NCBI GenBank assembly: GCA_905233215.1 | Contig: CAJODC010000012.1 | Location: 1 to 44,180, forward strand | Direction: 5' to 3' | Length of the DNA: 44,180 nt | Source: an uncultured Synergistales bacterium | GTDB lineage: Bacteria > Synergistota > Synergistia > Synergistales > Aminobacteriaceae | Shown: positions 1 to 44,180 of the stretch, one piece after another | Layout: every line of letters starts with the position of its first letter | Position numbering within the stretch: position 1 is the first letter of the stretch | Notes under the pieces: generated by a model | What the model was told of the DNA's origin: nothing | Databases searched by the model: none | What the model saw: only the letters and a program-made list of their open reading frames with translations | Program-made: the position numbers and the translations under genes

Positions 1-1051
1 TCACTGTATACGAGCTAGGCTCATTAGTCGTTGAGTCGTCCTCATCAACCCAGACAACTTTGTTGTCCGTAATCGTGAAGTCCTTGCCGTAAGTGTAAGT
101 CTTATTGTCCTCGTCAACGATTGTAGCTCTTGACGCGAGAGTCCCGAAGTCCTTTACGTTGAAGTTCTCGATTGTTATCTCAGATGTTCCGTAAACTCCC
201 TTATCATTCTTGTATTTGTCGCCGGCGGCCATAGTGTACTTGACATTCACCGTGTCGTTAAGAGCGACTTCATTGCCCCTGTCATACTGCTTCCAGCGAA
301 TCTCGTTTCCGTTGGCGATCTCAAAATCCTTGTGAATCGTGTAAGATTTTCCGCTCGATGTTATTTTAACGTTGTCATATGCCTCTTCAGGTATCGAAAG
401 ATTACTGAGCCTGTTTATGCCGGTGGAGTAATTGTAATTTATCGTCTCTCTTCCCGTCATCGTTCCCAAGCCGGTGTAATCGCTCTTCAGAAGCAGCTTG
501 TTATCTACAACTGAGGCCGTAACATAAATCGGACTCTCAAGCGTCTTCAGTGTCGTATTGATTCTTGACTTCAAAGATTCGAGAGTGTCTGATGATTTCA
601 CTTCGACACCGACTTTCTGACCGCCTGCGTTGATGTAGATCGTTTTTCCTGAAACACCGTTCAACGTGCTTGTAAGATTCGAGTCATTTATCTGTTTTGA
701 GCGGTTTATCTGTGCCGTAGCAAGCTGATTGACCGTGAGATCCCATACGTTGACTTCAGCGTCAGCGTTGGCTGTGGCAGTCAGAACGCCCTTGTATGAA
801 GTATTTTTGTCGATGCGCTCAATATCAATCGTCTTTGCCTTGTATGTTGAGGGTAATTTCAGGGGCGACAATGAGGACTGAAGGCTGTTCATTGTTACCT
901 TCATTTCCTCGAAGAGTGATTTCTTGTTGGTCAGGTTAGTTTTCTTGTTGACTTTTACTTGTGCCGGCTTGGCTGCGTTCGTGATGATCTCGTCTATCAT
1001 GCCTTCCCAGTCCATGCCGGAAACTATGCCTGATACACTCATTGATGCCAT
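1..1051 (-). CDS. fliD: Flagellar hook-associated protein 2 (filament cap), 3' end outside window
   Basis: FliD forms the cap at the tip of the flagellar filament, where exported flagellin subunits are folded into place. Translating the minus strand from 1051 gives about 350 residues without a stop up to the window edge. The start is MASMSVSGIVSGMDWEGMID, the usual FliD opening (GI.SG.D...I), followed by a Lys/Gln-rich coiled stretch (KVNKKTNLTNKKSLFEEM) and then a region of beta-rich repeats, as expected for the FliD_N and central domains. The C-terminal helical domain lies beyond the left edge. ATG 1051 is preferred over ATG 1042 because AGGAGG (1061-1066) lies 9 nt upstream of it. A sigma-28-like promoter precedes the gene, so it can be transcribed independently of lysA, which lies 114 nt upstream on the same strand. 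The match is by motif and length only. Confidence 0.88.
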   Translation of the reverse strand, partial: MASMSVSGIVSGMDWEGMIDEIITNAAKPAQVKVNKKTNLTNKKSLFEEMKVTMNSLQSSLSPLKLPSTYKAKTIDIERIDKNTSYKGVLTATANADAEVNVWDLTVNQLATAQINRSKQINDSNLTSTLNGVSGKTIYINAGGQKVGVEVKSSDTLESLKSRINTTLKTLESPIYVTASVVDNKLLLKSDYTGLGTMTGRETINYNYSTGINRLSNLSIPEEAYDNVKITSSGKSYTIHKDFEIANGNEIRWKQYDRGNEVALNDTVNVKYTMAAGDKYKNDKGVYGTSEITIENFNVKDFGTLASRATIVDEDNKTYTYGKDFTITDNKVVWVDEDDSTTNEPSSYTV

Positions 1052-1092
1052 GATGTTAAACCTCCTGTTCTGTGAAGATTATCCTGTAATTT

Positions 1093-1121
1093 TTATCGGC
1101 ACGGCGAGAGCGGAATATTAG
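1093..1121 (-). promoter_or_regulatory. Sigma-28 (FliA)-type promoter of fliD
   Basis: Read on the minus strand, CTAAT (1121-1117) is followed by 16 nt and then a perfect GCCGATAA (1100-1093). The FliA consensus is CTAAA-N15-GCCGATAA, so only one -35 base and one spacer base differ. Transcription would begin near 1085-1087, giving a leader of about 35 nt before fliD ATG 1051. FliD is a late flagellar gene under FliA control in many bacteria, which fits. Confidence 0.72.
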
Positions 1122-1165
1122 AGAGACTGTCAAAGCCCTTTCAAGCCGTCTGCCAAGTTCCTGTA

Positions 1166-2476
1166 TTAAATCACCTGACCCCGTATCAAATCATCAAGGC
1201 TCTGGCGTTCACAAACAACCTTCGCTTCACCATTCTCAACAAAAACAACCGCTGGCCTCGCAAGATAGTTATAGCTGCTCGACATGCTGAAAGTGTAAGC
1301 CCCTGTGTTGAACAGAGCGATAACGTCTCCAGCCTTGACGCTCTGAATCTCTGCGTCATCAATCAGAATGTCCCCAGACTCGCAGCACTTCCCAACGATT
1401 GAGACCTTTCCGCCGTTCTCAGGACGGTATATCTCTCCGTCTGCATCGTCAACCTTCACTGCGTTGTACTCGGCCTGATACAATGCGAATCTCGGATTGT
1501 CGGCCATGCCACCGTCAACCGCAATGTACGTAACTTCCGGCAGTGTCCTCACATTCTCGACAGTGTAGAGAGTTATTCCAGCCTCAGAAATTATCCATCG
1601 TCCCGGCTCAAGTATCGCTCTCGGAATCTCTAGCCCGTAATTTTCGCAGCCTTCAACTAACGTCTTCATCATTGCATCAGTGTAAAATTCTGACTTCATG
1701 GCCGGTATTTTCGGATTGATTACAGCTCCAAAGCCTCCGCCCATGTTCAATTCACGAGTGATGAAGCCGAAACCGTCTTTCAGTTCCTTCATCAGTCTCA
1801 AAATTACTTCAACCGATTTAGTGTAGTCGTCAGTGTCAAAAAGCTGTGAGCCTACATGAAAATGCAATCCCCTCATGTCGACATTTTTACACTCACGAGC
1901 GAACTTTATCGCCTCCGTCAGCATTGAGCCCTCACGAGAGTCAGCAGGTACGCCGAACTTGCTGTCAGTGCTTCCTGTAGCAATATACTTGTGAGTGTGT
2001 GCGTCAACTCCCGGAGCGACTCGTATCATTACACGCTGAACAATTCCGGCCTTCTCAGCGTAATTCTGAATCGTCCTCAGTTCATCAGGGTGATCGACAA
2101 TTATTCTTCCGACTCTGTTTTTCACCGCCGATTCAATCTCGGCGTGACTCTTTGCGTTTCCGTTCATCTCGATTCTTTCAGGCGGAAAACCTGCCGATAA
2201 CGCCGTGTGAAGTTCGCCAAGCGAAACAACATCAAGCCCTAATCCCTCGTCAGCAATCAATTTCGCCATCGCTCGAATCAAAAATGCTTTCCCTGCGTAA
2301 CGTACTCTTGTGTTCTCCCAGCGGTCAAGAAATGTCTCTCGTAACTCTCTGCATCTTGCTCGGATTATTCCTGTGTCAAAAACGTATAACGGCGTTCCGA
2401 ACCTTTGCGCTAATTCCTGACAGTCAACGCTGCCCCATGTTAAACGTGAAATTTTAAAACACTCCTTTTGCGTCAT
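1166..2476 (-). CDS. lysA: Diaminopimelate decarboxylase
   Basis: LysA decarboxylates meso-diaminopimelate to L-lysine, the last step of lysine synthesis, using pyridoxal phosphate. The 436-residue protein has the fold-III PLP lysine in YAGKA (K63), the HVGSQ motif, the phosphate-binding GGGFG, EPGRWIISEAG, and the catalytic-cysteine motif CESGD near the C-terminus. Length and motif order are those of the family. The start is unusual: a TATAAT box (2487-2492, minus strand) ends only 10 nt before ATG 2476, leaving almost no leader, while the only good ribosome-binding sequence (AAGGAG, about 2460-2465) lies inside codons 4-5. Either the mRNA is leaderless or translation starts at a rare in-frame codon further down (for example ATT, codon 9). 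The gene is divergent from the PAS/GTPase gene with 47 nt between them. Confidence 0.95.
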   Translation of the reverse strand: MTQKECFKISRLTWGSVDCQELAQRFGTPLYVFDTGIIRARCRELRETFLDRWENTRVRYAGKAFLIRAMAKLIADEGLGLDVVSLGELHTALSAGFPPERIEMNGNAKSHAEIESAVKNRVGRIIVDHPDELRTIQNYAEKAGIVQRVMIRVAPGVDAHTHKYIATGSTDSKFGVPADSREGSMLTEAIKFARECKNVDMRGLHFHVGSQLFDTDDYTKSVEVILRLMKELKDGFGFITRELNMGGGFGAVINPKIPAMKSEFYTDAMMKTLVEGCENYGLEIPRAILEPGRWIISEAGITLYTVENVRTLPEVTYIAVDGGMADNPRFALYQAEYNAVKVDDADGEIYRPENGGKVSIVGKCCESGDILIDDAEIQSVKAGDVIALFNTGAYTFSMSSSYNYLARPAVVFVENGEAKVVCERQSLDDLIRGQVI

Positions 2477-2496
2477 GATATTATTGATTATATAAA
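2468..2496. promoter_or_regulatory. Overlapping divergent promoters for lysA and the PAS-GTPase gene
   Basis: On the plus strand TTGCGT (2468-2473), a 17-nt spacer and TATAAA (2491-2496) form a sigma-70-like promoter for the gene starting at 2524. On the minus strand TATAAT (2492-2487) is a -10 box for lysA with only a weak -35. The two -10 boxes overlap by two bases and the plus-strand -35 lies inside the start of lysA, so the two promoters probably compete for polymerase. Confidence 0.55.
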
Positions 2497-2523
2497 ATCT
2501 TTGCGAAAAGGTATCACTCTATT

Positions 2524-4752
2524 ATGATCAACCTGACTGAATGGGAACGCGATAATTTCACAAATAATATTCACCTTCCTGACGTAACTGTAGTATTTCC
2601 GTCAAGGGAGATATATTTTTCACCAGGAGTCCTGAACGTTATGAGGCTCAATGTTGACACATGCCCGAAAACTTTAGACCAATGGTACGAACTCTGCCAC
2701 CCTGAAGATCACTCGAAGCTGTCAAGATTAGAGTCGATGATTAACGGCAATGAGAACACTATCTCACTCACTCGAAAACTTTACTGCGGTGACGGATATT
2801 ATCGAAACTTCAGACTTGACGCTTTCATTCAGCGCGACAGTTCAGGAAGGCCGGTGAAATTGACAGGCAGTGAGACTCTAGCGTTAAATGCGTGGCTTTC
2901 GTCAGCAGACGAGGGAGACAGAATAGAGTGCGTTGAACCCGGCGGACGTGTCAAAATTCTTGAGGCTGTCAGAGTGCAGGGTGTCATGACGTTGATTGAC
3001 ATAGGCATGATTGAGGACATGCAGAGGGAAAACGAGAGATTAAGACGCGAGATGCAGCGCAGAATTTTCGCTCAGTCTCCTGAATTGCCGACACTCCCAG
3101 AAGATTACAGCACAGGAACAATACTGAAGCAGAAGCTCGAAGACTGCATCAACTCGGCATTGAACGTCATGACCGGCGATAACAGGCTCAAAGCGTTACG
3201 GCGTTCGTTGAACGAGACAAGCATAATGATAGGGATAGCAGGTCTCACAAGCAGCGGTAAATCATCGTTCGTCAATTCGCTTTTAGGAGAGCGTCTAATT
3301 CCCGAACAGACGAGGGCGACAACTAATATTCCCATAATCTGCCGTGAAGGTGAAAAGCGGTGCGCAAAAATCTTCTATCAGGACGGGCGCACTGAAACCG
3401 CTAAAGGCTCAAAGCTCACAGCCTCATACATGAAGAACATAGCATCAGAGTCACGGAATCCCGGCAACAAGTCAGGCATTTCACGAATCGAATTGACCAT
3501 ACCGGGAGCGATGATACCTGATGGGATTTGTTTTGCCGACACTCCGGGATTTGACGCTCTGGCAAGTTCAGGCGGTGCTGCGCTGCGTAACGTTCTTCCA
3601 GAACTTGACATGATAATTTACGTTACGCCGGTCAGAGCTAGACTCAAGGGGTCTGATTACGATTACCTGCGACTCTTAATGAACATGAATGACCGAATTT
3701 TTTTCGTTTTGTCACAGATTGATCTTGAACGAGCTGACACAGAAGCAGGAGTGATAAAACATTCAGCGAACGACAAGATACTTGAGGACATTAACGCTCT
3801 GCGAAGGGACATGAAGAATTTTTGCGGACGAGACATTGACGTTATACCAGTGTCATCAAAGAATGCTCTCGAAAATTTTTACGACAAGAAGTCTCAGACT
3901 TGGTTTGACTCGAACATTGAGGACGCTGTGAAATTCTTTGCTCCTTTGGGTAAAAATTCATTTATCCGAGCTCTTATTCTCAGGGCAGAGAGGGCATTGA
4001 AACTTATTGACAGCGTAATTTCACGAAGAGAAGTAACAGGCTCATCACGATGGCGTTTACAGGAGTCGGCCGGGAAGCTCCGAAAGATTCTCGAAGACCG
4101 AAGAAATCTCCCGTCAATACCCGAAGGCTATTCATTTGCCGAAAGCGTCATAACTCCTCCTGCAAGACCTGAGAGTCCTTTAACCGGCCTGATAATGGCG
4201 ATGAGGGAAAGGGAGTTCAAAGCAAAATTTTTCGGGCTTGGAGTGTTCAGCAAAAAGAAGAAGGCGATTTTTCTTGGTGCTGAGAGGGAACAGAGCTTGA
4301 AACTTCTTTCGAGGCTGGCGCATAATTTGACGGTTGAGACTCTTCCTGACGGGAACGTGTCATCTTGTGAATGGCTTTGTACGGGCGAGACGATGCCGTT
4401 TGAGTGCGTCAAGCTGACAGTTACGGGGGTTGACGAGAACATTCTGATCGCCCCCCCGAACGTCAAGATCGCTCAGAATGTGGACTGGCATAAACTTTTC
4501 CGTGATTATGTTCCAGTCGTTAGCGTTGATTTAGCGCGTGTCGACTCTGGACTGTCTGACCTTGTGAACTCGCCGTACATCACCGGGCTTGCGCTGAATG
4601 AGTGGGTGCTGTCGTTCGGTAACGCTGGATTATTCGACACAAGACAGATTGATTTAGTGTCTCAAGTCCCAAAAAGAGTCAAAGAGTTTGTCGAACTCAA
4701 CGGCATAAAACCGCCTGAATGGTTCATCTACGAGAACTACAAGATATTTTGA
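2524..4752 (+). CDS. PAS-domain / dynamin-like GTPase fusion protein
   Basis: This 742-residue protein joins a sensor-like N-terminus to a GTPase. Residues about 20-120 look like a PAS_3 fold (HPEDHSKL at 59-66, ending GRPVKLTGSE), residues 130-160 resemble a further beta-rich segment, and 160-182 are a charged coiled coil. A dynamin-type G domain follows: G1 GLTSSGKS (240-247), a likely G2 threonine in RATTNIP, G3 DTPG (339-342), and SQID (397-400) in place of the usual (N/T)KxD. The last 300 residues are mixed helical/beta and I do not recognise them; no transmembrane segment is evident. Bacterial dynamin-like proteins act on membranes or as cell-cycle GTPases, but the role here is unknown. 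The RBS is modest (AAAAGG at 2506-2511). It is the only gene in the window that combines a signalling domain with a large GTPase. Confidence 0.75.
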   Translation: MINLTEWERDNFTNNIHLPDVTVVFPSREIYFSPGVLNVMRLNVDTCPKTLDQWYELCHPEDHSKLSRLESMINGNENTISLTRKLYCGDGYYRNFRLDAFIQRDSSGRPVKLTGSETLALNAWLSSADEGDRIECVEPGGRVKILEAVRVQGVMTLIDIGMIEDMQRENERLRREMQRRIFAQSPELPTLPEDYSTGTILKQKLEDCINSALNVMTGDNRLKALRRSLNETSIMIGIAGLTSSGKSSFVNSLLGERLIPEQTRATTNIPIICREGEKRCAKIFYQDGRTETAKGSKLTASYMKNIASESRNPGNKSGISRIELTIPGAMIPDGICFADTPGFDALASSGGAALRNVLPELDMIIYVTPVRARLKGSDYDYLRLLMNMNDRIFFVLSQIDLERADTEAGVIKHSANDKILEDINALRRDMKNFCGRDIDVIPVSSKNALENFYDKKSQTWFDSNIEDAVKFFAPLGKNSFIRALILRAERALKLIDSVISRREVTGSSRWRLQESAGKLRKILEDRRNLPSIPEGYSFAESVITPPARPESPLTGLIMAMREREFKAKFFGLGVFSKKKKAIFLGAEREQSLKLLSRLAHNLTVETLPDGNVSSCEWLCTGETMPFECVKLTVTGVDENILIAPPNVKIAQNVDWHKLFRDYVPVVSVDLARVDSGLSDLVNSPYITGLALNEWVLSFGNAGLFDTRQIDLVSQVPKRVKEFVELNGIKPPEWFIYENYKIF

Positions 4753-4758
4753 TATAAT
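4753..4758 (+). promoter_or_regulatory. -10 box (TATAAT) before the small coiled-coil protein
   Basis: A consensus TATAAT begins right after the stop codon of the GTPase gene, and transcription would start near 4765, just upstream of the AGAGGTG ribosome-binding site. No good -35 hexamer is seen 16-18 nt upstream, so the promoter is tentative. Confidence 0.35.
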
Positions 4759-4778
4759 GACAAAAAGAGGTGCCAGCA

Positions 4779-5123
4779 ATGATGAGCAACGACAAAGCAA
4801 TAGCGGTAGAAATTGACGGAATGCGCTATGTGTTGGCTGACGGTCAAATAGCTCCTCAGCGACAACTGGCAACACAAGCTGAAGTGCAGGCAATAGACAG
4901 AAAATTGGACTTGCTGATTGAGAAAGTGAACGGCATTAACGGACGTTTTGATGACATGAAGTTTTATGTCTCGCTGGCTTTTGGAGTATTGGCTGTGATT
5001 GTGGCGTTTGTAGGATTGCCGCTGATAATATCAAAACTTGTGCAGAAAATAGAATTGACTGACGAACAACTGGACAGCCGAATAGACAGAGCAGTAACAA
5101 AAGCATTACAGGCAAAAGGATAA
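4779..5123 (+). CDS. Small coiled-coil protein with one membrane helix
   Basis: This is a protein of 114 residues with no known function. The N-terminal half (about 1-62) is amphipathic with a predicted coiled coil (AEVQAIDRKLDLLIEKVNGI). A single hydrophobic helix follows (FYVSLAFGVLAVIVAFVGLP, about residues 63-83), then a charged C-terminal helix. I place the start at ATG 4779 (or 4782) rather than GTG 4770, because that GTG is part of the ribosome-binding sequence AGAGGTG (4766-4772), which sits 6 nt before 4779. The layout resembles two other proteins in this window (28073-28561 and 41297-41659): coil first, single TM near the end. Such proteins are often labelled hemolysin XhlA-like or DUF1640-like, but the similarity here is architectural and may not mean shared ancestry. 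Confidence 0.7.
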   Translation: MMSNDKAIAVEIDGMRYVLADGQIAPQRQLATQAEVQAIDRKLDLLIEKVNGINGRFDDMKFYVSLAFGVLAVIVAFVGLPLIISKLVQKIELTDEQLDSRIDRAVTKALQAKG

Positions 5124-5130
5124 ATGAAAG

Positions 5131-5165
5131 ACCCCTCGCCAGCAAGCACAGTGAAGCGGAGGGGT
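5131..5165. terminator. Weak hairpin between convergent genes
   Basis: ACCCCTC (5131-5137) pairs with GAGGGGT (5159-5165) around a 21-nt loop, between the convergent ends of the coiled-coil gene and nudC. There is no T-run on either strand, so termination activity is uncertain. Confidence 0.35.
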
Positions 5166-5174
5166 TCGCCGAAT

Positions 5175-5930
5175 TTAACCGTTTTGATGGTGAGACAAAA
5201 AGTTCTCAATGAGTTTTCTTGCTATGCTCGCCTCGTCAGGAATGTTCATCTTTCGGATCTCTTCGGGTGAAAAGAATCCTGCCTTCGCAATCTCAACACC
5301 GTCAGGTTTCACCTCGCCAGAATCGTATTCAGCAGTGAAACCCAGCATCAATGAGTTCGGGAACGGCCATGTCTGAGAGCCGAAATACTTTATGTTTTTG
5401 ACACTAATGCTGACTTCCTCACGTATCTCACGCCTCACAGCCTCCTCGAGTCTCTCTCCCGGTTCAACAAAACCTGCAATGACGCTGTAACGTTCCTCGT
5501 TCCACGCTGTGTTGTGGGCAAGAAGCAATTTCCCTTGATGTTCAACAGCAGTGATGACGGCGGGCGAGATCGGTGCGTAAAATACAGCCCCGCATGATTC
5601 GCACTCACGGCCATAATCGTTTTCGTGCGGAACAAGTTTACTCCCACAGCATGAACAGTACCTGACATTCCCGAACCATGAGGAAAACTGCAATGCACTC
5701 GACGCTTCACTGAATGCCTTATCGCCTGAAATGTGCCACAAATCCCGAAGTCCGACAAACTTTTTATCGTCATCAAGCATCGCAGGCTCCTTCACTATTG
5801 ACCACTCAGGAAGAGACTTCCACACTTCCGGAAGTTCACGCGAGGTCAAAATCACTTCAAGCCCTTCTGACCCGTCAAATTTGTACTGAACGCCGCGAAT
5901 CATAATCTTGTTACCGCAAAATATCATCAT
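5175..5930 (-). CDS. nudC: NADH pyrophosphatase / RNA NAD-decapping Nudix hydrolase
   Basis: NudC hydrolyses NAD(H) to NMN(H) and AMP and removes NAD caps from RNA 5' ends. The protein has the NudC order: a variable N-terminal domain, a four-cysteine zinc ribbon (CSCCGS ... CESCG), the Nudix box (GFVEPGERLEEAVRREIREE, a good match to GX5EX7REUXEEXGU) and the family signature SQTWPFPNSLM (usually SQPWPFPxS). I choose ATG 5930 (251 residues), with AAGGAG about 10 nt upstream; the longer reading from TTG 5939 would abut the Shine-Dalgarno. The gene is divergent from the YedF-like gene, and the two share a palindromic promoter region. A terminal HHQNG tail follows the last helix. The identification is secure from the paired zinc ribbon and SQ.WPFPNS motif. 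Confidence 0.93.
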   Translation of the reverse strand: MMIFCGNKIMIRGVQYKFDGSEGLEVILTSRELPEVWKSLPEWSIVKEPAMLDDDKKFVGLRDLWHISGDKAFSEASSALQFSSWFGNVRYCSCCGSKLVPHENDYGRECESCGAVFYAPISPAVITAVEHQGKLLLAHNTAWNEERYSVIAGFVEPGERLEEAVRREIREEVSISVKNIKYFGSQTWPFPNSLMLGFTAEYDSGEVKPDGVEIAKAGFFSPEEIRKMNIPDEASIARKLIENFLSHHQNG

Positions 5931-5952
5931 GAAAATCAAACTCCTTTATACC

Positions 5953-5963
5953 GTATAATATAC
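5953..5963. promoter_or_regulatory. Palindromic -10 region shared by nudC and the YedF-like gene
   Basis: GTATAATATAC is an 11-nt palindrome around a central A. It contains TATAAT on the plus strand (5954-5959, serving the gene at 5989) and the reverse complement offers TATTAT for nudC. It sits in the 58-nt gap between the two starts and may be both a promoter and an operator half-site. No factor can be named. Confidence 0.4.
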
Positions 5964-5988
5964 AGCAAAAAATTTCAGGTGGTTCACA

Positions 5989-6591
5989 ATGCTCACAATA
6001 ACCGCAGCCGGAAAATCAACAGATGATGCCGTAAGTGTCATCAAAAACGCAATAGCAGCAAACAAAGACGACTCCCTCAAAGTTCTCATTGACGGGCCTG
6101 TTCAGGCTGATGCGATAAAGAAATTTCTTGAGTCTCAGGGCTTCAGCGATGTAGTTCTCGAAGATGATGACGGAAATTTATACCTCACCGCAGGCCGTGC
6201 CGATGAAAATGTTTCCGCTCCCGTCAAAACGTTCACGCCCAAACCCAAAGTAACACCAAAAGAAATCCCCTCAACAATCGGCGTAATCATCTCGTGCCGT
6301 AACAAAGATTATGATTCAGCGTTCATCAGAAAATTTCTTCTCTCACTCCTCAAAGCCGAAAAGAAGCCCAACGTTTTAGCCCTTCTCGATTCAGCCGTGA
6401 AACTTTCGGCATATAACTCACCGTCCTGTGTGATGCTCAAGAAACTTGAGTCGCTGGGCGTTCAGATATTGATCTCTGAATCCTGCGCTGACAGACTCGG
6501 AATCGTTGACGCTGCCGGAGCTGGTGTTGTTGTGGACATGAGCGAGATTATTGACGAAATTTTTTCATGCAGTAAGATTGTCAGCATTTGA
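5989..6591 (+). CDS. YedF-like protein (TusA-like plus DsrE-like domains)
   Basis: This 200-residue protein matches the layout of YedF-type proteins associated with selenium or sulfur transfer: an N-terminal TusA-like alpha/beta domain (residues 1-70), a proline-rich linker (about 78-95) and a C-terminal DsrE-like domain (about 98-200). In the C-terminal part, VLALLDSAVKLSAYNSP followed by LESLGVQILISESCADRLGI follows the YedF pattern, with a cysteine (SESCADR) in the usual place. The N-terminal domain lacks the CPxP cysteine that TusA needs to carry sulfur, so that half is probably not a sulfur carrier. AGGTGG lies 6 nt before ATG 5989. It is 18 nt upstream of hpt and probably cotranscribed with it. 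No selD, selA or selB is present in the window, so a selenium role is not supported by context. Confidence 0.7.
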   Translation: MLTITAAGKSTDDAVSVIKNAIAANKDDSLKVLIDGPVQADAIKKFLESQGFSDVVLEDDDGNLYLTAGRADENVSAPVKTFTPKPKVTPKEIPSTIGVIISCRNKDYDSAFIRKFLLSLLKAEKKPNVLALLDSAVKLSAYNSPSCVMLKKLESLGVQILISESCADRLGIVDAAGAGVVVDMSEIIDEIFSCSKIVSI

Positions 6592-6609
6592 CGAAAGGAG
6601 ATTTTTACA

Positions 6610-7146
6610 GTGTCATATAAACTTGGTGAAGTCTTGATGTTCCGTGAGGAGATCGCCGAAAGAGTCAAAGCAGTAGCAGCCGAAATAGCAAGAGATGCCG
6701 ACAGAGACAAGCCGTTGGTCATCGTTGGGATTTTGACTGGAGCGGCGTTTTTCCTGACCGATCTTGTGAGGGAACTTCCCGAAGAGCTTGATGTTCGAGT
6801 TGATTTCATGTCGGTAGCGTCATACGGCGACTCGACACAGAGCAGCGGAGTTGTGAGAATTTTCCACGACCTGAAGACTAACATTGAGGGCAAGAATGTC
6901 GTTGTTGTTGAAGATATTATCGACTCAGGCCTTACATTGTCGCATCTTTTGACGCTCCTTCAGGGAAGAAACCCGGCGAGCCTCAGAGTGTGCGTACTCC
7001 TCAACAAGCCCGAACGCAGGAAGACTGAAGTTAAAGTCGATTACTGCGGTTTCACGATACCTGACAAATTTGTTGTCGGTTACGGTCTTGACTGCGCCGG
7101 AATGTGGAGACACCTCAAGGACATCAAGTACGTTGTTGAAGAGTAG
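6610..7146 (+). CDS. hpt: Hypoxanthine phosphoribosyltransferase
   Basis: Hpt salvages hypoxanthine and guanine to IMP and GMP using PRPP. The 178-residue protein carries the type I phosphoribosyltransferase PRPP loop VVVVEDIIDSGLTL, the upstream PRPP/PPi loop region VGILTGAAFF, the flexible-loop region DFMSVASYG, and the C-terminal base-binding segment IPDKFVVGYGLD, all in the order and spacing of bacterial HPRT. The start is GTG 6610 (SYKLGEVLMF), supported by AAAGGAG about 9 nt upstream; the ATG nine codons in would lose the first strand. The gene lies 18 nt behind the YedF-like gene, suggesting one transcript. Confidence 0.93.
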   Translation: MSYKLGEVLMFREEIAERVKAVAAEIARDADRDKPLVIVGILTGAAFFLTDLVRELPEELDVRVDFMSVASYGDSTQSSGVVRIFHDLKTNIEGKNVVVVEDIIDSGLTLSHLLTLLQGRNPASLRVCVLLNKPERRKTEVKVDYCGFTIPDKFVVGYGLDCAGMWRHLKDIKYVVEE

Positions 7147-7188
7147 AACGCGCTCATTTTTGTGAGGTTGCATTGTTCCTCAAGCTGA

Positions 7189-7194
7189 TATAAT
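7189..7194 (+). promoter_or_regulatory. Promoter -10 box of the NSS transporter
   Basis: TATAAT at 7189-7194 with TTGCAT (7168-7173) 15 nt upstream resembles a sigma-70 promoter with a short spacer. The leader would be about 28 nt, ending in a GGAGG (7216-7220) before ATG 7229. Confidence 0.5.
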
Positions 7195-7228
7195 CTTCGA
7201 GTTTATTCTAACTTTGGAGGTTATATTC

Positions 7229-8632
7229 ATGTCTGAAACAAAGCGTGAAACTTTTGCGAGCCGACTCGGCTTCATCTTCCTGTCCGCAGGCTGCGCAATC
7301 GGTTTGGGCAACGTATGGCGTTTCCCGTTCATCACGGGTCAGTACGGCGGAGCGGCGTTCGTTCTGGTCTATATACTTTTCCTGCTTCTGCTGGCAATGC
7401 CGATCATGGTCATGGAGTTTGCTGTAGGCCGTGCGTCAGTGCAGAGCGTCTCGCGTTCATTCGCTGTTCTTTGTCCTGAGCATAAAGCGTGGTCATTGTG
7501 GGGCTATATCGCTTGGACCGGCAATTATGTCCTCATGATGTTCTACACTGTCGTAAACGGCTGGATGGTTGCCTACACGTATTACTCATTCACAGGCAAG
7601 CTTGACGGACTCTCGGCTGAAGCGGTCGGGGGATTTTTCGGCGGACTTCTCGCGAATCCTTATGAGCTTACGTTCTGGATGGCTGTAGTAGTAATCTTCG
7701 GGGCGTTAGTCTGCTGGGCAGGATTGCAGAGCGGTGTAGAGAGCATAACGAAGATCATGATGTGCGGATTGCTTCTGCTCATGATAATTCTTGCAGGGCG
7801 TTCGGTAACTCTTGAGGGAGCCGACAAGGGACTTGAATTTTACCTGAAGCCCGATTTCAGCAAGTTATTCACAGATGAAGCCGGAAATTTCTCGCTCGGT
7901 CATTTAGGCACGACACTTTACGCAGCGTTAGGGCAGGCGTTCTTCACACTGAGCATCGGCATAGGCTCAATGGCAATCTTCGGGAGCTACATCAAGCGAG
8001 ACAGGTCATTACTTGGCGAGAGCATCATCATCACAGGACTTGATACTTTCGTTGCATTGATGGCAGGGTTAATCATCTTCCCGGCCTGCTTTGCTTACGG
8101 AATACAGCCCAACGCCGGACCGGGTTTAATCTTCGTGACACTTCCCAACATGTTCAACCAGATGCCTGACGGAAGAATTTGGGGAGCGTTATTCTTCCTG
8201 TTCCTGAGTTTCGCTGCACTGTCGACAGTCATTGCGGTGTTCGAGAACATCGTAGCGTGCTTCATGGACATGTTCCACATGAACCGACACAGGGCAGTGT
8301 TGGCTATGGCCGTAACGATATTACTGCTCTCGATACCTTGCGCTTTGGGCTTCAACGTATGGTCAGACTTTGCTCCGCTTGGTGAAGGAACGGTAGTTCT
8401 TGACCTTGAGGACTTCATCGTCAGCAACAACCTTCTTCCTATCGGTTCGCTTGTTTACCTGACGTTCTGCGTAACGAGATACGGCTGGGGCTGGGACAAG
8501 TTCATAGCTGAGGCTGACACGGGAAAGGGCGCAAAGTTCCCGCAGTCCTTGAGATTCTATTTCACTTACGTAGCACCGCTGATTATTCTGCTGATTCTCG
8601 TAACAGGGTACTATCAGACGTTCTGGAAGTAG
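7229..8632 (+). CDS. Neurotransmitter:sodium symporter (NSS/LeuT family)
   Basis: Members of this family import amino acids or related amines with Na+ (LeuT, TnaT, MhsT). The 467-residue protein starts RLGFIFLSAGCAIGLGNVWR, the canonical unwound TM1 with the GNVWRFP motif that binds substrate and Na+. It continues through about eleven to twelve hydrophobic segments, including the GAxFxxYxxF-type TM2 region and GQAFFTLSIGIGSMAIFGSY in TM6. I take ATG 7229 as the start because GGAGG (7216-7220) is 8 nt upstream; the longer reading from TTG 7214 overlaps that site. The substrate cannot be told from sequence; a hydrophobic amino acid is the usual choice. It has its own promoter, and rubredoxin follows 45 nt downstream. 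Confidence 0.93.
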   Translation: MSETKRETFASRLGFIFLSAGCAIGLGNVWRFPFITGQYGGAAFVLVYILFLLLLAMPIMVMEFAVGRASVQSVSRSFAVLCPEHKAWSLWGYIAWTGNYVLMMFYTVVNGWMVAYTYYSFTGKLDGLSAEAVGGFFGGLLANPYELTFWMAVVVIFGALVCWAGLQSGVESITKIMMCGLLLLMIILAGRSVTLEGADKGLEFYLKPDFSKLFTDEAGNFSLGHLGTTLYAALGQAFFTLSIGIGSMAIFGSYIKRDRSLLGESIIITGLDTFVALMAGLIIFPACFAYGIQPNAGPGLIFVTLPNMFNQMPDGRIWGALFFLFLSFAALSTVIAVFENIVACFMDMFHMNRHRAVLAMAVTILLLSIPCALGFNVWSDFAPLGEGTVVLDLEDFIVSNNLLPIGSLVYLTFCVTRYGWGWDKFIAEADTGKGAKFPQSLRFYFTYVAPLIILLILVTGYYQTFWK

Positions 8633-8641
8633 TGTGTGTGC

Positions 8642-8647
8642 TATAAT
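8642..8647 (+). promoter_or_regulatory. -10 box of the rubredoxin gene
   Basis: TATAAT starts 10 nt after the NSS stop codon and 31 nt before rubredoxin ATG 8678. The -35 region is poor. This would make the rubredoxin gene a small independent unit ending at the hairpin at 8855. Confidence 0.4.
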
Positions 8648-8677
8648 TAGCGCAATTTGAAGAGGGAGGAAAATACA

Positions 8678-8833
8678 ATGAAATATGTTTGCACAGTATG
8701 CGGGTATGTGTACGATCCGGAGGTCGGCGACCCTGACAACGGAGTAGCACCCGGAACAAAGTGGGAAGATGTGCCGGAAGATTGGGTATGCCCGCTTTGC
8801 GCAGTAGGTAAGGACTTATTCGAGGCTCAGTAG
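8678..8833 (+). CDS. Rubredoxin
   Basis: Rubredoxin is a small iron-sulfur protein with one Fe held by four cysteines. It shuttles electrons in the cytoplasm, typically to superoxide reductase, rubrerythrin or oxygen reductases in anaerobes. The 51-residue reading frame begins [18 protein letters not shown] and ends [17 protein letters not shown]. Both CxxCG-type knuckles (CTVCG and CPLCA), the aromatic core residues Y4, Y11, Y13, W30 and W37, and [18 protein letters not shown] are all present. GGGAGG lies about 7 nt upstream. It stands alone: no rubrerythrin, desulfoferrodoxin or flavodiiron gene is adjacent, so its partners must be encoded elsewhere. CPLCA instead of the usual CPLCG is a small variation. 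Confidence 0.96.
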
Positions 8834-8854
8834 AGCGTAACAACCGATAAATTG

Positions 8855-8888
8855 TCCCCCTGATGATGTGTCAGGGGGATTTTTGTTT
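8855..8888 (+). terminator. Rho-independent terminator after rubredoxin
   Basis: TCCCCCTGA (8855-8863) and TCAGGGGGA (8871-8879) form a perfect 9-bp stem with a 7-nt loop, followed by TTTTTGTTT (8880-8888). The final T-tract overlaps the stop codon of the convergent acyltransferase gene. Confidence 0.92.
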
Positions 8889-9951
8889 ACGAGAGTTTTC
8901 CGCCTGAGAGCATCTTGAATAATTTTGACCGAAGCAATTCAATGACAGTACAAATAAAAAATACTATTACGATTGCAGCAAGTGAATAAGGTATTAAATA
9001 CGGGCTTTGAGAGAATGAAGCATTGCGGAAAACCTCATGCCATAACAAATGCCTTACGAGAGCGTGTTCATGTATGAGATACACTCCGAATGTTGCAGAA
9101 GCTATTGTGTTGATGATTCTGTTTTGCGTGATGTTAATTCTGCAAAACCCTAACAGAAGACACGAAGCTGAAAGAATTGTAAACGGTCTCATCATTCCAG
9201 TAACATACCCTGCGTATCTCCCAACAATGGGAATCCACAGCCCTACAATGTCAAGGGCAAAGATTAACAGAAAATTTACTCCAAAGAAACCTAATCCCCA
9301 GAGAATATATCTTCTCCCTGTAGCTCTGTTATAGAAATCGTCAGGGAAAAGTCTGATGTAACCAGCTAATGAATACAAGCACAGGAAATTGATTGTCCTG
9401 TTTGCGCCAAAATCTGAAAGCAAAAATGTGGGTACTATACACCAATAAAGCATAATCGACAGCAGAAATTTTCTGTATTCTTCACGAGTAAAGCTATGAA
9501 GAAGTTTGTTCACGTATGGGTGAATTAGGTACACCACGAAATACGTAGTAACAAACCACCATTGCTGTCTTGTTATAGGCAAGAATGCCTTTACAGCGTC
9601 TTTAATGTGCAATGTTTTTGCTCCTGATATTAAGAACGCACAGTAAACCACAATCGACCAGAAGAATATTCTTGTCCACAGATTGAACAGCTTGCGAAAT
9701 TTTATTTCATGCGAATTGATGAGAAAATACCCGGACAGCATAACAAATATACCATTGCCGACACCTCCACCTCTAATCAGTTGTATCCACAAACGATTTG
9801 CAGTGATTGAGTTTGTAGGAAAGTTAAAACCTCCGTGAACAGAAAAATGACTAGCTACGATAGCGAGCATTCCCACAATTCGCAGCAATTCCAGCGATGA
9901 ATTTCGGGCAATAGTACGGTCCGGTCTAATCTGGTCAGATGTAACAGACAT
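8887..9951 (-). CDS. Membrane acyltransferase, Acyltransferase_3 family
   Basis: Proteins of this family (OafA, WecH, NolL, YrhL) transfer acetyl or other acyl groups to sugars, peptidoglycan or lipids from within the membrane. The 354-residue protein opens with a short charged stretch and then NSSLELLRIVGMLAIVASHF, the family's TM1 with its catalytic-region histidine (usually R..D/E.LR.....V...H). About ten hydrophobic segments follow, including the C-terminal FGVYLIHEH motif region. No soluble SGNH domain is attached. ATG 9951 has only a distant GGGG-type ribosome-binding sequence (about 14 nt). The gene is visibly more AT-rich than its neighbours and sits alone between two terminators, which hints at acquisition or replacement, for example as part of surface-glycan variation. 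The acceptor is unknown. Confidence 0.85.
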   Translation of the reverse strand: MSVTSDQIRPDRTIARNSSLELLRIVGMLAIVASHFSVHGGFNFPTNSITANRLWIQLIRGGGVGNGIFVMLSGYFLINSHEIKFRKLFNLWTRIFFWSIVVYCAFLISGAKTLHIKDAVKAFLPITRQQWWFVTTYFVVYLIHPYVNKLLHSFTREEYRKFLLSIMLYWCIVPTFLLSDFGANRTINFLCLYSLAGYIRLFPDDFYNRATGRRYILWGLGFFGVNFLLIFALDIVGLWIPIVGRYAGYVTGMMRPFTILSASCLLLGFCRINITQNRIINTIASATFGVYLIHEHALVRHLLWHEVFRNASFSQSPYLIPYSLAAIVIVFFICTVIELLRSKLFKMLSGGKLS

Positions 9952-9975
9952 GTCTACGTTGTCAACCCCTTTCTG

Positions 9976-10015
9976 AAAAAAACAAAATCCCCCCCGACCA
10001 AAAATCGAGGGGGAT
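9976..10015 (-). terminator. Terminator of the V-ATPase operon
   Basis: On the minus strand ATCCCCC(T)CGA pairs with TCGGGGGGAT across a short T-rich loop (9987-10015), and the stem is followed by TTTTGTTTTTT (down to 9976). It lies about 11 nt after the ntpD stop and separates the operon from the acyltransferase gene. Confidence 0.85.
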
Positions 10016-10025
10016 TAACTTTTCA

Positions 10026-10649
10026 CTACTTAGCAGAAACGATTTCCTTTATCTTCATGAGTCTGGTCAATGTTGACCTGTCCTGCTCATCAAGTTTCAT
10101 GCTGATGTATCTTATCGTCTCAACAAGATTCGGAATCATTACGTACTCAAGAGCGTTGACCCTTCGTCTTGTGCGCTCAATCTCACCGGCCATGAGTCGA
10201 ATTGCTTTCTCCTCAGCAGCAAGGTGAAGCAGTTTCACGATGATTCCGCTGAACTGTTCGAGAGCTGCATCAAGCAGTAACGGAACGTTCACGAAGCCGT
10301 AATTCACCGGGTTGCCTTCCTGCTGAACGTCATACTCAGGGACCATTACGCTCATGACGTTGTGCCACGTTACGGAGAGTGTCGACTTTGCGCCCGGAAA
10401 GATTAACGCCTGTTCAAGAATTTCCGGTGTAGTCTGCGCCCTCGACAGTACAAAAGTCCCGTAGCATTCGGCTAATTCTTTTTCGACCGACTCGCGCAGT
10501 TCTTTACCTGCTCGTGCCTTCTCAAGGAATGCTTTAATCAATGCGTCCTGCTTGTCTTTCAGTAACTTGTGGCCTCTTCTGGCAACCGCAAGTCTCTTTT
10601 TCAGGCGGGACAGCTCCATACGGTTAGGGTTGACGTTGATTCTCGCCAT
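10026..10649 (-). CDS. ntpD: V-type ATPase subunit D (central stalk)
   Basis: Subunit D is the long coiled-coil rotor shaft that passes through the A3B3 ring and couples ATP hydrolysis to the membrane rotor. The 207-residue product starts MARINVNPNRMELSRLKKRL, the typical N-terminus (NPTRMEL..LK.RL), and ends in a second long helix (NALEYVMIPNLVETIRYI), which pairs with the first in the coiled coil. ATG 10649 is preferred to TTG 10655 because AAAGGAGGG lies 8 nt upstream. It is the last gene of the nine-gene operon and is followed by a strong terminator; the ribosome-binding site overlaps the end of ntpB. Confidence 0.96.
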   Translation of the reverse strand: MARINVNPNRMELSRLKKRLAVARRGHKLLKDKQDALIKAFLEKARAGKELRESVEKELAECYGTFVLSRAQTTPEILEQALIFPGAKSTLSVTWHNVMSVMVPEYDVQQEGNPVNYGFVNVPLLLDAALEQFSGIIVKLLHLAAEEKAIRLMAGEIERTRRRVNALEYVMIPNLVETIRYISMKLDEQDRSTLTRLMKIKEIVSAK

Positions 10650-10664
10650 CGTCAAAGCCCTCCT

Positions 10665-12071
10665 TTACTCTTCGCCCTTCTCAGCTTTAGCCTTCAGCAA
10701 GGGGTTCAAGTACTTCTCAATGTAAGCGTCTCTGATTCTCTTGAGTTCCTTCACAGGTATCATCGTCAGCAAGTTCCAGCCGAGTTCGAGAGTCTCCTTG
10801 ATTGTTCTGTTCTCGTACTCTCCCTGCCTTACGTACTTGTCCTCGAACACTGTCGAGAATTTCGCAAACGCTTTATCCTCATCAGACAATGCGCCTTCAC
10901 CGAGAATTACCGCCAGTTCTTTCGCCTCTTTGCCTCTTGCGTAAGCCGCGAAAAGCTGGTTCATCAAGTCTGCGTGATCTTCTCTGGTTTTGTCTCGCCC
11001 GATGCCTTTATCCTTCAGACGTGAAAGCGAAGGCATTACGTCAACAGGCGGATAAATTCCCTGTCTGTGAAGGCTTCTGCTCAGGATAATCTGACCTTCA
11101 GTGATGTAGCCGGTAAGGTCAGGAATCGGGTGAGTCTTGTCGTCTTCAGGCATCGTCAGAATCGGTATCTGCGTGATTGAGCCTGATTTGCCCTTGAGAC
11201 GGCCTGCACGCTCATACATCGTGGCAAGGTCGGTGTAAAGATAGCCCGGATAGCCTCTTCTGCCGGGAACTTCTTTTCTTGCCGCTGAAATCTCACGAAG
11301 AGCCTCACAGTAGTTCGTGAGGTCGGTCAGGATTACGACAACGTGCATGTTGCACTCAAACGCTAAGTACTCGGCAGCCGTGAGAGCGATTCTCGGTGTT
11401 GATATACGCTCAATCGCTGGGTCATCGGCGAGGTTGATGTAGAGAACTGTACGCTGTAACGCTCCCGTCTTCCTGAAGTCCTCCATGAAGAATGACGCTT
11501 CCTCGAACGTTATTCCCATCGCTGCAAAGACAACCGCGAAATCCTCATGACCGCTGATGACTGTTGCCTGACGGGCAATCTGAGCCGCCATTCTGTTATG
11601 AGGAAGTCCTGACGCTGAGAATATCGGCAGCTTCTGGCCTCTGACCATCGGGTTGAGTCCGTCAATGGTCGATATTCCGGTCTGAATGAACTCTGACGGG
11701 TAGTCTCGTGAAAACGGGTTCATCGGCATTCCGTTAATGTCAAGATTCTGTTCGGCTATGAGCGGTGCGCCTCCGTCAATGGGTTCGCCTCTTCCGTTGA
11801 AGACTCTTCCGAGCATGTCTTTTGATACCGGGAGGGTCTGAACTTTTCCGAGAAATCTGACTTTCGCTTCTTCATTCTCAATCCCTGACGTTCCCTCGAA
11901 GACCTGCACCAATGCCATATCGGTCTCAATTTCGAGGACTTTGCCTTTGCGCTTGCTGCCGTCCGCCAACGTGATCTCAACAAGTTCATCGTACATGACA
12001 TCTTGAGTCTTCTCGACCATTACGAGAGGACCCGAAATGCTTGATACTGTTCTGTACTCTCTAGGCAGCAT
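10665..12071 (-). CDS. ntpB: V-type ATPase subunit B (non-catalytic)
   Basis: Subunit B alternates with A in the peripheral ring and contributes residues at the nucleotide interface without hydrolysing ATP. The 468-residue protein shows the family features [19 protein letters not shown] at the N-terminus, [34 protein letters not shown] and the region [19 protein letters not shown] where A subunits have their P-loop; the Walker A lysine is absent, as normal for B. I use ATG 12071, with GGAGG (12080-12084) 8 nt upstream, instead of GTG 12080, which is inside that site. The first 11 nt overlap the end of ntpA, so translation of A and B is probably coupled. Confidence 0.97.
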
Positions 12072-13854
12072 TGTTCTCACCTCCGACAGGGATTATTCCG
12101 TTAATCTGCTCTTTGATTGTGTCATCGAGCTTGTCAATCTGTGCAATGTCTTTCTCTTCAAGATAGCGCATTCTGGCGATCTGTTCACGTACAGGAAGGT
12201 TGAACAGCTTGTTCATCGGTGCGCCCTTGTGGAGTGCGTCAAGTCCGGCATGATGGAACGCTACGATTGTTTTCAGCATCTTGAACTGTTTTTCCATTGA
12301 GGCGTATGTGTCAATCTCGTGGAAAGCGTTTTGATGCAGGAAGTCCTCACGAAGAGATTTCGCTGTTTCCATTACCATTCTTTCATCACGTGAAAGAGCG
12401 TCAATTCCTACGAGCCTGACTATTTCGTTGAGCTGTGCTTCCTGTTCAAGGAGTCCCATCGCTTCAACTCTGAGTCCGCTCCACTGGTCATCAAATTTCT
12501 CGTCCCAATAAGGATCAAGGCGTTCAGTGTAAAGGCTGTAGCTGTTGAGCCAGTTAATTGCCGGGAAGTGTCTCTGATAGGCCAAGTTCGCGTCAAGTCC
12601 CCAGAATACTTTTGTGACTCTGAGTGTGTTCTGCGTAACGGGCTCTGAAAGGTCTCCGCCGGGAGGTGAAACGGCTCCGATGACGGTGATTGAGCCTTCA
12701 CGCTGATCTTTTCCGTTGACGATGCAGCGTCCTGCTCTCTCGTAGAATGATGCCAGACGTGTGCCCAAGTAAGCGGGGTAACTTTCTTCGCCGGGCATTT
12801 CCTCAAGTCTTCCTGACATTTCACGGAGAGCCTCAGCCCATCGGCTTGTCGAGTCCGCCATCAGTGCCACCGAGTAGCCCATGTCCCTGTAATACTCGGC
12901 GAGTGTTATAGCCGTGTAGACGCTTGCCTCACGGGCGGCAACGGGCATGTTCGATGTGTTGGCGATCAGCGTTGTACGCTTCATCAAGGGCTGTCCTGTC
13001 TGAGGGTCGTCAAGTTCCGGGAACTCAAGAAGAACATCTGTCATTTCGTTTCCGCGTTCACCGCAGCCGACATAAACGACTATTTGAGCCTGCGCCCACT
13101 TTGCGAACTGGTGCTGAATGACCGTCTTGCCTGAACCGAAAGGACCGGGAACGCAAGCTGTTCCGCCGAGTGCTACGGGGAAGAATGCGTCAACGACTCT
13201 CTGTCCAGTTGTCATAGGCACATTGGGAGCGAGTCTTCTTGCCACCGGTCTGGGTTTACGAACCGGCCAACGCTGTAACATCTTGACTTCATACTTCTTG
13301 TCGCCGTCCTCAACTACTGCGATGACATCTTCAATCGTGTGTTCGCCCTTTTCGATCTTGGTTACTTTTCCTTTTACGCCGTTGGGAACCATGATTCTAT
13401 GTTCGACAACAACGGTCTCCTGAACTGTTCCGAGAATGTCTCCGGCTACTACTTCATCGCCTGCTTTGACCTTCGGCGTGAAGTCCCATTTCTTTTGACG
13501 GTCAAGAGCCGGAACGCTTATTCCCCTTGAAATGTAGGGACTCTTCGCTGCTTTCTCGATGAGTTCAAGCGGTCTCTGAATACCGTCATAGAACTGCTCA
13601 ATTATTCCCGGCCCAAGTTCGACGCTCAAAGGCTCTCCCATTGATACAACGGGTTCGCCCGGCTTCAGTCCAGATGTCTCTTCGTAGACCTGAATTGATG
13701 CCTTGTCGCCGTTTACCTCAAGTATTTCGCCGACAAGCCCGAGTTCGCCGATATGCACAACGTCCTGCATACTTGCGCCCTCCATGCCGCCAGCGACTAC
13801 AAGAGAGCCGGAGATTCTCTCTATTGCTCCTTTGATTTCTTTTTTATCAGGCAT
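12061..13854 (-). CDS. ntpA: V-type ATPase subunit A (catalytic)
   Basis: Subunit A holds the catalytic sites of the V1 ring. The 597-residue protein has Walker A GPFGSGKT (237-244), the downstream catalytic GERGNEM (glutamate of the GER loop), the extra non-homologous region of about 90 residues that separates A subunits from F-type beta (around residues 110-200), and [20 protein letters not shown]. Length is normal (about 590). ATG 13854 has GGAGAG 7 nt upstream. The gene overlaps ntpB by 11 nt and lies 29 nt after ntpG. Confidence 0.97.
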
Positions 13855-13883
13855 TTTTTAATCTCTCCTGCCTCCGTTTGTTA

Positions 13884-14216
13884 TTATCTTTCCGCAAAAA
13901 TATCCATACCGACAGCCTTCTCAACGCTTCCCCTGATTGAGGCAAGCCCTGCGCCCGTTGCCCCTGAAGGTCCGGGAACAGGGAGAACGCTTGTATGATA
14001 CTTATCGTTGATTTCCTCGACCTTTGCCGTGAACTCTACGAATAAATCTTCCTGAATGAACACAACAGCGTAATCCTCACGTGCGAGTTTCTCAAGTGTC
14101 GACTCAAAATTTCCGCGAGTCTCAGGCGTTAGAATGACGCTCTTCACTCCGACAGCCTGAAAGGGTAAGGCCATTTCGTAACTTCCGATCGCTGCCATCG
14201 GCTTATTATCTGCCAT
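13884..14216 (-). CDS. ntpG: V-type ATPase subunit F (NtpG)
   Basis: Subunit F (called NtpG in Enterococcus hirae) binds the D shaft and helps regulate rotation. The 110-residue protein has the small alpha/beta fold expected: MAAIGSYEMALPFQAVGVKS at the N-terminus, a central VVFIQEDLF strand-helix, and SVLPVPGPSGATG, a variant of the family's (I/L)P.(P/I)....G signature. Its ATG (14216) overlaps the last 11 nt of ntpC, with GGAGG upstream inside ntpC, indicating coupled translation. The position between C and A is the canonical operon order. Confidence 0.93.
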   Translation of the reverse strand: MADNKPMAAIGSYEMALPFQAVGVKSVILTPETRGNFESTLEKLAREDYAVVFIQEDLFVEFTAKVEEINDKYHTSVLPVPGPSGATGAGLASIRGSVEKAVGMDIFAER

Positions 14217-15204
14217 TGCTTAACAGCCTCCTCCCAAATTCACGGTCAAGACCGCTCCCAACACACACAAGAGCGACTCTCATGTTCCTTGTCTCAGCTT
14301 CCTTCGTCAAAAGGTAAAGCATGACATTAGCGGGGTCGTCCATTGAGTATTTTGCCTTTTCGAGAACACGAATCAAATAGTCGTCAATCGCCTTCGACAC
14401 TTCAGACAATGAGGCTTTAATGTCCCCTGAATCCTGAAGAGCCGAAAGCACCGCTCCGATGTCAGTGTGTGAAAGAAGCCTGCTCCAAGTTTCCTGCGGT
14501 TCATTGAGCAGCTTGGCCATGTCGTCAGGCCTTATCGTTCCGCCCTCGTGGAAGAACTGCAATGATTTAGCACTGTCATACTTCATGCGAGCGAGACGGA
14601 TTGCGCTTTTCAGATTTTCAGCGTCAATTCTGAACTTCACCCACTGTACAATGTCAGGCATCTTGAGATCTTCAGCGACTTTCAGCATTGCCTTGAACAT
14701 TTGATGATCTATCAGAAGTTCAACGGCCTGAGCGTTTTTCGTTGCTTCCCATAACTGCCAGCACTGAGGGATTAAGTCAGTCAGCCCGTAAGGAAGATAG
14801 CTGTACTCTTCTGTTTCGATAGCGTTGGTCAATTCATCGGTGTTGATTGTTCCGAGTTTCGACAGAAGGTCATAGCGTCTTCCTTCAGGTTCACCGCCCC
14901 TGACTTTGAAAAGTCCCTTGAGAAGAACTTTCACGTTGTGGAAATCGTAAGGAAGCCTGAAAATGTCAAGCAGTCCTTTATCAGGCACGAACGATTCAAG
15001 CTCCTGACATGTTGCGAGCATTTCGGCATCAATCGCTTTGTCGAAACCTGAATTTCCCGTGATCCACTGAGAATAACTCGTTTCGCCCAACGCCTTCACA
15101 GCGTCTTCAATTCCGGCACTGTCCATAAGGCGCGAGAAAAATCCCGTGTCAAGTATGTGATTTTCCATACCCCGCAAACGTGCTACGGTGTATACGTAAC
15201 TCAC
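14206..15204 (-). CDS. ntpC: V-type ATPase subunit C (rotor-top adaptor)
   Basis: Subunit C (equivalent to eukaryotic d) links the central stalk to the membrane K ring. The protein is almost entirely alpha-helical, beginning SYVYTVARLRGMENHILD (the (Y)xxxR.R.ME..LL pattern of the family) and containing the repeated three-helix bundles expected over about 330 residues. I prefer GTG 15204 (332 residues) to GTG 15213, because the purine-rich AAGGGGGTG then sits 6-7 nt upstream of the start; the longer start would lie inside that sequence. Thirteen nucleotides separate it from ntpE and it overlaps ntpG. Confidence 0.9.
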   Translation of the reverse strand: MSYVYTVARLRGMENHILDTGFFSRLMDSAGIEDAVKALGETSYSQWITGNSGFDKAIDAEMLATCQELESFVPDKGLLDIFRLPYDFHNVKVLLKGLFKVRGGEPEGRRYDLLSKLGTINTDELTNAIETEEYSYLPYGLTDLIPQCWQLWEATKNAQAVELLIDHQMFKAMLKVAEDLKMPDIVQWVKFRIDAENLKSAIRLARMKYDSAKSLQFFHEGGTIRPDDMAKLLNEPQETWSRLLSHTDIGAVLSALQDSGDIKASLSEVSKAIDDYLIRVLEKAKYSMDDPANVMLYLLTKEAETRNMRVALVCVGSGLDREFGRRLLSNGR

Positions 15205-15217
15205 AGCCGACACCCCC

Positions 15218-15796
15218 TTACGCGAACAGACGCTTCACAACTTCGCTCTCAATGTCAGCGCGGGCATCTTCTACCAGCATATCCCACGAACAATTCGTGT
15301 CAATTCTGTCATTCCTGAGAACGAAACCGCCAGAAATCGGCAGCTTCTCGCCCGAAAGTGTCAGTGATGTGCCGTGTGAAGCATTGTAGCCGTCAAGCCA
15401 TCTCTGGTCTAAATTCTTCTCGTTTTTGCCGACTAACACGACTTCTTTGCCGGTTGATACTGCCTGAGCCATCAACTTGTCAGCAAACTTGACGTACTTG
15501 TCGGGAGCCATCTCGGTCATCTGCTTCAACGCTGCTGCAAAAGCCTCGCCAAGAAGCTGCTGACGTACTCCCAAGTCAACACGTTTAGCGTCAAGTTCCG
15601 CTACAATCTCGCGCCTTCTGAGGACTTCAGGTTCTTCACGGCCTAATCTGGCTGCGTAAGAGTCCTGAACTTCTTTGATCTCGGCGTTGACTTTACGGCT
15701 TATCTCGCGGACTTTTTCGTCATTTTCGGCTTCGAGTGCCTTTATCTGCGCCTGTGATTCTGCTTTGATTTTTGCTTTTATGTCAGCAAGTGCCAT
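15218..15796 (-). CDS. ntpE: V-type ATPase subunit E (peripheral stalk)
   Basis: Subunit E pairs with the small G-type subunit (NtpF) to form the peripheral stalks that hold the A3B3 head still. The 192-residue protein has a long charged N-terminal helix (DIKAKIKAESQAQIKALEAE, continuing to about residue 65) and a C-terminal globular domain with SGGFVLRNDRIDTNCSWDML, matching the GG(f/v)....g.i..d.Sl......e....l pattern seen in E subunits. ATG 15796 sits 18 nt after ntpK. The order K-E-C is that of E. hirae. Confidence 0.92.
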   Translation of the reverse strand: MALADIKAKIKAESQAQIKALEAENDEKVREISRKVNAEIKEVQDSYAARLGREEPEVLRRREIVAELDAKRVDLGVRQQLLGEAFAAALKQMTEMAPDKYVKFADKLMAQAVSTGKEVVLVGKNEKNLDQRWLDGYNASHGTSLTLSGEKLPISGGFVLRNDRIDTNCSWDMLVEDARADIESEVVKRLFA

Positions 15797-15814
15797 TCTT
15801 CAACACCTGCCCGA

Positions 15815-16303
<489 letters not shown>

Positions 16304-16336
16304 TTACACGTTCCTTTCAGAATAAAAATATTGTTG

Positions 16337-18340
16337 CTATGCTTTGACGTTCACAAATTCCTGTGAGAGCGTCAACGGGGTAAACGGAGTTCCGCCCCCT
16401 GTGTAAAACTTTCCGAAAAATTCAACATACTGAAGCCTCAAAGGGTGAACGAATGAGCCGAGTATGTTTATTGCTATACTGAAGATATGTCCGCCGATTA
16501 TCACGACTACTGCCACAAGCCAGCCTACATACGGAATGTCAGCAGCAAGTCCGCCCAGAAGGTTTATCACCATTCCGATGACCGCTGAACCGAATCCCAA
16601 TGCCAACAATCTGCTGTAGCTCAGAATATCTCCTAAGTATGATGTTGAGCCGTAAAGAGCAAGAAAACCGTTGATGATCTTCTTGAAGTAATTAGGCTCT
16701 CCCTTTCCAGCGTAAACGAAAATTATCACAGCTCCGATTACCGCCATTGCTCCGCCTATCTGCACAAAGTGAGGAGGAAGCATTCCGCCGAGTCCAACAC
16801 CGTACAGGCAGAGTCCGACAATCAGCAGGAACCACGATATTTTCTCGCCGACAGCGTCAATGATCTCTCCATGCCTCATCTTGTCGTAAGCGGCGATGAG
16901 AAGTCCGAACATCAGGTGAATAACGCCGAGTAACAGCGAAATTCCCAAAACCTGCATCGGGTTAGTCATCGGGTCAACAAGCATCAGAGCATTCTTGACG
17001 GGGATTAAAGGCGGTAAGAACGAGTCGATAAAGTTCCCGAAGAATGAGCCTGAAATCACGCCGTAAATGAAAGTTGACACTGAGCAGAACAAGAATAACG
17101 TTATGAAATCCTTGACGCCCGGAGCAATCTTTCTGTACTTTTTGAACACCCACATGATTAAACCGAACACAACAATCGCGTAACCTGCATCGCCCAAGCA
17201 CATTCCGAAGAATATCCAGAAGAACGGCGCAAGTAACGGTGTCGGGTCAATCCCTCTGTATGTCGGCGAAGAGTAAAGCTCCGTCAAAATGTTGAACGGT
17301 CTCACCATATTGCCGTTCATGAGCATCGAGGGCGGTTCATCATCGGGTTCAGGGTCAGAAAGAGTCAGCTCAACTTCGGGGCTTATCGCCTCAATTTTCG
17401 CCCTGATACTGTCGGCTTTGTCTGACGGAAGCCAGAAGCGCGTCAGCATAACCGAGTCGGTCTCATCGCTCATGGCCGTTCCGTTGTAACGAGCTGAAAG
17501 GCTGTTGTAGTAGTCCGAAAGTTTTTGGACTGTCGGAACGCACTCCTCCGCCAACGCTTTGATTGACGCTGTGATTTCGGCCTCTTTCGCTTCAAGTTCC
17601 GAGATAGCTCCGGCGAGTCTCTCTCTTTCCTCGTCAACAGTCCCTGTCAGCGATGAAGGTATCTCAACGAGTGAGAGTCCGTTCTTTGCGCAGACCTCTC
17701 GGATTTCCTCCTCGATTTTTCGTGAGTAAATCAACGCAACGTAAACATCTCCGGCGTTCTCCTTCTCGTTGAACGGAGCGATGACGAGTTCTGAATCGTC
17801 CTTGTACTTCGAGAAGTCCCCTAACGCTGCTCTGAGTCCGCTGACATTCGAGGGCTTTATGGTGCCGATTAAGCCGGAAAGAGTCTTAGTTCCTTCAGTT
17901 ACGACCGAGAGAGGGTACGGCAAAAACTCAAGCGAAGACAAGATTGACGAGTTCATTCTTGCCTCAGAGAGTTTTGTTTTGACCTCTCCTGATTCGCGTT
18001 CAAGTGCGCGTGTCTTATCGCAAACCGCTTTCAGATTGGTACTTTCCGCCAGCTCTTTGAGTTCCGCCATCGTAACTTCAGGGCGTTCACCAAGCATTCT
18101 GTCAAGTGCTGGAACCGGGTCGACATAATGCGGAGTAAGCGTTCTGGAAAGGTAACGGACATCAGCGAGCTTCTCATCATTTCGGGAAATCAGAGCGTCA
18201 ACGTCAGCAGGTCTCGGGTGATTTTCTTCTTCCGATGAAATTATCTGACATGCTCCAGTTTCCTGAATGGCTGCTGCAATCTGTTCATGAACGGATTTGT
18301 GATAATACAGTTCTGCCTTTTTAAGCCTGGCTACTCCCAT
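16337..18340 (-). CDS. ntpI: V-type ATPase subunit I (membrane stator, a-type)
   Basis: Subunit I provides the ion half-channels next to the K ring and anchors the peripheral stalks. The 667-residue protein has the two-part layout of the family: a cytoplasmic N-terminal half (about 1-330) of long helices with small alpha/beta domains, and a C-terminal half with about seven to eight transmembrane segments starting at PLLAPFFWIFFGMCLGDAGY. Conserved stretches include ISWFLLIVGLCLYGVGLGGM, SRLLALGFGSAVIGMVINLL (with the essential arginine of SYSRLLALG) and the final LGSFVHPLRLQYVEFFGKFY. ATG 18340 overlaps the end of the preceding stalk gene by 20 nt. Length is typical. Confidence 0.95.
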   Translation of the reverse strand: MGVARLKKAELYYHKSVHEQIAAAIQETGACQIISSEEENHPRPADVDALISRNDEKLADVRYLSRTLTPHYVDPVPALDRMLGERPEVTMAELKELAESTNLKAVCDKTRALERESGEVKTKLSEARMNSSILSSLEFLPYPLSVVTEGTKTLSGLIGTIKPSNVSGLRAALGDFSKYKDDSELVIAPFNEKENAGDVYVALIYSRKIEEEIREVCAKNGLSLVEIPSSLTGTVDEERERLAGAISELEAKEAEITASIKALAEECVPTVQKLSDYYNSLSARYNGTAMSDETDSVMLTRFWLPSDKADSIRAKIEAISPEVELTLSDPEPDDEPPSMLMNGNMVRPFNILTELYSSPTYRGIDPTPLLAPFFWIFFGMCLGDAGYAIVVFGLIMWVFKKYRKIAPGVKDFITLFLFCSVSTFIYGVISGSFFGNFIDSFLPPLIPVKNALMLVDPMTNPMQVLGISLLLGVIHLMFGLLIAAYDKMRHGEIIDAVGEKISWFLLIVGLCLYGVGLGGMLPPHFVQIGGAMAVIGAVIIFVYAGKGEPNYFKKIINGFLALYGSTSYLGDILSYSRLLALGFGSAVIGMVINLLGGLAADIPYVGWLVAVVVIIGGHIFSIAINILGSFVHPLRLQYVEFFGKFYTGGGTPFTPLTLSQEFVNVKA

Positions 18341-18611
18341 ATTTTTTCATCACCTCTTCCATTATGAATGAAGCAGCTGCTTCACGCTTTGATAATACAG
18401 ACTTTGCTTTTGCTTCGGCTGCCTCTTCAGCCCTGCGTATTTTGTCGCGGTACTGACGGGCTGCGTTCTGCCGTGCTTCTTTCAAGGAATTTTCAGCGTC
18501 CGAAGTCGCTCTGTTGAGTTTCTTCGCTGCGTCTTCCTTTGCTTTCTGCACGGCCTCAGCGGCTTGAGTTTCGGCAGCTTTTATCTCGGCTATAGTCGGG
18601 TTGTCCGCCAT
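18321..18611 (-). CDS. ntpF: V-type ATPase G/H-like peripheral stalk subunit (NtpF)
   Basis: This 96-residue protein is almost purely coiled coil: alanine-, lysine- and glutamate-rich heptads from IAEIKAAETQAAEAVQKAKE to about residue 85, ending in ASFIMEEVMKKYGSS. That is the pattern of NtpF/AhaH, the partner of subunit E in the peripheral stalk, and it is first in the operon as in E. hirae (FIKECGABD). I take ATG 18611, since AGGAGGTG lies about 9 nt upstream; GTG 18623 is part of that site. It overlaps ntpI by 20 nt. Low-complexity composition makes homology hard to prove by eye, and context carries much of the call. Confidence 0.88.
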   Translation of the reverse strand: MADNPTIAEIKAAETQAAEAVQKAKEDAAKKLNRATSDAENSLKEARQNAARQYRDKIRRAEEAAEAKAKSVLSKREAAASFIMEEVMKKYGSSQA

Positions 18612-18675
18612 TGTTACATTCACCTCCTGTCATGTAATAAAATATATTGTTGCAAAACAGTCTGAACGAAAATAA

Positions 18676-18681
18676 ATTATA
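18676..18681 (-). promoter_or_regulatory. -10 box of the V-ATPase operon promoter
   Basis: On the minus strand TATAAT (18681-18676) lies about 65 nt before ntpF ATG 18611. Upstream, GATTGT at 17-nt spacing and TTGTTT at 15-nt spacing are both poor -35 candidates. It is the only clear -10 in the 189-nt gap between the operon and the divergent DUF3798 gene. Confidence 0.55.
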
Positions 18682-18727
18682 CCGCATTCGACCAGAAAAC
18701 AATCGGGAAAAAACGCAATGGCTTTTT

Positions 18728-18755
18728 TTGCTATGAATTATTTTTGTGATAAAAT
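18728..18755 (+). promoter_or_regulatory. Promoter of the DUF3798/ABC operon
   Basis: TTGCTA (18728-18733), a 16-nt spacer and TAAAAT (18750-18755) form a sigma-70-like promoter on the plus strand. The leader of about 40 nt ends in a strong AGGGAGG before ATG 18801. It fires away from the V-ATPase promoter in the same gap. Confidence 0.5.
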
Positions 18756-18800
18756 TCTGACATTAACATTTCAAAATTCTACAAGGGAGGATTTTTCCTG

Positions 18801-20024
18801 ATGAAGCTCAAATTTTCAGCATTAGTCATTTTGGTATGCGTTCTCCTCGCAGGATCAGCTTTTGCCGAGCCAGCGAAGTTCCACATCGGCATCATGACCG
18901 GAACAGTCTCTCAGTCAGAAGATGACCTCAGAGGCGCGGAACTCATGATTCAGAAGTACGGCGACGCTAAAGACGGCGGAATGATCGTTCACATCACCTA
19001 CCCTGACAATTTCCCGTCAGAGCAGGAAACGACAATCAGCCAGATAGTCGGACTTGCCGATGACCCTCTCATGAAAGTCATCGTCGTCAATCAGGCAGTA
19101 CCCGGAACAGCGGAAGGCTTCCGAAGAGTCCGCGAAAAGAGAAGCGACATTCTCCTTCTCGCAGGCGAACCCCATGAGGATCCCGGCGTAATCACCGAAT
19201 CTGCTCACATTGCGACTCACACTGACCACATCGGACGAGGTTACACGATTCCTCTCGGAGCGCAGAGAATGGGCGCAAAGACTTTCGTACACATCTCATT
19301 CCCTCGCCACATGAGCTATGAGACGCTCGGCCTCAGACGTGCAATCATGGAGGAAGCCTGCAAGGATCTCGGAATCAAATTCGTATTCGAGACAGCACCA
19401 GACCCCACCAGCGATGTAGGAATGGCCGGAGCACAGCAGTACATTCTTGAGAACATGCCCGCATGGATTGAGAAGTACGGCAAGGACGCGGCGTTCTTCT
19501 GCACCAATGACGGACACACTGAGCCTCTTCTCCGTCAGGTTGCGGCACTCGGCGGTTACTTCGTTGAGGCTGACCTTCCATCGCCGCTCATGGGCTATCC
19601 CGGAGCTTTGGGTATCGACCTCTCGAAAGAGCAGGGAGACTGGCCCGCAATCCTCAAGAAAGTTGAGGACGCTGTAGTCAAAGCTGGCGGAGGCGGAAGA
19701 ATGGGAACATGGGCGTACTCATGGGGTTACACGACAACGGCGGCACTTGCTGAGTACGGCAAACGTTACGTTGAAGGCACGTACACCGACAAGATCGGAT
19801 CAGCAAGAGCATTGAAGGAAATGCGTGAAGCCTATGACGAGTTCTGCCCCGGCGCACACTGGGGAGCAAGCTACTTCACTGAAGCGTCAACAGGCGTGAA
19901 GAACACAAAATTCATTCTCCTCAGACAGGACACTTACGTTCTCGGAAAAGGCTATCTCGGTCTCGCTGATGTTGAGATTCCCGAAAAGTATTTCAGCATC
20001 AGAATGACCCCCGCAGGCAACTAG
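18801..20024 (+). CDS. DUF3798-type periplasmic (substrate-binding-like) protein
   Basis: This 407-residue secreted protein has a signal peptide (MKLKFSALVILVCVLLAG, cleavage after SAFA) without a lipobox cysteine, so it should be free in the periplasm. The mature part opens FHIGIMTGTVSQSEDDLRGA, like the first strand-loop-helix of type 1 periplasmic binding proteins, and the whole matches my recollection of DUF3798, a family common in Synergistota and some Firmicutes. It is the first gene of an operon with a double-NBD ATPase and two permeases, so binding a solute for import is the obvious inference. The ligand is unknown. AGGGAGG lies upstream of ATG 18801. A strong hairpin terminator directly after it probably makes it the most abundant product of the operon. 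Confidence 0.8.
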   Translation: MKLKFSALVILVCVLLAGSAFAEPAKFHIGIMTGTVSQSEDDLRGAELMIQKYGDAKDGGMIVHITYPDNFPSEQETTISQIVGLADDPLMKVIVVNQAVPGTAEGFRRVREKRSDILLLAGEPHEDPGVITESAHIATHTDHIGRGYTIPLGAQRMGAKTFVHISFPRHMSYETLGLRRAIMEEACKDLGIKFVFETAPDPTSDVGMAGAQQYILENMPAWIEKYGKDAAFFCTNDGHTEPLLRQVAALGGYFVEADLPSPLMGYPGALGIDLSKEQGDWPAILKKVEDAVVKAGGGGRMGTWAYSWGYTTTAALAEYGKRYVEGTYTDKIGSARALKEMREAYDEFCPGAHWGASYFTEASTGVKNTKFILLRQDTYVLGKGYLGLADVEIPEKYFSIRMTPAGN

Positions 20025-20037
20025 TCTATAATTTCGC

Positions 20038-20079
20038 AGGGGTTAGGGGGCATCTATCCCCTAATCCCTATTTTTTTTT
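20038..20079 (+). terminator. Intra-operon terminator between binding protein and ABC ATPase
   Basis: AGGGGTTAGGGG (20038-20049) pairs with CCCCTAATCCCT (20058-20069) with one mismatched or bulged G, then nine T residues (20071-20079). It should stop most transcripts after the binding-protein gene and let a fraction read through into the transporter genes, a common way to make excess binding protein. Confidence 0.9.
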
Positions 20080-20099
20080 GATGCAAGAGGTGATTTAGT

Positions 20100-21743
20100 T
20101 TGGGTAACAATCCGTTGTTACGACTTGAACACATCGGCAAGGAATATTACGGAAACAGGGTACTTTCTGACATTTCTTTTGACATCAACGCAGGTGAAAT
20201 CATCGGGCTTGTCGGTGAAAACGGCGCAGGTAAATCTACCCTCCTCAATATACTTTTCGGAATGCCCGTAATCGCTTCGACTGGAGGCTATGAGGGCTCT
20301 ATCCAGATTGACGGCAGGAAAGTCAGTTTCACTTCACCGAATCAGGCACTCGCTCATGGTATCGGAATGGTTCATCAGGAATTTTCATTGATACCGGGTT
20401 TCACGGCTGCCGAAAATATTTTGTTGAACCGTGAAGTCCTCAACGCTTCATCAATGAGATACATATTCAGCGAAAGAGTCTCGACTCTTGACCGTGAAGC
20501 GATGAATGGACGAGCAAGGTCAGCGATTCATACACTCGGAGTGAACATCAGCCCCGATATGATAGTCAGCGAAATGCCCGTAGGTTACAAGCAGTTCATC
20601 GAGATAGCCCGTGAAATCGACAGGAAGAATACAAGACTTCTTTTCCTTGATGAACCTACAGCAGTTCTCGCCGAAAGTGAAGCGGAAATTTTAATCACGG
20701 CTTTGAAGAAATTAGCAGCTTCAGGAATAGCTATCGTCTTCATATCTCACAGGTTGAGCGAAGTCAAAGAACTTTGCGGAAGAATACTCGTTCTCAGGGA
20801 CGGCAGACTCATCACGGATCAGCCGTCATACACGCTATCAACAAGACAAATAGCTTCATTGATGGTCGGGCGTGAAAGCGTCAGGCGTGAAGAGACTCCC
20901 GAAGTAACCGAAACAGTCAGCACTGAGACCGATGCTCCCAAAAAGAAAAAGAAAATCCGTCCTGCCCTCAAAGTTGAACACTTATGGGTTGACATGCCCG
21001 GCGAAACTGTGCGTGATGTATCGTTCGAGGTCATGAAGGGCGAAATTTTCGGCATCGGCGGTCTTGCTGGTCATGGAAAGCTGGCAATCCCGAACGGAAT
21101 AATGGGACTTTATCCGGCAGGCGGAACAGTCAAAACTTTCGGCAAAAAATTAACGCTCAACAAACCCCGTGCAGCTCTCGGCAAAAAAATGGCGTTCGTC
21201 AGCGAAGACAGGCGCGGAGTCGGACTCCTTCTTGATGAGCCGTTAGACTGGAACATAACTTTCACGGCGATGCAGACACAGGGAAGATTTCTTGTCGGCA
21301 TTCCTTATATTTTCCAGATGAGAAATGATTTGGCAATGAGGAAGGAAGCAAGGAAATTTATTGACCAGTTAAGCATAAAATGCACAGGCCCGAGCCAGAA
21401 AGCCGGAGAACTTTCAGGAGGCAATCAGCAGAAAGTCTGTTTGGCAAAAGCATTTGTACTCCGTCCAGATATACTCCTGATTTGCGAACCCACCAGAGGA
21501 ATTGACATAGGCGCGAAAACTCTCGTGCTTGACACGCTGAAGCAGTACAACAAAGAGAACGGCACAACGATTATCATCACCAGTTCCGAACTTGAGGAAT
21601 TACGCTCGGTCTGTAACAGAATCGCTATCGTTGACGAGGGGAAAATAGCAGGGATACTCCCGGCATCAAATCCCGCTGAAGATTTCGGAATGCTCATGAT
21701 GGGTCAGGTACGTAATGAAGAGGAAGGAGAATTTTCAGCATGA
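20100..21743 (+). CDS. Double-NBD ABC ATPase, RbsA/YufO type, with one degenerate site
   Basis: This 547-residue ATPase energises import by the two following permeases. It has two fused nucleotide-binding domains. NBD1 has an intact Walker A GENGAGKST (39-47) and Walker B LLFLDEPT (D184, E185), but its signature is MPVGYKQ (159-165) rather than LSGGQ. NBD2 has a broken Walker A (GLAGHGKLA, 321-329), an intact signature LSGGNQQK (438-445), and a Walker B in which the aspartate is cysteine (ILLICEPT, C462-E463). The composite site NBD1-Walker/NBD2-signature is therefore complete and the other is degenerate. A Lys-rich linker (KKKKKIRPALKV) separates the domains. The start is TTG 20100, backed by AGAGGTGA 7 nt upstream; no ATG lies near. 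The stop overlaps the first permease (ATGA). Confidence 0.9.
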   Translation: MGNNPLLRLEHIGKEYYGNRVLSDISFDINAGEIIGLVGENGAGKSTLLNILFGMPVIASTGGYEGSIQIDGRKVSFTSPNQALAHGIGMVHQEFSLIPGFTAAENILLNREVLNASSMRYIFSERVSTLDREAMNGRARSAIHTLGVNISPDMIVSEMPVGYKQFIEIAREIDRKNTRLLFLDEPTAVLAESEAEILITALKKLAASGIAIVFISHRLSEVKELCGRILVLRDGRLITDQPSYTLSTRQIASLMVGRESVRREETPEVTETVSTETDAPKKKKKIRPALKVEHLWVDMPGETVRDVSFEVMKGEIFGIGGLAGHGKLAIPNGIMGLYPAGGTVKTFGKKLTLNKPRAALGKKMAFVSEDRRGVGLLLDEPLDWNITFTAMQTQGRFLVGIPYIFQMRNDLAMRKEARKFIDQLSIKCTGPSQKAGELSGGNQQKVCLAKAFVLRPDILLICEPTRGIDIGAKTLVLDTLKQYNKENGTTIIITSSELEELRSVCNRIAIVDEGKIAGILPASNPAEDFGMLMMGQVRNEEEGEFSA

Positions 21744-22864
21744 TAAAAAAATTTATTGAGAACGCAGGCTGGCCGAGAATTATTATCGCTCTGTTCCTGC
21801 TTGCTTTGTTTGTCGCTGCTCCTTTCGTTGGTGTCAGGGTCGATACTTCGCTGTCAAACACTCTGGTACGTTTCGGAATGAACGGTGTCATGGTGCTGGC
21901 AATGATTCCGATGGTACAGGCAGGGTGCGGGCTTAATTTCGGTCTGCCTCTCGGAATAATCGCCGGGCTTCTCGGAGCGACTCTCTCGATTGAGTGGAAC
22001 AGTGAAATTCTCGCAAAACTCTCGGAACTTGGCACGCTGTACAAAATTTCTTGGCTCAACGATTTGTTTTTGACGACTTGGCGCGAACCTATCGGCTTTG
22101 CTTCGGCGATAATAATCGCTGTACCGATCGCTGCCATTCTCGGCTGGTTCTACGGAAAATTGTTGAACAGGGTAAAAGGCGATGAAATGATGATTGCTAC
22201 TTATGTAGGTTTCTCGTCAGTCTCATTCATGTGTATAGCGTGGCTCTTGTTACCGTACAAACACCCGACAATGGTTTGGGGTTACGCCGGAAAAGGTCTC
22301 AGAACGACAATCAGCGTTGAAGGTTACTGGCTTCACGTCCTCAGCGATGCTCTTGCTCTCGACATCAACACAGAGAACATTCACCTTTATGTGCCGACTG
22401 GAATGCTGATATTCTTCGCATTCGTGGCACTGATAGTGTGGATATTCATGAAGACCAAGACAGGAACGGCCATGACTGCTGTCGGTTCAAATCCTGAGTT
22501 CGCTCGGGCTTCAGGTGTCAACGTTGACAGAATGAGAACGATTGCCGTTATGATGTCAACAATACTCGGAGCAGTCGGTATCATCGTCTATGAACAGAGC
22601 TTCGGATTCATTCAGCTCTACATGGGGCCGTTCTACATGGCACTGCCTGCCGTAGCGTCAATACTCTTGGGAGGCGCAAGCGTCAACAAAGCCGGAATAC
22701 TGAATGTCATAGTGGGTACGTTCCTTTTTCAGGGAATTTTGACGATGACACCGAGCGTTATCAACAGTTATCTTCAGACTGACATGTCAGAAGTCATCAG
22801 ATTGATTGTGAGCAACGGAATGATTCTTTACGCTCTCACAAGAAAGGTACGTGCAGGAAGATGA
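21740..22864 (+). CDS. ABC permease, BPD_transp_2 (RbsC/YufP-like) 1
   Basis: This 374-residue inner-membrane protein has about nine to ten hydrophobic segments. Its family motifs include MVLAMIPMVQAGCGLNFGLP near TM2-3, and GTAMTAVGSNPEFARASGVN, the coupling helix region (G..xxA.G.N...A...GI) typical of ribose/nucleoside permeases. The end of the domain has ASILLGGASVNKAGILNVIV. It forms a heterodimer candidate with the next permease. The ATG overlaps the ATPase stop by 4 nt (ATGA) and its own TGA overlaps the next ATG, so the three genes are translationally linked. Substrate cannot be read from the sequence. Confidence 0.88.
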   Translation: MIKKFIENAGWPRIIIALFLLALFVAAPFVGVRVDTSLSNTLVRFGMNGVMVLAMIPMVQAGCGLNFGLPLGIIAGLLGATLSIEWNSEILAKLSELGTLYKISWLNDLFLTTWREPIGFASAIIIAVPIAAILGWFYGKLLNRVKGDEMMIATYVGFSSVSFMCIAWLLLPYKHPTMVWGYAGKGLRTTISVEGYWLHVLSDALALDINTENIHLYVPTGMLIFFAFVALIVWIFMKTKTGTAMTAVGSNPEFARASGVNVDRMRTIAVMMSTILGAVGIIVYEQSFGFIQLYMGPFYMALPAVASILLGGASVNKAGILNVIVGTFLFQGILTMTPSVINSYLQTDMSEVIRLIVSNGMILYALTRKVRAGR

Positions 22865-24033
22865 GAAAAATTTTCGACATAATCGCAAACAACGCAGTCC
22901 CTGCTGTCTTCATAATAATTTCAGCGTTCGCAATCCCTCTGTCAGGTTATTCGGCAAGCTATCTAGTTCAGGAATTATTGACAAGAATCGGGCGTAACTC
23001 ATTTTTGATTCTCTCATTGCTGATTCCTATCATGGCCGGAATGGGATTGAATTTCGGAATGGTACTGGGAGCTATGGCAGGTCAAATCGGCTTGCTCTTC
23101 ATCTGCGACTGGGGAATTGTCGGTATTCCCGGAATGGTTTTGGCCTGTTTAATCGGAACACCGATAGCCATAGTTCTGGGCATATTCTGCGGACATGTCC
23201 TCAACAGAGCTAAAGGCCGTGAAATGGTAACAAGCTACATACTCGGCTTCTTCATCAACGGAGTGTATCAGATGACAGTGTTATATCTCATGGGCTGGAT
23301 AATTCCCATCACTAATCCAACGCTTTTATTGTCCCGCGGTTACGGAGTGAGAAACGCTGTGAGCCTCTTGGGGATTCGTGGAATACTGGACAACCTGATA
23401 CCTACAATCATAACAGGCACGCAGGGGACAGCCCAGTTCGTGAACATCAACGGCGGAAAGTCATTCATCATGATGCAGCTTCCGTTCCTTGAGGGATCGA
23501 TAAGGATTCCTCTTGCCACACTGATTGTGATAGCTCTGTTCTGTATCTTCATCGTTTGGTTCAGAAAGACTAAACTCGGTCAGGACATGAGAGCTATCGG
23601 TCAGAGTCAGTCAGTAGCCGACAGTGCAGGAATCCCGGTGAACAGGACTCGAATTATCGCAATCGTAATTTCAACGGTTCTTGCCTGTTACGGTCAGATA
23701 ATCTACCTTCAGAACATGGGAACTCTGAACACATACAACAGCCATGACCAAGCCGGAATGTTCTCGATTGCCGCCCTTCTCATCGGAGGAGCAAGCGTCT
23801 CAAAAGCTACGATAGCAAACGTTTTCGCAGGCGTAATACTGTTTCACCTGATGTTCATAGTCGCTCCTGTGGCAGGAAAGAATTTAATCGGCGATGCTCA
23901 AATCGGCGAGTACTTCCGTGTTTTCGTGTCTTACGGAATTATCGCAATCGCTCTGGTGCTTCACGCATGGAGGCGCAACCGTGAACGTGAAGCGGCCCGG
24001 AGAAGTCTCAGAGGCAACAAGGGAGATGAATAA
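22861..24033 (+). CDS. ABC permease, BPD_transp_2 (RbsC/YufQ-like) 2
   Basis: This is the second permease of the system, 390 residues with about ten hydrophobic segments. The coupling-helix motif is LGQDMRAIGQSQSVADSAGI, followed by the membrane motif ALLIGGASVSKATIANVFAG. It shares the MGLNFGMVLGAMAGQIG type of TM2-3 loop with the first permease, so the two arose by duplication, as in YufP/YufQ. An Arg-rich cytoplasmic tail (WRRNREREAARRSLRG) ends the protein, more basic than usual. ATG 22861 overlaps the upstream stop; the next gene starts 2 nt after the stop. Confidence 0.88.
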   Translation: MRKIFDIIANNAVPAVFIIISAFAIPLSGYSASYLVQELLTRIGRNSFLILSLLIPIMAGMGLNFGMVLGAMAGQIGLLFICDWGIVGIPGMVLACLIGTPIAIVLGIFCGHVLNRAKGREMVTSYILGFFINGVYQMTVLYLMGWIIPITNPTLLLSRGYGVRNAVSLLGIRGILDNLIPTIITGTQGTAQFVNINGGKSFIMMQLPFLEGSIRIPLATLIVIALFCIFIVWFRKTKLGQDMRAIGQSQSVADSAGIPVNRTRIIAIVISTVLACYGQIIYLQNMGTLNTYNSHDQAGMFSIAALLIGGASVSKATIANVFAGVILFHLMFIVAPVAGKNLIGDAQIGEYFRVFVSYGIIAIALVLHAWRRNREREAARRSLRGNKGDE

Positions 24034-24035
24034 CA

Positions 24036-24545
24036 ATGACGATGTTCAATGAATACTGGGAGATTGTGAGGACTTTCCTTGACGCTTACGGAGTGAGCTA
24101 TGAACTTGCCGGGCTGATTGTGCTTGTTCTGATATGGCTCTTGCTTTTCTTGGGGCGCGGCTTATCGTTTTTCAGATTTTTGATGAGATGGTATCAGAGA
24201 TTGATTATTGTTACGGGACTCGTTGCTCTCGGTTTCTGGCTGTTCTATGTCGGAAGGGAGCATCAGATTCTTCTTGACAACAAAAACGTCAACGGCCTCA
24301 AAGCACTTGAGCAGGTCAACGTAAGCATAAACGGCGGTGAATCAGCCGAGCTTATGCCCGGAGACAGGGACATGAGAAAAGCTGTAGGGCCTGAATTTGA
24401 AGTGAAAGCTGAAATCCTTGACGATAACGGCGAAGTGGTCAGCACAATCACAAAGACGGTGAAAATCGGCTGTGTCAAAAACATGACAATCAGTCTGCCA
24501 GCGTTGGCGGCAGGAAGTGAAGATTTCACGCTTCCATTAAAATAA
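24036..24545 (+). CDS. Accessory membrane protein of the DUF3798 ABC operon
   Basis: I do not recognise this 169-residue protein with certainty; it may belong to a DUF (possibly DUF6672, from memory). It has two hydrophobic helices, about 25-43 (LIVLVLIWLLLFLGRGL) and 55-72 (RLIIVTGLVALGFWLFYVG), joined by a short Arg-rich loop. A periplasmic beta-rich domain of about 95 residues follows, with INGGESAELMPGDRDMRKAV and a regular strand pattern (VKAEILDDNGEVVST). There are no cysteines except one (IGCVKN) and no enzyme motif. It starts 2 nt after the second permease and ends 18 nt before livH, so it is cotranscribed with both transporters. A role in assembling the system or contacting the binding protein is my inference. 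Confidence 0.65.
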   Translation: MTMFNEYWEIVRTFLDAYGVSYELAGLIVLVLIWLLLFLGRGLSFFRFLMRWYQRLIIVTGLVALGFWLFYVGREHQILLDNKNVNGLKALEQVNVSINGGESAELMPGDRDMRKAVGPEFEVKAEILDDNGEVVSTITKTVKIGCVKNMTISLPALAAGSEDFTLPLK

Positions 24546-24563
24546 CGAAAGAGTTGAAGATTT

Positions 24564-25460
24564 TTGAACCTTAATATTTTCATTCAGCACTTCATAAACG
24601 CCTTGAGTTTAGGTTCTCTTTACGGTCTTGTTGCTGTCGGTTACACGATGGTTTACGGAATTTTGAGACTGATTAACTTTGCTCACGGCGATATTTTTAT
24701 GCTTGGTGCTTACTTCGTCTACTTCGCTACTATTGTTTATCATCTTCCTTGGGCAGTCGGCGTAATAACAGCCGTAATCTTAACGACAATATGCGGACTT
24801 CTCGTTGACAGGATAGCCTACAAACCCCTCCGTGAAGCTCCGAGAATTTCGGCGTTAATCAGCGCAATCGGTGTGTCATTCTTCATTGAGAATTTCGCCG
24901 TTGTTGTGTTTACGGGAATGCCTCGTCCAGTCGTACAGCCTCCTATTTTGATGAAGCCTATTGAATTTTCCGGCGGTGTCAGGCTCATTCCTCTTGGGAT
25001 TCTCGTGCCTGTCGTAGCCTTTGTGCTTGTCGGCGGTCTGATGTGGCTTTTGTACTGCACGAAGCCGGGACTTGCGATGCGTGCGATCTCGTTTGACATT
25101 GAGACGACTAGAATGATGGGTGTGTCGGTCAACAAGATCATCGCTCTCGCTTTCGGTCTAGGCTCTGCGCTTGCTGCTGTTGCCGGAATAATGTGGGCGT
25201 TGCGTTACCCTCGTGTTGAGCCGTTCATGGGAATGACACCGGGAATCAAGGCGTTCATTGCCGCTGTGTTCGGCGGAATCGGAAGCGTTCCGGGAGCGAT
25301 GATAGGAGGATTGATACTGGGCTTTGTCGAGATAATGTCAGTCGCTTTCTTCCCGACCCTCTCAGGCTATAAAGATGCGTTCGCTTTCTTGCTGCTGATA
25401 ATGATACTGCTGTTCAGGCCGACGGGGCTTCTTGGCGAGAAACTGGAGGACAAAATATAA
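24564..25460 (+). CDS. livH: Branched-chain amino acid-type ABC permease LivH
   Basis: LivH is one of two inner-membrane subunits of the Liv/HAAT family, which imports branched-chain amino acids or related compounds. The 298-residue protein has the family opening LGSLYGLVAVGYTMVYGILR, LINFAHGDIFMLGAY (diagnostic), the coupling motif KPGLAMRAISFDIETTRMMG and the C-terminal LLLIMILLFRPTGLLGE. The start is TTG 24564; AAAGAG lies about 10 nt upstream and no better in-frame start exists. Its stop overlaps the next start (TAATG). It follows the unrelated DUF3798 system in the same direction with only 18 nt between. Confidence 0.93.
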   Translation: MNLNIFIQHFINALSLGSLYGLVAVGYTMVYGILRLINFAHGDIFMLGAYFVYFATIVYHLPWAVGVITAVILTTICGLLVDRIAYKPLREAPRISALISAIGVSFFIENFAVVVFTGMPRPVVQPPILMKPIEFSGGVRLIPLGILVPVVAFVLVGGLMWLLYCTKPGLAMRAISFDIETTRMMGVSVNKIIALAFGLGSALAAVAGIMWALRYPRVEPFMGMTPGIKAFIAAVFGGIGSVPGAMIGGLILGFVEIMSVAFFPTLSGYKDAFAFLLLIMILLFRPTGLLGEKLEDKI

Positions 25461-27286
25461 TGCAGAGAGTAAGAAATTTATTGCTGACGATAATTTCTGT
25501 CGCCATTTTCGCGCTGTTCCTCGAAAAAGCTCCGACATTCCTCAATGGTTACTGGCAGAGAATACTCAACCTGATAGCAATCAACGCTATACTTGCGTTA
25601 AGTCTCAATCTCATTTACGGAATGACGGGAATGTTCTCGCTCGGCCACGCAGGATTTATGGCGATAGGCGCATATGTCTCAGCGTTGTTGGTGTTGAGTC
25701 CGGCGCAGAAAAACGCTATGTGGATTCTTGAGGACATTTACCCGTGGCTCCTTGATGTGAACGCTCCATTTATCGCCTCAATCATCATCGCTGGAATCGT
25801 GGCAGCGTTCTTCGGAATGCTTGTGGCACTTCCAGTGTTGAGACTCGGCGGTGATTATCTCGGAATTGCAACGCTGGGTTTCGCCGAGATAATACGAATC
25901 CTAATCACCAACACAGCACGGCTCACCAACGGTTCACTCGGTCTGAAGGGTATTCCTGCACACACTACGCTGTTCATGAGCTGGGGCTGTCTCGGTGTTG
26001 TACTGCTCTGCATGGTCTGCATGTTACGGAGCAACTTCGGCGGTGTCCTTCGTGCTGTCCGTGATGATGAAGTCGCTGCCAGAATGATGGGTATCAACAC
26101 TTTTCGCGTGAAGGTGCTTGCTTTCACTCTGGGCTGTTTCGGGGGCGGTCTCGGCGGTGCGTTGATGGGAAATCTCATCACTACCATTGATCCTCGAATG
26201 TTCATGATCACGCAGACCTACAACATTTTGATGATAATTGTTGTCGGCGGTCTCGGTTCGGTAACAGGCTCTATAATCGGCTCTGCACTTGTTACAACGA
26301 TGTTGGAATGGCTGAGGTTTGTCGAAAACCCAATCACAATCGCAGGCATAAACATTCCCGGCATTCCCGGAATGAGAATGGTAATCTTCTCGCTTCTCCT
26401 CATAATCGTGATAATCTTCAGACGTGAGGGCATAATGGGAATGAGGGAATTTACGTGGGATATATTCTTCCCGAAACGTAAAGCAAAGTCTCAGGAAAAA
26501 ATTTCCGAGTCTGATACAGTCCTCGAAGTCAAAGACGTTGTGTTAAAGTTCGGAGGACTCTCGGCGATTGATAGTCTCAGTTTCGACATAAAGCACGGTC
26601 AGATTATGGGCTTAATCGGGCCGAACGGTGCCGGTAAAACTTCAGCGTTCAACGTCATCAGCGGTTTCTATAAGCCTACATCAGGGACGATAAAATTCAT
26701 GGGCAAGTCAATAGGAGGTTTACGGCCTGATGAAGTCTGCCGTGCCGGAATGAGCAGAACGTTCCAGAATATCAGACTTTTCGGACATGAGACAGTGTTG
26801 CAGAACGTCATGATAGGGTCAAGGATACGTCAAAAATATTCATGGTGGATGACGCTCGCGCCGTTCATTTTCACTGACGTTATACGGGAAGACTCAGCCG
26901 TAAGAGCCAGAGCGATGGACTTGCTCTCACAGCTTGGGCTTGCCGATTTCGCTGACGATGAAGCGTCCTCACTTCCTTACGGAGCGCAGAGAAGGCTCGA
27001 AATTGCCAGAGCGTTGGCGACAAGGCCGAAATTCCTGTTACTCGATGAACCTGCTGCAGGAATGAATCCTCAAGAGTCGGAAGAGCTTTTGCAGTTCATA
27101 CGGAGACTGAGAGATGATTTTGACCTGACAATATTGTTGATTGAGCATGACATGAAAGTTGTTATGAACGTCTGCGATTACATTCACGTTCTTGATCAGG
27201 GAGTACACATAGCGCAGGGAACGCCTGAAGAGATCAAAGCGAATCCGAGAGTTGTCGAGGCTTATTTAGGGAAGGGGGCGGCGTAA
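25460..27286 (+). CDS. livM: LivM-LivG fusion: permease plus ATPase
   Basis: One 608-residue chain carries both the second permease and the first ATPase of a Liv system. Residues 1-330 are LivM (LNLIYGMTGMFSLGHAGFMA, RLGGDYLGIATLGFAEI, coupling segment RAVRDDEVAARMMGIN, and IIFRREGIMG at the end). After a charged linker (about 331-352) residues 353-608 are LivG: Walker A GPNGAGKTS, Q-loop FQNIRLFG, signature-like SLPYGAQRRLEIARAL, Walker B FLLLDEPAAGMNP and the H-loop of LLIEHDMKVVM. Both halves are full length, so it is a real fusion and not a sequencing error. LivM-LivG fusions occur in other bacteria. ATG 25460 overlaps the livH stop; livF follows directly. Confidence 0.93.
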   Translation: MQRVRNLLLTIISVAIFALFLEKAPTFLNGYWQRILNLIAINAILALSLNLIYGMTGMFSLGHAGFMAIGAYVSALLVLSPAQKNAMWILEDIYPWLLDVNAPFIASIIIAGIVAAFFGMLVALPVLRLGGDYLGIATLGFAEIIRILITNTARLTNGSLGLKGIPAHTTLFMSWGCLGVVLLCMVCMLRSNFGGVLRAVRDDEVAARMMGINTFRVKVLAFTLGCFGGGLGGALMGNLITTIDPRMFMITQTYNILMIIVVGGLGSVTGSIIGSALVTTMLEWLRFVENPITIAGINIPGIPGMRMVIFSLLLIIVIIFRREGIMGMREFTWDIFFPKRKAKSQEKISESDTVLEVKDVVLKFGGLSAIDSLSFDIKHGQIMGLIGPNGAGKTSAFNVISGFYKPTSGTIKFMGKSIGGLRPDEVCRAGMSRTFQNIRLFGHETVLQNVMIGSRIRQKYSWWMTLAPFIFTDVIREDSAVRARAMDLLSQLGLADFADDEASSLPYGAQRRLEIARALATRPKFLLLDEPAAGMNPQESEELLQFIRRLRDDFDLTILLIEHDMKVVMNVCDYIHVLDQGVHIAQGTPEEIKANPRVVEAYLGKGAA

Positions 27287-28015
27287 ATGTCAATGTTGAA
27301 GATAGAAAATCTCAACGTTAATTACGGAGCGATACACGCAGTCCGAGACGTATCACTTGAAATAAACAAGGGCGAAATCGTAACGCTAATCGGCGCGAAC
27401 GGAGCAGGAAAATCAAGCGTTATCCGAGCCATAATGGGACTGGTGAAATCGAAGGCCGACCAGATGAGTTACACTTCCCCCCGAGACGGAAAGACCGTCA
27501 GCATTCTCGGCAAACCTGCTGAAGAACATGTAAAGATAGGAATCTCGCTCAGTCCCGAAGGAAGAAGAATACTCCCTCATTTGACGGTTGAAGAGAATTT
27601 GACGCTCGGTGCTTACACTCGCAGTGACTCGAATGGGATCGCTGACGACATGGAGTATGTCTACACGCTATTCCCAAGACTGAAGGAAAGACACAGGCAG
27701 AAGGGCGGAACGCTTTCCGGCGGTGAACAGCAGATGTTAGCCGTAGGAAGGGCATTGATGAGCCGTCCTGATTTGCTGATGCTTGATGAACCGAGTTTAG
27801 GACTCGCTCCTGTTCTTGTTGATGAAGTGTTCGGAATAATCAGGGAGATTAACGCTCAAGGCAGAACGATTTTGCTTGTTGAACAGAACGCTTTTGCAGC
27901 GTTGAAGGCCGCTCACAGGGCGTATGTTCTTGAGGTTGGAACGGTGAATCTTTCCGGGACAGGCGCGGAACTTCTGAACAATCCTAAAGTCAGAGCCGCT
28001 TACTTGGGCGGTTAA
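27287..28015 (+). CDS. livF: Branched-chain amino acid-type ABC ATPase LivF
   Basis: This is the second ATPase of the Liv system, 242 residues. It has Walker A GANGAGKSS, the LivF-typical SPEGRRILPHLTVEENL, signature LSGGEQQMLAVGRAL and Walker B LLMLDEPSLGLAP with the H-loop LLVEQNAFAAL. It carries a slightly longer loop after the first helix (VKSKADQMSYTSPRDGKTVS) than most LivF. ATG 27287 follows the livMG stop with no gap. The gene ends the transport block and is followed by a terminator; no livJ/livK-type binding protein is found downstream. Confidence 0.94.
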   Translation: MSMLKIENLNVNYGAIHAVRDVSLEINKGEIVTLIGANGAGKSSVIRAIMGLVKSKADQMSYTSPRDGKTVSILGKPAEEHVKIGISLSPEGRRILPHLTVEENLTLGAYTRSDSNGIADDMEYVYTLFPRLKERHRQKGGTLSGGEQQMLAVGRALMSRPDLLMLDEPSLGLAPVLVDEVFGIIREINAQGRTILLVEQNAFAALKAAHRAYVLEVGTVNLSGTGAELLNNPKVRAAYLGG

Positions 28016-28029
28016 GGAATTTTGTTACA

Positions 28030-28060
28030 CCCCGTTCGATTGTGGACGGGGAATTTTTTT
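28030..28060 (+). terminator. Terminator of the transport block
   Basis: CCCCGTTC (28030-28037) pairs with GGACGGGG (28044-28051; one G-T pair) around GATTGT, followed by AATTTTTTT to 28060. It lies 15 nt after the livF stop. Confidence 0.9.
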
Positions 28061-28072
28061 GCCACGATAAAA

Positions 28073-28561
28073 TCACCTCGTTTGGTCTTCTTTACGGAAT
28101 GCTCTTGCGACTGCTGATACTGTATCTGTTAAAGCTCCCAGCAGGGCTTTTACTCCCGCGACAATCTGAGGCATGGCAAGAAGCGCGATTATTATTGACA
28201 GAGTCCAATAGTTCCATGTGTAAAGATTGTTCACATCATGCTTGAGACCCGTTATGTCGTTCTGTAATACCTCAACCTTAGCTTCAAGTCTGTCAAACCT
28301 AGCATCAATCTTGTCGAACTTAGCATCAACCTTATTGAATTTCTCATCAACCGTGTCGAACTTTTCATCAACTTTCCCTTCAAACGCGCTAATTCTTCTG
28401 TCAATCCTCTCTGTGAGTGCGTTAAATTCCTTCAACATCGTTGAACGAAACTCCGCATTCTCTGCCCTCATATCTGAAAGCTGTTTGTCTGTCCGCGCAA
28501 AATGTTCCCTCAACAAAAGCTCAAGTTTGGCCATGTCTACGCTATTATCACCGCTGGTCAT
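28073..28561 (-). CDS. Coiled-coil protein with C-terminal membrane helix (heptad repeats)
   Basis: This 162-residue protein has no known function. Residues about 45-110 form an unusually regular heptad array (KVDEKFD, TVDEKFN, KVDAKFD, KIDARFD, RLEAKVE): five consecutive seven-residue units with V/I and F in the core, predicting a long parallel coiled coil. A hydrophobic helix follows (WTLSIIIALLAMPQIVAG, about 118-136), then a short region and a basic tail (RAFRKEDQTR). AAAGGAGG lies 11 nt before ATG 28561. The layout parallels the proteins at 4779-5123 and 41297-41659. It stands alone between two plus-strand operons. DUF1640-like or XhlA-like labels are possible but unproven. Confidence 0.75.
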   Translation of the reverse strand: MTSGDNSVDMAKLELLLREHFARTDKQLSDMRAENAEFRSTMLKEFNALTERIDRRISAFEGKVDEKFDTVDEKFNKVDAKFDKIDARFDRLEAKVEVLQNDITGLKHDVNNLYTWNYWTLSIIIALLAMPQIVAGVKALLGALTDTVSAVARAFRKEDQTR

Positions 28562-28671
28562 GATTCACATTGCCTCCTTTAGCGATACTAATCATATTGT
28601 AGCCTAACACTACACGCAGTCAAACTCACCTGTGTTAAGATAACGCAACACAAGGAGGTCTCATAGCAAGA

Positions 28672-29556
28672 ATGAAAAACGCAGTCCGAAAATTTTTCAC
28701 GCTCTCTTTCGCTCTAATCACGACCGAATGGAAAGCCGTTGCAACAATCATCATCGCTAGTTCACTTCAAGCCTTCGCGGTCAATTACTTCACGCTTCAT
28801 TACCGTTTCCCTGATTTAGGAGTCTCAGGTATAGCCGTCCTCACAAATTACATGTTCTCGCTTTCGCCGAATTGGGTAATCCTCATCGGCAACATCATTC
28901 TGATTTTATGGACATGGCGCGATTTGAACCTTCATTTTTTGGGACTGACACTCACCGCAATTCTAACCTTCTCGTTAATGCTCTCCGTTTTTTCACATTA
29001 TCCCTTGTCTTTGCCTGATGATAAATTCATGGCTACGGTGATAACGGGTCTCATCAAAGGTTTTGCGGGCGGATTGATGTTCAACGTTGGAGGCTCAGGC
29101 GGCGGAACTGACATTCTCGCTATGGCACTCCGACGGCGTTACGGTCTCGAAGTCGGACGCTTCACTATCTTCATCAACATGTTCATTCTCGCAATCTCTA
29201 TCGGAGTCGTCGGACTCGAATCTGTCGTCTACGGTGCTGTCGGTCTCTACGTCAACGGTGTTACGACTGACAGCGTTACGAGGAGTTTCGACAAACGAAA
29301 GCAGGCAATAATCATCACGAACATTCCCGATGAAGTCAGCAAGTTCATCAACGATCACGGAAGAGGCGTTACACGTTTTGAGGGCAGGGGAGGTTACACA
29401 GGTCAAGAAAGGCCGGTGCTGTTCACATTGCTTTCACCGAGTCAGGTTGTTTTGCTGAAACGTTTTCTCAAAGAACATGATGAACGCGCTTTCGTGTCAA
29501 TCTGTGATGCTGCCGAAGTTTTAGGTCAAGGCTTCAAGAGTTGGCGGTCATTGTAA
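28672..29556 (+). CDS. YitT family membrane protein
   Basis: This is a 294-residue member of the YitT/DUF161 family: about five to six transmembrane helices (residues 15-205) followed by a C-terminal DUF2179 domain. Visible family motifs are LGVSGIAVL near the start, FNVGGSGGGTDILAM (the GGS.GGTDI motif), VYGAVGLYVNGVTTDSV, and, in the soluble tail, ITNIPDEVSKFI plus HGRGVTRFEGRGGYTG. The function of the family is not settled; some members have been proposed as transporters, but evidence is thin. AAGGAGG sits 13 nt before ATG 28672, a wide spacing, but there is no better start. It is 59 nt upstream of the acyl-CoA ligase pair and could be cotranscribed. Confidence 0.9.
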   Translation: MKNAVRKFFTLSFALITTEWKAVATIIIASSLQAFAVNYFTLHYRFPDLGVSGIAVLTNYMFSLSPNWVILIGNIILILWTWRDLNLHFLGLTLTAILTFSLMLSVFSHYPLSLPDDKFMATVITGLIKGFAGGLMFNVGGSGGGTDILAMALRRRYGLEVGRFTIFINMFILAISIGVVGLESVVYGAVGLYVNGVTTDSVTRSFDKRKQAIIITNIPDEVSKFINDHGRGVTRFEGRGGYTGQERPVLFTLLSPSQVVLLKRFLKEHDERAFVSICDAAEVLGQGFKSWRSL

Positions 29557-29615
29557 TTTTCGTCTGTGTTAATATTATTGACAGTACGAAAAATTTTTCA
29601 CAAGGTGTTGTGTCA

Positions 29616-31112
29616 ATGCTCAATAACATAATAGATGAATATCTTTCATCAAAGCCACAAGAAAATTGCTGCTGGTTCAATCACAAATGGATAAGCAGAA
29701 AAGATTTCAAGGCTCTTGCTGACGACTGCACGGAAATTTTACGCTCTTCAGGCTTCACGGCCGGTCAGAGACTCGCTGTACTCATGCCGAATACGCCGAT
29801 GACGCTCGCTGTGATATTGTCCGTGTGGAGGCTTGGCGGTGTATTCTGTCCTTTGAACGAAAAGACGGGCGAAATCTCGCTCCTAAAGACACTCAAACTT
29901 CTCAAGCCCTTCGCCGTCATTTTGTCCGAAAACGTCAACGACAAATTAGAATCAGCCCTCAATGAAGCAGGCTGGCCGTGTGCAAGATTCGGGAACGAGA
30001 AATTTTCAGGCAGTGAGAATTTCACAGGCAAGACTCAGACCGCCGATGATTTCGACAAAACACTGGCCGTAATCTTCTCGACTTCAGGAACAACTGGAGA
30101 CCCCAAAGCCGTTCCTCTGACTCACGCCAACATTCTCGACAACATTAACGCCTGTCTCGAACACGTTCCGGGCCTTACGCCGGAGAGGTCTCTGCTTAAC
30201 GTCCTGCCTAATTTCCACGCTTTCGGCTTCACCATCGGCGGAATACTTCCCTTCGTACTCGGAGCGACTCAAGTCTTGGTAACAAGTTTCATGCCTCCTT
30301 CAAACACCTTGAAGGCCATTGAGGAGTCGAAACTTGACGTTATACTTCTTGTGCCGACTATGGTAGGTTTTGCCGCGTCAATGCTTGAGAAGCAGGGCAA
30401 AAAATTGACGGGGATAAAACTCTTGATTGCTGGCGGAGACAGGTACAACACGAAGATTGACGACAGAGTTACAGCCGCTTTCGGAGTGCCTTTGATTGAG
30501 GGATACGGAATCACTGAATGTTCTCCCGTTCTCGCCGTCAATCCAACTCCTTCAGTCAGGAAACTCGGTACAGTAGGACCTGCCTTGCCGAGATTTGAGC
30601 TTCAGTTACGGAGCGAAGCTGGAGAAATTTTGCCGATTCCCGGCGAGGGCGTTTTGTGGTGTAAAGGGCCTTCGGTTACGTCAGGATATTATCACGCTCC
30701 TGAAGTCAACAAAGAAAGATTCGTTGACGGCTGGTTCAACACAGGCGATTACGTTCAGATTGACTCTGACGGCTACATCAAGATACTTGACCGAGTAACA
30801 GACATAATCATAGTCGGCGGTTTCAACGTTTACCCTCAGGAAGTCGAAGCGATTTTGTCAGAACACCCAGCCGTGAACACTGCCGTTGTTGTAGGAATGC
30901 CGAACAACATCAGCGGTGAAGTCCCAAAAGCCTACGTCATCAAACAGCAGGGAGCTGACGTAACAGAAAACGAGCTTGTGAAATTCTGCAAGGAAAGATT
31001 ATCACATTACAAAGTGCCGAGAAGCGTTGAATTTGTCGACTCGCTTCCTATTTCAGCGACAGGAAAAATTTTAAGGCGTGTATTGCGTCAGAAAGAAAGA
31101 GAGAAAAATTAG
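29616..31112 (+). CDS. AMP-forming acyl-CoA ligase 1
   Basis: This enzyme is expected to activate a carboxylic acid with ATP to an acyl-AMP and pass it to CoA or another thiol. The 498-residue protein has the P-loop-like A3 motif STSGTTGDPKAVPLTH, A5 GYGITECSPVLAVNP, A7 GWFNTGDY, A8 DRVTDIIIVGGFNVYPQEVE and the A10 lysine in ATGKILRR. The domain set resembles long-chain acyl-CoA synthetases and the C-terminal half of Aas (acyl-ACP synthetase). I take ATG 29616, with AAGGTG about 8 nt upstream; a longer reading would run into yitT. The next gene is a paralogue starting directly after the stop, and the two share the block RGPSVT/KGPSVT and GGFNVYPQEVE, so they arose by tandem duplication. Substrate is unknown. 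Confidence 0.88.
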   Translation: MLNNIIDEYLSSKPQENCCWFNHKWISRKDFKALADDCTEILRSSGFTAGQRLAVLMPNTPMTLAVILSVWRLGGVFCPLNEKTGEISLLKTLKLLKPFAVILSENVNDKLESALNEAGWPCARFGNEKFSGSENFTGKTQTADDFDKTLAVIFSTSGTTGDPKAVPLTHANILDNINACLEHVPGLTPERSLLNVLPNFHAFGFTIGGILPFVLGATQVLVTSFMPPSNTLKAIEESKLDVILLVPTMVGFAASMLEKQGKKLTGIKLLIAGGDRYNTKIDDRVTAAFGVPLIEGYGITECSPVLAVNPTPSVRKLGTVGPALPRFELQLRSEAGEILPIPGEGVLWCKGPSVTSGYYHAPEVNKERFVDGWFNTGDYVQIDSDGYIKILDRVTDIIIVGGFNVYPQEVEAILSEHPAVNTAVVVGMPNNISGEVPKAYVIKQQGADVTENELVKFCKERLSHYKVPRSVEFVDSLPISATGKILRRVLRQKEREKN

Positions 31113-32603
31113 ATGGAACGTCTCGAAAACATCATCATTCCGAAACTCAGCGAGGACACATCAGCGAATTTATACTGGTGGGACGGAAAATGGTATACAC
31201 GCGCTGACCTGCTCGGAATCGTCAGCAACTGTGAAAATGTCCTCCGCAACGCTGGATTTTCACGAGGCCAGAGACTTGTTGTCATGCTCAAAAATTCACC
31301 GTTAATCCCGGCATTGTCGCTGGCTGTCTGGAAACTCGGCGGGATTTTCTGCCCTTTGAACGAAAGAGCAGGACTCGAGTCTTTGACTGGCACTCTTGAA
31401 CTCATCAAGCCGTTTGCCGTCATCGCTGAACACGAAATCCCCGAACTTGCAAAGACATGGCCGTTCCTCACTTGCGACTTGGACAGCGTGAGCCTTCCTG
31501 CCTTCACCGGGAAAACTCAAACGCCTGAACCTGACGAACTCGCCGTAATTTTCGCAACTTCAGGGACAACAGGACTCCCGAAGGCTGTACCGTTGACACA
31601 CACTAACCTCATCAGCAACTGCCGGGACACTAACGCAATGGTGTCGTCAATCAACAGCGATGACACATTCCTGACCGTTTTGCCGAATTTCCACTCTTTC
31701 GGTTACACGGTAACGACAATTCTGCCTTTGACGATAGGCGCAAGGCTTGCTATTGCTCCGTCATTCCTTCCTCCTTCCGTAACGATAAGGGCAATCGTTG
31801 AGGTAAAAATTGACGTGATGTTCGTTGTTCCAGCGATAGCATCATTCTTGGTCATGAATGTCGAAAAAGGGAAATTGCCGCCTGAAGCGTTGTCAAGGAT
31901 TCGTGTTATCTGCACAGGAGGCGACAAACTTAACCCGAATTTGCACAAGACGGCCATGAAATTTTTGGGACGCGACATCATGGAAGGTTACGGACTGACA
32001 GAGACATCGCCTGTTGTCTGTGTCAACCATGACTGCGAGCATCAGCAGATAGGCAGCATCGGCCCTGTGCTTCCCAGTTACGAGTACAAGCTGAAGACTC
32101 GTGAAGGCCAAGACACTGACGAAAAAGAAGGAGTGCTTTGGGTGAGAGGGCCTTCGGTTACACCGGGCTACCTTCACGCTCCTGAGATTACCGCCGAGAG
32201 ATTCGATGCTGACGGATTCTTCAACACCGGCGATTACGTGAGACTTGAGACTCATGACGGCGAGGAATTTGTTTACGTTCTCGACAGGGTAACGGACATC
32301 ATCATTGTTGGAGGCTTCAACGTTTACCCGCAGGAAGTCGAAAAAGTTTTGGCTGAACACCCTGATGTCAGACAAGCTGTCGTAGTGGGAATGCCTCACG
32401 ATATTAACGGACAGATTCCGAAGGCGTACATCATGCTTGAGGAGGGAGCGAAGACTGAGGAACGTGATATTATCCGATTTGCGAAAGAACACCTCGCGCA
32501 CTTCAAAGTTCCGAGAAGAGTGGAATTTGTCACGGAGTTTCCTTTGTCGGGAACAGGGAAGATTCTCAGAAGAGTTTTACGCGACAGGGCTGCTGGGAAG
32601 TAA
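31113..32603 (+). CDS. AMP-forming acyl-CoA ligase 2 (tandem paralogue)
   Basis: This is a 496-residue paralogue of the preceding gene with the same motif order: ATSGTTGLPKAVPLTHTNLI, GYGLTETSPVVCVN, GFFNTGDYV, DRVTDIIIVGGFNVYPQEVE and the catalytic lysine of SGTGKILRR. The two proteins differ widely in the substrate-pocket region around residues 190-260, so they probably use different acids. ATG 31113 begins right after the upstream stop, which makes translational coupling likely; the ribosome-binding sequence would lie in the 3' end of gene 1 (AGAAAGAGAG). Length and domain composition are normal. A role in fatty-acid or organic-acid activation, or salvage to acyl-ACP, are alternatives. Confidence 0.88.
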   Translation: MERLENIIIPKLSEDTSANLYWWDGKWYTRADLLGIVSNCENVLRNAGFSRGQRLVVMLKNSPLIPALSLAVWKLGGIFCPLNERAGLESLTGTLELIKPFAVIAEHEIPELAKTWPFLTCDLDSVSLPAFTGKTQTPEPDELAVIFATSGTTGLPKAVPLTHTNLISNCRDTNAMVSSINSDDTFLTVLPNFHSFGYTVTTILPLTIGARLAIAPSFLPPSVTIRAIVEVKIDVMFVVPAIASFLVMNVEKGKLPPEALSRIRVICTGGDKLNPNLHKTAMKFLGRDIMEGYGLTETSPVVCVNHDCEHQQIGSIGPVLPSYEYKLKTREGQDTDEKEGVLWVRGPSVTPGYLHAPEITAERFDADGFFNTGDYVRLETHDGEEFVYVLDRVTDIIIVGGFNVYPQEVEKVLAEHPDVRQAVVVGMPHDINGQIPKAYIMLEEGAKTEERDIIRFAKEHLAHFKVPRRVEFVTEFPLSGTGKILRRVLRDRAAGK

Positions 32604-32615
32604 GGAACGTTTAAC

Positions 32616-32653
32616 CGGCGGTTGGGGCTGTGAGGCTCTGACCGCTGTTTTTT
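32616..32653 (+). terminator. Probable terminator after the acyl-CoA ligases
   Basis: CGGCGGT (32616-32622) pairs with ACCGCTG (32641-32647; one G-T pair) over an 18-nt loop, followed by six T. The large loop makes it weaker than the other terminators in the window. Confidence 0.5.
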
Positions 32654-32690
32654 CTGACTGTGTTCATTTATGAGGCTTGATTTAGGGTTG

Positions 32691-32739
32691 AAGGAGGGGT
32701 AATCTTCCCAGCGAAATTCATCGGAAGTGAGATGAAATA
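32691..32739 (+). promoter_or_regulatory. Leader of the symporter gene with an extra Shine-Dalgarno-like site
   Basis: AAGGAGGGG (32691-32699) is a near-perfect ribosome-binding sequence but lies 40 nt before the real start, ATG 32740, which has its own GGAAGTGAG at 32723-32731. A short frame runs from the first site to a TAA (32738-32740) that overlaps that ATG. Its in-frame ATG (32732) leaves only M-K-stop. It could be a translational-coupling leader or chance. Confidence 0.3.
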
Positions 32740-34314
32740 ATGTTCATCAAATCAATATTAGTGATAATCTTTTTCGGACTGATGATCGGAATCGGTCTGT
32801 ACTGCCGTAAACACTCAACGGACGTAAACGGCTTTGTTCTCGGCGGTCGTTCTGTTGGAGCGTGGCTTACTGCGTTTGCTTACGGAACAAGCTACTTCTC
32901 GGCGGTCGTATTCGTGGGTTATGCCGGTCAATTCGGGTGGCGTTACGGAATCGCTGCGACATGGGCAGGACTCGGAAACGCTTTCATCGGGTCGCTGATG
33001 GCGTGGGCGGTGTTAGGCCGTAGGACTCGAATAATGAGTCAGTACCTTTCGAGCGCAACAATGCCCGACTTTTTCGGCAAAAGATTCCAAAGCGATGCCC
33101 TCAAAATCGCAGCGTCAGTAATCTGTTTCATCTTCCTGATACCTTACACGGCGAGTTTGTATAACGGTCTGAGCAGATTGTTCGGAATGGCTTTCAGCGT
33201 TGACTATTCCGTGTGCGTTGTAATCATGGCCGTTTTGACTGGAATATATGTTGTAGCAGGCGGTTACATGGCAACGGCGATAAACGATTTCATTCAAGGA
33301 ATAATAATGTTAATCGGAATAGTTGCCGTAATTTTCGCTGTTCTTGAGAGCAAGGGAGGATTTACCGAAGCACTCGCCGGAATTGCGAAAGTGTCAGACC
33401 CTTCAGCGTCAACAGCACTAGCAAAATCTCCCGGAATATTCGCTTCATTCTTCGGGCCTGATCCAGTGAACCTTCTCGGAGTTGTAATACTAACGAGTTT
33501 AGGGACTTGGGGACTGCCTCAGATGGTGCAAAAATTCTACGCAATCAAAAATGAGAGCGACATCACAAAAGGTACAGTAATCTCAACTTTCTTTGCGTTA
33601 ATCGTTGCTGGAGGCTGTTACTTTTTGGGCGGCTTCGGTAGACTGTTCACGGCACAGCTTGATCCTAACGGACTCGGCGTGCCTGTTGAGGGTTACGACT
33701 CTGTTATACCCGTAATGCTCTCAGGGCTTCCTGATATATTGCTCGGTGTTGTCGTCATTCTCGTTCTGTCAGCGTCAATGTCGACTCTCTCATCGCTTGT
33801 TCTTGCGTCAAGTTCAACGTTGACTCTCGACTTGCTGAAGGGCCATGTGATAAAGGAAATGGACGAGAAAAGACAGCTCTCAACAATGAGAGTGTTAATC
33901 GTAATCTTCATAGCGGTCTCGGTGATATTGGCGTTGATACAGTACCGTTCAAACGTAACATTCATCGCTCAGTTAATGGGAGTGTCATGGGGAGCGTTGG
34001 CAGGAGCATTCCTTGCGCCGTTCATGTTCAGCCTTTACTGGAAGGGAGTAACGAAGCTGTCATGCTGGGTGAATTTTGTGTTTTCCAGTGTCGTAATGAC
34101 TGCTAATATTTTTGTGAGGGCGGATTTTCCCGAACTTTTACGCTCGCCGATCAACGCAGGGGCGTTCTGTATGCTTGCCGGGTTCGTGATTGTTCCGATT
34201 GTGAGTCTTGTTACCCCTAAGCCTGAGCGTGAATTTGTTGACGATGCTTTCTCTTGCTACACGAGGACAGTAACGGTGAGACAGTCGAGAGCTTTGGGAG
34301 ACAGTGAAGAGTAA
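32740..34314 (+). CDS. Sodium:solute symporter (SSS/PutP family)
   Basis: This is a Na+-coupled importer of the SSS family (PutP, PanF, SglT relatives), 524 residues with about thirteen transmembrane helices. Diagnostic segments: DVNGFVLGGRSVGAWLTAFA (TM1-2 loop, resembling the FFLGGR motif), GTSYFSAVVFVGYAGQFGWR, YVVAGGYMATAINDFIQGII (G(G)....D..Q..I signature) and the region of SASMSTLSSLVLASSSTLTLD, which carries the serine/threonine Na+ ligands of TM8. A soluble tail with a Tyr/Arg end closes the protein. The substrate may be a carboxylate or amino acid; it cannot be decided here. It is followed by a strong terminator. Confidence 0.92.
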   Translation: MFIKSILVIIFFGLMIGIGLYCRKHSTDVNGFVLGGRSVGAWLTAFAYGTSYFSAVVFVGYAGQFGWRYGIAATWAGLGNAFIGSLMAWAVLGRRTRIMSQYLSSATMPDFFGKRFQSDALKIAASVICFIFLIPYTASLYNGLSRLFGMAFSVDYSVCVVIMAVLTGIYVVAGGYMATAINDFIQGIIMLIGIVAVIFAVLESKGGFTEALAGIAKVSDPSASTALAKSPGIFASFFGPDPVNLLGVVILTSLGTWGLPQMVQKFYAIKNESDITKGTVISTFFALIVAGGCYFLGGFGRLFTAQLDPNGLGVPVEGYDSVIPVMLSGLPDILLGVVVILVLSASMSTLSSLVLASSSTLTLDLLKGHVIKEMDEKRQLSTMRVLIVIFIAVSVILALIQYRSNVTFIAQLMGVSWGALAGAFLAPFMFSLYWKGVTKLSCWVNFVFSSVVMTANIFVRADFPELLRSPINAGAFCMLAGFVIVPIVSLVTPKPEREFVDDAFSCYTRTVTVRQSRALGDSEE

Positions 34315-34321
34315 AACAAAT

Positions 34322-34357
34322 CCCCCCTGCCGTGAATGACAAGGGGGAAATTTTTTT
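34322..34357. terminator. Terminator between convergent genes
   Basis: CCCCCT (34323-34328) and AGGGGG (34342-34347) form the stem, and AAATTTTTTT follows on the plus strand. It serves the symporter gene; on the minus strand the tail (GATTTGTTTT) is weaker but may also stop the secreted-protein gene. Confidence 0.82.
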
Positions 34358-34359
34358 CG

Positions 34360-34704
34360 TTACTCAAGTGTTGCCGTTCCGTCTTTGTTGAGCGTTACAA
34401 CGCTTGTCTCTAGGAGGTCAATCCCGTACCATGAGATTGTGCTTTCGTCCTCAAATACTGCCTGAATGTCCCAGTATCTTGTACGCCCTGCTCCGAAATT
34501 AACCCTTACAGATTCGCCGTATTCGAGAATGTCGCTGCCGAGTATGTCTTCTTCCCAGTCATTGCTCTTTGAGGGGCTTATGTTGATCACGTAGATGTCA
34601 TCGCCGGTGTTGTTGATAAGGACGAAATCCTGAGCTCCAGCAAATGCCGCCGCCGAAAACGCCAGTACAAACATTACCGCCAGAATCGAACGAAACTTCT
34701 TCAT
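34360..34704 (-). CDS. Small secreted protein of unknown function
   Basis: This 114-residue protein has a clear signal peptide (MKKFRSILAVMFVLAFSAAA, cleavage after AFA) and a mature part of about 92 residues: FVLINNTGDDIYVINISPSK, then DWEEDILGSDILEYGESVRV and a beta-rich end (GTATLE). The N-terminal NNTG.DIY plus DWEE.IL and GESVRV pattern is one I associate with small secreted proteins of Synergistota and relatives that databases often mislabel; no enzyme residues are visible. A beta-sandwich is likely. AGGAGG lies 10 nt before ATG 34704, and a TG-extended -10 (TGTTAGAAT) is found upstream. It is separated from the ACT gene by 62 nt. Confidence 0.8.
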   Translation of the reverse strand: MKKFRSILAVMFVLAFSAAAFAGAQDFVLINNTGDDIYVINISPSKSNDWEEDILGSDILEYGESVRVNFGAGRTRYWDIQAVFEDESTISWYGIDLLETSVVTLNKDGTATLE

Positions 34705-34741
34705 GTGGAAAATACCTCCTATTGAAATTATTGTGCCAATG

Positions 34742-34750
34742 ATTCTAACA
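34742..34750 (-). promoter_or_regulatory. Extended -10 promoter of the small secreted protein
   Basis: On the minus strand TGTTAGAAT fits an extended -10 (TGnTAnAAT). Its position, about 38 nt upstream of ATG 34704, is right for a short leader with AGGAGG. There is no -35. Confidence 0.4.
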
Positions 34751-34766
34751 CAATCACTCCGAATTT

Positions 34767-35201
34767 TTACAGGGCTGAAAGTTCTTCAGGCTCCATTATC
34801 TTAACACCCGACGCTTTCAACGCTCCTGATGCCTTTTCGTTGTCGTTCACTCGGAAAATCATGTAGGCTGTGTCGGATTTCTTGTTGCCTAGTATAGCGT
34901 ACATGTATTCAACGTTCACTCCTGCTCCGTCAATCACTTCGAGAACTTTATTCAGTCCGCCCGGAACATTCGGAACTTCAACAGCAAGCACGTCCGTCAG
35001 ACTCGCAACAAATCCAGCGTCCCTCAACGTGTTCGCAGTCCCCATGACATCATCAACGATAAGTCTCACGATTCCGAAGTCGCTGGTCTCAGCAAGAGAC
35101 AATCCACGCAAATCAATATCCGCCTCAGCGAGTGCCTTCGTCATTTCGTGAAGGCAGCCCGGCCTGTTCTCAAGAAAAACTGAAATCTGTTTGACGCTCA
35201 T
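34767..35201 (-). CDS. Tandem ACT-domain protein
   Basis: This 144-residue protein consists of two ACT domains, amino-acid-binding regulatory folds: residues 3-66 (QISVFLENRPGCLHEMTKAL ... GIVRLIVDD) and 68-140 (VLAVEVPNVPGGLNKVLEVI ... AYMIFRVND). Both have the N-terminal strand plus conserved PG turn (NRPG, NVPG) that forms the ligand pocket. It has no catalytic domain, so it likely senses an amino acid and regulates a partner. It is the last gene of the operon iorA-iorB-paaK-ACT, where comparable stand-alone ACT proteins are often found, which suggests an aromatic amino acid or aryl acid ligand. It lies 15 nt after paaK. Confidence 0.87.
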   Translation of the reverse strand: MSVKQISVFLENRPGCLHEMTKALAEADIDLRGLSLAETSDFGIVRLIVDDVMGTANTLRDAGFVASLTDVLAVEVPNVPGGLNKVLEVIDGAGVNVEYMYAILGNKKSDTAYMIFRVNDNEKASGALKASGVKIMEPEELSAL

Positions 35202-35216
35202 TCCCTTTCACCCTTC

Positions 35217-36518
35217 CTATATCTTTCTGTTGTCGATTACTCGGACTGCCTTGCCCTCGCTGCGTGTTATTGACTTTGGCGCAACTAGTGTTACCTTCGC
35301 CGTCAGTCCCAGCATTGAGCGCAAGCCTTCAACGAGTTTAGCCTGTCTTGTGTTGATGACTCCGAGATTGTCCGTGAACATTTCAGGAGTCATCTCGACT
35401 CTAACATCGAGAGTGTCTGTGTTGTTTACCCTGTCAACAATAATCTGATAGTTCGCCGGGTAGCCCTGATTGATTAAGACCGTTTCAATCTGAGACGGGA
35501 ACACGTTCACGCCGCGAATAATCAGCATGTCGTCAGTACGTCCCTTCAGCCTAGACATTCTCACGTGAGTTCTTCCGCAGGGGCAAGGCTCATGTGAGAG
35601 GCTCGTTATGTCCCGTGTCCTGTAACGTATCAATGGGAACGCTTCTTTCTCCAATGTTGTGAACACAAGTTCGCCCGTACTGCCTTCCGGTAACACTTCG
35701 CCTGTGTCAGGGTCAATGATTTCGGGGATAAAGTAATCCTCGTTGATGTGCATACCGTGTTGATCCTCGCATTCAAACGAAACGCCGGGCCCGCAAAGTT
35801 CCGTAAGCCCGTAAATATCGTAAGCCTTAATCCCCATTGTCGCCTCAATATCACGCCTCATGCTTTCGCTCCAAGCCTCAGCCCCGAAAATACCGGCCTT
35901 CAAAGGAATATCATCAGGAGTCATTCCCATTTCCCTCATTCTTTCACCTATGAAGGCGGCGTAACTCGGCGTACAGCAGAGAATTGTAGCCGACAAATCT
36001 TTGATGAACATGATTTGACGGTCAGTGTTGCCGCTTGAGGCCGGAATTGTCAGCGAACCCAAGAGATGACTCCCTCCGTTGAGACCGGGACCGCCCGTGA
36101 AGAGTCCGTAACCGTATGAGACCTGTACAACGTCTTCATTCGTTCCTCCGGCAGCAGCGATGGCACGAGCGCACATTGTCTCCCAGATGTGAATGTCATT
36201 CTGTGTGTAGAACGCTACGACTCTTTGTCCTGTTGTGCCGCTTGTTGACTGAATGCGGACACAATCCTTCAGAGGCTTTCCCATGAGGCCGTAAGGGTAA
36301 GCGTTTCGGAGGTCTGCTTTTGTCAGGAAAGGAAGTTTGTGTAAATCTTCCTGAGACTTTATGTCATCGGGCGTTAATCCTTTTTCCTGCATTTTTGCGC
36401 GGTAATAGGGGACGTTTTCCCAGACATGACGGACTTGTTTCAAGAGACGTTCATTCTGTAACCTGCGTATCTGTTCTCTCGGCATCGTCTCAATTTCGGG
36501 CTGATAGTAATTCTTCAT
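35217..36518 (-). CDS. paaK: Phenylacetate-CoA ligase family protein
   Basis: This enzyme interconverts arylacetate plus CoA and ATP with arylacetyl-CoA. The 433-residue protein starts as PaaK does (PEIETMPREQIRRLQNERLL) and has the AMP-binding core RIQSTSGTTGQRVVAFYT, the aryl/adenylate motif DIYGLTELCGPGVSFECE, and LVFTTLEKEAFPLIRYRTRD followed by RLKGRTDDMLIIRGVNVFPS. Length is normal. In anaerobes with IorAB the enzyme often runs towards arylacetate plus ATP or in salvage; direction is inference. AAGG lies about 10 nt before ATG 36518. Gaps of 25 nt (iorB) and 15 nt (ACT gene) support one transcript. Confidence 0.93.
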   Translation of the reverse strand: MKNYYQPEIETMPREQIRRLQNERLLKQVRHVWENVPYYRAKMQEKGLTPDDIKSQEDLHKLPFLTKADLRNAYPYGLMGKPLKDCVRIQSTSGTTGQRVVAFYTQNDIHIWETMCARAIAAAGGTNEDVVQVSYGYGLFTGGPGLNGGSHLLGSLTIPASSGNTDRQIMFIKDLSATILCCTPSYAAFIGERMREMGMTPDDIPLKAGIFGAEAWSESMRRDIEATMGIKAYDIYGLTELCGPGVSFECEDQHGMHINEDYFIPEIIDPDTGEVLPEGSTGELVFTTLEKEAFPLIRYRTRDITSLSHEPCPCGRTHVRMSRLKGRTDDMLIIRGVNVFPSQIETVLINQGYPANYQIIVDRVNNTDTLDVRVEMTPEMFTDNLGVINTRQAKLVEGLRSMLGLTAKVTLVAPKSITRSEGKAVRVIDNRKI

Positions 36519-36543
36519 ACGTTAAAACCTTCTTTGTGTAAAT

Positions 36544-37119
36544 CTAAGCGTTCCTGCCTAAATCGAACGCCTTTCTGTTGAGGTCAAGAAATTTTTGGGG
36601 GACACATTCGCTGATTGCTTCCTGCCATGCTTCCTGTGTTATGTCCGTGAAGTAATGAGAGAGTCGGCCAAGTAAGACGAGATTGACGGCCTTTGAGCTT
36701 CCAGCCTGTTCAGCGAGTTTCAAGCAGTCGAGAGCGTCAACTTTCGCGCCCGTTTTCTGAATTTCGGCCAAAAGATTCTCAGGGTAATTCATAGCTCCTG
36801 TGAGTACCGGCATCGGGTCTATCTGTTGAGTTGACGTTACGATCTGTCCGTCCTGCGAGAGGTAGTCCAGCCATCTTGCAGCCTCTAAGATCTCGAACGA
36901 TACGATGAAGTCAGCCTGTCCCCTGTCGATGACGGGAGAATAAACTTTGTCGCCGTACCTCACGTAAGTAACAACGCTTCCTCCACGCTGACTCATTCCG
37001 TGAACTTCGGAGACTTTCACGTCATAGCCCTGTTTAGTGAGGAGGTGTCCGAGTAATTTGCTGGCTAATACGCTGCCTTGTCCGCCTACGCCTACTATCA
37101 TGATATTTTTTGTGGTCAT
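36544..37119 (-). CDS. iorB: Indolepyruvate:ferredoxin oxidoreductase beta subunit
   Basis: IorB is the gamma-domain subunit of the two-subunit enzyme that oxidatively decarboxylates aryl-pyruvates (from Trp, Phe, Tyr) to arylacetyl-CoA, reducing ferredoxin. The 191-residue protein starts MTTKNIMIVGVGGQGSVLAS, with the GVGGQG motif and SEVHGMSQRGGSVVTYVRYG, both diagnostic of POR gamma-type domains. Its ATG (37119) lies 2 nt after the iorA stop, and the Shine-Dalgarno GGGAGGGG is inside the iorA 3' end, so translation is coupled. Confidence 0.96.
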   Translation of the reverse strand: MTTKNIMIVGVGGQGSVLASKLLGHLLTKQGYDVKVSEVHGMSQRGGSVVTYVRYGDKVYSPVIDRGQADFIVSFEILEAARWLDYLSQDGQIVTSTQQIDPMPVLTGAMNYPENLLAEIQKTGAKVDALDCLKLAEQAGSSKAVNLVLLGRLSHYFTDITQEAWQEAISECVPQKFLDLNRKAFDLGRNA

Positions 37120-37121
37120 TG

Positions 37122-38852
37122 TTATTCCCCTCCCTTGAACGCTCCGAATTTACATCTCTGCTCACACACACCGCAGCCAACGCACAACGTCTCATCAACG
37201 TGAGCCTTTCCGCCCTTCATCGACAGAGCAGGACAGCCTATCTTCATGCACGACTTACAGCCTACACACTTGGCCGTGTCAACAGTCAGAGGCGGATTGT
37301 GTTTCACGTGCTTCAGTAAAGCGCACGGCCTCCTCGAAATTATCACGCTCGACTCGTCAGCGTCTAATTCCTCCCTCAGAACATCGGCGCATTCCTTCAG
37401 GTTGTAGGGGTCAACAACTCTCACACGATTGAAGCCCATCGCCCTGCACAAGCTCTCAAGGTCTATCTTCCCGGCTGGATCGCCCTTGATGTTGAGTCCT
37501 GTCGTGGGATTCTGTTGATGCCCGGTCATTCCCGTTATCGAGTTGTCGAGAATTATCACTGTCGACTTGCTCTGATTGTACGCTATGTTGGCAAGTCCGG
37601 TCATTCCCGAGTGCATGAACGTTGAGTCCCCGATCACCGCAACAACATTCTTTCCTCCTGCCTTGCTGAAACCGTGAACGGCACTGACCGAAGCTCCCAT
37701 GCACAGCGTCATGTCCATCGCCGACAATGGCGCAACAGCTCCCAGAGTGTAACAGCCAATATCGCCGAGTACTGTGCAGCCAGCTTGATTCAACGTGAAG
37801 AACAGCCCCCTGTGAGGACAGCCAGCGCACATTAACGGAGGTCTTGCCGGAATCTTTACACTGTCATCAAGTTTTCGGCCTCTTGTTACTGGAAGCCCTA
37901 ACTTTTCGGCGATAATGTTCTGACTCAGTTCGCCCAAGTAACCGAATAATGATTTCCCCTCGCATTTAAGTCCCAAAATTTTGCAGTGTTCCTCAATGAA
38001 ACCGTCAAGTTCCTCAACGATTACGAGTCTGTCAACAGTGTCAGCAAAATTCTTCAGCTTCCTCTCAGGCATAGGCCATATCATTCCGAGTTTCAACACA
38101 GGGAACTTGTCGCCGAGTGCCTCCTTAACGTACTGATAGCATGTCGATGACGTTACGATTCCTGTTGACTTGTCCGAGCCGTCATCAATGCGATTGAGTC
38201 CGCTGGTCTCTGCGAAATCGGCAAGTCTCTTCATTCTTTCCTCGACAACAGGGTGGCGTTTGATGGCGTTGCCGGGCATCATGACATATTTTGCTATGTT
38301 CTTCTCGTAGGGACGTTCGGGAACTTCTTGACGTTCTCCGGCTTCAACGAGTGATTGAGAATGAGCGACTCTCGTACACATTTTGACGATAACGGGAGCG
38401 TCAAATTTTTCTGAAATCTCATAAGCTGCTTTGAAGTAGTCCAACGCTTCCTGTGAATCCGAAGGTTCAAGCATCGGAAGTTTCGCAGCCTTAGCGTAAT
38501 GCCGTGAGTCCTGTTCGTTTTGACTCGAGTGCATTCCGGCATCATCGGCGACACAGATGACCATTCCGGCGTTCACGCCCGTGTATGACACTGTGAACAG
38601 AGGGTCAGCCGCTACGTTGAGACCGACATGTTTCATTCCGCAAAAACTGCGCCTGCCTGCCAGCGATGCTCCGAACGCTGTTTCCATTGATACTTTCTCG
38701 TTTGGCGACCATTCGGAATAAACATCGTCATACTTCGCTATTTCCTCTGTTATTTCCGTGCTTGGAGTGCCCGGATAACTTGATGCAACACAACAGCCCG
38801 CTTCGTATAATCCTCTGGCTGCCGCTTCGTTTCCCTGCATCAATCGTTTCAT
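37122..38852 (-). CDS. iorA: Indolepyruvate:ferredoxin oxidoreductase alpha subunit
   Basis: IorA holds the thiamine diphosphate and two iron-sulfur clusters. The 576-residue protein starts with the POR alpha-type domain (MQGNEAAARGLYEAGCCVAS, YPGTPSTEI), has the TPP-binding segment around GDIGCYTLG and VIGDSTFMHSGMTGL with LDNSITGMTGHQ, and ends in a ferredoxin-like domain with CVGCKSCMKIGCP and CVGCGVCEQRCKFGAF (about residues 529-571). The final cysteine of the second motif is not followed by proline. GGGGG precedes ATG 38852. It leads the minus-strand operon with iorB, paaK and the ACT gene; a TATAAT upstream is the likely promoter. Confidence 0.96.
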   Translation of the reverse strand: MKRLMQGNEAAARGLYEAGCCVASSYPGTPSTEITEEIAKYDDVYSEWSPNEKVSMETAFGASLAGRRSFCGMKHVGLNVAADPLFTVSYTGVNAGMVICVADDAGMHSSQNEQDSRHYAKAAKLPMLEPSDSQEALDYFKAAYEISEKFDAPVIVKMCTRVAHSQSLVEAGERQEVPERPYEKNIAKYVMMPGNAIKRHPVVEERMKRLADFAETSGLNRIDDGSDKSTGIVTSSTCYQYVKEALGDKFPVLKLGMIWPMPERKLKNFADTVDRLVIVEELDGFIEEHCKILGLKCEGKSLFGYLGELSQNIIAEKLGLPVTRGRKLDDSVKIPARPPLMCAGCPHRGLFFTLNQAGCTVLGDIGCYTLGAVAPLSAMDMTLCMGASVSAVHGFSKAGGKNVVAVIGDSTFMHSGMTGLANIAYNQSKSTVIILDNSITGMTGHQQNPTTGLNIKGDPAGKIDLESLCRAMGFNRVRVVDPYNLKECADVLREELDADESSVIISRRPCALLKHVKHNPPLTVDTAKCVGCKSCMKIGCPALSMKGGKAHVDETLCVGCGVCEQRCKFGAFKGGE

Positions 38853-38888
38853 TTCTTATCCCCCTTTTAGATTGCTGTGAATTTTATC

Positions 38889-38894
38889 ATTATA
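38889..38894 (-). promoter_or_regulatory. -10 box of the ior-paaK operon
   Basis: TATAAT on the minus strand lies about 37 nt before iorA ATG 38852. The -35 (TTATGA at 17-nt spacing) is weak. The promoter lies in the 129-nt gap between iorA and the divergent gene at 38982. Confidence 0.55.
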
Positions 38895-38981
38895 CTTTGT
38901 CGGCAAAACACTCATAAACGAGTTTATATGTGTTAGAATGTCGCAAGCAATAAAATTTTCAACTAAAAGGGGATTTTTCTT

Positions 38982-39419
38982 ATGCCAATGCAGATTGGTC
39001 TTGATGAATTACTCGGTATGCTGGTGTCAAGAGTCGAAGAAATGGGACTTGATAACGAAAATCAGAAAAGCCGCTTCAATATCATGTTCCGTATGCTTTA
39101 CAAAAAAGGTTTGTTCAATGAAGATGACGCTCTCGAAGCTATCCGTGAAGAAAACAAAATACTTCTTGAACTCGGCCTGATTAAGTCGATGCCTGACGAA
39201 AAAACTCTCAAGTCAGCAAGAGATAACTTGATGCTCTGGATAAAAGGCGATGCGAAAGAGATCAAGAGTTCAATCGAGGAATTGCAGAAACGCATTCAGG
39301 AAGCTCAGGAAAAACAGAACAAGCCTCACATTGAGACAGCTTCAGCAGGTGTATTAACCGAACTTGACAGACACTATCAAAACGGACCCAACAACGCCGG
39401 AAAAAGATTGGTACTGTAA
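38982..39419 (+). CDS. Small helical protein upstream of the polysaccharide gene
   Basis: This 145-residue protein is not recognised. It is highly alpha-helical: an N-terminal segment of about 60 residues (GLDELLGMLVSRVEEMGLDN; FNIMFRMLYKKGLFNEDDAL), a central helix and a strong C-terminal coiled coil (KEIKSSIEELQKRIQEAQEK, about 86-107), then an unstructured tail. The DNA-binding or lid-like look of the N-terminal half is a guess. AAAGGGG lies 8 nt before ATG 38982. It ends 2 nt before the next gene, so the two are almost certainly cotranscribed and may act together. Confidence 0.72.
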   Translation: MPMQIGLDELLGMLVSRVEEMGLDNENQKSRFNIMFRMLYKKGLFNEDDALEAIREENKILLELGLIKSMPDEKTLKSARDNLMLWIKGDAKEIKSSIEELQKRIQEAQEKQNKPHIETASAGVLTELDRHYQNGPNNAGKRLVL

Positions 39420-39421
39420 AC

Positions 39422-41254
39422 ATGTCAACGACTTCCGTAAAAGTTTTCTGTAAAAAAATAGCGGCAAACAGATTCACAATGGCTATTCTGGATTTCTTGT
39501 TGTTGTTCACTGCCGTATATTTCGGTTACGCCTTGAGATTCGGAATGACCATTCCCCGCTATGCTGATGACTGGCTCAGATTAAGCTGTATTATGCCGGT
39601 CTTGGGCGTTACCGTCTTCGCTCTATCAGGTCAGTACAAGACAATATGGTTTCACGCAGGAACGGAAGATTACACCCGCTTTGTGTGGGTCTATGTTCTC
39701 TCGGCTCTGCTCTTCCTGATGATTAACACAATGTTCAGGATTTCTGTGTTCCCGAGAACTTCATTTGCGATTTCGTTTTTGACGGGATTGTTCTTGTGCG
39801 GAGGATTGAGGTTTTCGTGGCGAGTCGTAAAGTCTCTTCATGTCCGTCAAGAAGCTCAACAGCGTTTTCGTACCCTCATCATCGGAGCAGGCGAGGCCGG
39901 TGCATTGCTGGCAAGAGACTTGATGCACACTGAGACGGAACTTTACCCGGCTGGCTTCGTTGATGATGACCCGAAGAAATCAGGCTGTCAGATTTCCGGC
40001 CTGCGTGTATTCGGCACTACTTCGGAACTTGAAGACATCGTGAAGCGGGAGAGTATTCAAGTCGTAGTGATTGCGATACCGTCAGTCAGCGGTGGAAAGA
40101 AGCGCGAAATTTACGACACTCTCTCACCGCTGGGCGTGAACGTCAGAATACTTCCGAGCATGTGGGAACTTGCCGGGGGAAAAGTATCAATCTCGGAATT
40201 GAGACAGGTGAAACTCGAAGACCTGCTTGGGCGTGAACCGATTAGGATTGACCTTGAGGACTCAATGAATTACATCAAGGGGAAAAGAGTTCTTGTTACC
40301 GGCGCGGGAGGCTCAATAGGCAGCGAGATTGTCAGACAGGTTATGCACAATGAACCGAGTGAAGTTTTCGTTCTCGGTCACGGTGAGCAGTCGATATATT
40401 TGCTGAATGAAAGTTTACCCGGCCTTAATCCCATTATCGCCGATGTAGCAGATCAAGTGGCCATGTCCGCACTTTTCGAGAAAATCAGACCTCAGATAGT
40501 CTTTCACGCAGCAGCTCACAAGCATGTTCCTTTGATGGAAATATCACCGCGTGAGGCCATGAGGGTTAATGCTCTCGGTACTCGCACTATCGCTCGTTGC
40601 GCAGGAAAGTTCAACGCTGAGAGAATGGTGATGATTTCGACCGACAAAGCCGTGAATCCTTCGAGCGTAATGGGAGCGACAAAGAGACTTGCCGAGAAAG
40701 TTCTTGAACATGAACAGAGAAATTTTCCTGAGACAAAATATATGGCTGTACGTTTCGGGAATGTTTTGGGAAGCAGGGGGAGCGTTATACCGAAATTTGA
40801 GGCTCAGATTTCAGCAGGAGGCCCTGTTACAGTTACACACCCTGACATGAAACGATACTTTATGCTGATACCTGAAGCCGTGAGTCTTGTCATTCAGGCT
40901 GGAGCTTTGGGACATGGCGGTGAATTGTTCGTGCTTGACATGGGCGAACCCGTAATTATCCGAGAGATGGCAGAATTATTGATACGCCTCTGCGGTTACG
41001 AGCCATACAAGGACATCAACATAGTGTATTCAGGAATAAGACCCGGTGAAAAACTTTACGAAGAATTATTCTACGATGAAAACTCTGTGAACAGTACGCT
41101 TCACCCGAAAATTTTTGTCAGTAAAATCAAGATGGGCGACACTTCAAGCGGTACTGACATTGATACTGCTCTTGAGTATGCGCTTCGTTATCCTGATGAA
41201 TCATACGGAGTACTCAGAAGGTTAGTGCCTGAATTTTTGCCGATTAAGGTATAA
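39422..41254 (+). CDS. Membrane-bound UDP-sugar 4,6-dehydratase (WbpM/CapD family)
   Basis: This protein of 610 residues combines an N-terminal membrane part and two Rossmann regions, as in WbpM, FlaA1-like and CapD proteins. Residues about 15-125 hold four hydrophobic helices. A first Rossmann-like domain starts at GAGEAGALLARDLM, and the catalytic SDR domain starts with GAGGSIGSEIV, then STDKAVNPSSVMGATKRLAE. The S/M/K arrangement with Met in the place of the usual SDR Tyr is that of WbpM. VRFGNVLGSRGSVIPKFEAQ and GIRPGEKLYEELF are further family motifs. It makes a UDP-4-keto-6-deoxy sugar for capsule, O-antigen or flagellin glycosylation. ATG 39422 is 2 nt after the previous stop. Confidence 0.92.
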   Translation: MSTTSVKVFCKKIAANRFTMAILDFLLLFTAVYFGYALRFGMTIPRYADDWLRLSCIMPVLGVTVFALSGQYKTIWFHAGTEDYTRFVWVYVLSALLFLMINTMFRISVFPRTSFAISFLTGLFLCGGLRFSWRVVKSLHVRQEAQQRFRTLIIGAGEAGALLARDLMHTETELYPAGFVDDDPKKSGCQISGLRVFGTTSELEDIVKRESIQVVVIAIPSVSGGKKREIYDTLSPLGVNVRILPSMWELAGGKVSISELRQVKLEDLLGREPIRIDLEDSMNYIKGKRVLVTGAGGSIGSEIVRQVMHNEPSEVFVLGHGEQSIYLLNESLPGLNPIIADVADQVAMSALFEKIRPQIVFHAAAHKHVPLMEISPREAMRVNALGTRTIARCAGKFNAERMVMISTDKAVNPSSVMGATKRLAEKVLEHEQRNFPETKYMAVRFGNVLGSRGSVIPKFEAQISAGGPVTVTHPDMKRYFMLIPEAVSLVIQAGALGHGGELFVLDMGEPVIIREMAELLIRLCGYEPYKDINIVYSGIRPGEKLYEELFYDENSVNSTLHPKIFVSKIKMGDTSSGTDIDTALEYALRYPDESYGVLRRLVPEFLPIKV

Positions 41255-41296
41255 TTCACATATCCACGAAAAATTTACGGCAAGGGGGAATAAGGC

Positions 41297-41659
41297 GTGA
41301 ACGAGGATTTTGTTACAAAAGGTGTCTTTAATTCAGATGTACGCAGAATTGAAGATAAGATGGACGCTACTGTCGCAAGAATCGAACTCAAAACAGACGC
41401 TGCCGTTGCAAGAATGGAAGCCAAAACAGATGCGTACATGGAAAAGATGGAAATGAAACTTGAAGCGGCAATGTCGGAAATGAAAGCTCAAAATGCGTCA
41501 TTCCGTGAGTATGTCTCCAATGAACTTTCAGACATGAATGTAAAAATATCAACAGTTGAAGCAAAAGTAGACAACATCAGCTGTAACGTTGCGTTAATCA
41601 TGACCGTGTTCGGTCTAGCGTTCTCGGCTGCGGCTATTCTGATACAGTACTTGAGGTGA
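41297..41659 (+). CDS. Coiled-coil protein with C-terminal membrane helix, next to antiporter subunit
   Basis: This 120-residue protein is the third of its kind in the window. It has an N-terminal helical coil (heptads such as ARIELKTDAAVARMEAKTDA, about 10-95) and one hydrophobic C-terminal helix (VALIMTVFGLAFSAAAILIQ, 98-117). The start is GTG 41297, with AAGGGGG upstream; the spacing is long, but no other start fits. The stop is 6 nt before the orphan antiporter-subunit gene, which points to a joint transcript. A TATAAT (41250-41255) overlaps the stop of the dehydratase gene and could be its promoter. No function is known. Confidence 0.72.
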   Translation: MNEDFVTKGVFNSDVRRIEDKMDATVARIELKTDAAVARMEAKTDAYMEKMEMKLEAAMSEMKAQNASFREYVSNELSDMNVKISTVEAKVDNISCNVALIMTVFGLAFSAAAILIQYLR

Positions 41660-41665
41660 ACGGCC

Positions 41666-43135
41666 ATGAACGAAAAATTACTTCTTCTTCCAATAATGAT
41701 CCCGGCAATATCCTCCCTCCTTATAGCGACAATAAACTTTCCGAACCGCAAACGCCGAAATATTTTCATCGAGTCTTGCGTTCTTCTCAACACGTTATCA
41801 ATAATCCTTCTCGTAATGTATCCGCCTTCAGGAGCTTTGACGCTGTTCAGGTTTTCAGAACGAGCAAGTTTCGCATTGAGGCTTGACGGTCTGGGAATGG
41901 TATTCGCCGTGTTGATTGCTGTGCTTTGGCCGTTGACGACTCTTTATGCGTTCGAGTACATGAGTCACGAACACCGTGAAACATCATTCTTCGGCTGGTT
42001 TGTGCTGACTTATGGAGTCGTTGCCGGTATCGCTTTGTCGTCGGATTTGTTGACGCTGTACTTGTTTTACGAGGTCATGACTCTGACGACACTGCCTCTT
42101 GTCATGCACGAGATGGACGGCAGATCGCGTTACGCCGGGCGGAAATACCTGACGTATTCCGTAGCTGGCGCAGCGTGTGCATTCATTGCGCTGACTTACG
42201 CAATGTCTCAGGGAGGCGGAGAATCTTTCACGCTTGGGGGGACTTTCGGAATTTGGCCGAACAAGCCCGATAACTTGTTACTTTGCGCATGGTTCTTGGG
42301 CTTCTTGGGATTTGGCGTGAAGGCCGCTGTCTTTCCCTTTCACGGCTGGCTTCCGTCAGCGTCAGTGGCACCGACTCCAGTTACGGCATTGTTACACGCT
42401 GTTGCAGTGGTCAAAGCCGGAGTCTTCGCTGTGATTCGTCTGACATGGTACGTCTTTGAGCCTGAAACACTCGCTGGAACTTGGGCGCAGTACGCAGCGT
42501 TCACGATGGTGTGTATAACGATACTTTACGGCTCATCAATGGCACTTGCGACACAGCACTTCAAACGGAGATTCGCCTACTCAACGATAAGCCAGTTGTC
42601 ATACATACTGCTTGGAGTACTTTTGCTGACCCCTGAAGGCTTGACGGGAGCATTGACACACATGGGAGGCCATGCGGTGATGAAGATAAATTTATTCTTC
42701 TGCGCCGGTGCTGTATTGTGTCAGACTGAAAGAGAATATCTTTTTGACATGAGGGGACTCGGTCTCGGAATGCCGAAAACATCGCTCGCTCTTCTGATTT
42801 CGGGGCTGGCTCTTTGCGGTCTTCCTCCTTCTGCCGGCTTCATGGGTAAATGGGAACTCGGCACGGCTGCCGCTGCTGTTCCGATCGGTTACGCTGGCGT
42901 TGCAATGCTTGCGGTGTCGGCGGTTCTGACGGTGCTGTATGTGTTCTCGATATTCAGCATATTCATAATGCCCGGTAAAAATTTCGACTTTAAGACAGCG
43001 AATGAGGGCGTGAAAGATCCGGGCTGGGAAATGTTAGTGCCTCTTGGGATTTTGGCAGCAGGATCGTTTTTGTACGGGCTTTATTCCGAGCCGATGATAA
43101 AATTTTTCGGGAAGATTGCTCAAGGCTTGATTTGA
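41666..43135 (+). CDS. Orphan MrpD/NuoM-type ion-translocating membrane subunit
   Basis: This is a 489-residue antiporter-like subunit of the complex I/Mrp family with about fourteen helices. Key charged residues of the channel are present: E136 in TM5 (LYLFYEVMTLTTLPL), K219 in TM7 (FGVKAAVFPFHGWLPSAS) and K250 in TM8 (HAVAVVKAGVF). SVAPTPVTALLHAV is typical of MrpD and hydrogenase-linked subunits rather than NuoL. Normally such a subunit sits in an operon of six to fourteen genes. Here no mrpA, mrpC, nuo or ech genes flank it; upstream is a coiled-coil/TM protein and downstream a gap. GAGGTGA lies about 6 nt before ATG 41666. It could move Na+ or H+ with partners encoded elsewhere. Confidence 0.88.
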   Translation: MNEKLLLLPIMIPAISSLLIATINFPNRKRRNIFIESCVLLNTLSIILLVMYPPSGALTLFRFSERASFALRLDGLGMVFAVLIAVLWPLTTLYAFEYMSHEHRETSFFGWFVLTYGVVAGIALSSDLLTLYLFYEVMTLTTLPLVMHEMDGRSRYAGRKYLTYSVAGAACAFIALTYAMSQGGGESFTLGGTFGIWPNKPDNLLLCAWFLGFLGFGVKAAVFPFHGWLPSASVAPTPVTALLHAVAVVKAGVFAVIRLTWYVFEPETLAGTWAQYAAFTMVCITILYGSSMALATQHFKRRFAYSTISQLSYILLGVLLLTPEGLTGALTHMGGHAVMKINLFFCAGAVLCQTEREYLFDMRGLGLGMPKTSLALLISGLALCGLPPSAGFMGKWELGTAAAAVPIGYAGVAMLAVSAVLTVLYVFSIFSIFIMPGKNFDFKTANEGVKDPGWEMLVPLGILAAGSFLYGLYSEPMIKFFGKIAQGLI

Positions 43136-43164
43136 GACATTATTCAGGTAAGAAATGATGTGCG

Positions 43165-43221
43165 ATGAAGAAAAAGTTATTTTCTTTCTCGTTGATGTTC
43201 GTAATTCTTCTATACGTATGA
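43165..43221 (+). pseudogene. Possible signal-peptide remnant
   Basis: The frame MKKKLFSFSLMFVILLYV (18 codons, then TGA) has the lysine start and hydrophobic core of a signal peptide but ends at once. It resembles the signal peptide of the Ig-repeat gene about 220 nt downstream only in general form. It may be the start of a lost secreted-protein gene, or chance. Confidence 0.2.
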
Positions 43222-43282
43222 TATGATTTGTTAAATCCACATCAAAAACTTGAATTTTTTTTTAGAAAGGAATGTCGACAAG

Positions 43283-43369
43283 ATGAGAAAATACGTGTAC
43301 CATCGCACATCGCACATCGCACATCTAACTGCCTCTTCTCCTGCCTTACAACAAGATAAACCTCCATAA
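43283..43369 (+). CDS. Possible 28-residue small ORF with an embedded heptanucleotide repeat
   Basis: ATG 43283 opens 28 codons (MRKYVYHRTSHIAHLTASSP ... PP) to TAA at 43367. An AGAAAGGA sequence lies about 11 nt upstream, so translation is possible. Three CGCACAT copies lie within it, and each gain or loss of one copy would shift the frame. There is no homology I recognise and no signal peptide or membrane helix. It is more likely a leader or chance frame than a conserved gene. Confidence 0.2.
   Translation: MRKYVYHRTSHIAHLTASSPALQQDKPP
43304..43324 (+). repeat. Heptanucleotide tandem repeat, three copies
   Basis: CGCACAT is repeated three times without change at 43304-43310, 43311-43317 and 43318-43324, after a partial CAT. 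It lies about 120 nt upstream of the secreted Ig-repeat gene. Seven is not a multiple of three, so slippage would change any overlapping frame or promoter spacing. Confidence 0.9.
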
Positions 43370-43443
43370 GAAGTTGAAATCAGAAATGATTCGCGCAATG
43401 TGTCATTTTGATTTTAACATTCATTCAAGGAGGAACGATTATC

Positions 43444-44180
43444 ATGAAAAAATTTTCACGTTTATTGCTCGCGGTAATGATCGTTTGTCTGTCGGTATCG
43501 TTTGCGTTCGCGGGCGTGCTGACAAAGAGGAATACAGCACCGTCAGCAATTTCGTCAAATCCTTCGGCTTCGTCAAATCTAACGATTGATTGGACGCTGA
43601 GGAACGGGACAGTAGGATTAAGTTATTCAGATTTCGTCAGCGCAAGCGGCGGGTCTTGGCCGTATGTTTGGACTTATTCAGGGAACATACCGCCTGGACT
43701 TCGAGCTACGTATCCGAATGGTTCAGAGAGTCGGAAGCTGACGTTCTCAGGAACTCCAACCAAAGCCGGGACATATTCATTCAGGCTTTTTGTTGAAGAT
43801 GAGGACGGCAACGTTGCCTCAAAAGCTCTCACCGTAACAATAGCGTCAAATACCAGCATCAATTACACGTTCAAAGACGGAACTGTCGGTACGTATTATT
43901 CCGACTTTGTCACGGTAAGCGGAGGAACATCGCCGTACACTTGGTCTTATACGGGAACGCTTCCTAAGGGTCTGAGAGCTACGTATTCGGGCAACAGACT
44001 TACGCTTTCTGGAACGCCGACAAAAGCGGGAACGTACTACTTCACATTCACCGTCAAAGACAGTTACGGCAACAAGGCTACAAAGTCTTTCACCGTAAAA
44101 GTGATTAACCCGATGGCCATAAACTACACGTTCAAAGACGGAACTGTCGGTACGTATTATTCCGACTTTGTCACGGTAAG
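43444..44180 (+). CDS. Secreted protein with tandem He_PIG-like Ig repeats, 3' end outside window
   Basis: The gene runs off the right edge after 245 codons. It begins with a signal peptide (MKKFSRLLLAVMIVCLSVSF, cleavage near AFA-GV) and then repeats of about 87 residues, each with the putative Ig (He_PIG) pattern: DGTVGTYYSDFVTVSGGTSP, a W-Y strand, L..GLRATY, FSGTPTKAGTYSF or LSGTPTKAGTYYF, and F.V.D..GN. Unit 1 is about 43585-43860 and unit 2 is 43861-44121; unit 3 begins at 44122. Such proteins are usually large surface adhesins, and a C-terminal sorting signal should lie beyond the window. AAGGAGG (43427-43433) is 10 nt before ATG 43444. The repeats are near-identical in DNA. Confidence 0.87.
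   Translation, partial: MKKFSRLLLAVMIVCLSVSFAFAGVLTKRNTAPSAISSNPSASSNLTIDWTLRNGTVGLSYSDFVSASGGSWPYVWTYSGNIPPGLRATYPNGSESRKLTFSGTPTKAGTYSFRLFVEDEDGNVASKALTVTIASNTSINYTFKDGTVGTYYSDFVTVSGGTSPYTWSYTGTLPKGLRATYSGNRLTLSGTPTKAGTYYFTFTVKDSYGNKATKSFTVKVINPMAINYTFKDGTVGTYYSDFVTV
43861..43919 (+). repeat. Direct repeat inside the Ig gene, copy 1
   Basis: These 59 nt recur at 44122-44180, offset 261 nt (87 codons), with one mismatch (third base, T to C, synonymous). The second copy is cut by the window edge, so the identity may extend further. It marks recent duplication or gene conversion of an Ig unit. Confidence 0.95.
44122..44180 (+). repeat. Direct repeat inside the Ig gene, copy 2
   Basis: This is the second copy of the repeat at 43861-43919. 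The lines before it (43920-44121) match the earlier unit only in protein pattern, so the near-identity is confined to the start of the unit as far as visible. Confidence 0.95.

Follow-up and report, generated by a model that had tools for sequence, protein, structure and literature searches.

A PAS-linked dynamin-type GTPase of Synergistaceae with a probable C-terminal pseudo-GTPase domain and a candidate tail-anchored partner

The gene at 2524..4752 (+) of the window (the whole stretch of 44,180 nucleotides analysed here, from a 1.74 Mb assembly related to rumen Synergistaceae MAGs) encodes a protein of 742 aa in which a PAS domain, a signalling helix, a dynamin-type G domain and a probable pseudo-GTPase domain follow one another. 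We put at roughly even odds (about 0.5) the reading that this protein is a soluble, PAS-controlled signalling GTPase or scaffold of the dynamin superfamily, held at the membrane by a partner protein and not itself a membrane remodeller; the reading draws on the domains, the absence of membrane segments from the GTPase, its linkage and co-occurrence with the partner gene and the repeated loss of G-domain motifs among its relatives, together with a C-terminal fold obtained by prediction. More tentatively, the whole may constitute an undescribed system of the Synergistaceae, comprising a PAS-gated dynamin-type GTPase with a degenerate G-like domain, a dedicated tail-anchored partner and repeated conversion to a pseudo-enzyme in which the scaffold is kept. 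Bacterial dynamin relatives have mostly been discussed as membrane remodellers; here the G domain has a sensor in cis, and several lineages that keep everything except the GTPase motifs raise the question of what a dynamin-type G domain does as a regulator. If the reading is true, the family would provide a natural gradation from working switches to inactive scaffolds, and the candidate partner supplies a concrete, testable binding pair.

Domain architecture of the window protein

The reading frame is uninterrupted from its ATG to the stop codon. Pfam placed a PAS_3 domain (PF08447) at residues 30–115 (2611..2868, +), over the curated cut-off (31.6 bits against 25.6, E 2e-7), and strands and helices in PAS order are present in the full-length AF2 model, which was built from a shallow alignment (pLDDT 68 overall and about 45 over the first 60 residues) and is poorly informed as to domain packing. 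Since a long-form relative (L080) matches PAS_3 at E 1.5e-12 and has a second PAS match over cut-off (PF00989), the PAS domain of the window protein is no chance match. Most family members retain the WYELCHPEDH and LYCGDG motifs of this domain. The Cys of LYCGDG is nearly invariant and a redox-sensor role was considered for it, which we do not claim because a Cys is common at this position of PAS_3 domains. Residues 119–159 (2878..3000, +), a helix and three strands, align with the C-terminal part of the second PAS domain of long forms (e.g. L070 and L080) and, by this alignment and the strand order of the model, are a remnant of that domain. They are followed by the signalling helix or coiled coil at residues 160–182 (3001..3069, +), which is helical in the AF2 model and contains the conserved stretch DMxxENxRLRREIQRRIF.

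The dynamin-type G domain occupies about residues 220–480 (3181..3963, +), with Dynamin_N matching residues 236–396 at 63.6 bits (cut-off 27, E 2.9e-17). Over the same stretch MMR_HSR1 scored 33 bits lower (E 5.6e-7), and matches to Era and MnmE lay far under their cut-offs, so that an Era/TrmE-type G domain is ruled out. By sequence the closest solved structures were IniA and the mitofusin Fzo1, and the best Foldseek matches of the AF2 model were IniA, mitofusin 1, Fzo1 and BDLP. The original prediction of a PAS domain, a coiled coil and a dynamin-type rather than Era/TrmE-type G domain within one 742-residue protein was thus borne out, both by Pfam over its cut-offs and by the predicted structure.

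All motifs of a dynamin-superfamily G domain (GxxxxGKS, switch I Thr, DxPG and xxxD) are present on the forward strand: the G1 or P-loop GLTSSGKS at residues 240–247 (3241..3264), the G2 or switch I Thr-Thr of RATTN, conserved in intact members, at residues 266–267 (3319..3324), the G3 DTPG at residues 339–342 (3538..3549) and the G4 SQID at residues 397–400 (3712..3723). With every motif kept, the window member may be a fully active enzyme. The SQID had been singled out as an altered G4 that might change guanine specificity; it is indeed there, but it is no oddity, for the intact members of the family mostly conserve G4 as [ST]QxD, with the Asp kept. The suggested change of specificity is not supported, since SQID is the usual state of the family and the Lys reappears (SKID) in L023, L058 and L087. 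Following the G domain, the AF2 model of the window form has only helices at residues 479–524. A scan of the 742-aa sequence found no hydrophobic segment of transmembrane strength and no paddle-like segment, and the GTPase would accordingly appear, from its sequence, to have no lipid-binding or membrane-inserting element of the dynamin superfamily.

The C-terminal domain (residues 546–742; 4159..4749, +) has no Pfam match and no PDB match by profile, in agreement with the earlier statement that the last 300 residues resemble nothing known; by fold, that statement does not hold. Modelled alone (AF2, 21 sequences; pLDDT 78, pTM 0.78), the domain has the strand and helix order of a Ras-like G domain, and its leading Foldseek matches are GTPases, namely SAR1, G-alpha subunits and RABL3, then EHD (best E 3.4e-5, TM about 0.5). 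None of GxxxxGK[ST], DxxG and NKxD is in place in these residues, nor, on inspection, in the long forms. The domain is probably a pseudo-GTPase, an assignment taken from a predicted fold with a TM of about 0.5; hhalign detected no sequence relation between it and the family's own G domain, and homology of the two is unproven.

Distribution of the family and its long and short forms

The GTPase family was recovered in 60 of 188 Synergistota genomes, every one of them belonging to the window's family: the window's genus contributes 40 (out of 43 examined) and other genera contribute 20, with one copy per genome. A contig scan, which returned close relatives only, showed near-identical architecture at 22 loci of Synergistaceae. 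Within these searches the family is an old one restricted to Synergistaceae. Among phages and viral contigs no relative of the GTPase was found, and plasmid matches covered the G domain only and were to dynamin family proteins. Between the window protein and L007, pN/pS was 0.19, and the window protein is therefore under purifying selection.

The form found in other genera is mostly about 1150–1340 aa long and is ordered as PAS, coiled coil, second PAS, G domain, a segment of about 250 residues and C-terminal domain; genus g25 also has forms of 619–753 aa. The window form still has the last part of the second PAS domain and is without most of the stretch between the G domain and the C-terminal domain, the segment of about 250 aa being missing in the window's genus, and from these alignments it is best read as a shortened version. 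In genome G006 the PAS–G part and the C-terminal domain lie in two separate frames (L069:1610-3765, also L027:3306-5461), so that either the gene is truly split there or the assembly is at fault. Two loci of the same genus (L066:78-2728 and L068:35-2343) carry a different dynamin-like GTPase of 417–418 aa, immediately preceded by an overlapping gene whose product has 466 aa in L066 and 350 aa in L068, and look like a separate two-gene dynamin pair.

Repeated loss of the G-domain motifs

Most relatives, like the window member, have GLTSSGKS, RATTN, DTPG and SQID. When motif losses were mapped on a FastTree tree of 55 family members, ATTN was found to be lost in about five clades (L064+L086; L082-L084; L065+L025+L067; L021-L024+L054+L058; and L019+L020+L026+L050+L051), and is also missing from the distant L087; collapsing the deep, weakly supported nodes leaves at least three losses, and the exact count for the switch I Thr depends on the alignment (in L019, for example, the Thr lies two residues earlier). 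Two of these clades are gutted: L064, L086 and L082-L084 have another residue in place of the P-loop Lys and carry a deletion running from switch I to DTPG. These members retain the PAS domain, the DxERxxxxAG stretch that follows G4 and their C-terminal domain, the last being seen only in part in L086, which ends at a contig edge. Because pN/pS between the gutted members is 0.35–0.41 and their PAS and C-terminal domains are retained, they are not pseudogenes; in degenerate pairs the ratio was 0.28–0.45. Lineages with gutted G domains have also kept the partner gene described below. The GTPase motifs are dispensable in some lineages. Alongside the gutted members of the window's genus, L064 (3288-4469) and L086 (40-2627), are histidine-kinase-like genes and not lysA.

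A candidate tail-anchored partner

In the long-form genera a gene for a protein of 190–370 aa adjoins the GTPase gene downstream on the same strand. Its product has a conserved N-terminal helix motif (LDxTTARxVxEL), in a helix that carries LDPTTARLVSEL, and a coiled coil with WEGxLRAxGxAxTRELxxLSxE. A single hydrophobic segment, ending 0–6 residues from the C-terminus, was present in 14/14 aligned copies and in the copy of the source genome (G000 contig C52:3222-3986), and the protein would thus be a tail-anchored coiled-coil protein as judged from sequence. In the window's genus a profile search found the partner in 39 of the 43 genomes, unlinked to the GTPase and, where inspected, mostly beside hemC/cobA-like genes (named by eye from sequence).

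Among the 188 genomes the GTPase occurs in 60, the partner in 58 and both in 55, a co-occurrence which shared ancestry within one family inflates and confounds. The five genomes with the GTPase only are fragmented assemblies, and two of the three with the partner only are 64–74% complete; in the third (G112) a gene for a secreted protein, found upstream of the GTPase in long-form genera, and a partial partner gene are adjacent with no GTPase (C35:3378-4615), which looks like a deletion of the GTPase gene from between them. Both genes are jointly absent from genera g16, g17, g20, g21 and g23 of the same family. A 117-aa coiled-coil/TM gene at 4770-5123 (+) was rejected as the partner because the other loci inspected in the genus do not have it next to the GTPase and a better candidate exists elsewhere in the genome.

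Proposed mode of action and alternative explanations

In the mechanism that we propose, the PAS domain, of which the ancestral form has two copies, would sense a cytoplasmic signal, which the helix would pass to the dynamin-type G domain, and this domain would switch through nucleotide-dependent dimerisation, as in dynamins; a signal-gated character of the GTPase is a plausible inference. The PAS and C-terminal pseudo-GTPase domains would serve as binding surfaces for the partner and for some output, and the separate tail-anchored coiled-coil partner would hold the complex at the inner membrane, presumably by direct binding. GTP turnover would tune the switch, yet be dispensable in some lineages, and the essential function for that reason probably lies in signalling between proteins rather than in remodelling membranes.

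The original prediction had leaned towards a membrane or division role, and a signal-gated, membrane-remodelling dynamin-like protein acting in fission, fusion or division, with the partner as its membrane receptor, is an unlikely but reasoned alternative. The G domain is of dynamin type with IniA, mitofusin and BDLP as fold neighbours, the extra residues past the G domain of the ancestral long form could be a stalk, and the partner is membrane-anchored by sequence. However, the GTPase is without a membrane-inserting segment, those extra residues are missing from the window's genus and in the long forms have no profile match to any solved dynamin stalk, and several lineages are without a functional G domain; remodelling consequently has less support than signalling, and the membrane or division role is not sustained. 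IniA, BDLP, DynA and other bacterial dynamin-like proteins resemble the window GTPase in the sequence and fold of the G domain, whereas the window form has neither a long stalk nor a membrane-insertion segment and has a PAS domain and a second, pseudo-GTPase domain. PAS_3 sensor proteins (GGDEF proteins, histidine kinases) similarly share the PAS fold and the signalling helix that comes next, but their output is a kinase or cyclase and that of the window protein is a GTPase.

For the signalling GTPase or scaffold that we favour, the nearest functional precedent is E. coli RdcA (YjdA/CrfC), a soluble dynamin-like GTPase that has a signalling role with a small partner, RdcB, and is active in its nucleotide-free (GTP-free) form (PMC6510439). 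Both systems have a soluble dynamin-type GTPase with an uncharacterised C-terminal region and a small partner, and the rdcB gene adjoins rdcA as the partner gene adjoins the GTPase gene in long-form genera. In contrast, RdcA has no PAS domain in cis, and RdcB is unrelated to the tail-anchored partner and described as soluble (PMC6510439). In the literature, as far as it was covered, only the RdcA/DgcE paper was relevant to a PAS domain with a bacterial dynamin, the PAS there being in trans. The more specific explanation, that the window protein is an RdcA-like regulator of cyclic-di-GMP, or of another particular signalling enzyme, with its PAS in cis, would account for this outline layout and for the four GGDEF matches over cut-off in the source genome, but is more doubtful still: homology to RdcA was tested and rejected beyond the G domain (full-length NF007368 match 13.4 bits against a cut-off of 1146, with only the G domain aligning), RdcB and the partner showed none, and no GGDEF gene was seen linked to the GTPase gene.

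The surroundings of the gene are of a housekeeping kind and show nothing suggestive of a mobile or defence island. An intergenic gap of 47 bp (2477..2523) is shared with a divergent diaminopimelate-decarboxylase-like (lysA-like) gene (1166..2476, −; Pfam), which is present at 20/22 loci, is kept in most of the genus and is probably not part of the system; downstream, where the contig suffices, there are often NUDIX, hypothetical and phosphoribosyltransferase-like genes. That the protein serves in phage defence or conflict, as LeoA-type and other dynamin-like defence proteins do, is very improbable: PADLOC gave a weak match to LeoA (17.7 bits, E 3.6e-4) over the G domain and not the full length, and against it stand a single copy, near-universal in the genus, at a chromosomal site next to lysA that most of the genus conserves, the lack of matches among phages or viral contigs and neighbours that are housekeeping genes, with no defence genes seen alongside. 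A decaying gene, in which relaxed selection would explain the repeated motif loss and the split frame in G006/L027, is refuted for most lineages by the substitution pattern (pN/pS 0.16–0.45 throughout, gutted members included), and with the C-terminus and PAS strongly kept and the partner retained it has the slightest of chances overall.

Other genes at the loci

The window genes at 4770-5123 (+) and 28073-28561 (−) encode small coiled-coil proteins with one hydrophobic segment each. In long-form genera a gene for a secreted-looking protein of about 280–340 aa (signal peptide by eye) lies directly upstream of the GTPase gene (L073, L074, L075, L076, L079, L080, L087 and L088); it is absent from the window's genus, the copies tested had no Pfam or NCBIfam match, and the protein contains the motifs ARDHPLFxRPxGYxIVxY and KAGGEVVFxENPSLGG. 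Downstream of the partner gene in the same genera, small proteins of about 94–121 aa are encoded (L073:7147-7959, L075:2023-2379, L079:7073-7378 and L088:7625-8327), which by eye resemble single-strand-binding OB proteins (VTVSGLLHHIRSEKKNDKYFLFSIKQET).

Follow-up and report, generated by a model that had tools for sequence, protein, structure and literature searches.

The antiporter-like gene D3, at 41666..43135 (+) of the window, is most likely a relocated part of an Mrp-type sodium/proton exchange complex and not a new minimal channel, because the gene is clustered with mrp genes in relatives and scattered here. D3 descends from an mrp operon that is intact in relatives, lies apart from the other mrp genes in its present genome, and is constrained like the subunit gene D1; its product probably still works, from a distance, in an Mrp complex with four antiporter-like subunits. 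The window is the whole stretch of DNA that was analysed, 44,180 nucleotides, and belongs to contig C12 of a 1.74-Mb genome that is held in 80 contigs and is 97% complete.

The D3 locus and its product

D3 begins with ATG and encodes a 489-aa antiporter-like subunit of the MrpD/MrpA/NuoL superfamily, recognised as an open reading frame with a PF00361 domain. Six nucleotides separate its start from the stop codon of CC (41297..41659, +; GTG start), which encodes 120 aa with a coiled coil and a single TM helix at the C-terminus and was defined by open reading frame and hydropathy. A GAGG motif resembling a ribosome-binding site for D3 lies within the last CC codons (41653..41656, +), and many CC-D3 loci possess a similar TGAGGT at the end of CC. 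The promoter-like leader ahead of CC, TATAATTCAnnnATCC (41250..41265, +), was called from the consensus only and is the only exact match within the window. The gene upstream encodes a PglF/PseB-like sugar-nucleotide dehydratase and the gene downstream an Ig-repeat surface protein. As these flanking genes are unrelated to D3, the original prediction of an antiporter-like gene that stands alone holds locally; the same genome has three further PF00361 genes. The position of the gene, 6 nt behind a small single-TM coiled-coil protein, and its intact E136, K219 and K250 were confirmed.

D3 matches PF00361 at E 1.9e-54 and also passes PF00662. NCBIfam scores it best with NF006236 ('putative monovalent cation/H+ antiporter subunit D') at 339.5 bits, far below the equivalog cut-off of 663 bits for a named MrpD, and the top PDB sequence match is MbhH of the membrane-bound hydrogenase (6cfw_H, E 4.7e-43). 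An AlphaFold2 model of D3 (pLDDT 90.8, pTM 0.91) superimposes on antiporter-like subunits of complex I and Mrp at Z 43-49, including 8e9g_L (Z 48.7) and the MrpD subunit 7qru_D (Z 48.6 over 473 residues, rmsd 2.4). An alignment of 23 relatives shows no variation at E136, K219, K250 or the TM12 lysine K395. D3 thus combines a Proton_antipo_M domain and an antiporter-like fold with the TM5 glutamate, TM7 lysine and further channel lysines of an MrpD/MrpA-like Mrp/CPA3 subunit. Within TM8 it has PTPVTALLHAVAVVKAG, which places a histidine at the position of the histidine of E. coli NuoL, HyfD and Streptomyces MrpA in the alignment. DabB/MpsA-type proteins form a two-protein module with a DabA (DUF2309) partner; no Pfam hit to DUF2309 was obtained in CC, in the two genes upstream of CC or in the downstream ORF.

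The surface protein gene downstream (43408-44178; Ig/PKD repeats, PF05345) has a signal-peptide-like start and runs past the contig end. A second coiled-coil protein, of 162 aa with a hydrophobic C-terminal part, is encoded at 28073-28561 on the minus strand; its XhlA-like match is weak and below the cut-off.

Intact and dispersed mrp gene sets

In relatives, D3 is the third of four antiporter-like subunits in a ten-gene order, mrpE-F-G-mbhD-mbhE/B-C-D1-D2-D3-D4, that both Clostridia and early-branching rumen Synergistaceae have kept. One-to-one orthologues of D1-D4 lie in a single row behind mrp genes in the rumen Fretibacterium MAGs RUI518 (L147) and RUI161 (L149), for which the ORF set upstream of mrpB was incompletely picked, and in the Clostridia MAGs L153-L156, where mrpE to mrpC precede the row; the gene order of these six loci links D3 to mrpE, F, G, B and C. 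In L153, Pfam assigned the small subunits as MNHE, MrpF, MnhG, MbhD and MbhE/MnhB. The contig of a further Clostridia MAG (L157) carries D1-D4 only. D3 is directly between D2 and D4 in G018, whose contig starts within D1, and adjoins D2 in G048, where D4 begins after D3 and the contig ends within D4. Exactly four matches per genome, all in one row, were found in six whole genomes (RUI518, RUI161, three Clostridia and one Oscillospiraceae). A sample of 147 genomes from the order of the Oscillospiraceae MAG yielded a match at E<=1e-60 in 14 and an adjacent D2-D3 pair in 11. The public genomes in which a scan found D3 are MAGs from rumen or gut with the label Fretibacterium, Synergistaceae or Synergistales, plus eight of Clostridia type. 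Both RUI518 and RUI161 have a forward ORF between D3 and D4 with repeats that we take to be Sel1-like.

A quick tree of 73 rows with long reference branches, used only for the D1-D4 clades and the relation of D2 to D3, recovered each of the four subunits as a single clade (SH-aLRT 99-100; 99 for D3), and each clade mixes Synergistaceae and Clostridia. D2 and D3 are sister clades. In a separate D3 tree of 47 rows, the 40 displaced rows are set apart, with a branch support of 87, from the seven operon rows, which lie outside them. Among D1-D4 the MrpA/NuoL-type TM8 histidine is confined to D3, and D1, D2 and D4 have a one-residue gap there. The same histidine occurs in the middle subunit of each of two three-D operons, from Peptoclostridium (L165) and Aminobacter (L168), and in the MrpD-like subunit of a Sinorhizobium complex I (L166). 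All three branch outside D2 plus D3 in the tree, which suggests that the TM8-histidine form of D3 is the older state and that D2 would be an altered duplicate.

In the window genome this linkage is broken: D3 is on C12, D1 and D2 are adjacent behind mrpB and mrpC on C66, and D4 (675 aa) is on C72 next to an ORF judged flagellin-like by its sequence. No mrpE was found in this genome, whose mrp contig is just 4.5 kb long and ends inside mrpB; MrpE (MNHE, PF01899) is present in 42 of 43 genus genomes. A search with the window protein identified a D3 orthologue, 70-92% identical, in 41 of the 43. PF00346, which marks the 49-kDa subunit common to complex I and group 4 hydrogenases, was detected in 0/43, the window genome included, by a search whose control matched in 11/14, so that Mrp is the sole complex of the superfamily seen in the genus. 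The original prediction, which proposed a search for mrp, ech or nuo clusters lacking this subunit, had also considered that the pair is a replacement module for a partner encoded far away. The search did find such a cluster, mrpB-C-D1-D2, and other genes of the operon thus lie on C66 and C72; D3 is, however, a displaced original subunit and not a replacement. An mrp operon with its own D subunits, together with a pair that is not conserved, had been named as evidence against the idea: the operon with D1 and D2 is there, but D3 itself is retained almost throughout the genus.

Two genomes, G006 (L097) and G050 (L110), have a second D3 copy that is cut by the contig end, and the copy in G050 is ~8 kb from D4. 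In G057, D3 and D4 are ~4 kb apart on opposite strands.

Constraint on D3, its leader and its coiled-coil neighbour

Rates of amino-acid change were compared mainly as dN because several dS values were saturated. Between the genomes G000 and G009, dN is 0.064 for D1, 0.083 for D2, 0.060 for D3, 0.124 for D4 and 0.089 for MrpC; for RUI518 against RUI161, both of which carry the operon, the values for D1 to D4 are 0.103, 0.093, 0.087 and 0.114. D3 evolves as slowly as D1, and since dN of the displaced D3 relative to D1 and D2 is as it is inside operons, there is no sign of relaxation after displacement. The pattern fits continued work in the Mrp complex, although it is not proof of it.

These rates bear on the main rival, that D3, once out of the operon, turned into a cation/proton antiporter or channel of one subunit that works by itself. 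The model for such a role is Nt-Nha of Natranaerobius thermophilus, like D3 a single MrpA/MrpD-like protein, for which antiport activity of the protein alone is reported (PMC5703873); isolated antiporter modules of complex I are reported to conduct protons (PMC11496545). D3 has its own promoter-like leader, all ion-path residues and a complete antiporter-like fold by prediction. It differs from Nt-Nha in deriving from a D1-D4 operon and in being known here from sequence, and both its rate of amino-acid change and its key residues match those of D3 inside operons, whereas a new role should have left its mark on constraint. A free-standing D3 is accordingly judged unlikely, and a subunit that remains part of the Mrp complex is preferred.

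A TATAAT within 110 nt (<=110 nt) of the start of the D3 unit is present at 29/42 loci, vs 168/2990 control stretches. In the window the stop codon of the upstream gene sits inside the TATAAT of the leader (41250-41265). In several relatives the stop codon of an aldo-keto reductase gene also falls inside the TATAAT, although the upstream gene differs. The same stop position behind differing upstream genes suggests recombination at this point. Given the TATAAT ahead of the whole unit, CC, when present, appears to lie within the transcription unit of D3, but D3 is retained without it as well.

CC has a hydrophobic segment at about residues 93-119 by hydropathy, following a charged coiled-coil-like stretch; neither Pfam nor NCBIfam matches it at E<=0.001, and its single PDB hit is at E 0.59. 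Its presence was scored by eye from an N-terminal FVxKD-like motif, a coil and a C-terminal hydrophobic stretch, counting the versions of G014 (349 aa) and G049 (51 aa) and leaving out a short remnant in G020. By this score, CC is just upstream of D3 at 20 of 42 D3 loci (from 41 genomes), 20 loci have neither CC nor an operon, and 2 are in the operon. The usual gene order is HIT-YqeY-aldo-keto reductase-(CC)-D3. In the window genome a PglF-like gene precedes CC, and the nearest aldo-keto reductase match, 70% identical, is on another contig. A CC profile gave 1-14 matches per genome in eight genomes, many of them weak and some split over one gene. Relatives of the same build adjoin unrelated genes, namely glyQ, rnhA, a DegT-type aminotransferase gene, iorA/iorB and prophage-like stretches; some of these names are our assumption, the neighbours presumably being glycyl-tRNA synthetase (two genomes), RNase H, DegT-type aminotransferase and iorB/iorA (one genome). 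The family seems to come and go at operon junctions without breaking genes.

An ion channel or antiporter built specifically from the two proteins CC and D3, as the original prediction offered in its minimal-channel version, is very unlikely. The pairing draws on the gap of 6-21 nt between the end of CC and D3 at all 20 CC-bearing loci, at some of which (the window, G058, G046 and G007) the upstream genes have changed, and on the ribosome site of D3 inside CC. Against it, 22 of the 42 D3 loci are without CC, and the D3 tree requires CC presence to have changed at least 12 times (mean of shuffled presence 15.3, with 29/500 shuffles as low). CC also varies from 51 to 349 aa and evolves fast (G000 and G003 are 62% identical in CC and 90% in D3), and CC-type proteins stand beside unrelated genes. 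An obligate CC-D3 module was rejected on the number of presence changes and on these relatives. In a joined CC-D3 AlphaFold2 model the TM segment of CC reached a pLDDT of ~43-57, with no confident placement of CC. CC is best explained as a dispensable accessory or passenger gene beside D3.

A phage origin for CC was also considered and rejected: a phage collection gave no tblastn match, and PHROGs matches were weak, scattered and typical of coiled coils. A CC-type gene in G022 (L076:1384-1791) lies exactly between iorB- and iorA-like genes with a 4 nt overlap, unlike the iorA/iorB pair of the window (36544-38852), which has nothing in between.

D3 was not found in two of the 43 assemblies, G008 and G041. 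G041 keeps the HIT-YqeY-aldo-keto reductase order and then has other genes at the usual place of D3; true loss is not claimed for G008, where the contig ends 212 nt past the aldo-keto reductase match. The D2 and D4 branches of G008 are not lengthened in the 73-row tree, which, with the two absences, hints that the Mrp complex may do without D3. In a third assembly, G055, D3 is split across two frames, perhaps by an assembly error. These absences and the split gene would be expected of a remnant that is being lost and has no current function, a view that is hardly credible for a gene with dN/dS ~0.06, its level of identity across the genus and all key residues kept. Almost no weight attaches to the last alternative, that D3 works for a complex I or a group 4 hydrogenase with genes elsewhere, which matches the superfamily similarity and the top PDB hit to MbhH and was rejected on the undetected 49-kDa subunit, the synteny of D3 with mrp genes also standing against it.

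At the usual D3 place in G041 (L199:1-1439) are a small Nif11-like leader peptide gene and an ORF that by eye resembles a radical SAM-type maturase.

A proposed four-unit Mrp set among related complexes

The preferred reading, a relocated Mrp subunit, can be set out as a series of steps. In the ancestor of most species of the rumen Synergistaceae genus, D3, and D4 as well, moved out of the operon, D1 and D2 remaining beside mrpB-C, and D3 gained its own promoter-like leader. Made in trans, D3 would insert next to D2 in the Mrp complex and carry one ion path through TM5 Glu136, TM7 Lys219, TM8 His244/Lys250 and TM12 Lys395. Four antiporter-like units in a row would then swap protons for Na+ or K+. 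Searches of the genus detected neither complex I nor a membrane hydrogenase, so an ion gradient would have to drive the Mrp complex, for example one from an Rnf/Nqr-type pump (RnfD/NqrB, PF03116, is present in 40/43 genomes). A wider picture is more speculative, and we put it forward tentatively: a rumen/gut lineage might have a four-unit Mrp set in which the Synergistaceae hold an unlinked gene for the TM8-His subunit, with its own promoter and an optional CC, and the number of pump units, three or four, might be set by expression.

In the literature searched, which covers subscription journals only in small part, no description was found of an Mrp set with four antiporter subunits or of a displaced D3 gene. 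Mrp/Mnh (CPA3) antiporters of groups 1-3 share with D3 the superfamily and the Glu/Lys residues, and the operon of the D3 relatives contains mrpE, F, G, mbhD, mbhE/B and C (PMC5703873). Classical Mrp has two antiporter-like subunits (A and D), and group 3 clusters are described with A plus two D genes (PMC5703873), as against four here (D1-D4); in addition, no full-length MrpA is present among D1-D4, and D3 and D4 are away from the operon. If true, a four-unit Mrp would be one unit beyond the largest Mrp sets named in the passages of that review considered here (PMC5703873).

A four-unit Mrp set, if true, would also be the Mrp counterpart of the extended forms of complex I. PMC9040806 describes forms with four and five pumping subunits, and 2M complex I, the rhizobial green complex I and the five-pump complex I of Manganitrophaceae have the same lengthened row of antiporter-like subunits (PMC9040806). 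These forms differ in being redox-driven and in having a peripheral arm (PMC9040806), whereas the genus here is without a detected 49-kDa subunit. The number of antiporter-like units in a complex I-type machine, and what each of them exchanges, is an open question in bioenergetics, and a natural four-unit Mrp set with one gene apart from the operon and one TM8-His unit would allow the role of an added unit to be examined. Annotators are warned that an antiporter-like gene found as an orphan may encode a scattered subunit and not a new transporter.

Peptoclostridium acidaminophilum (L165) and Aminobacter (L168) possess three-D mrp operons that are among the closest known arrangements and have the same order, E-F-G-(mbhD-mbhE-)B-C followed by the D subunits. 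They differ in having three antiporter-like subunits only, with one middle subunit instead of D2 plus D3, and this middle subunit shares the HAVAVVK motif of TM8 with D3.
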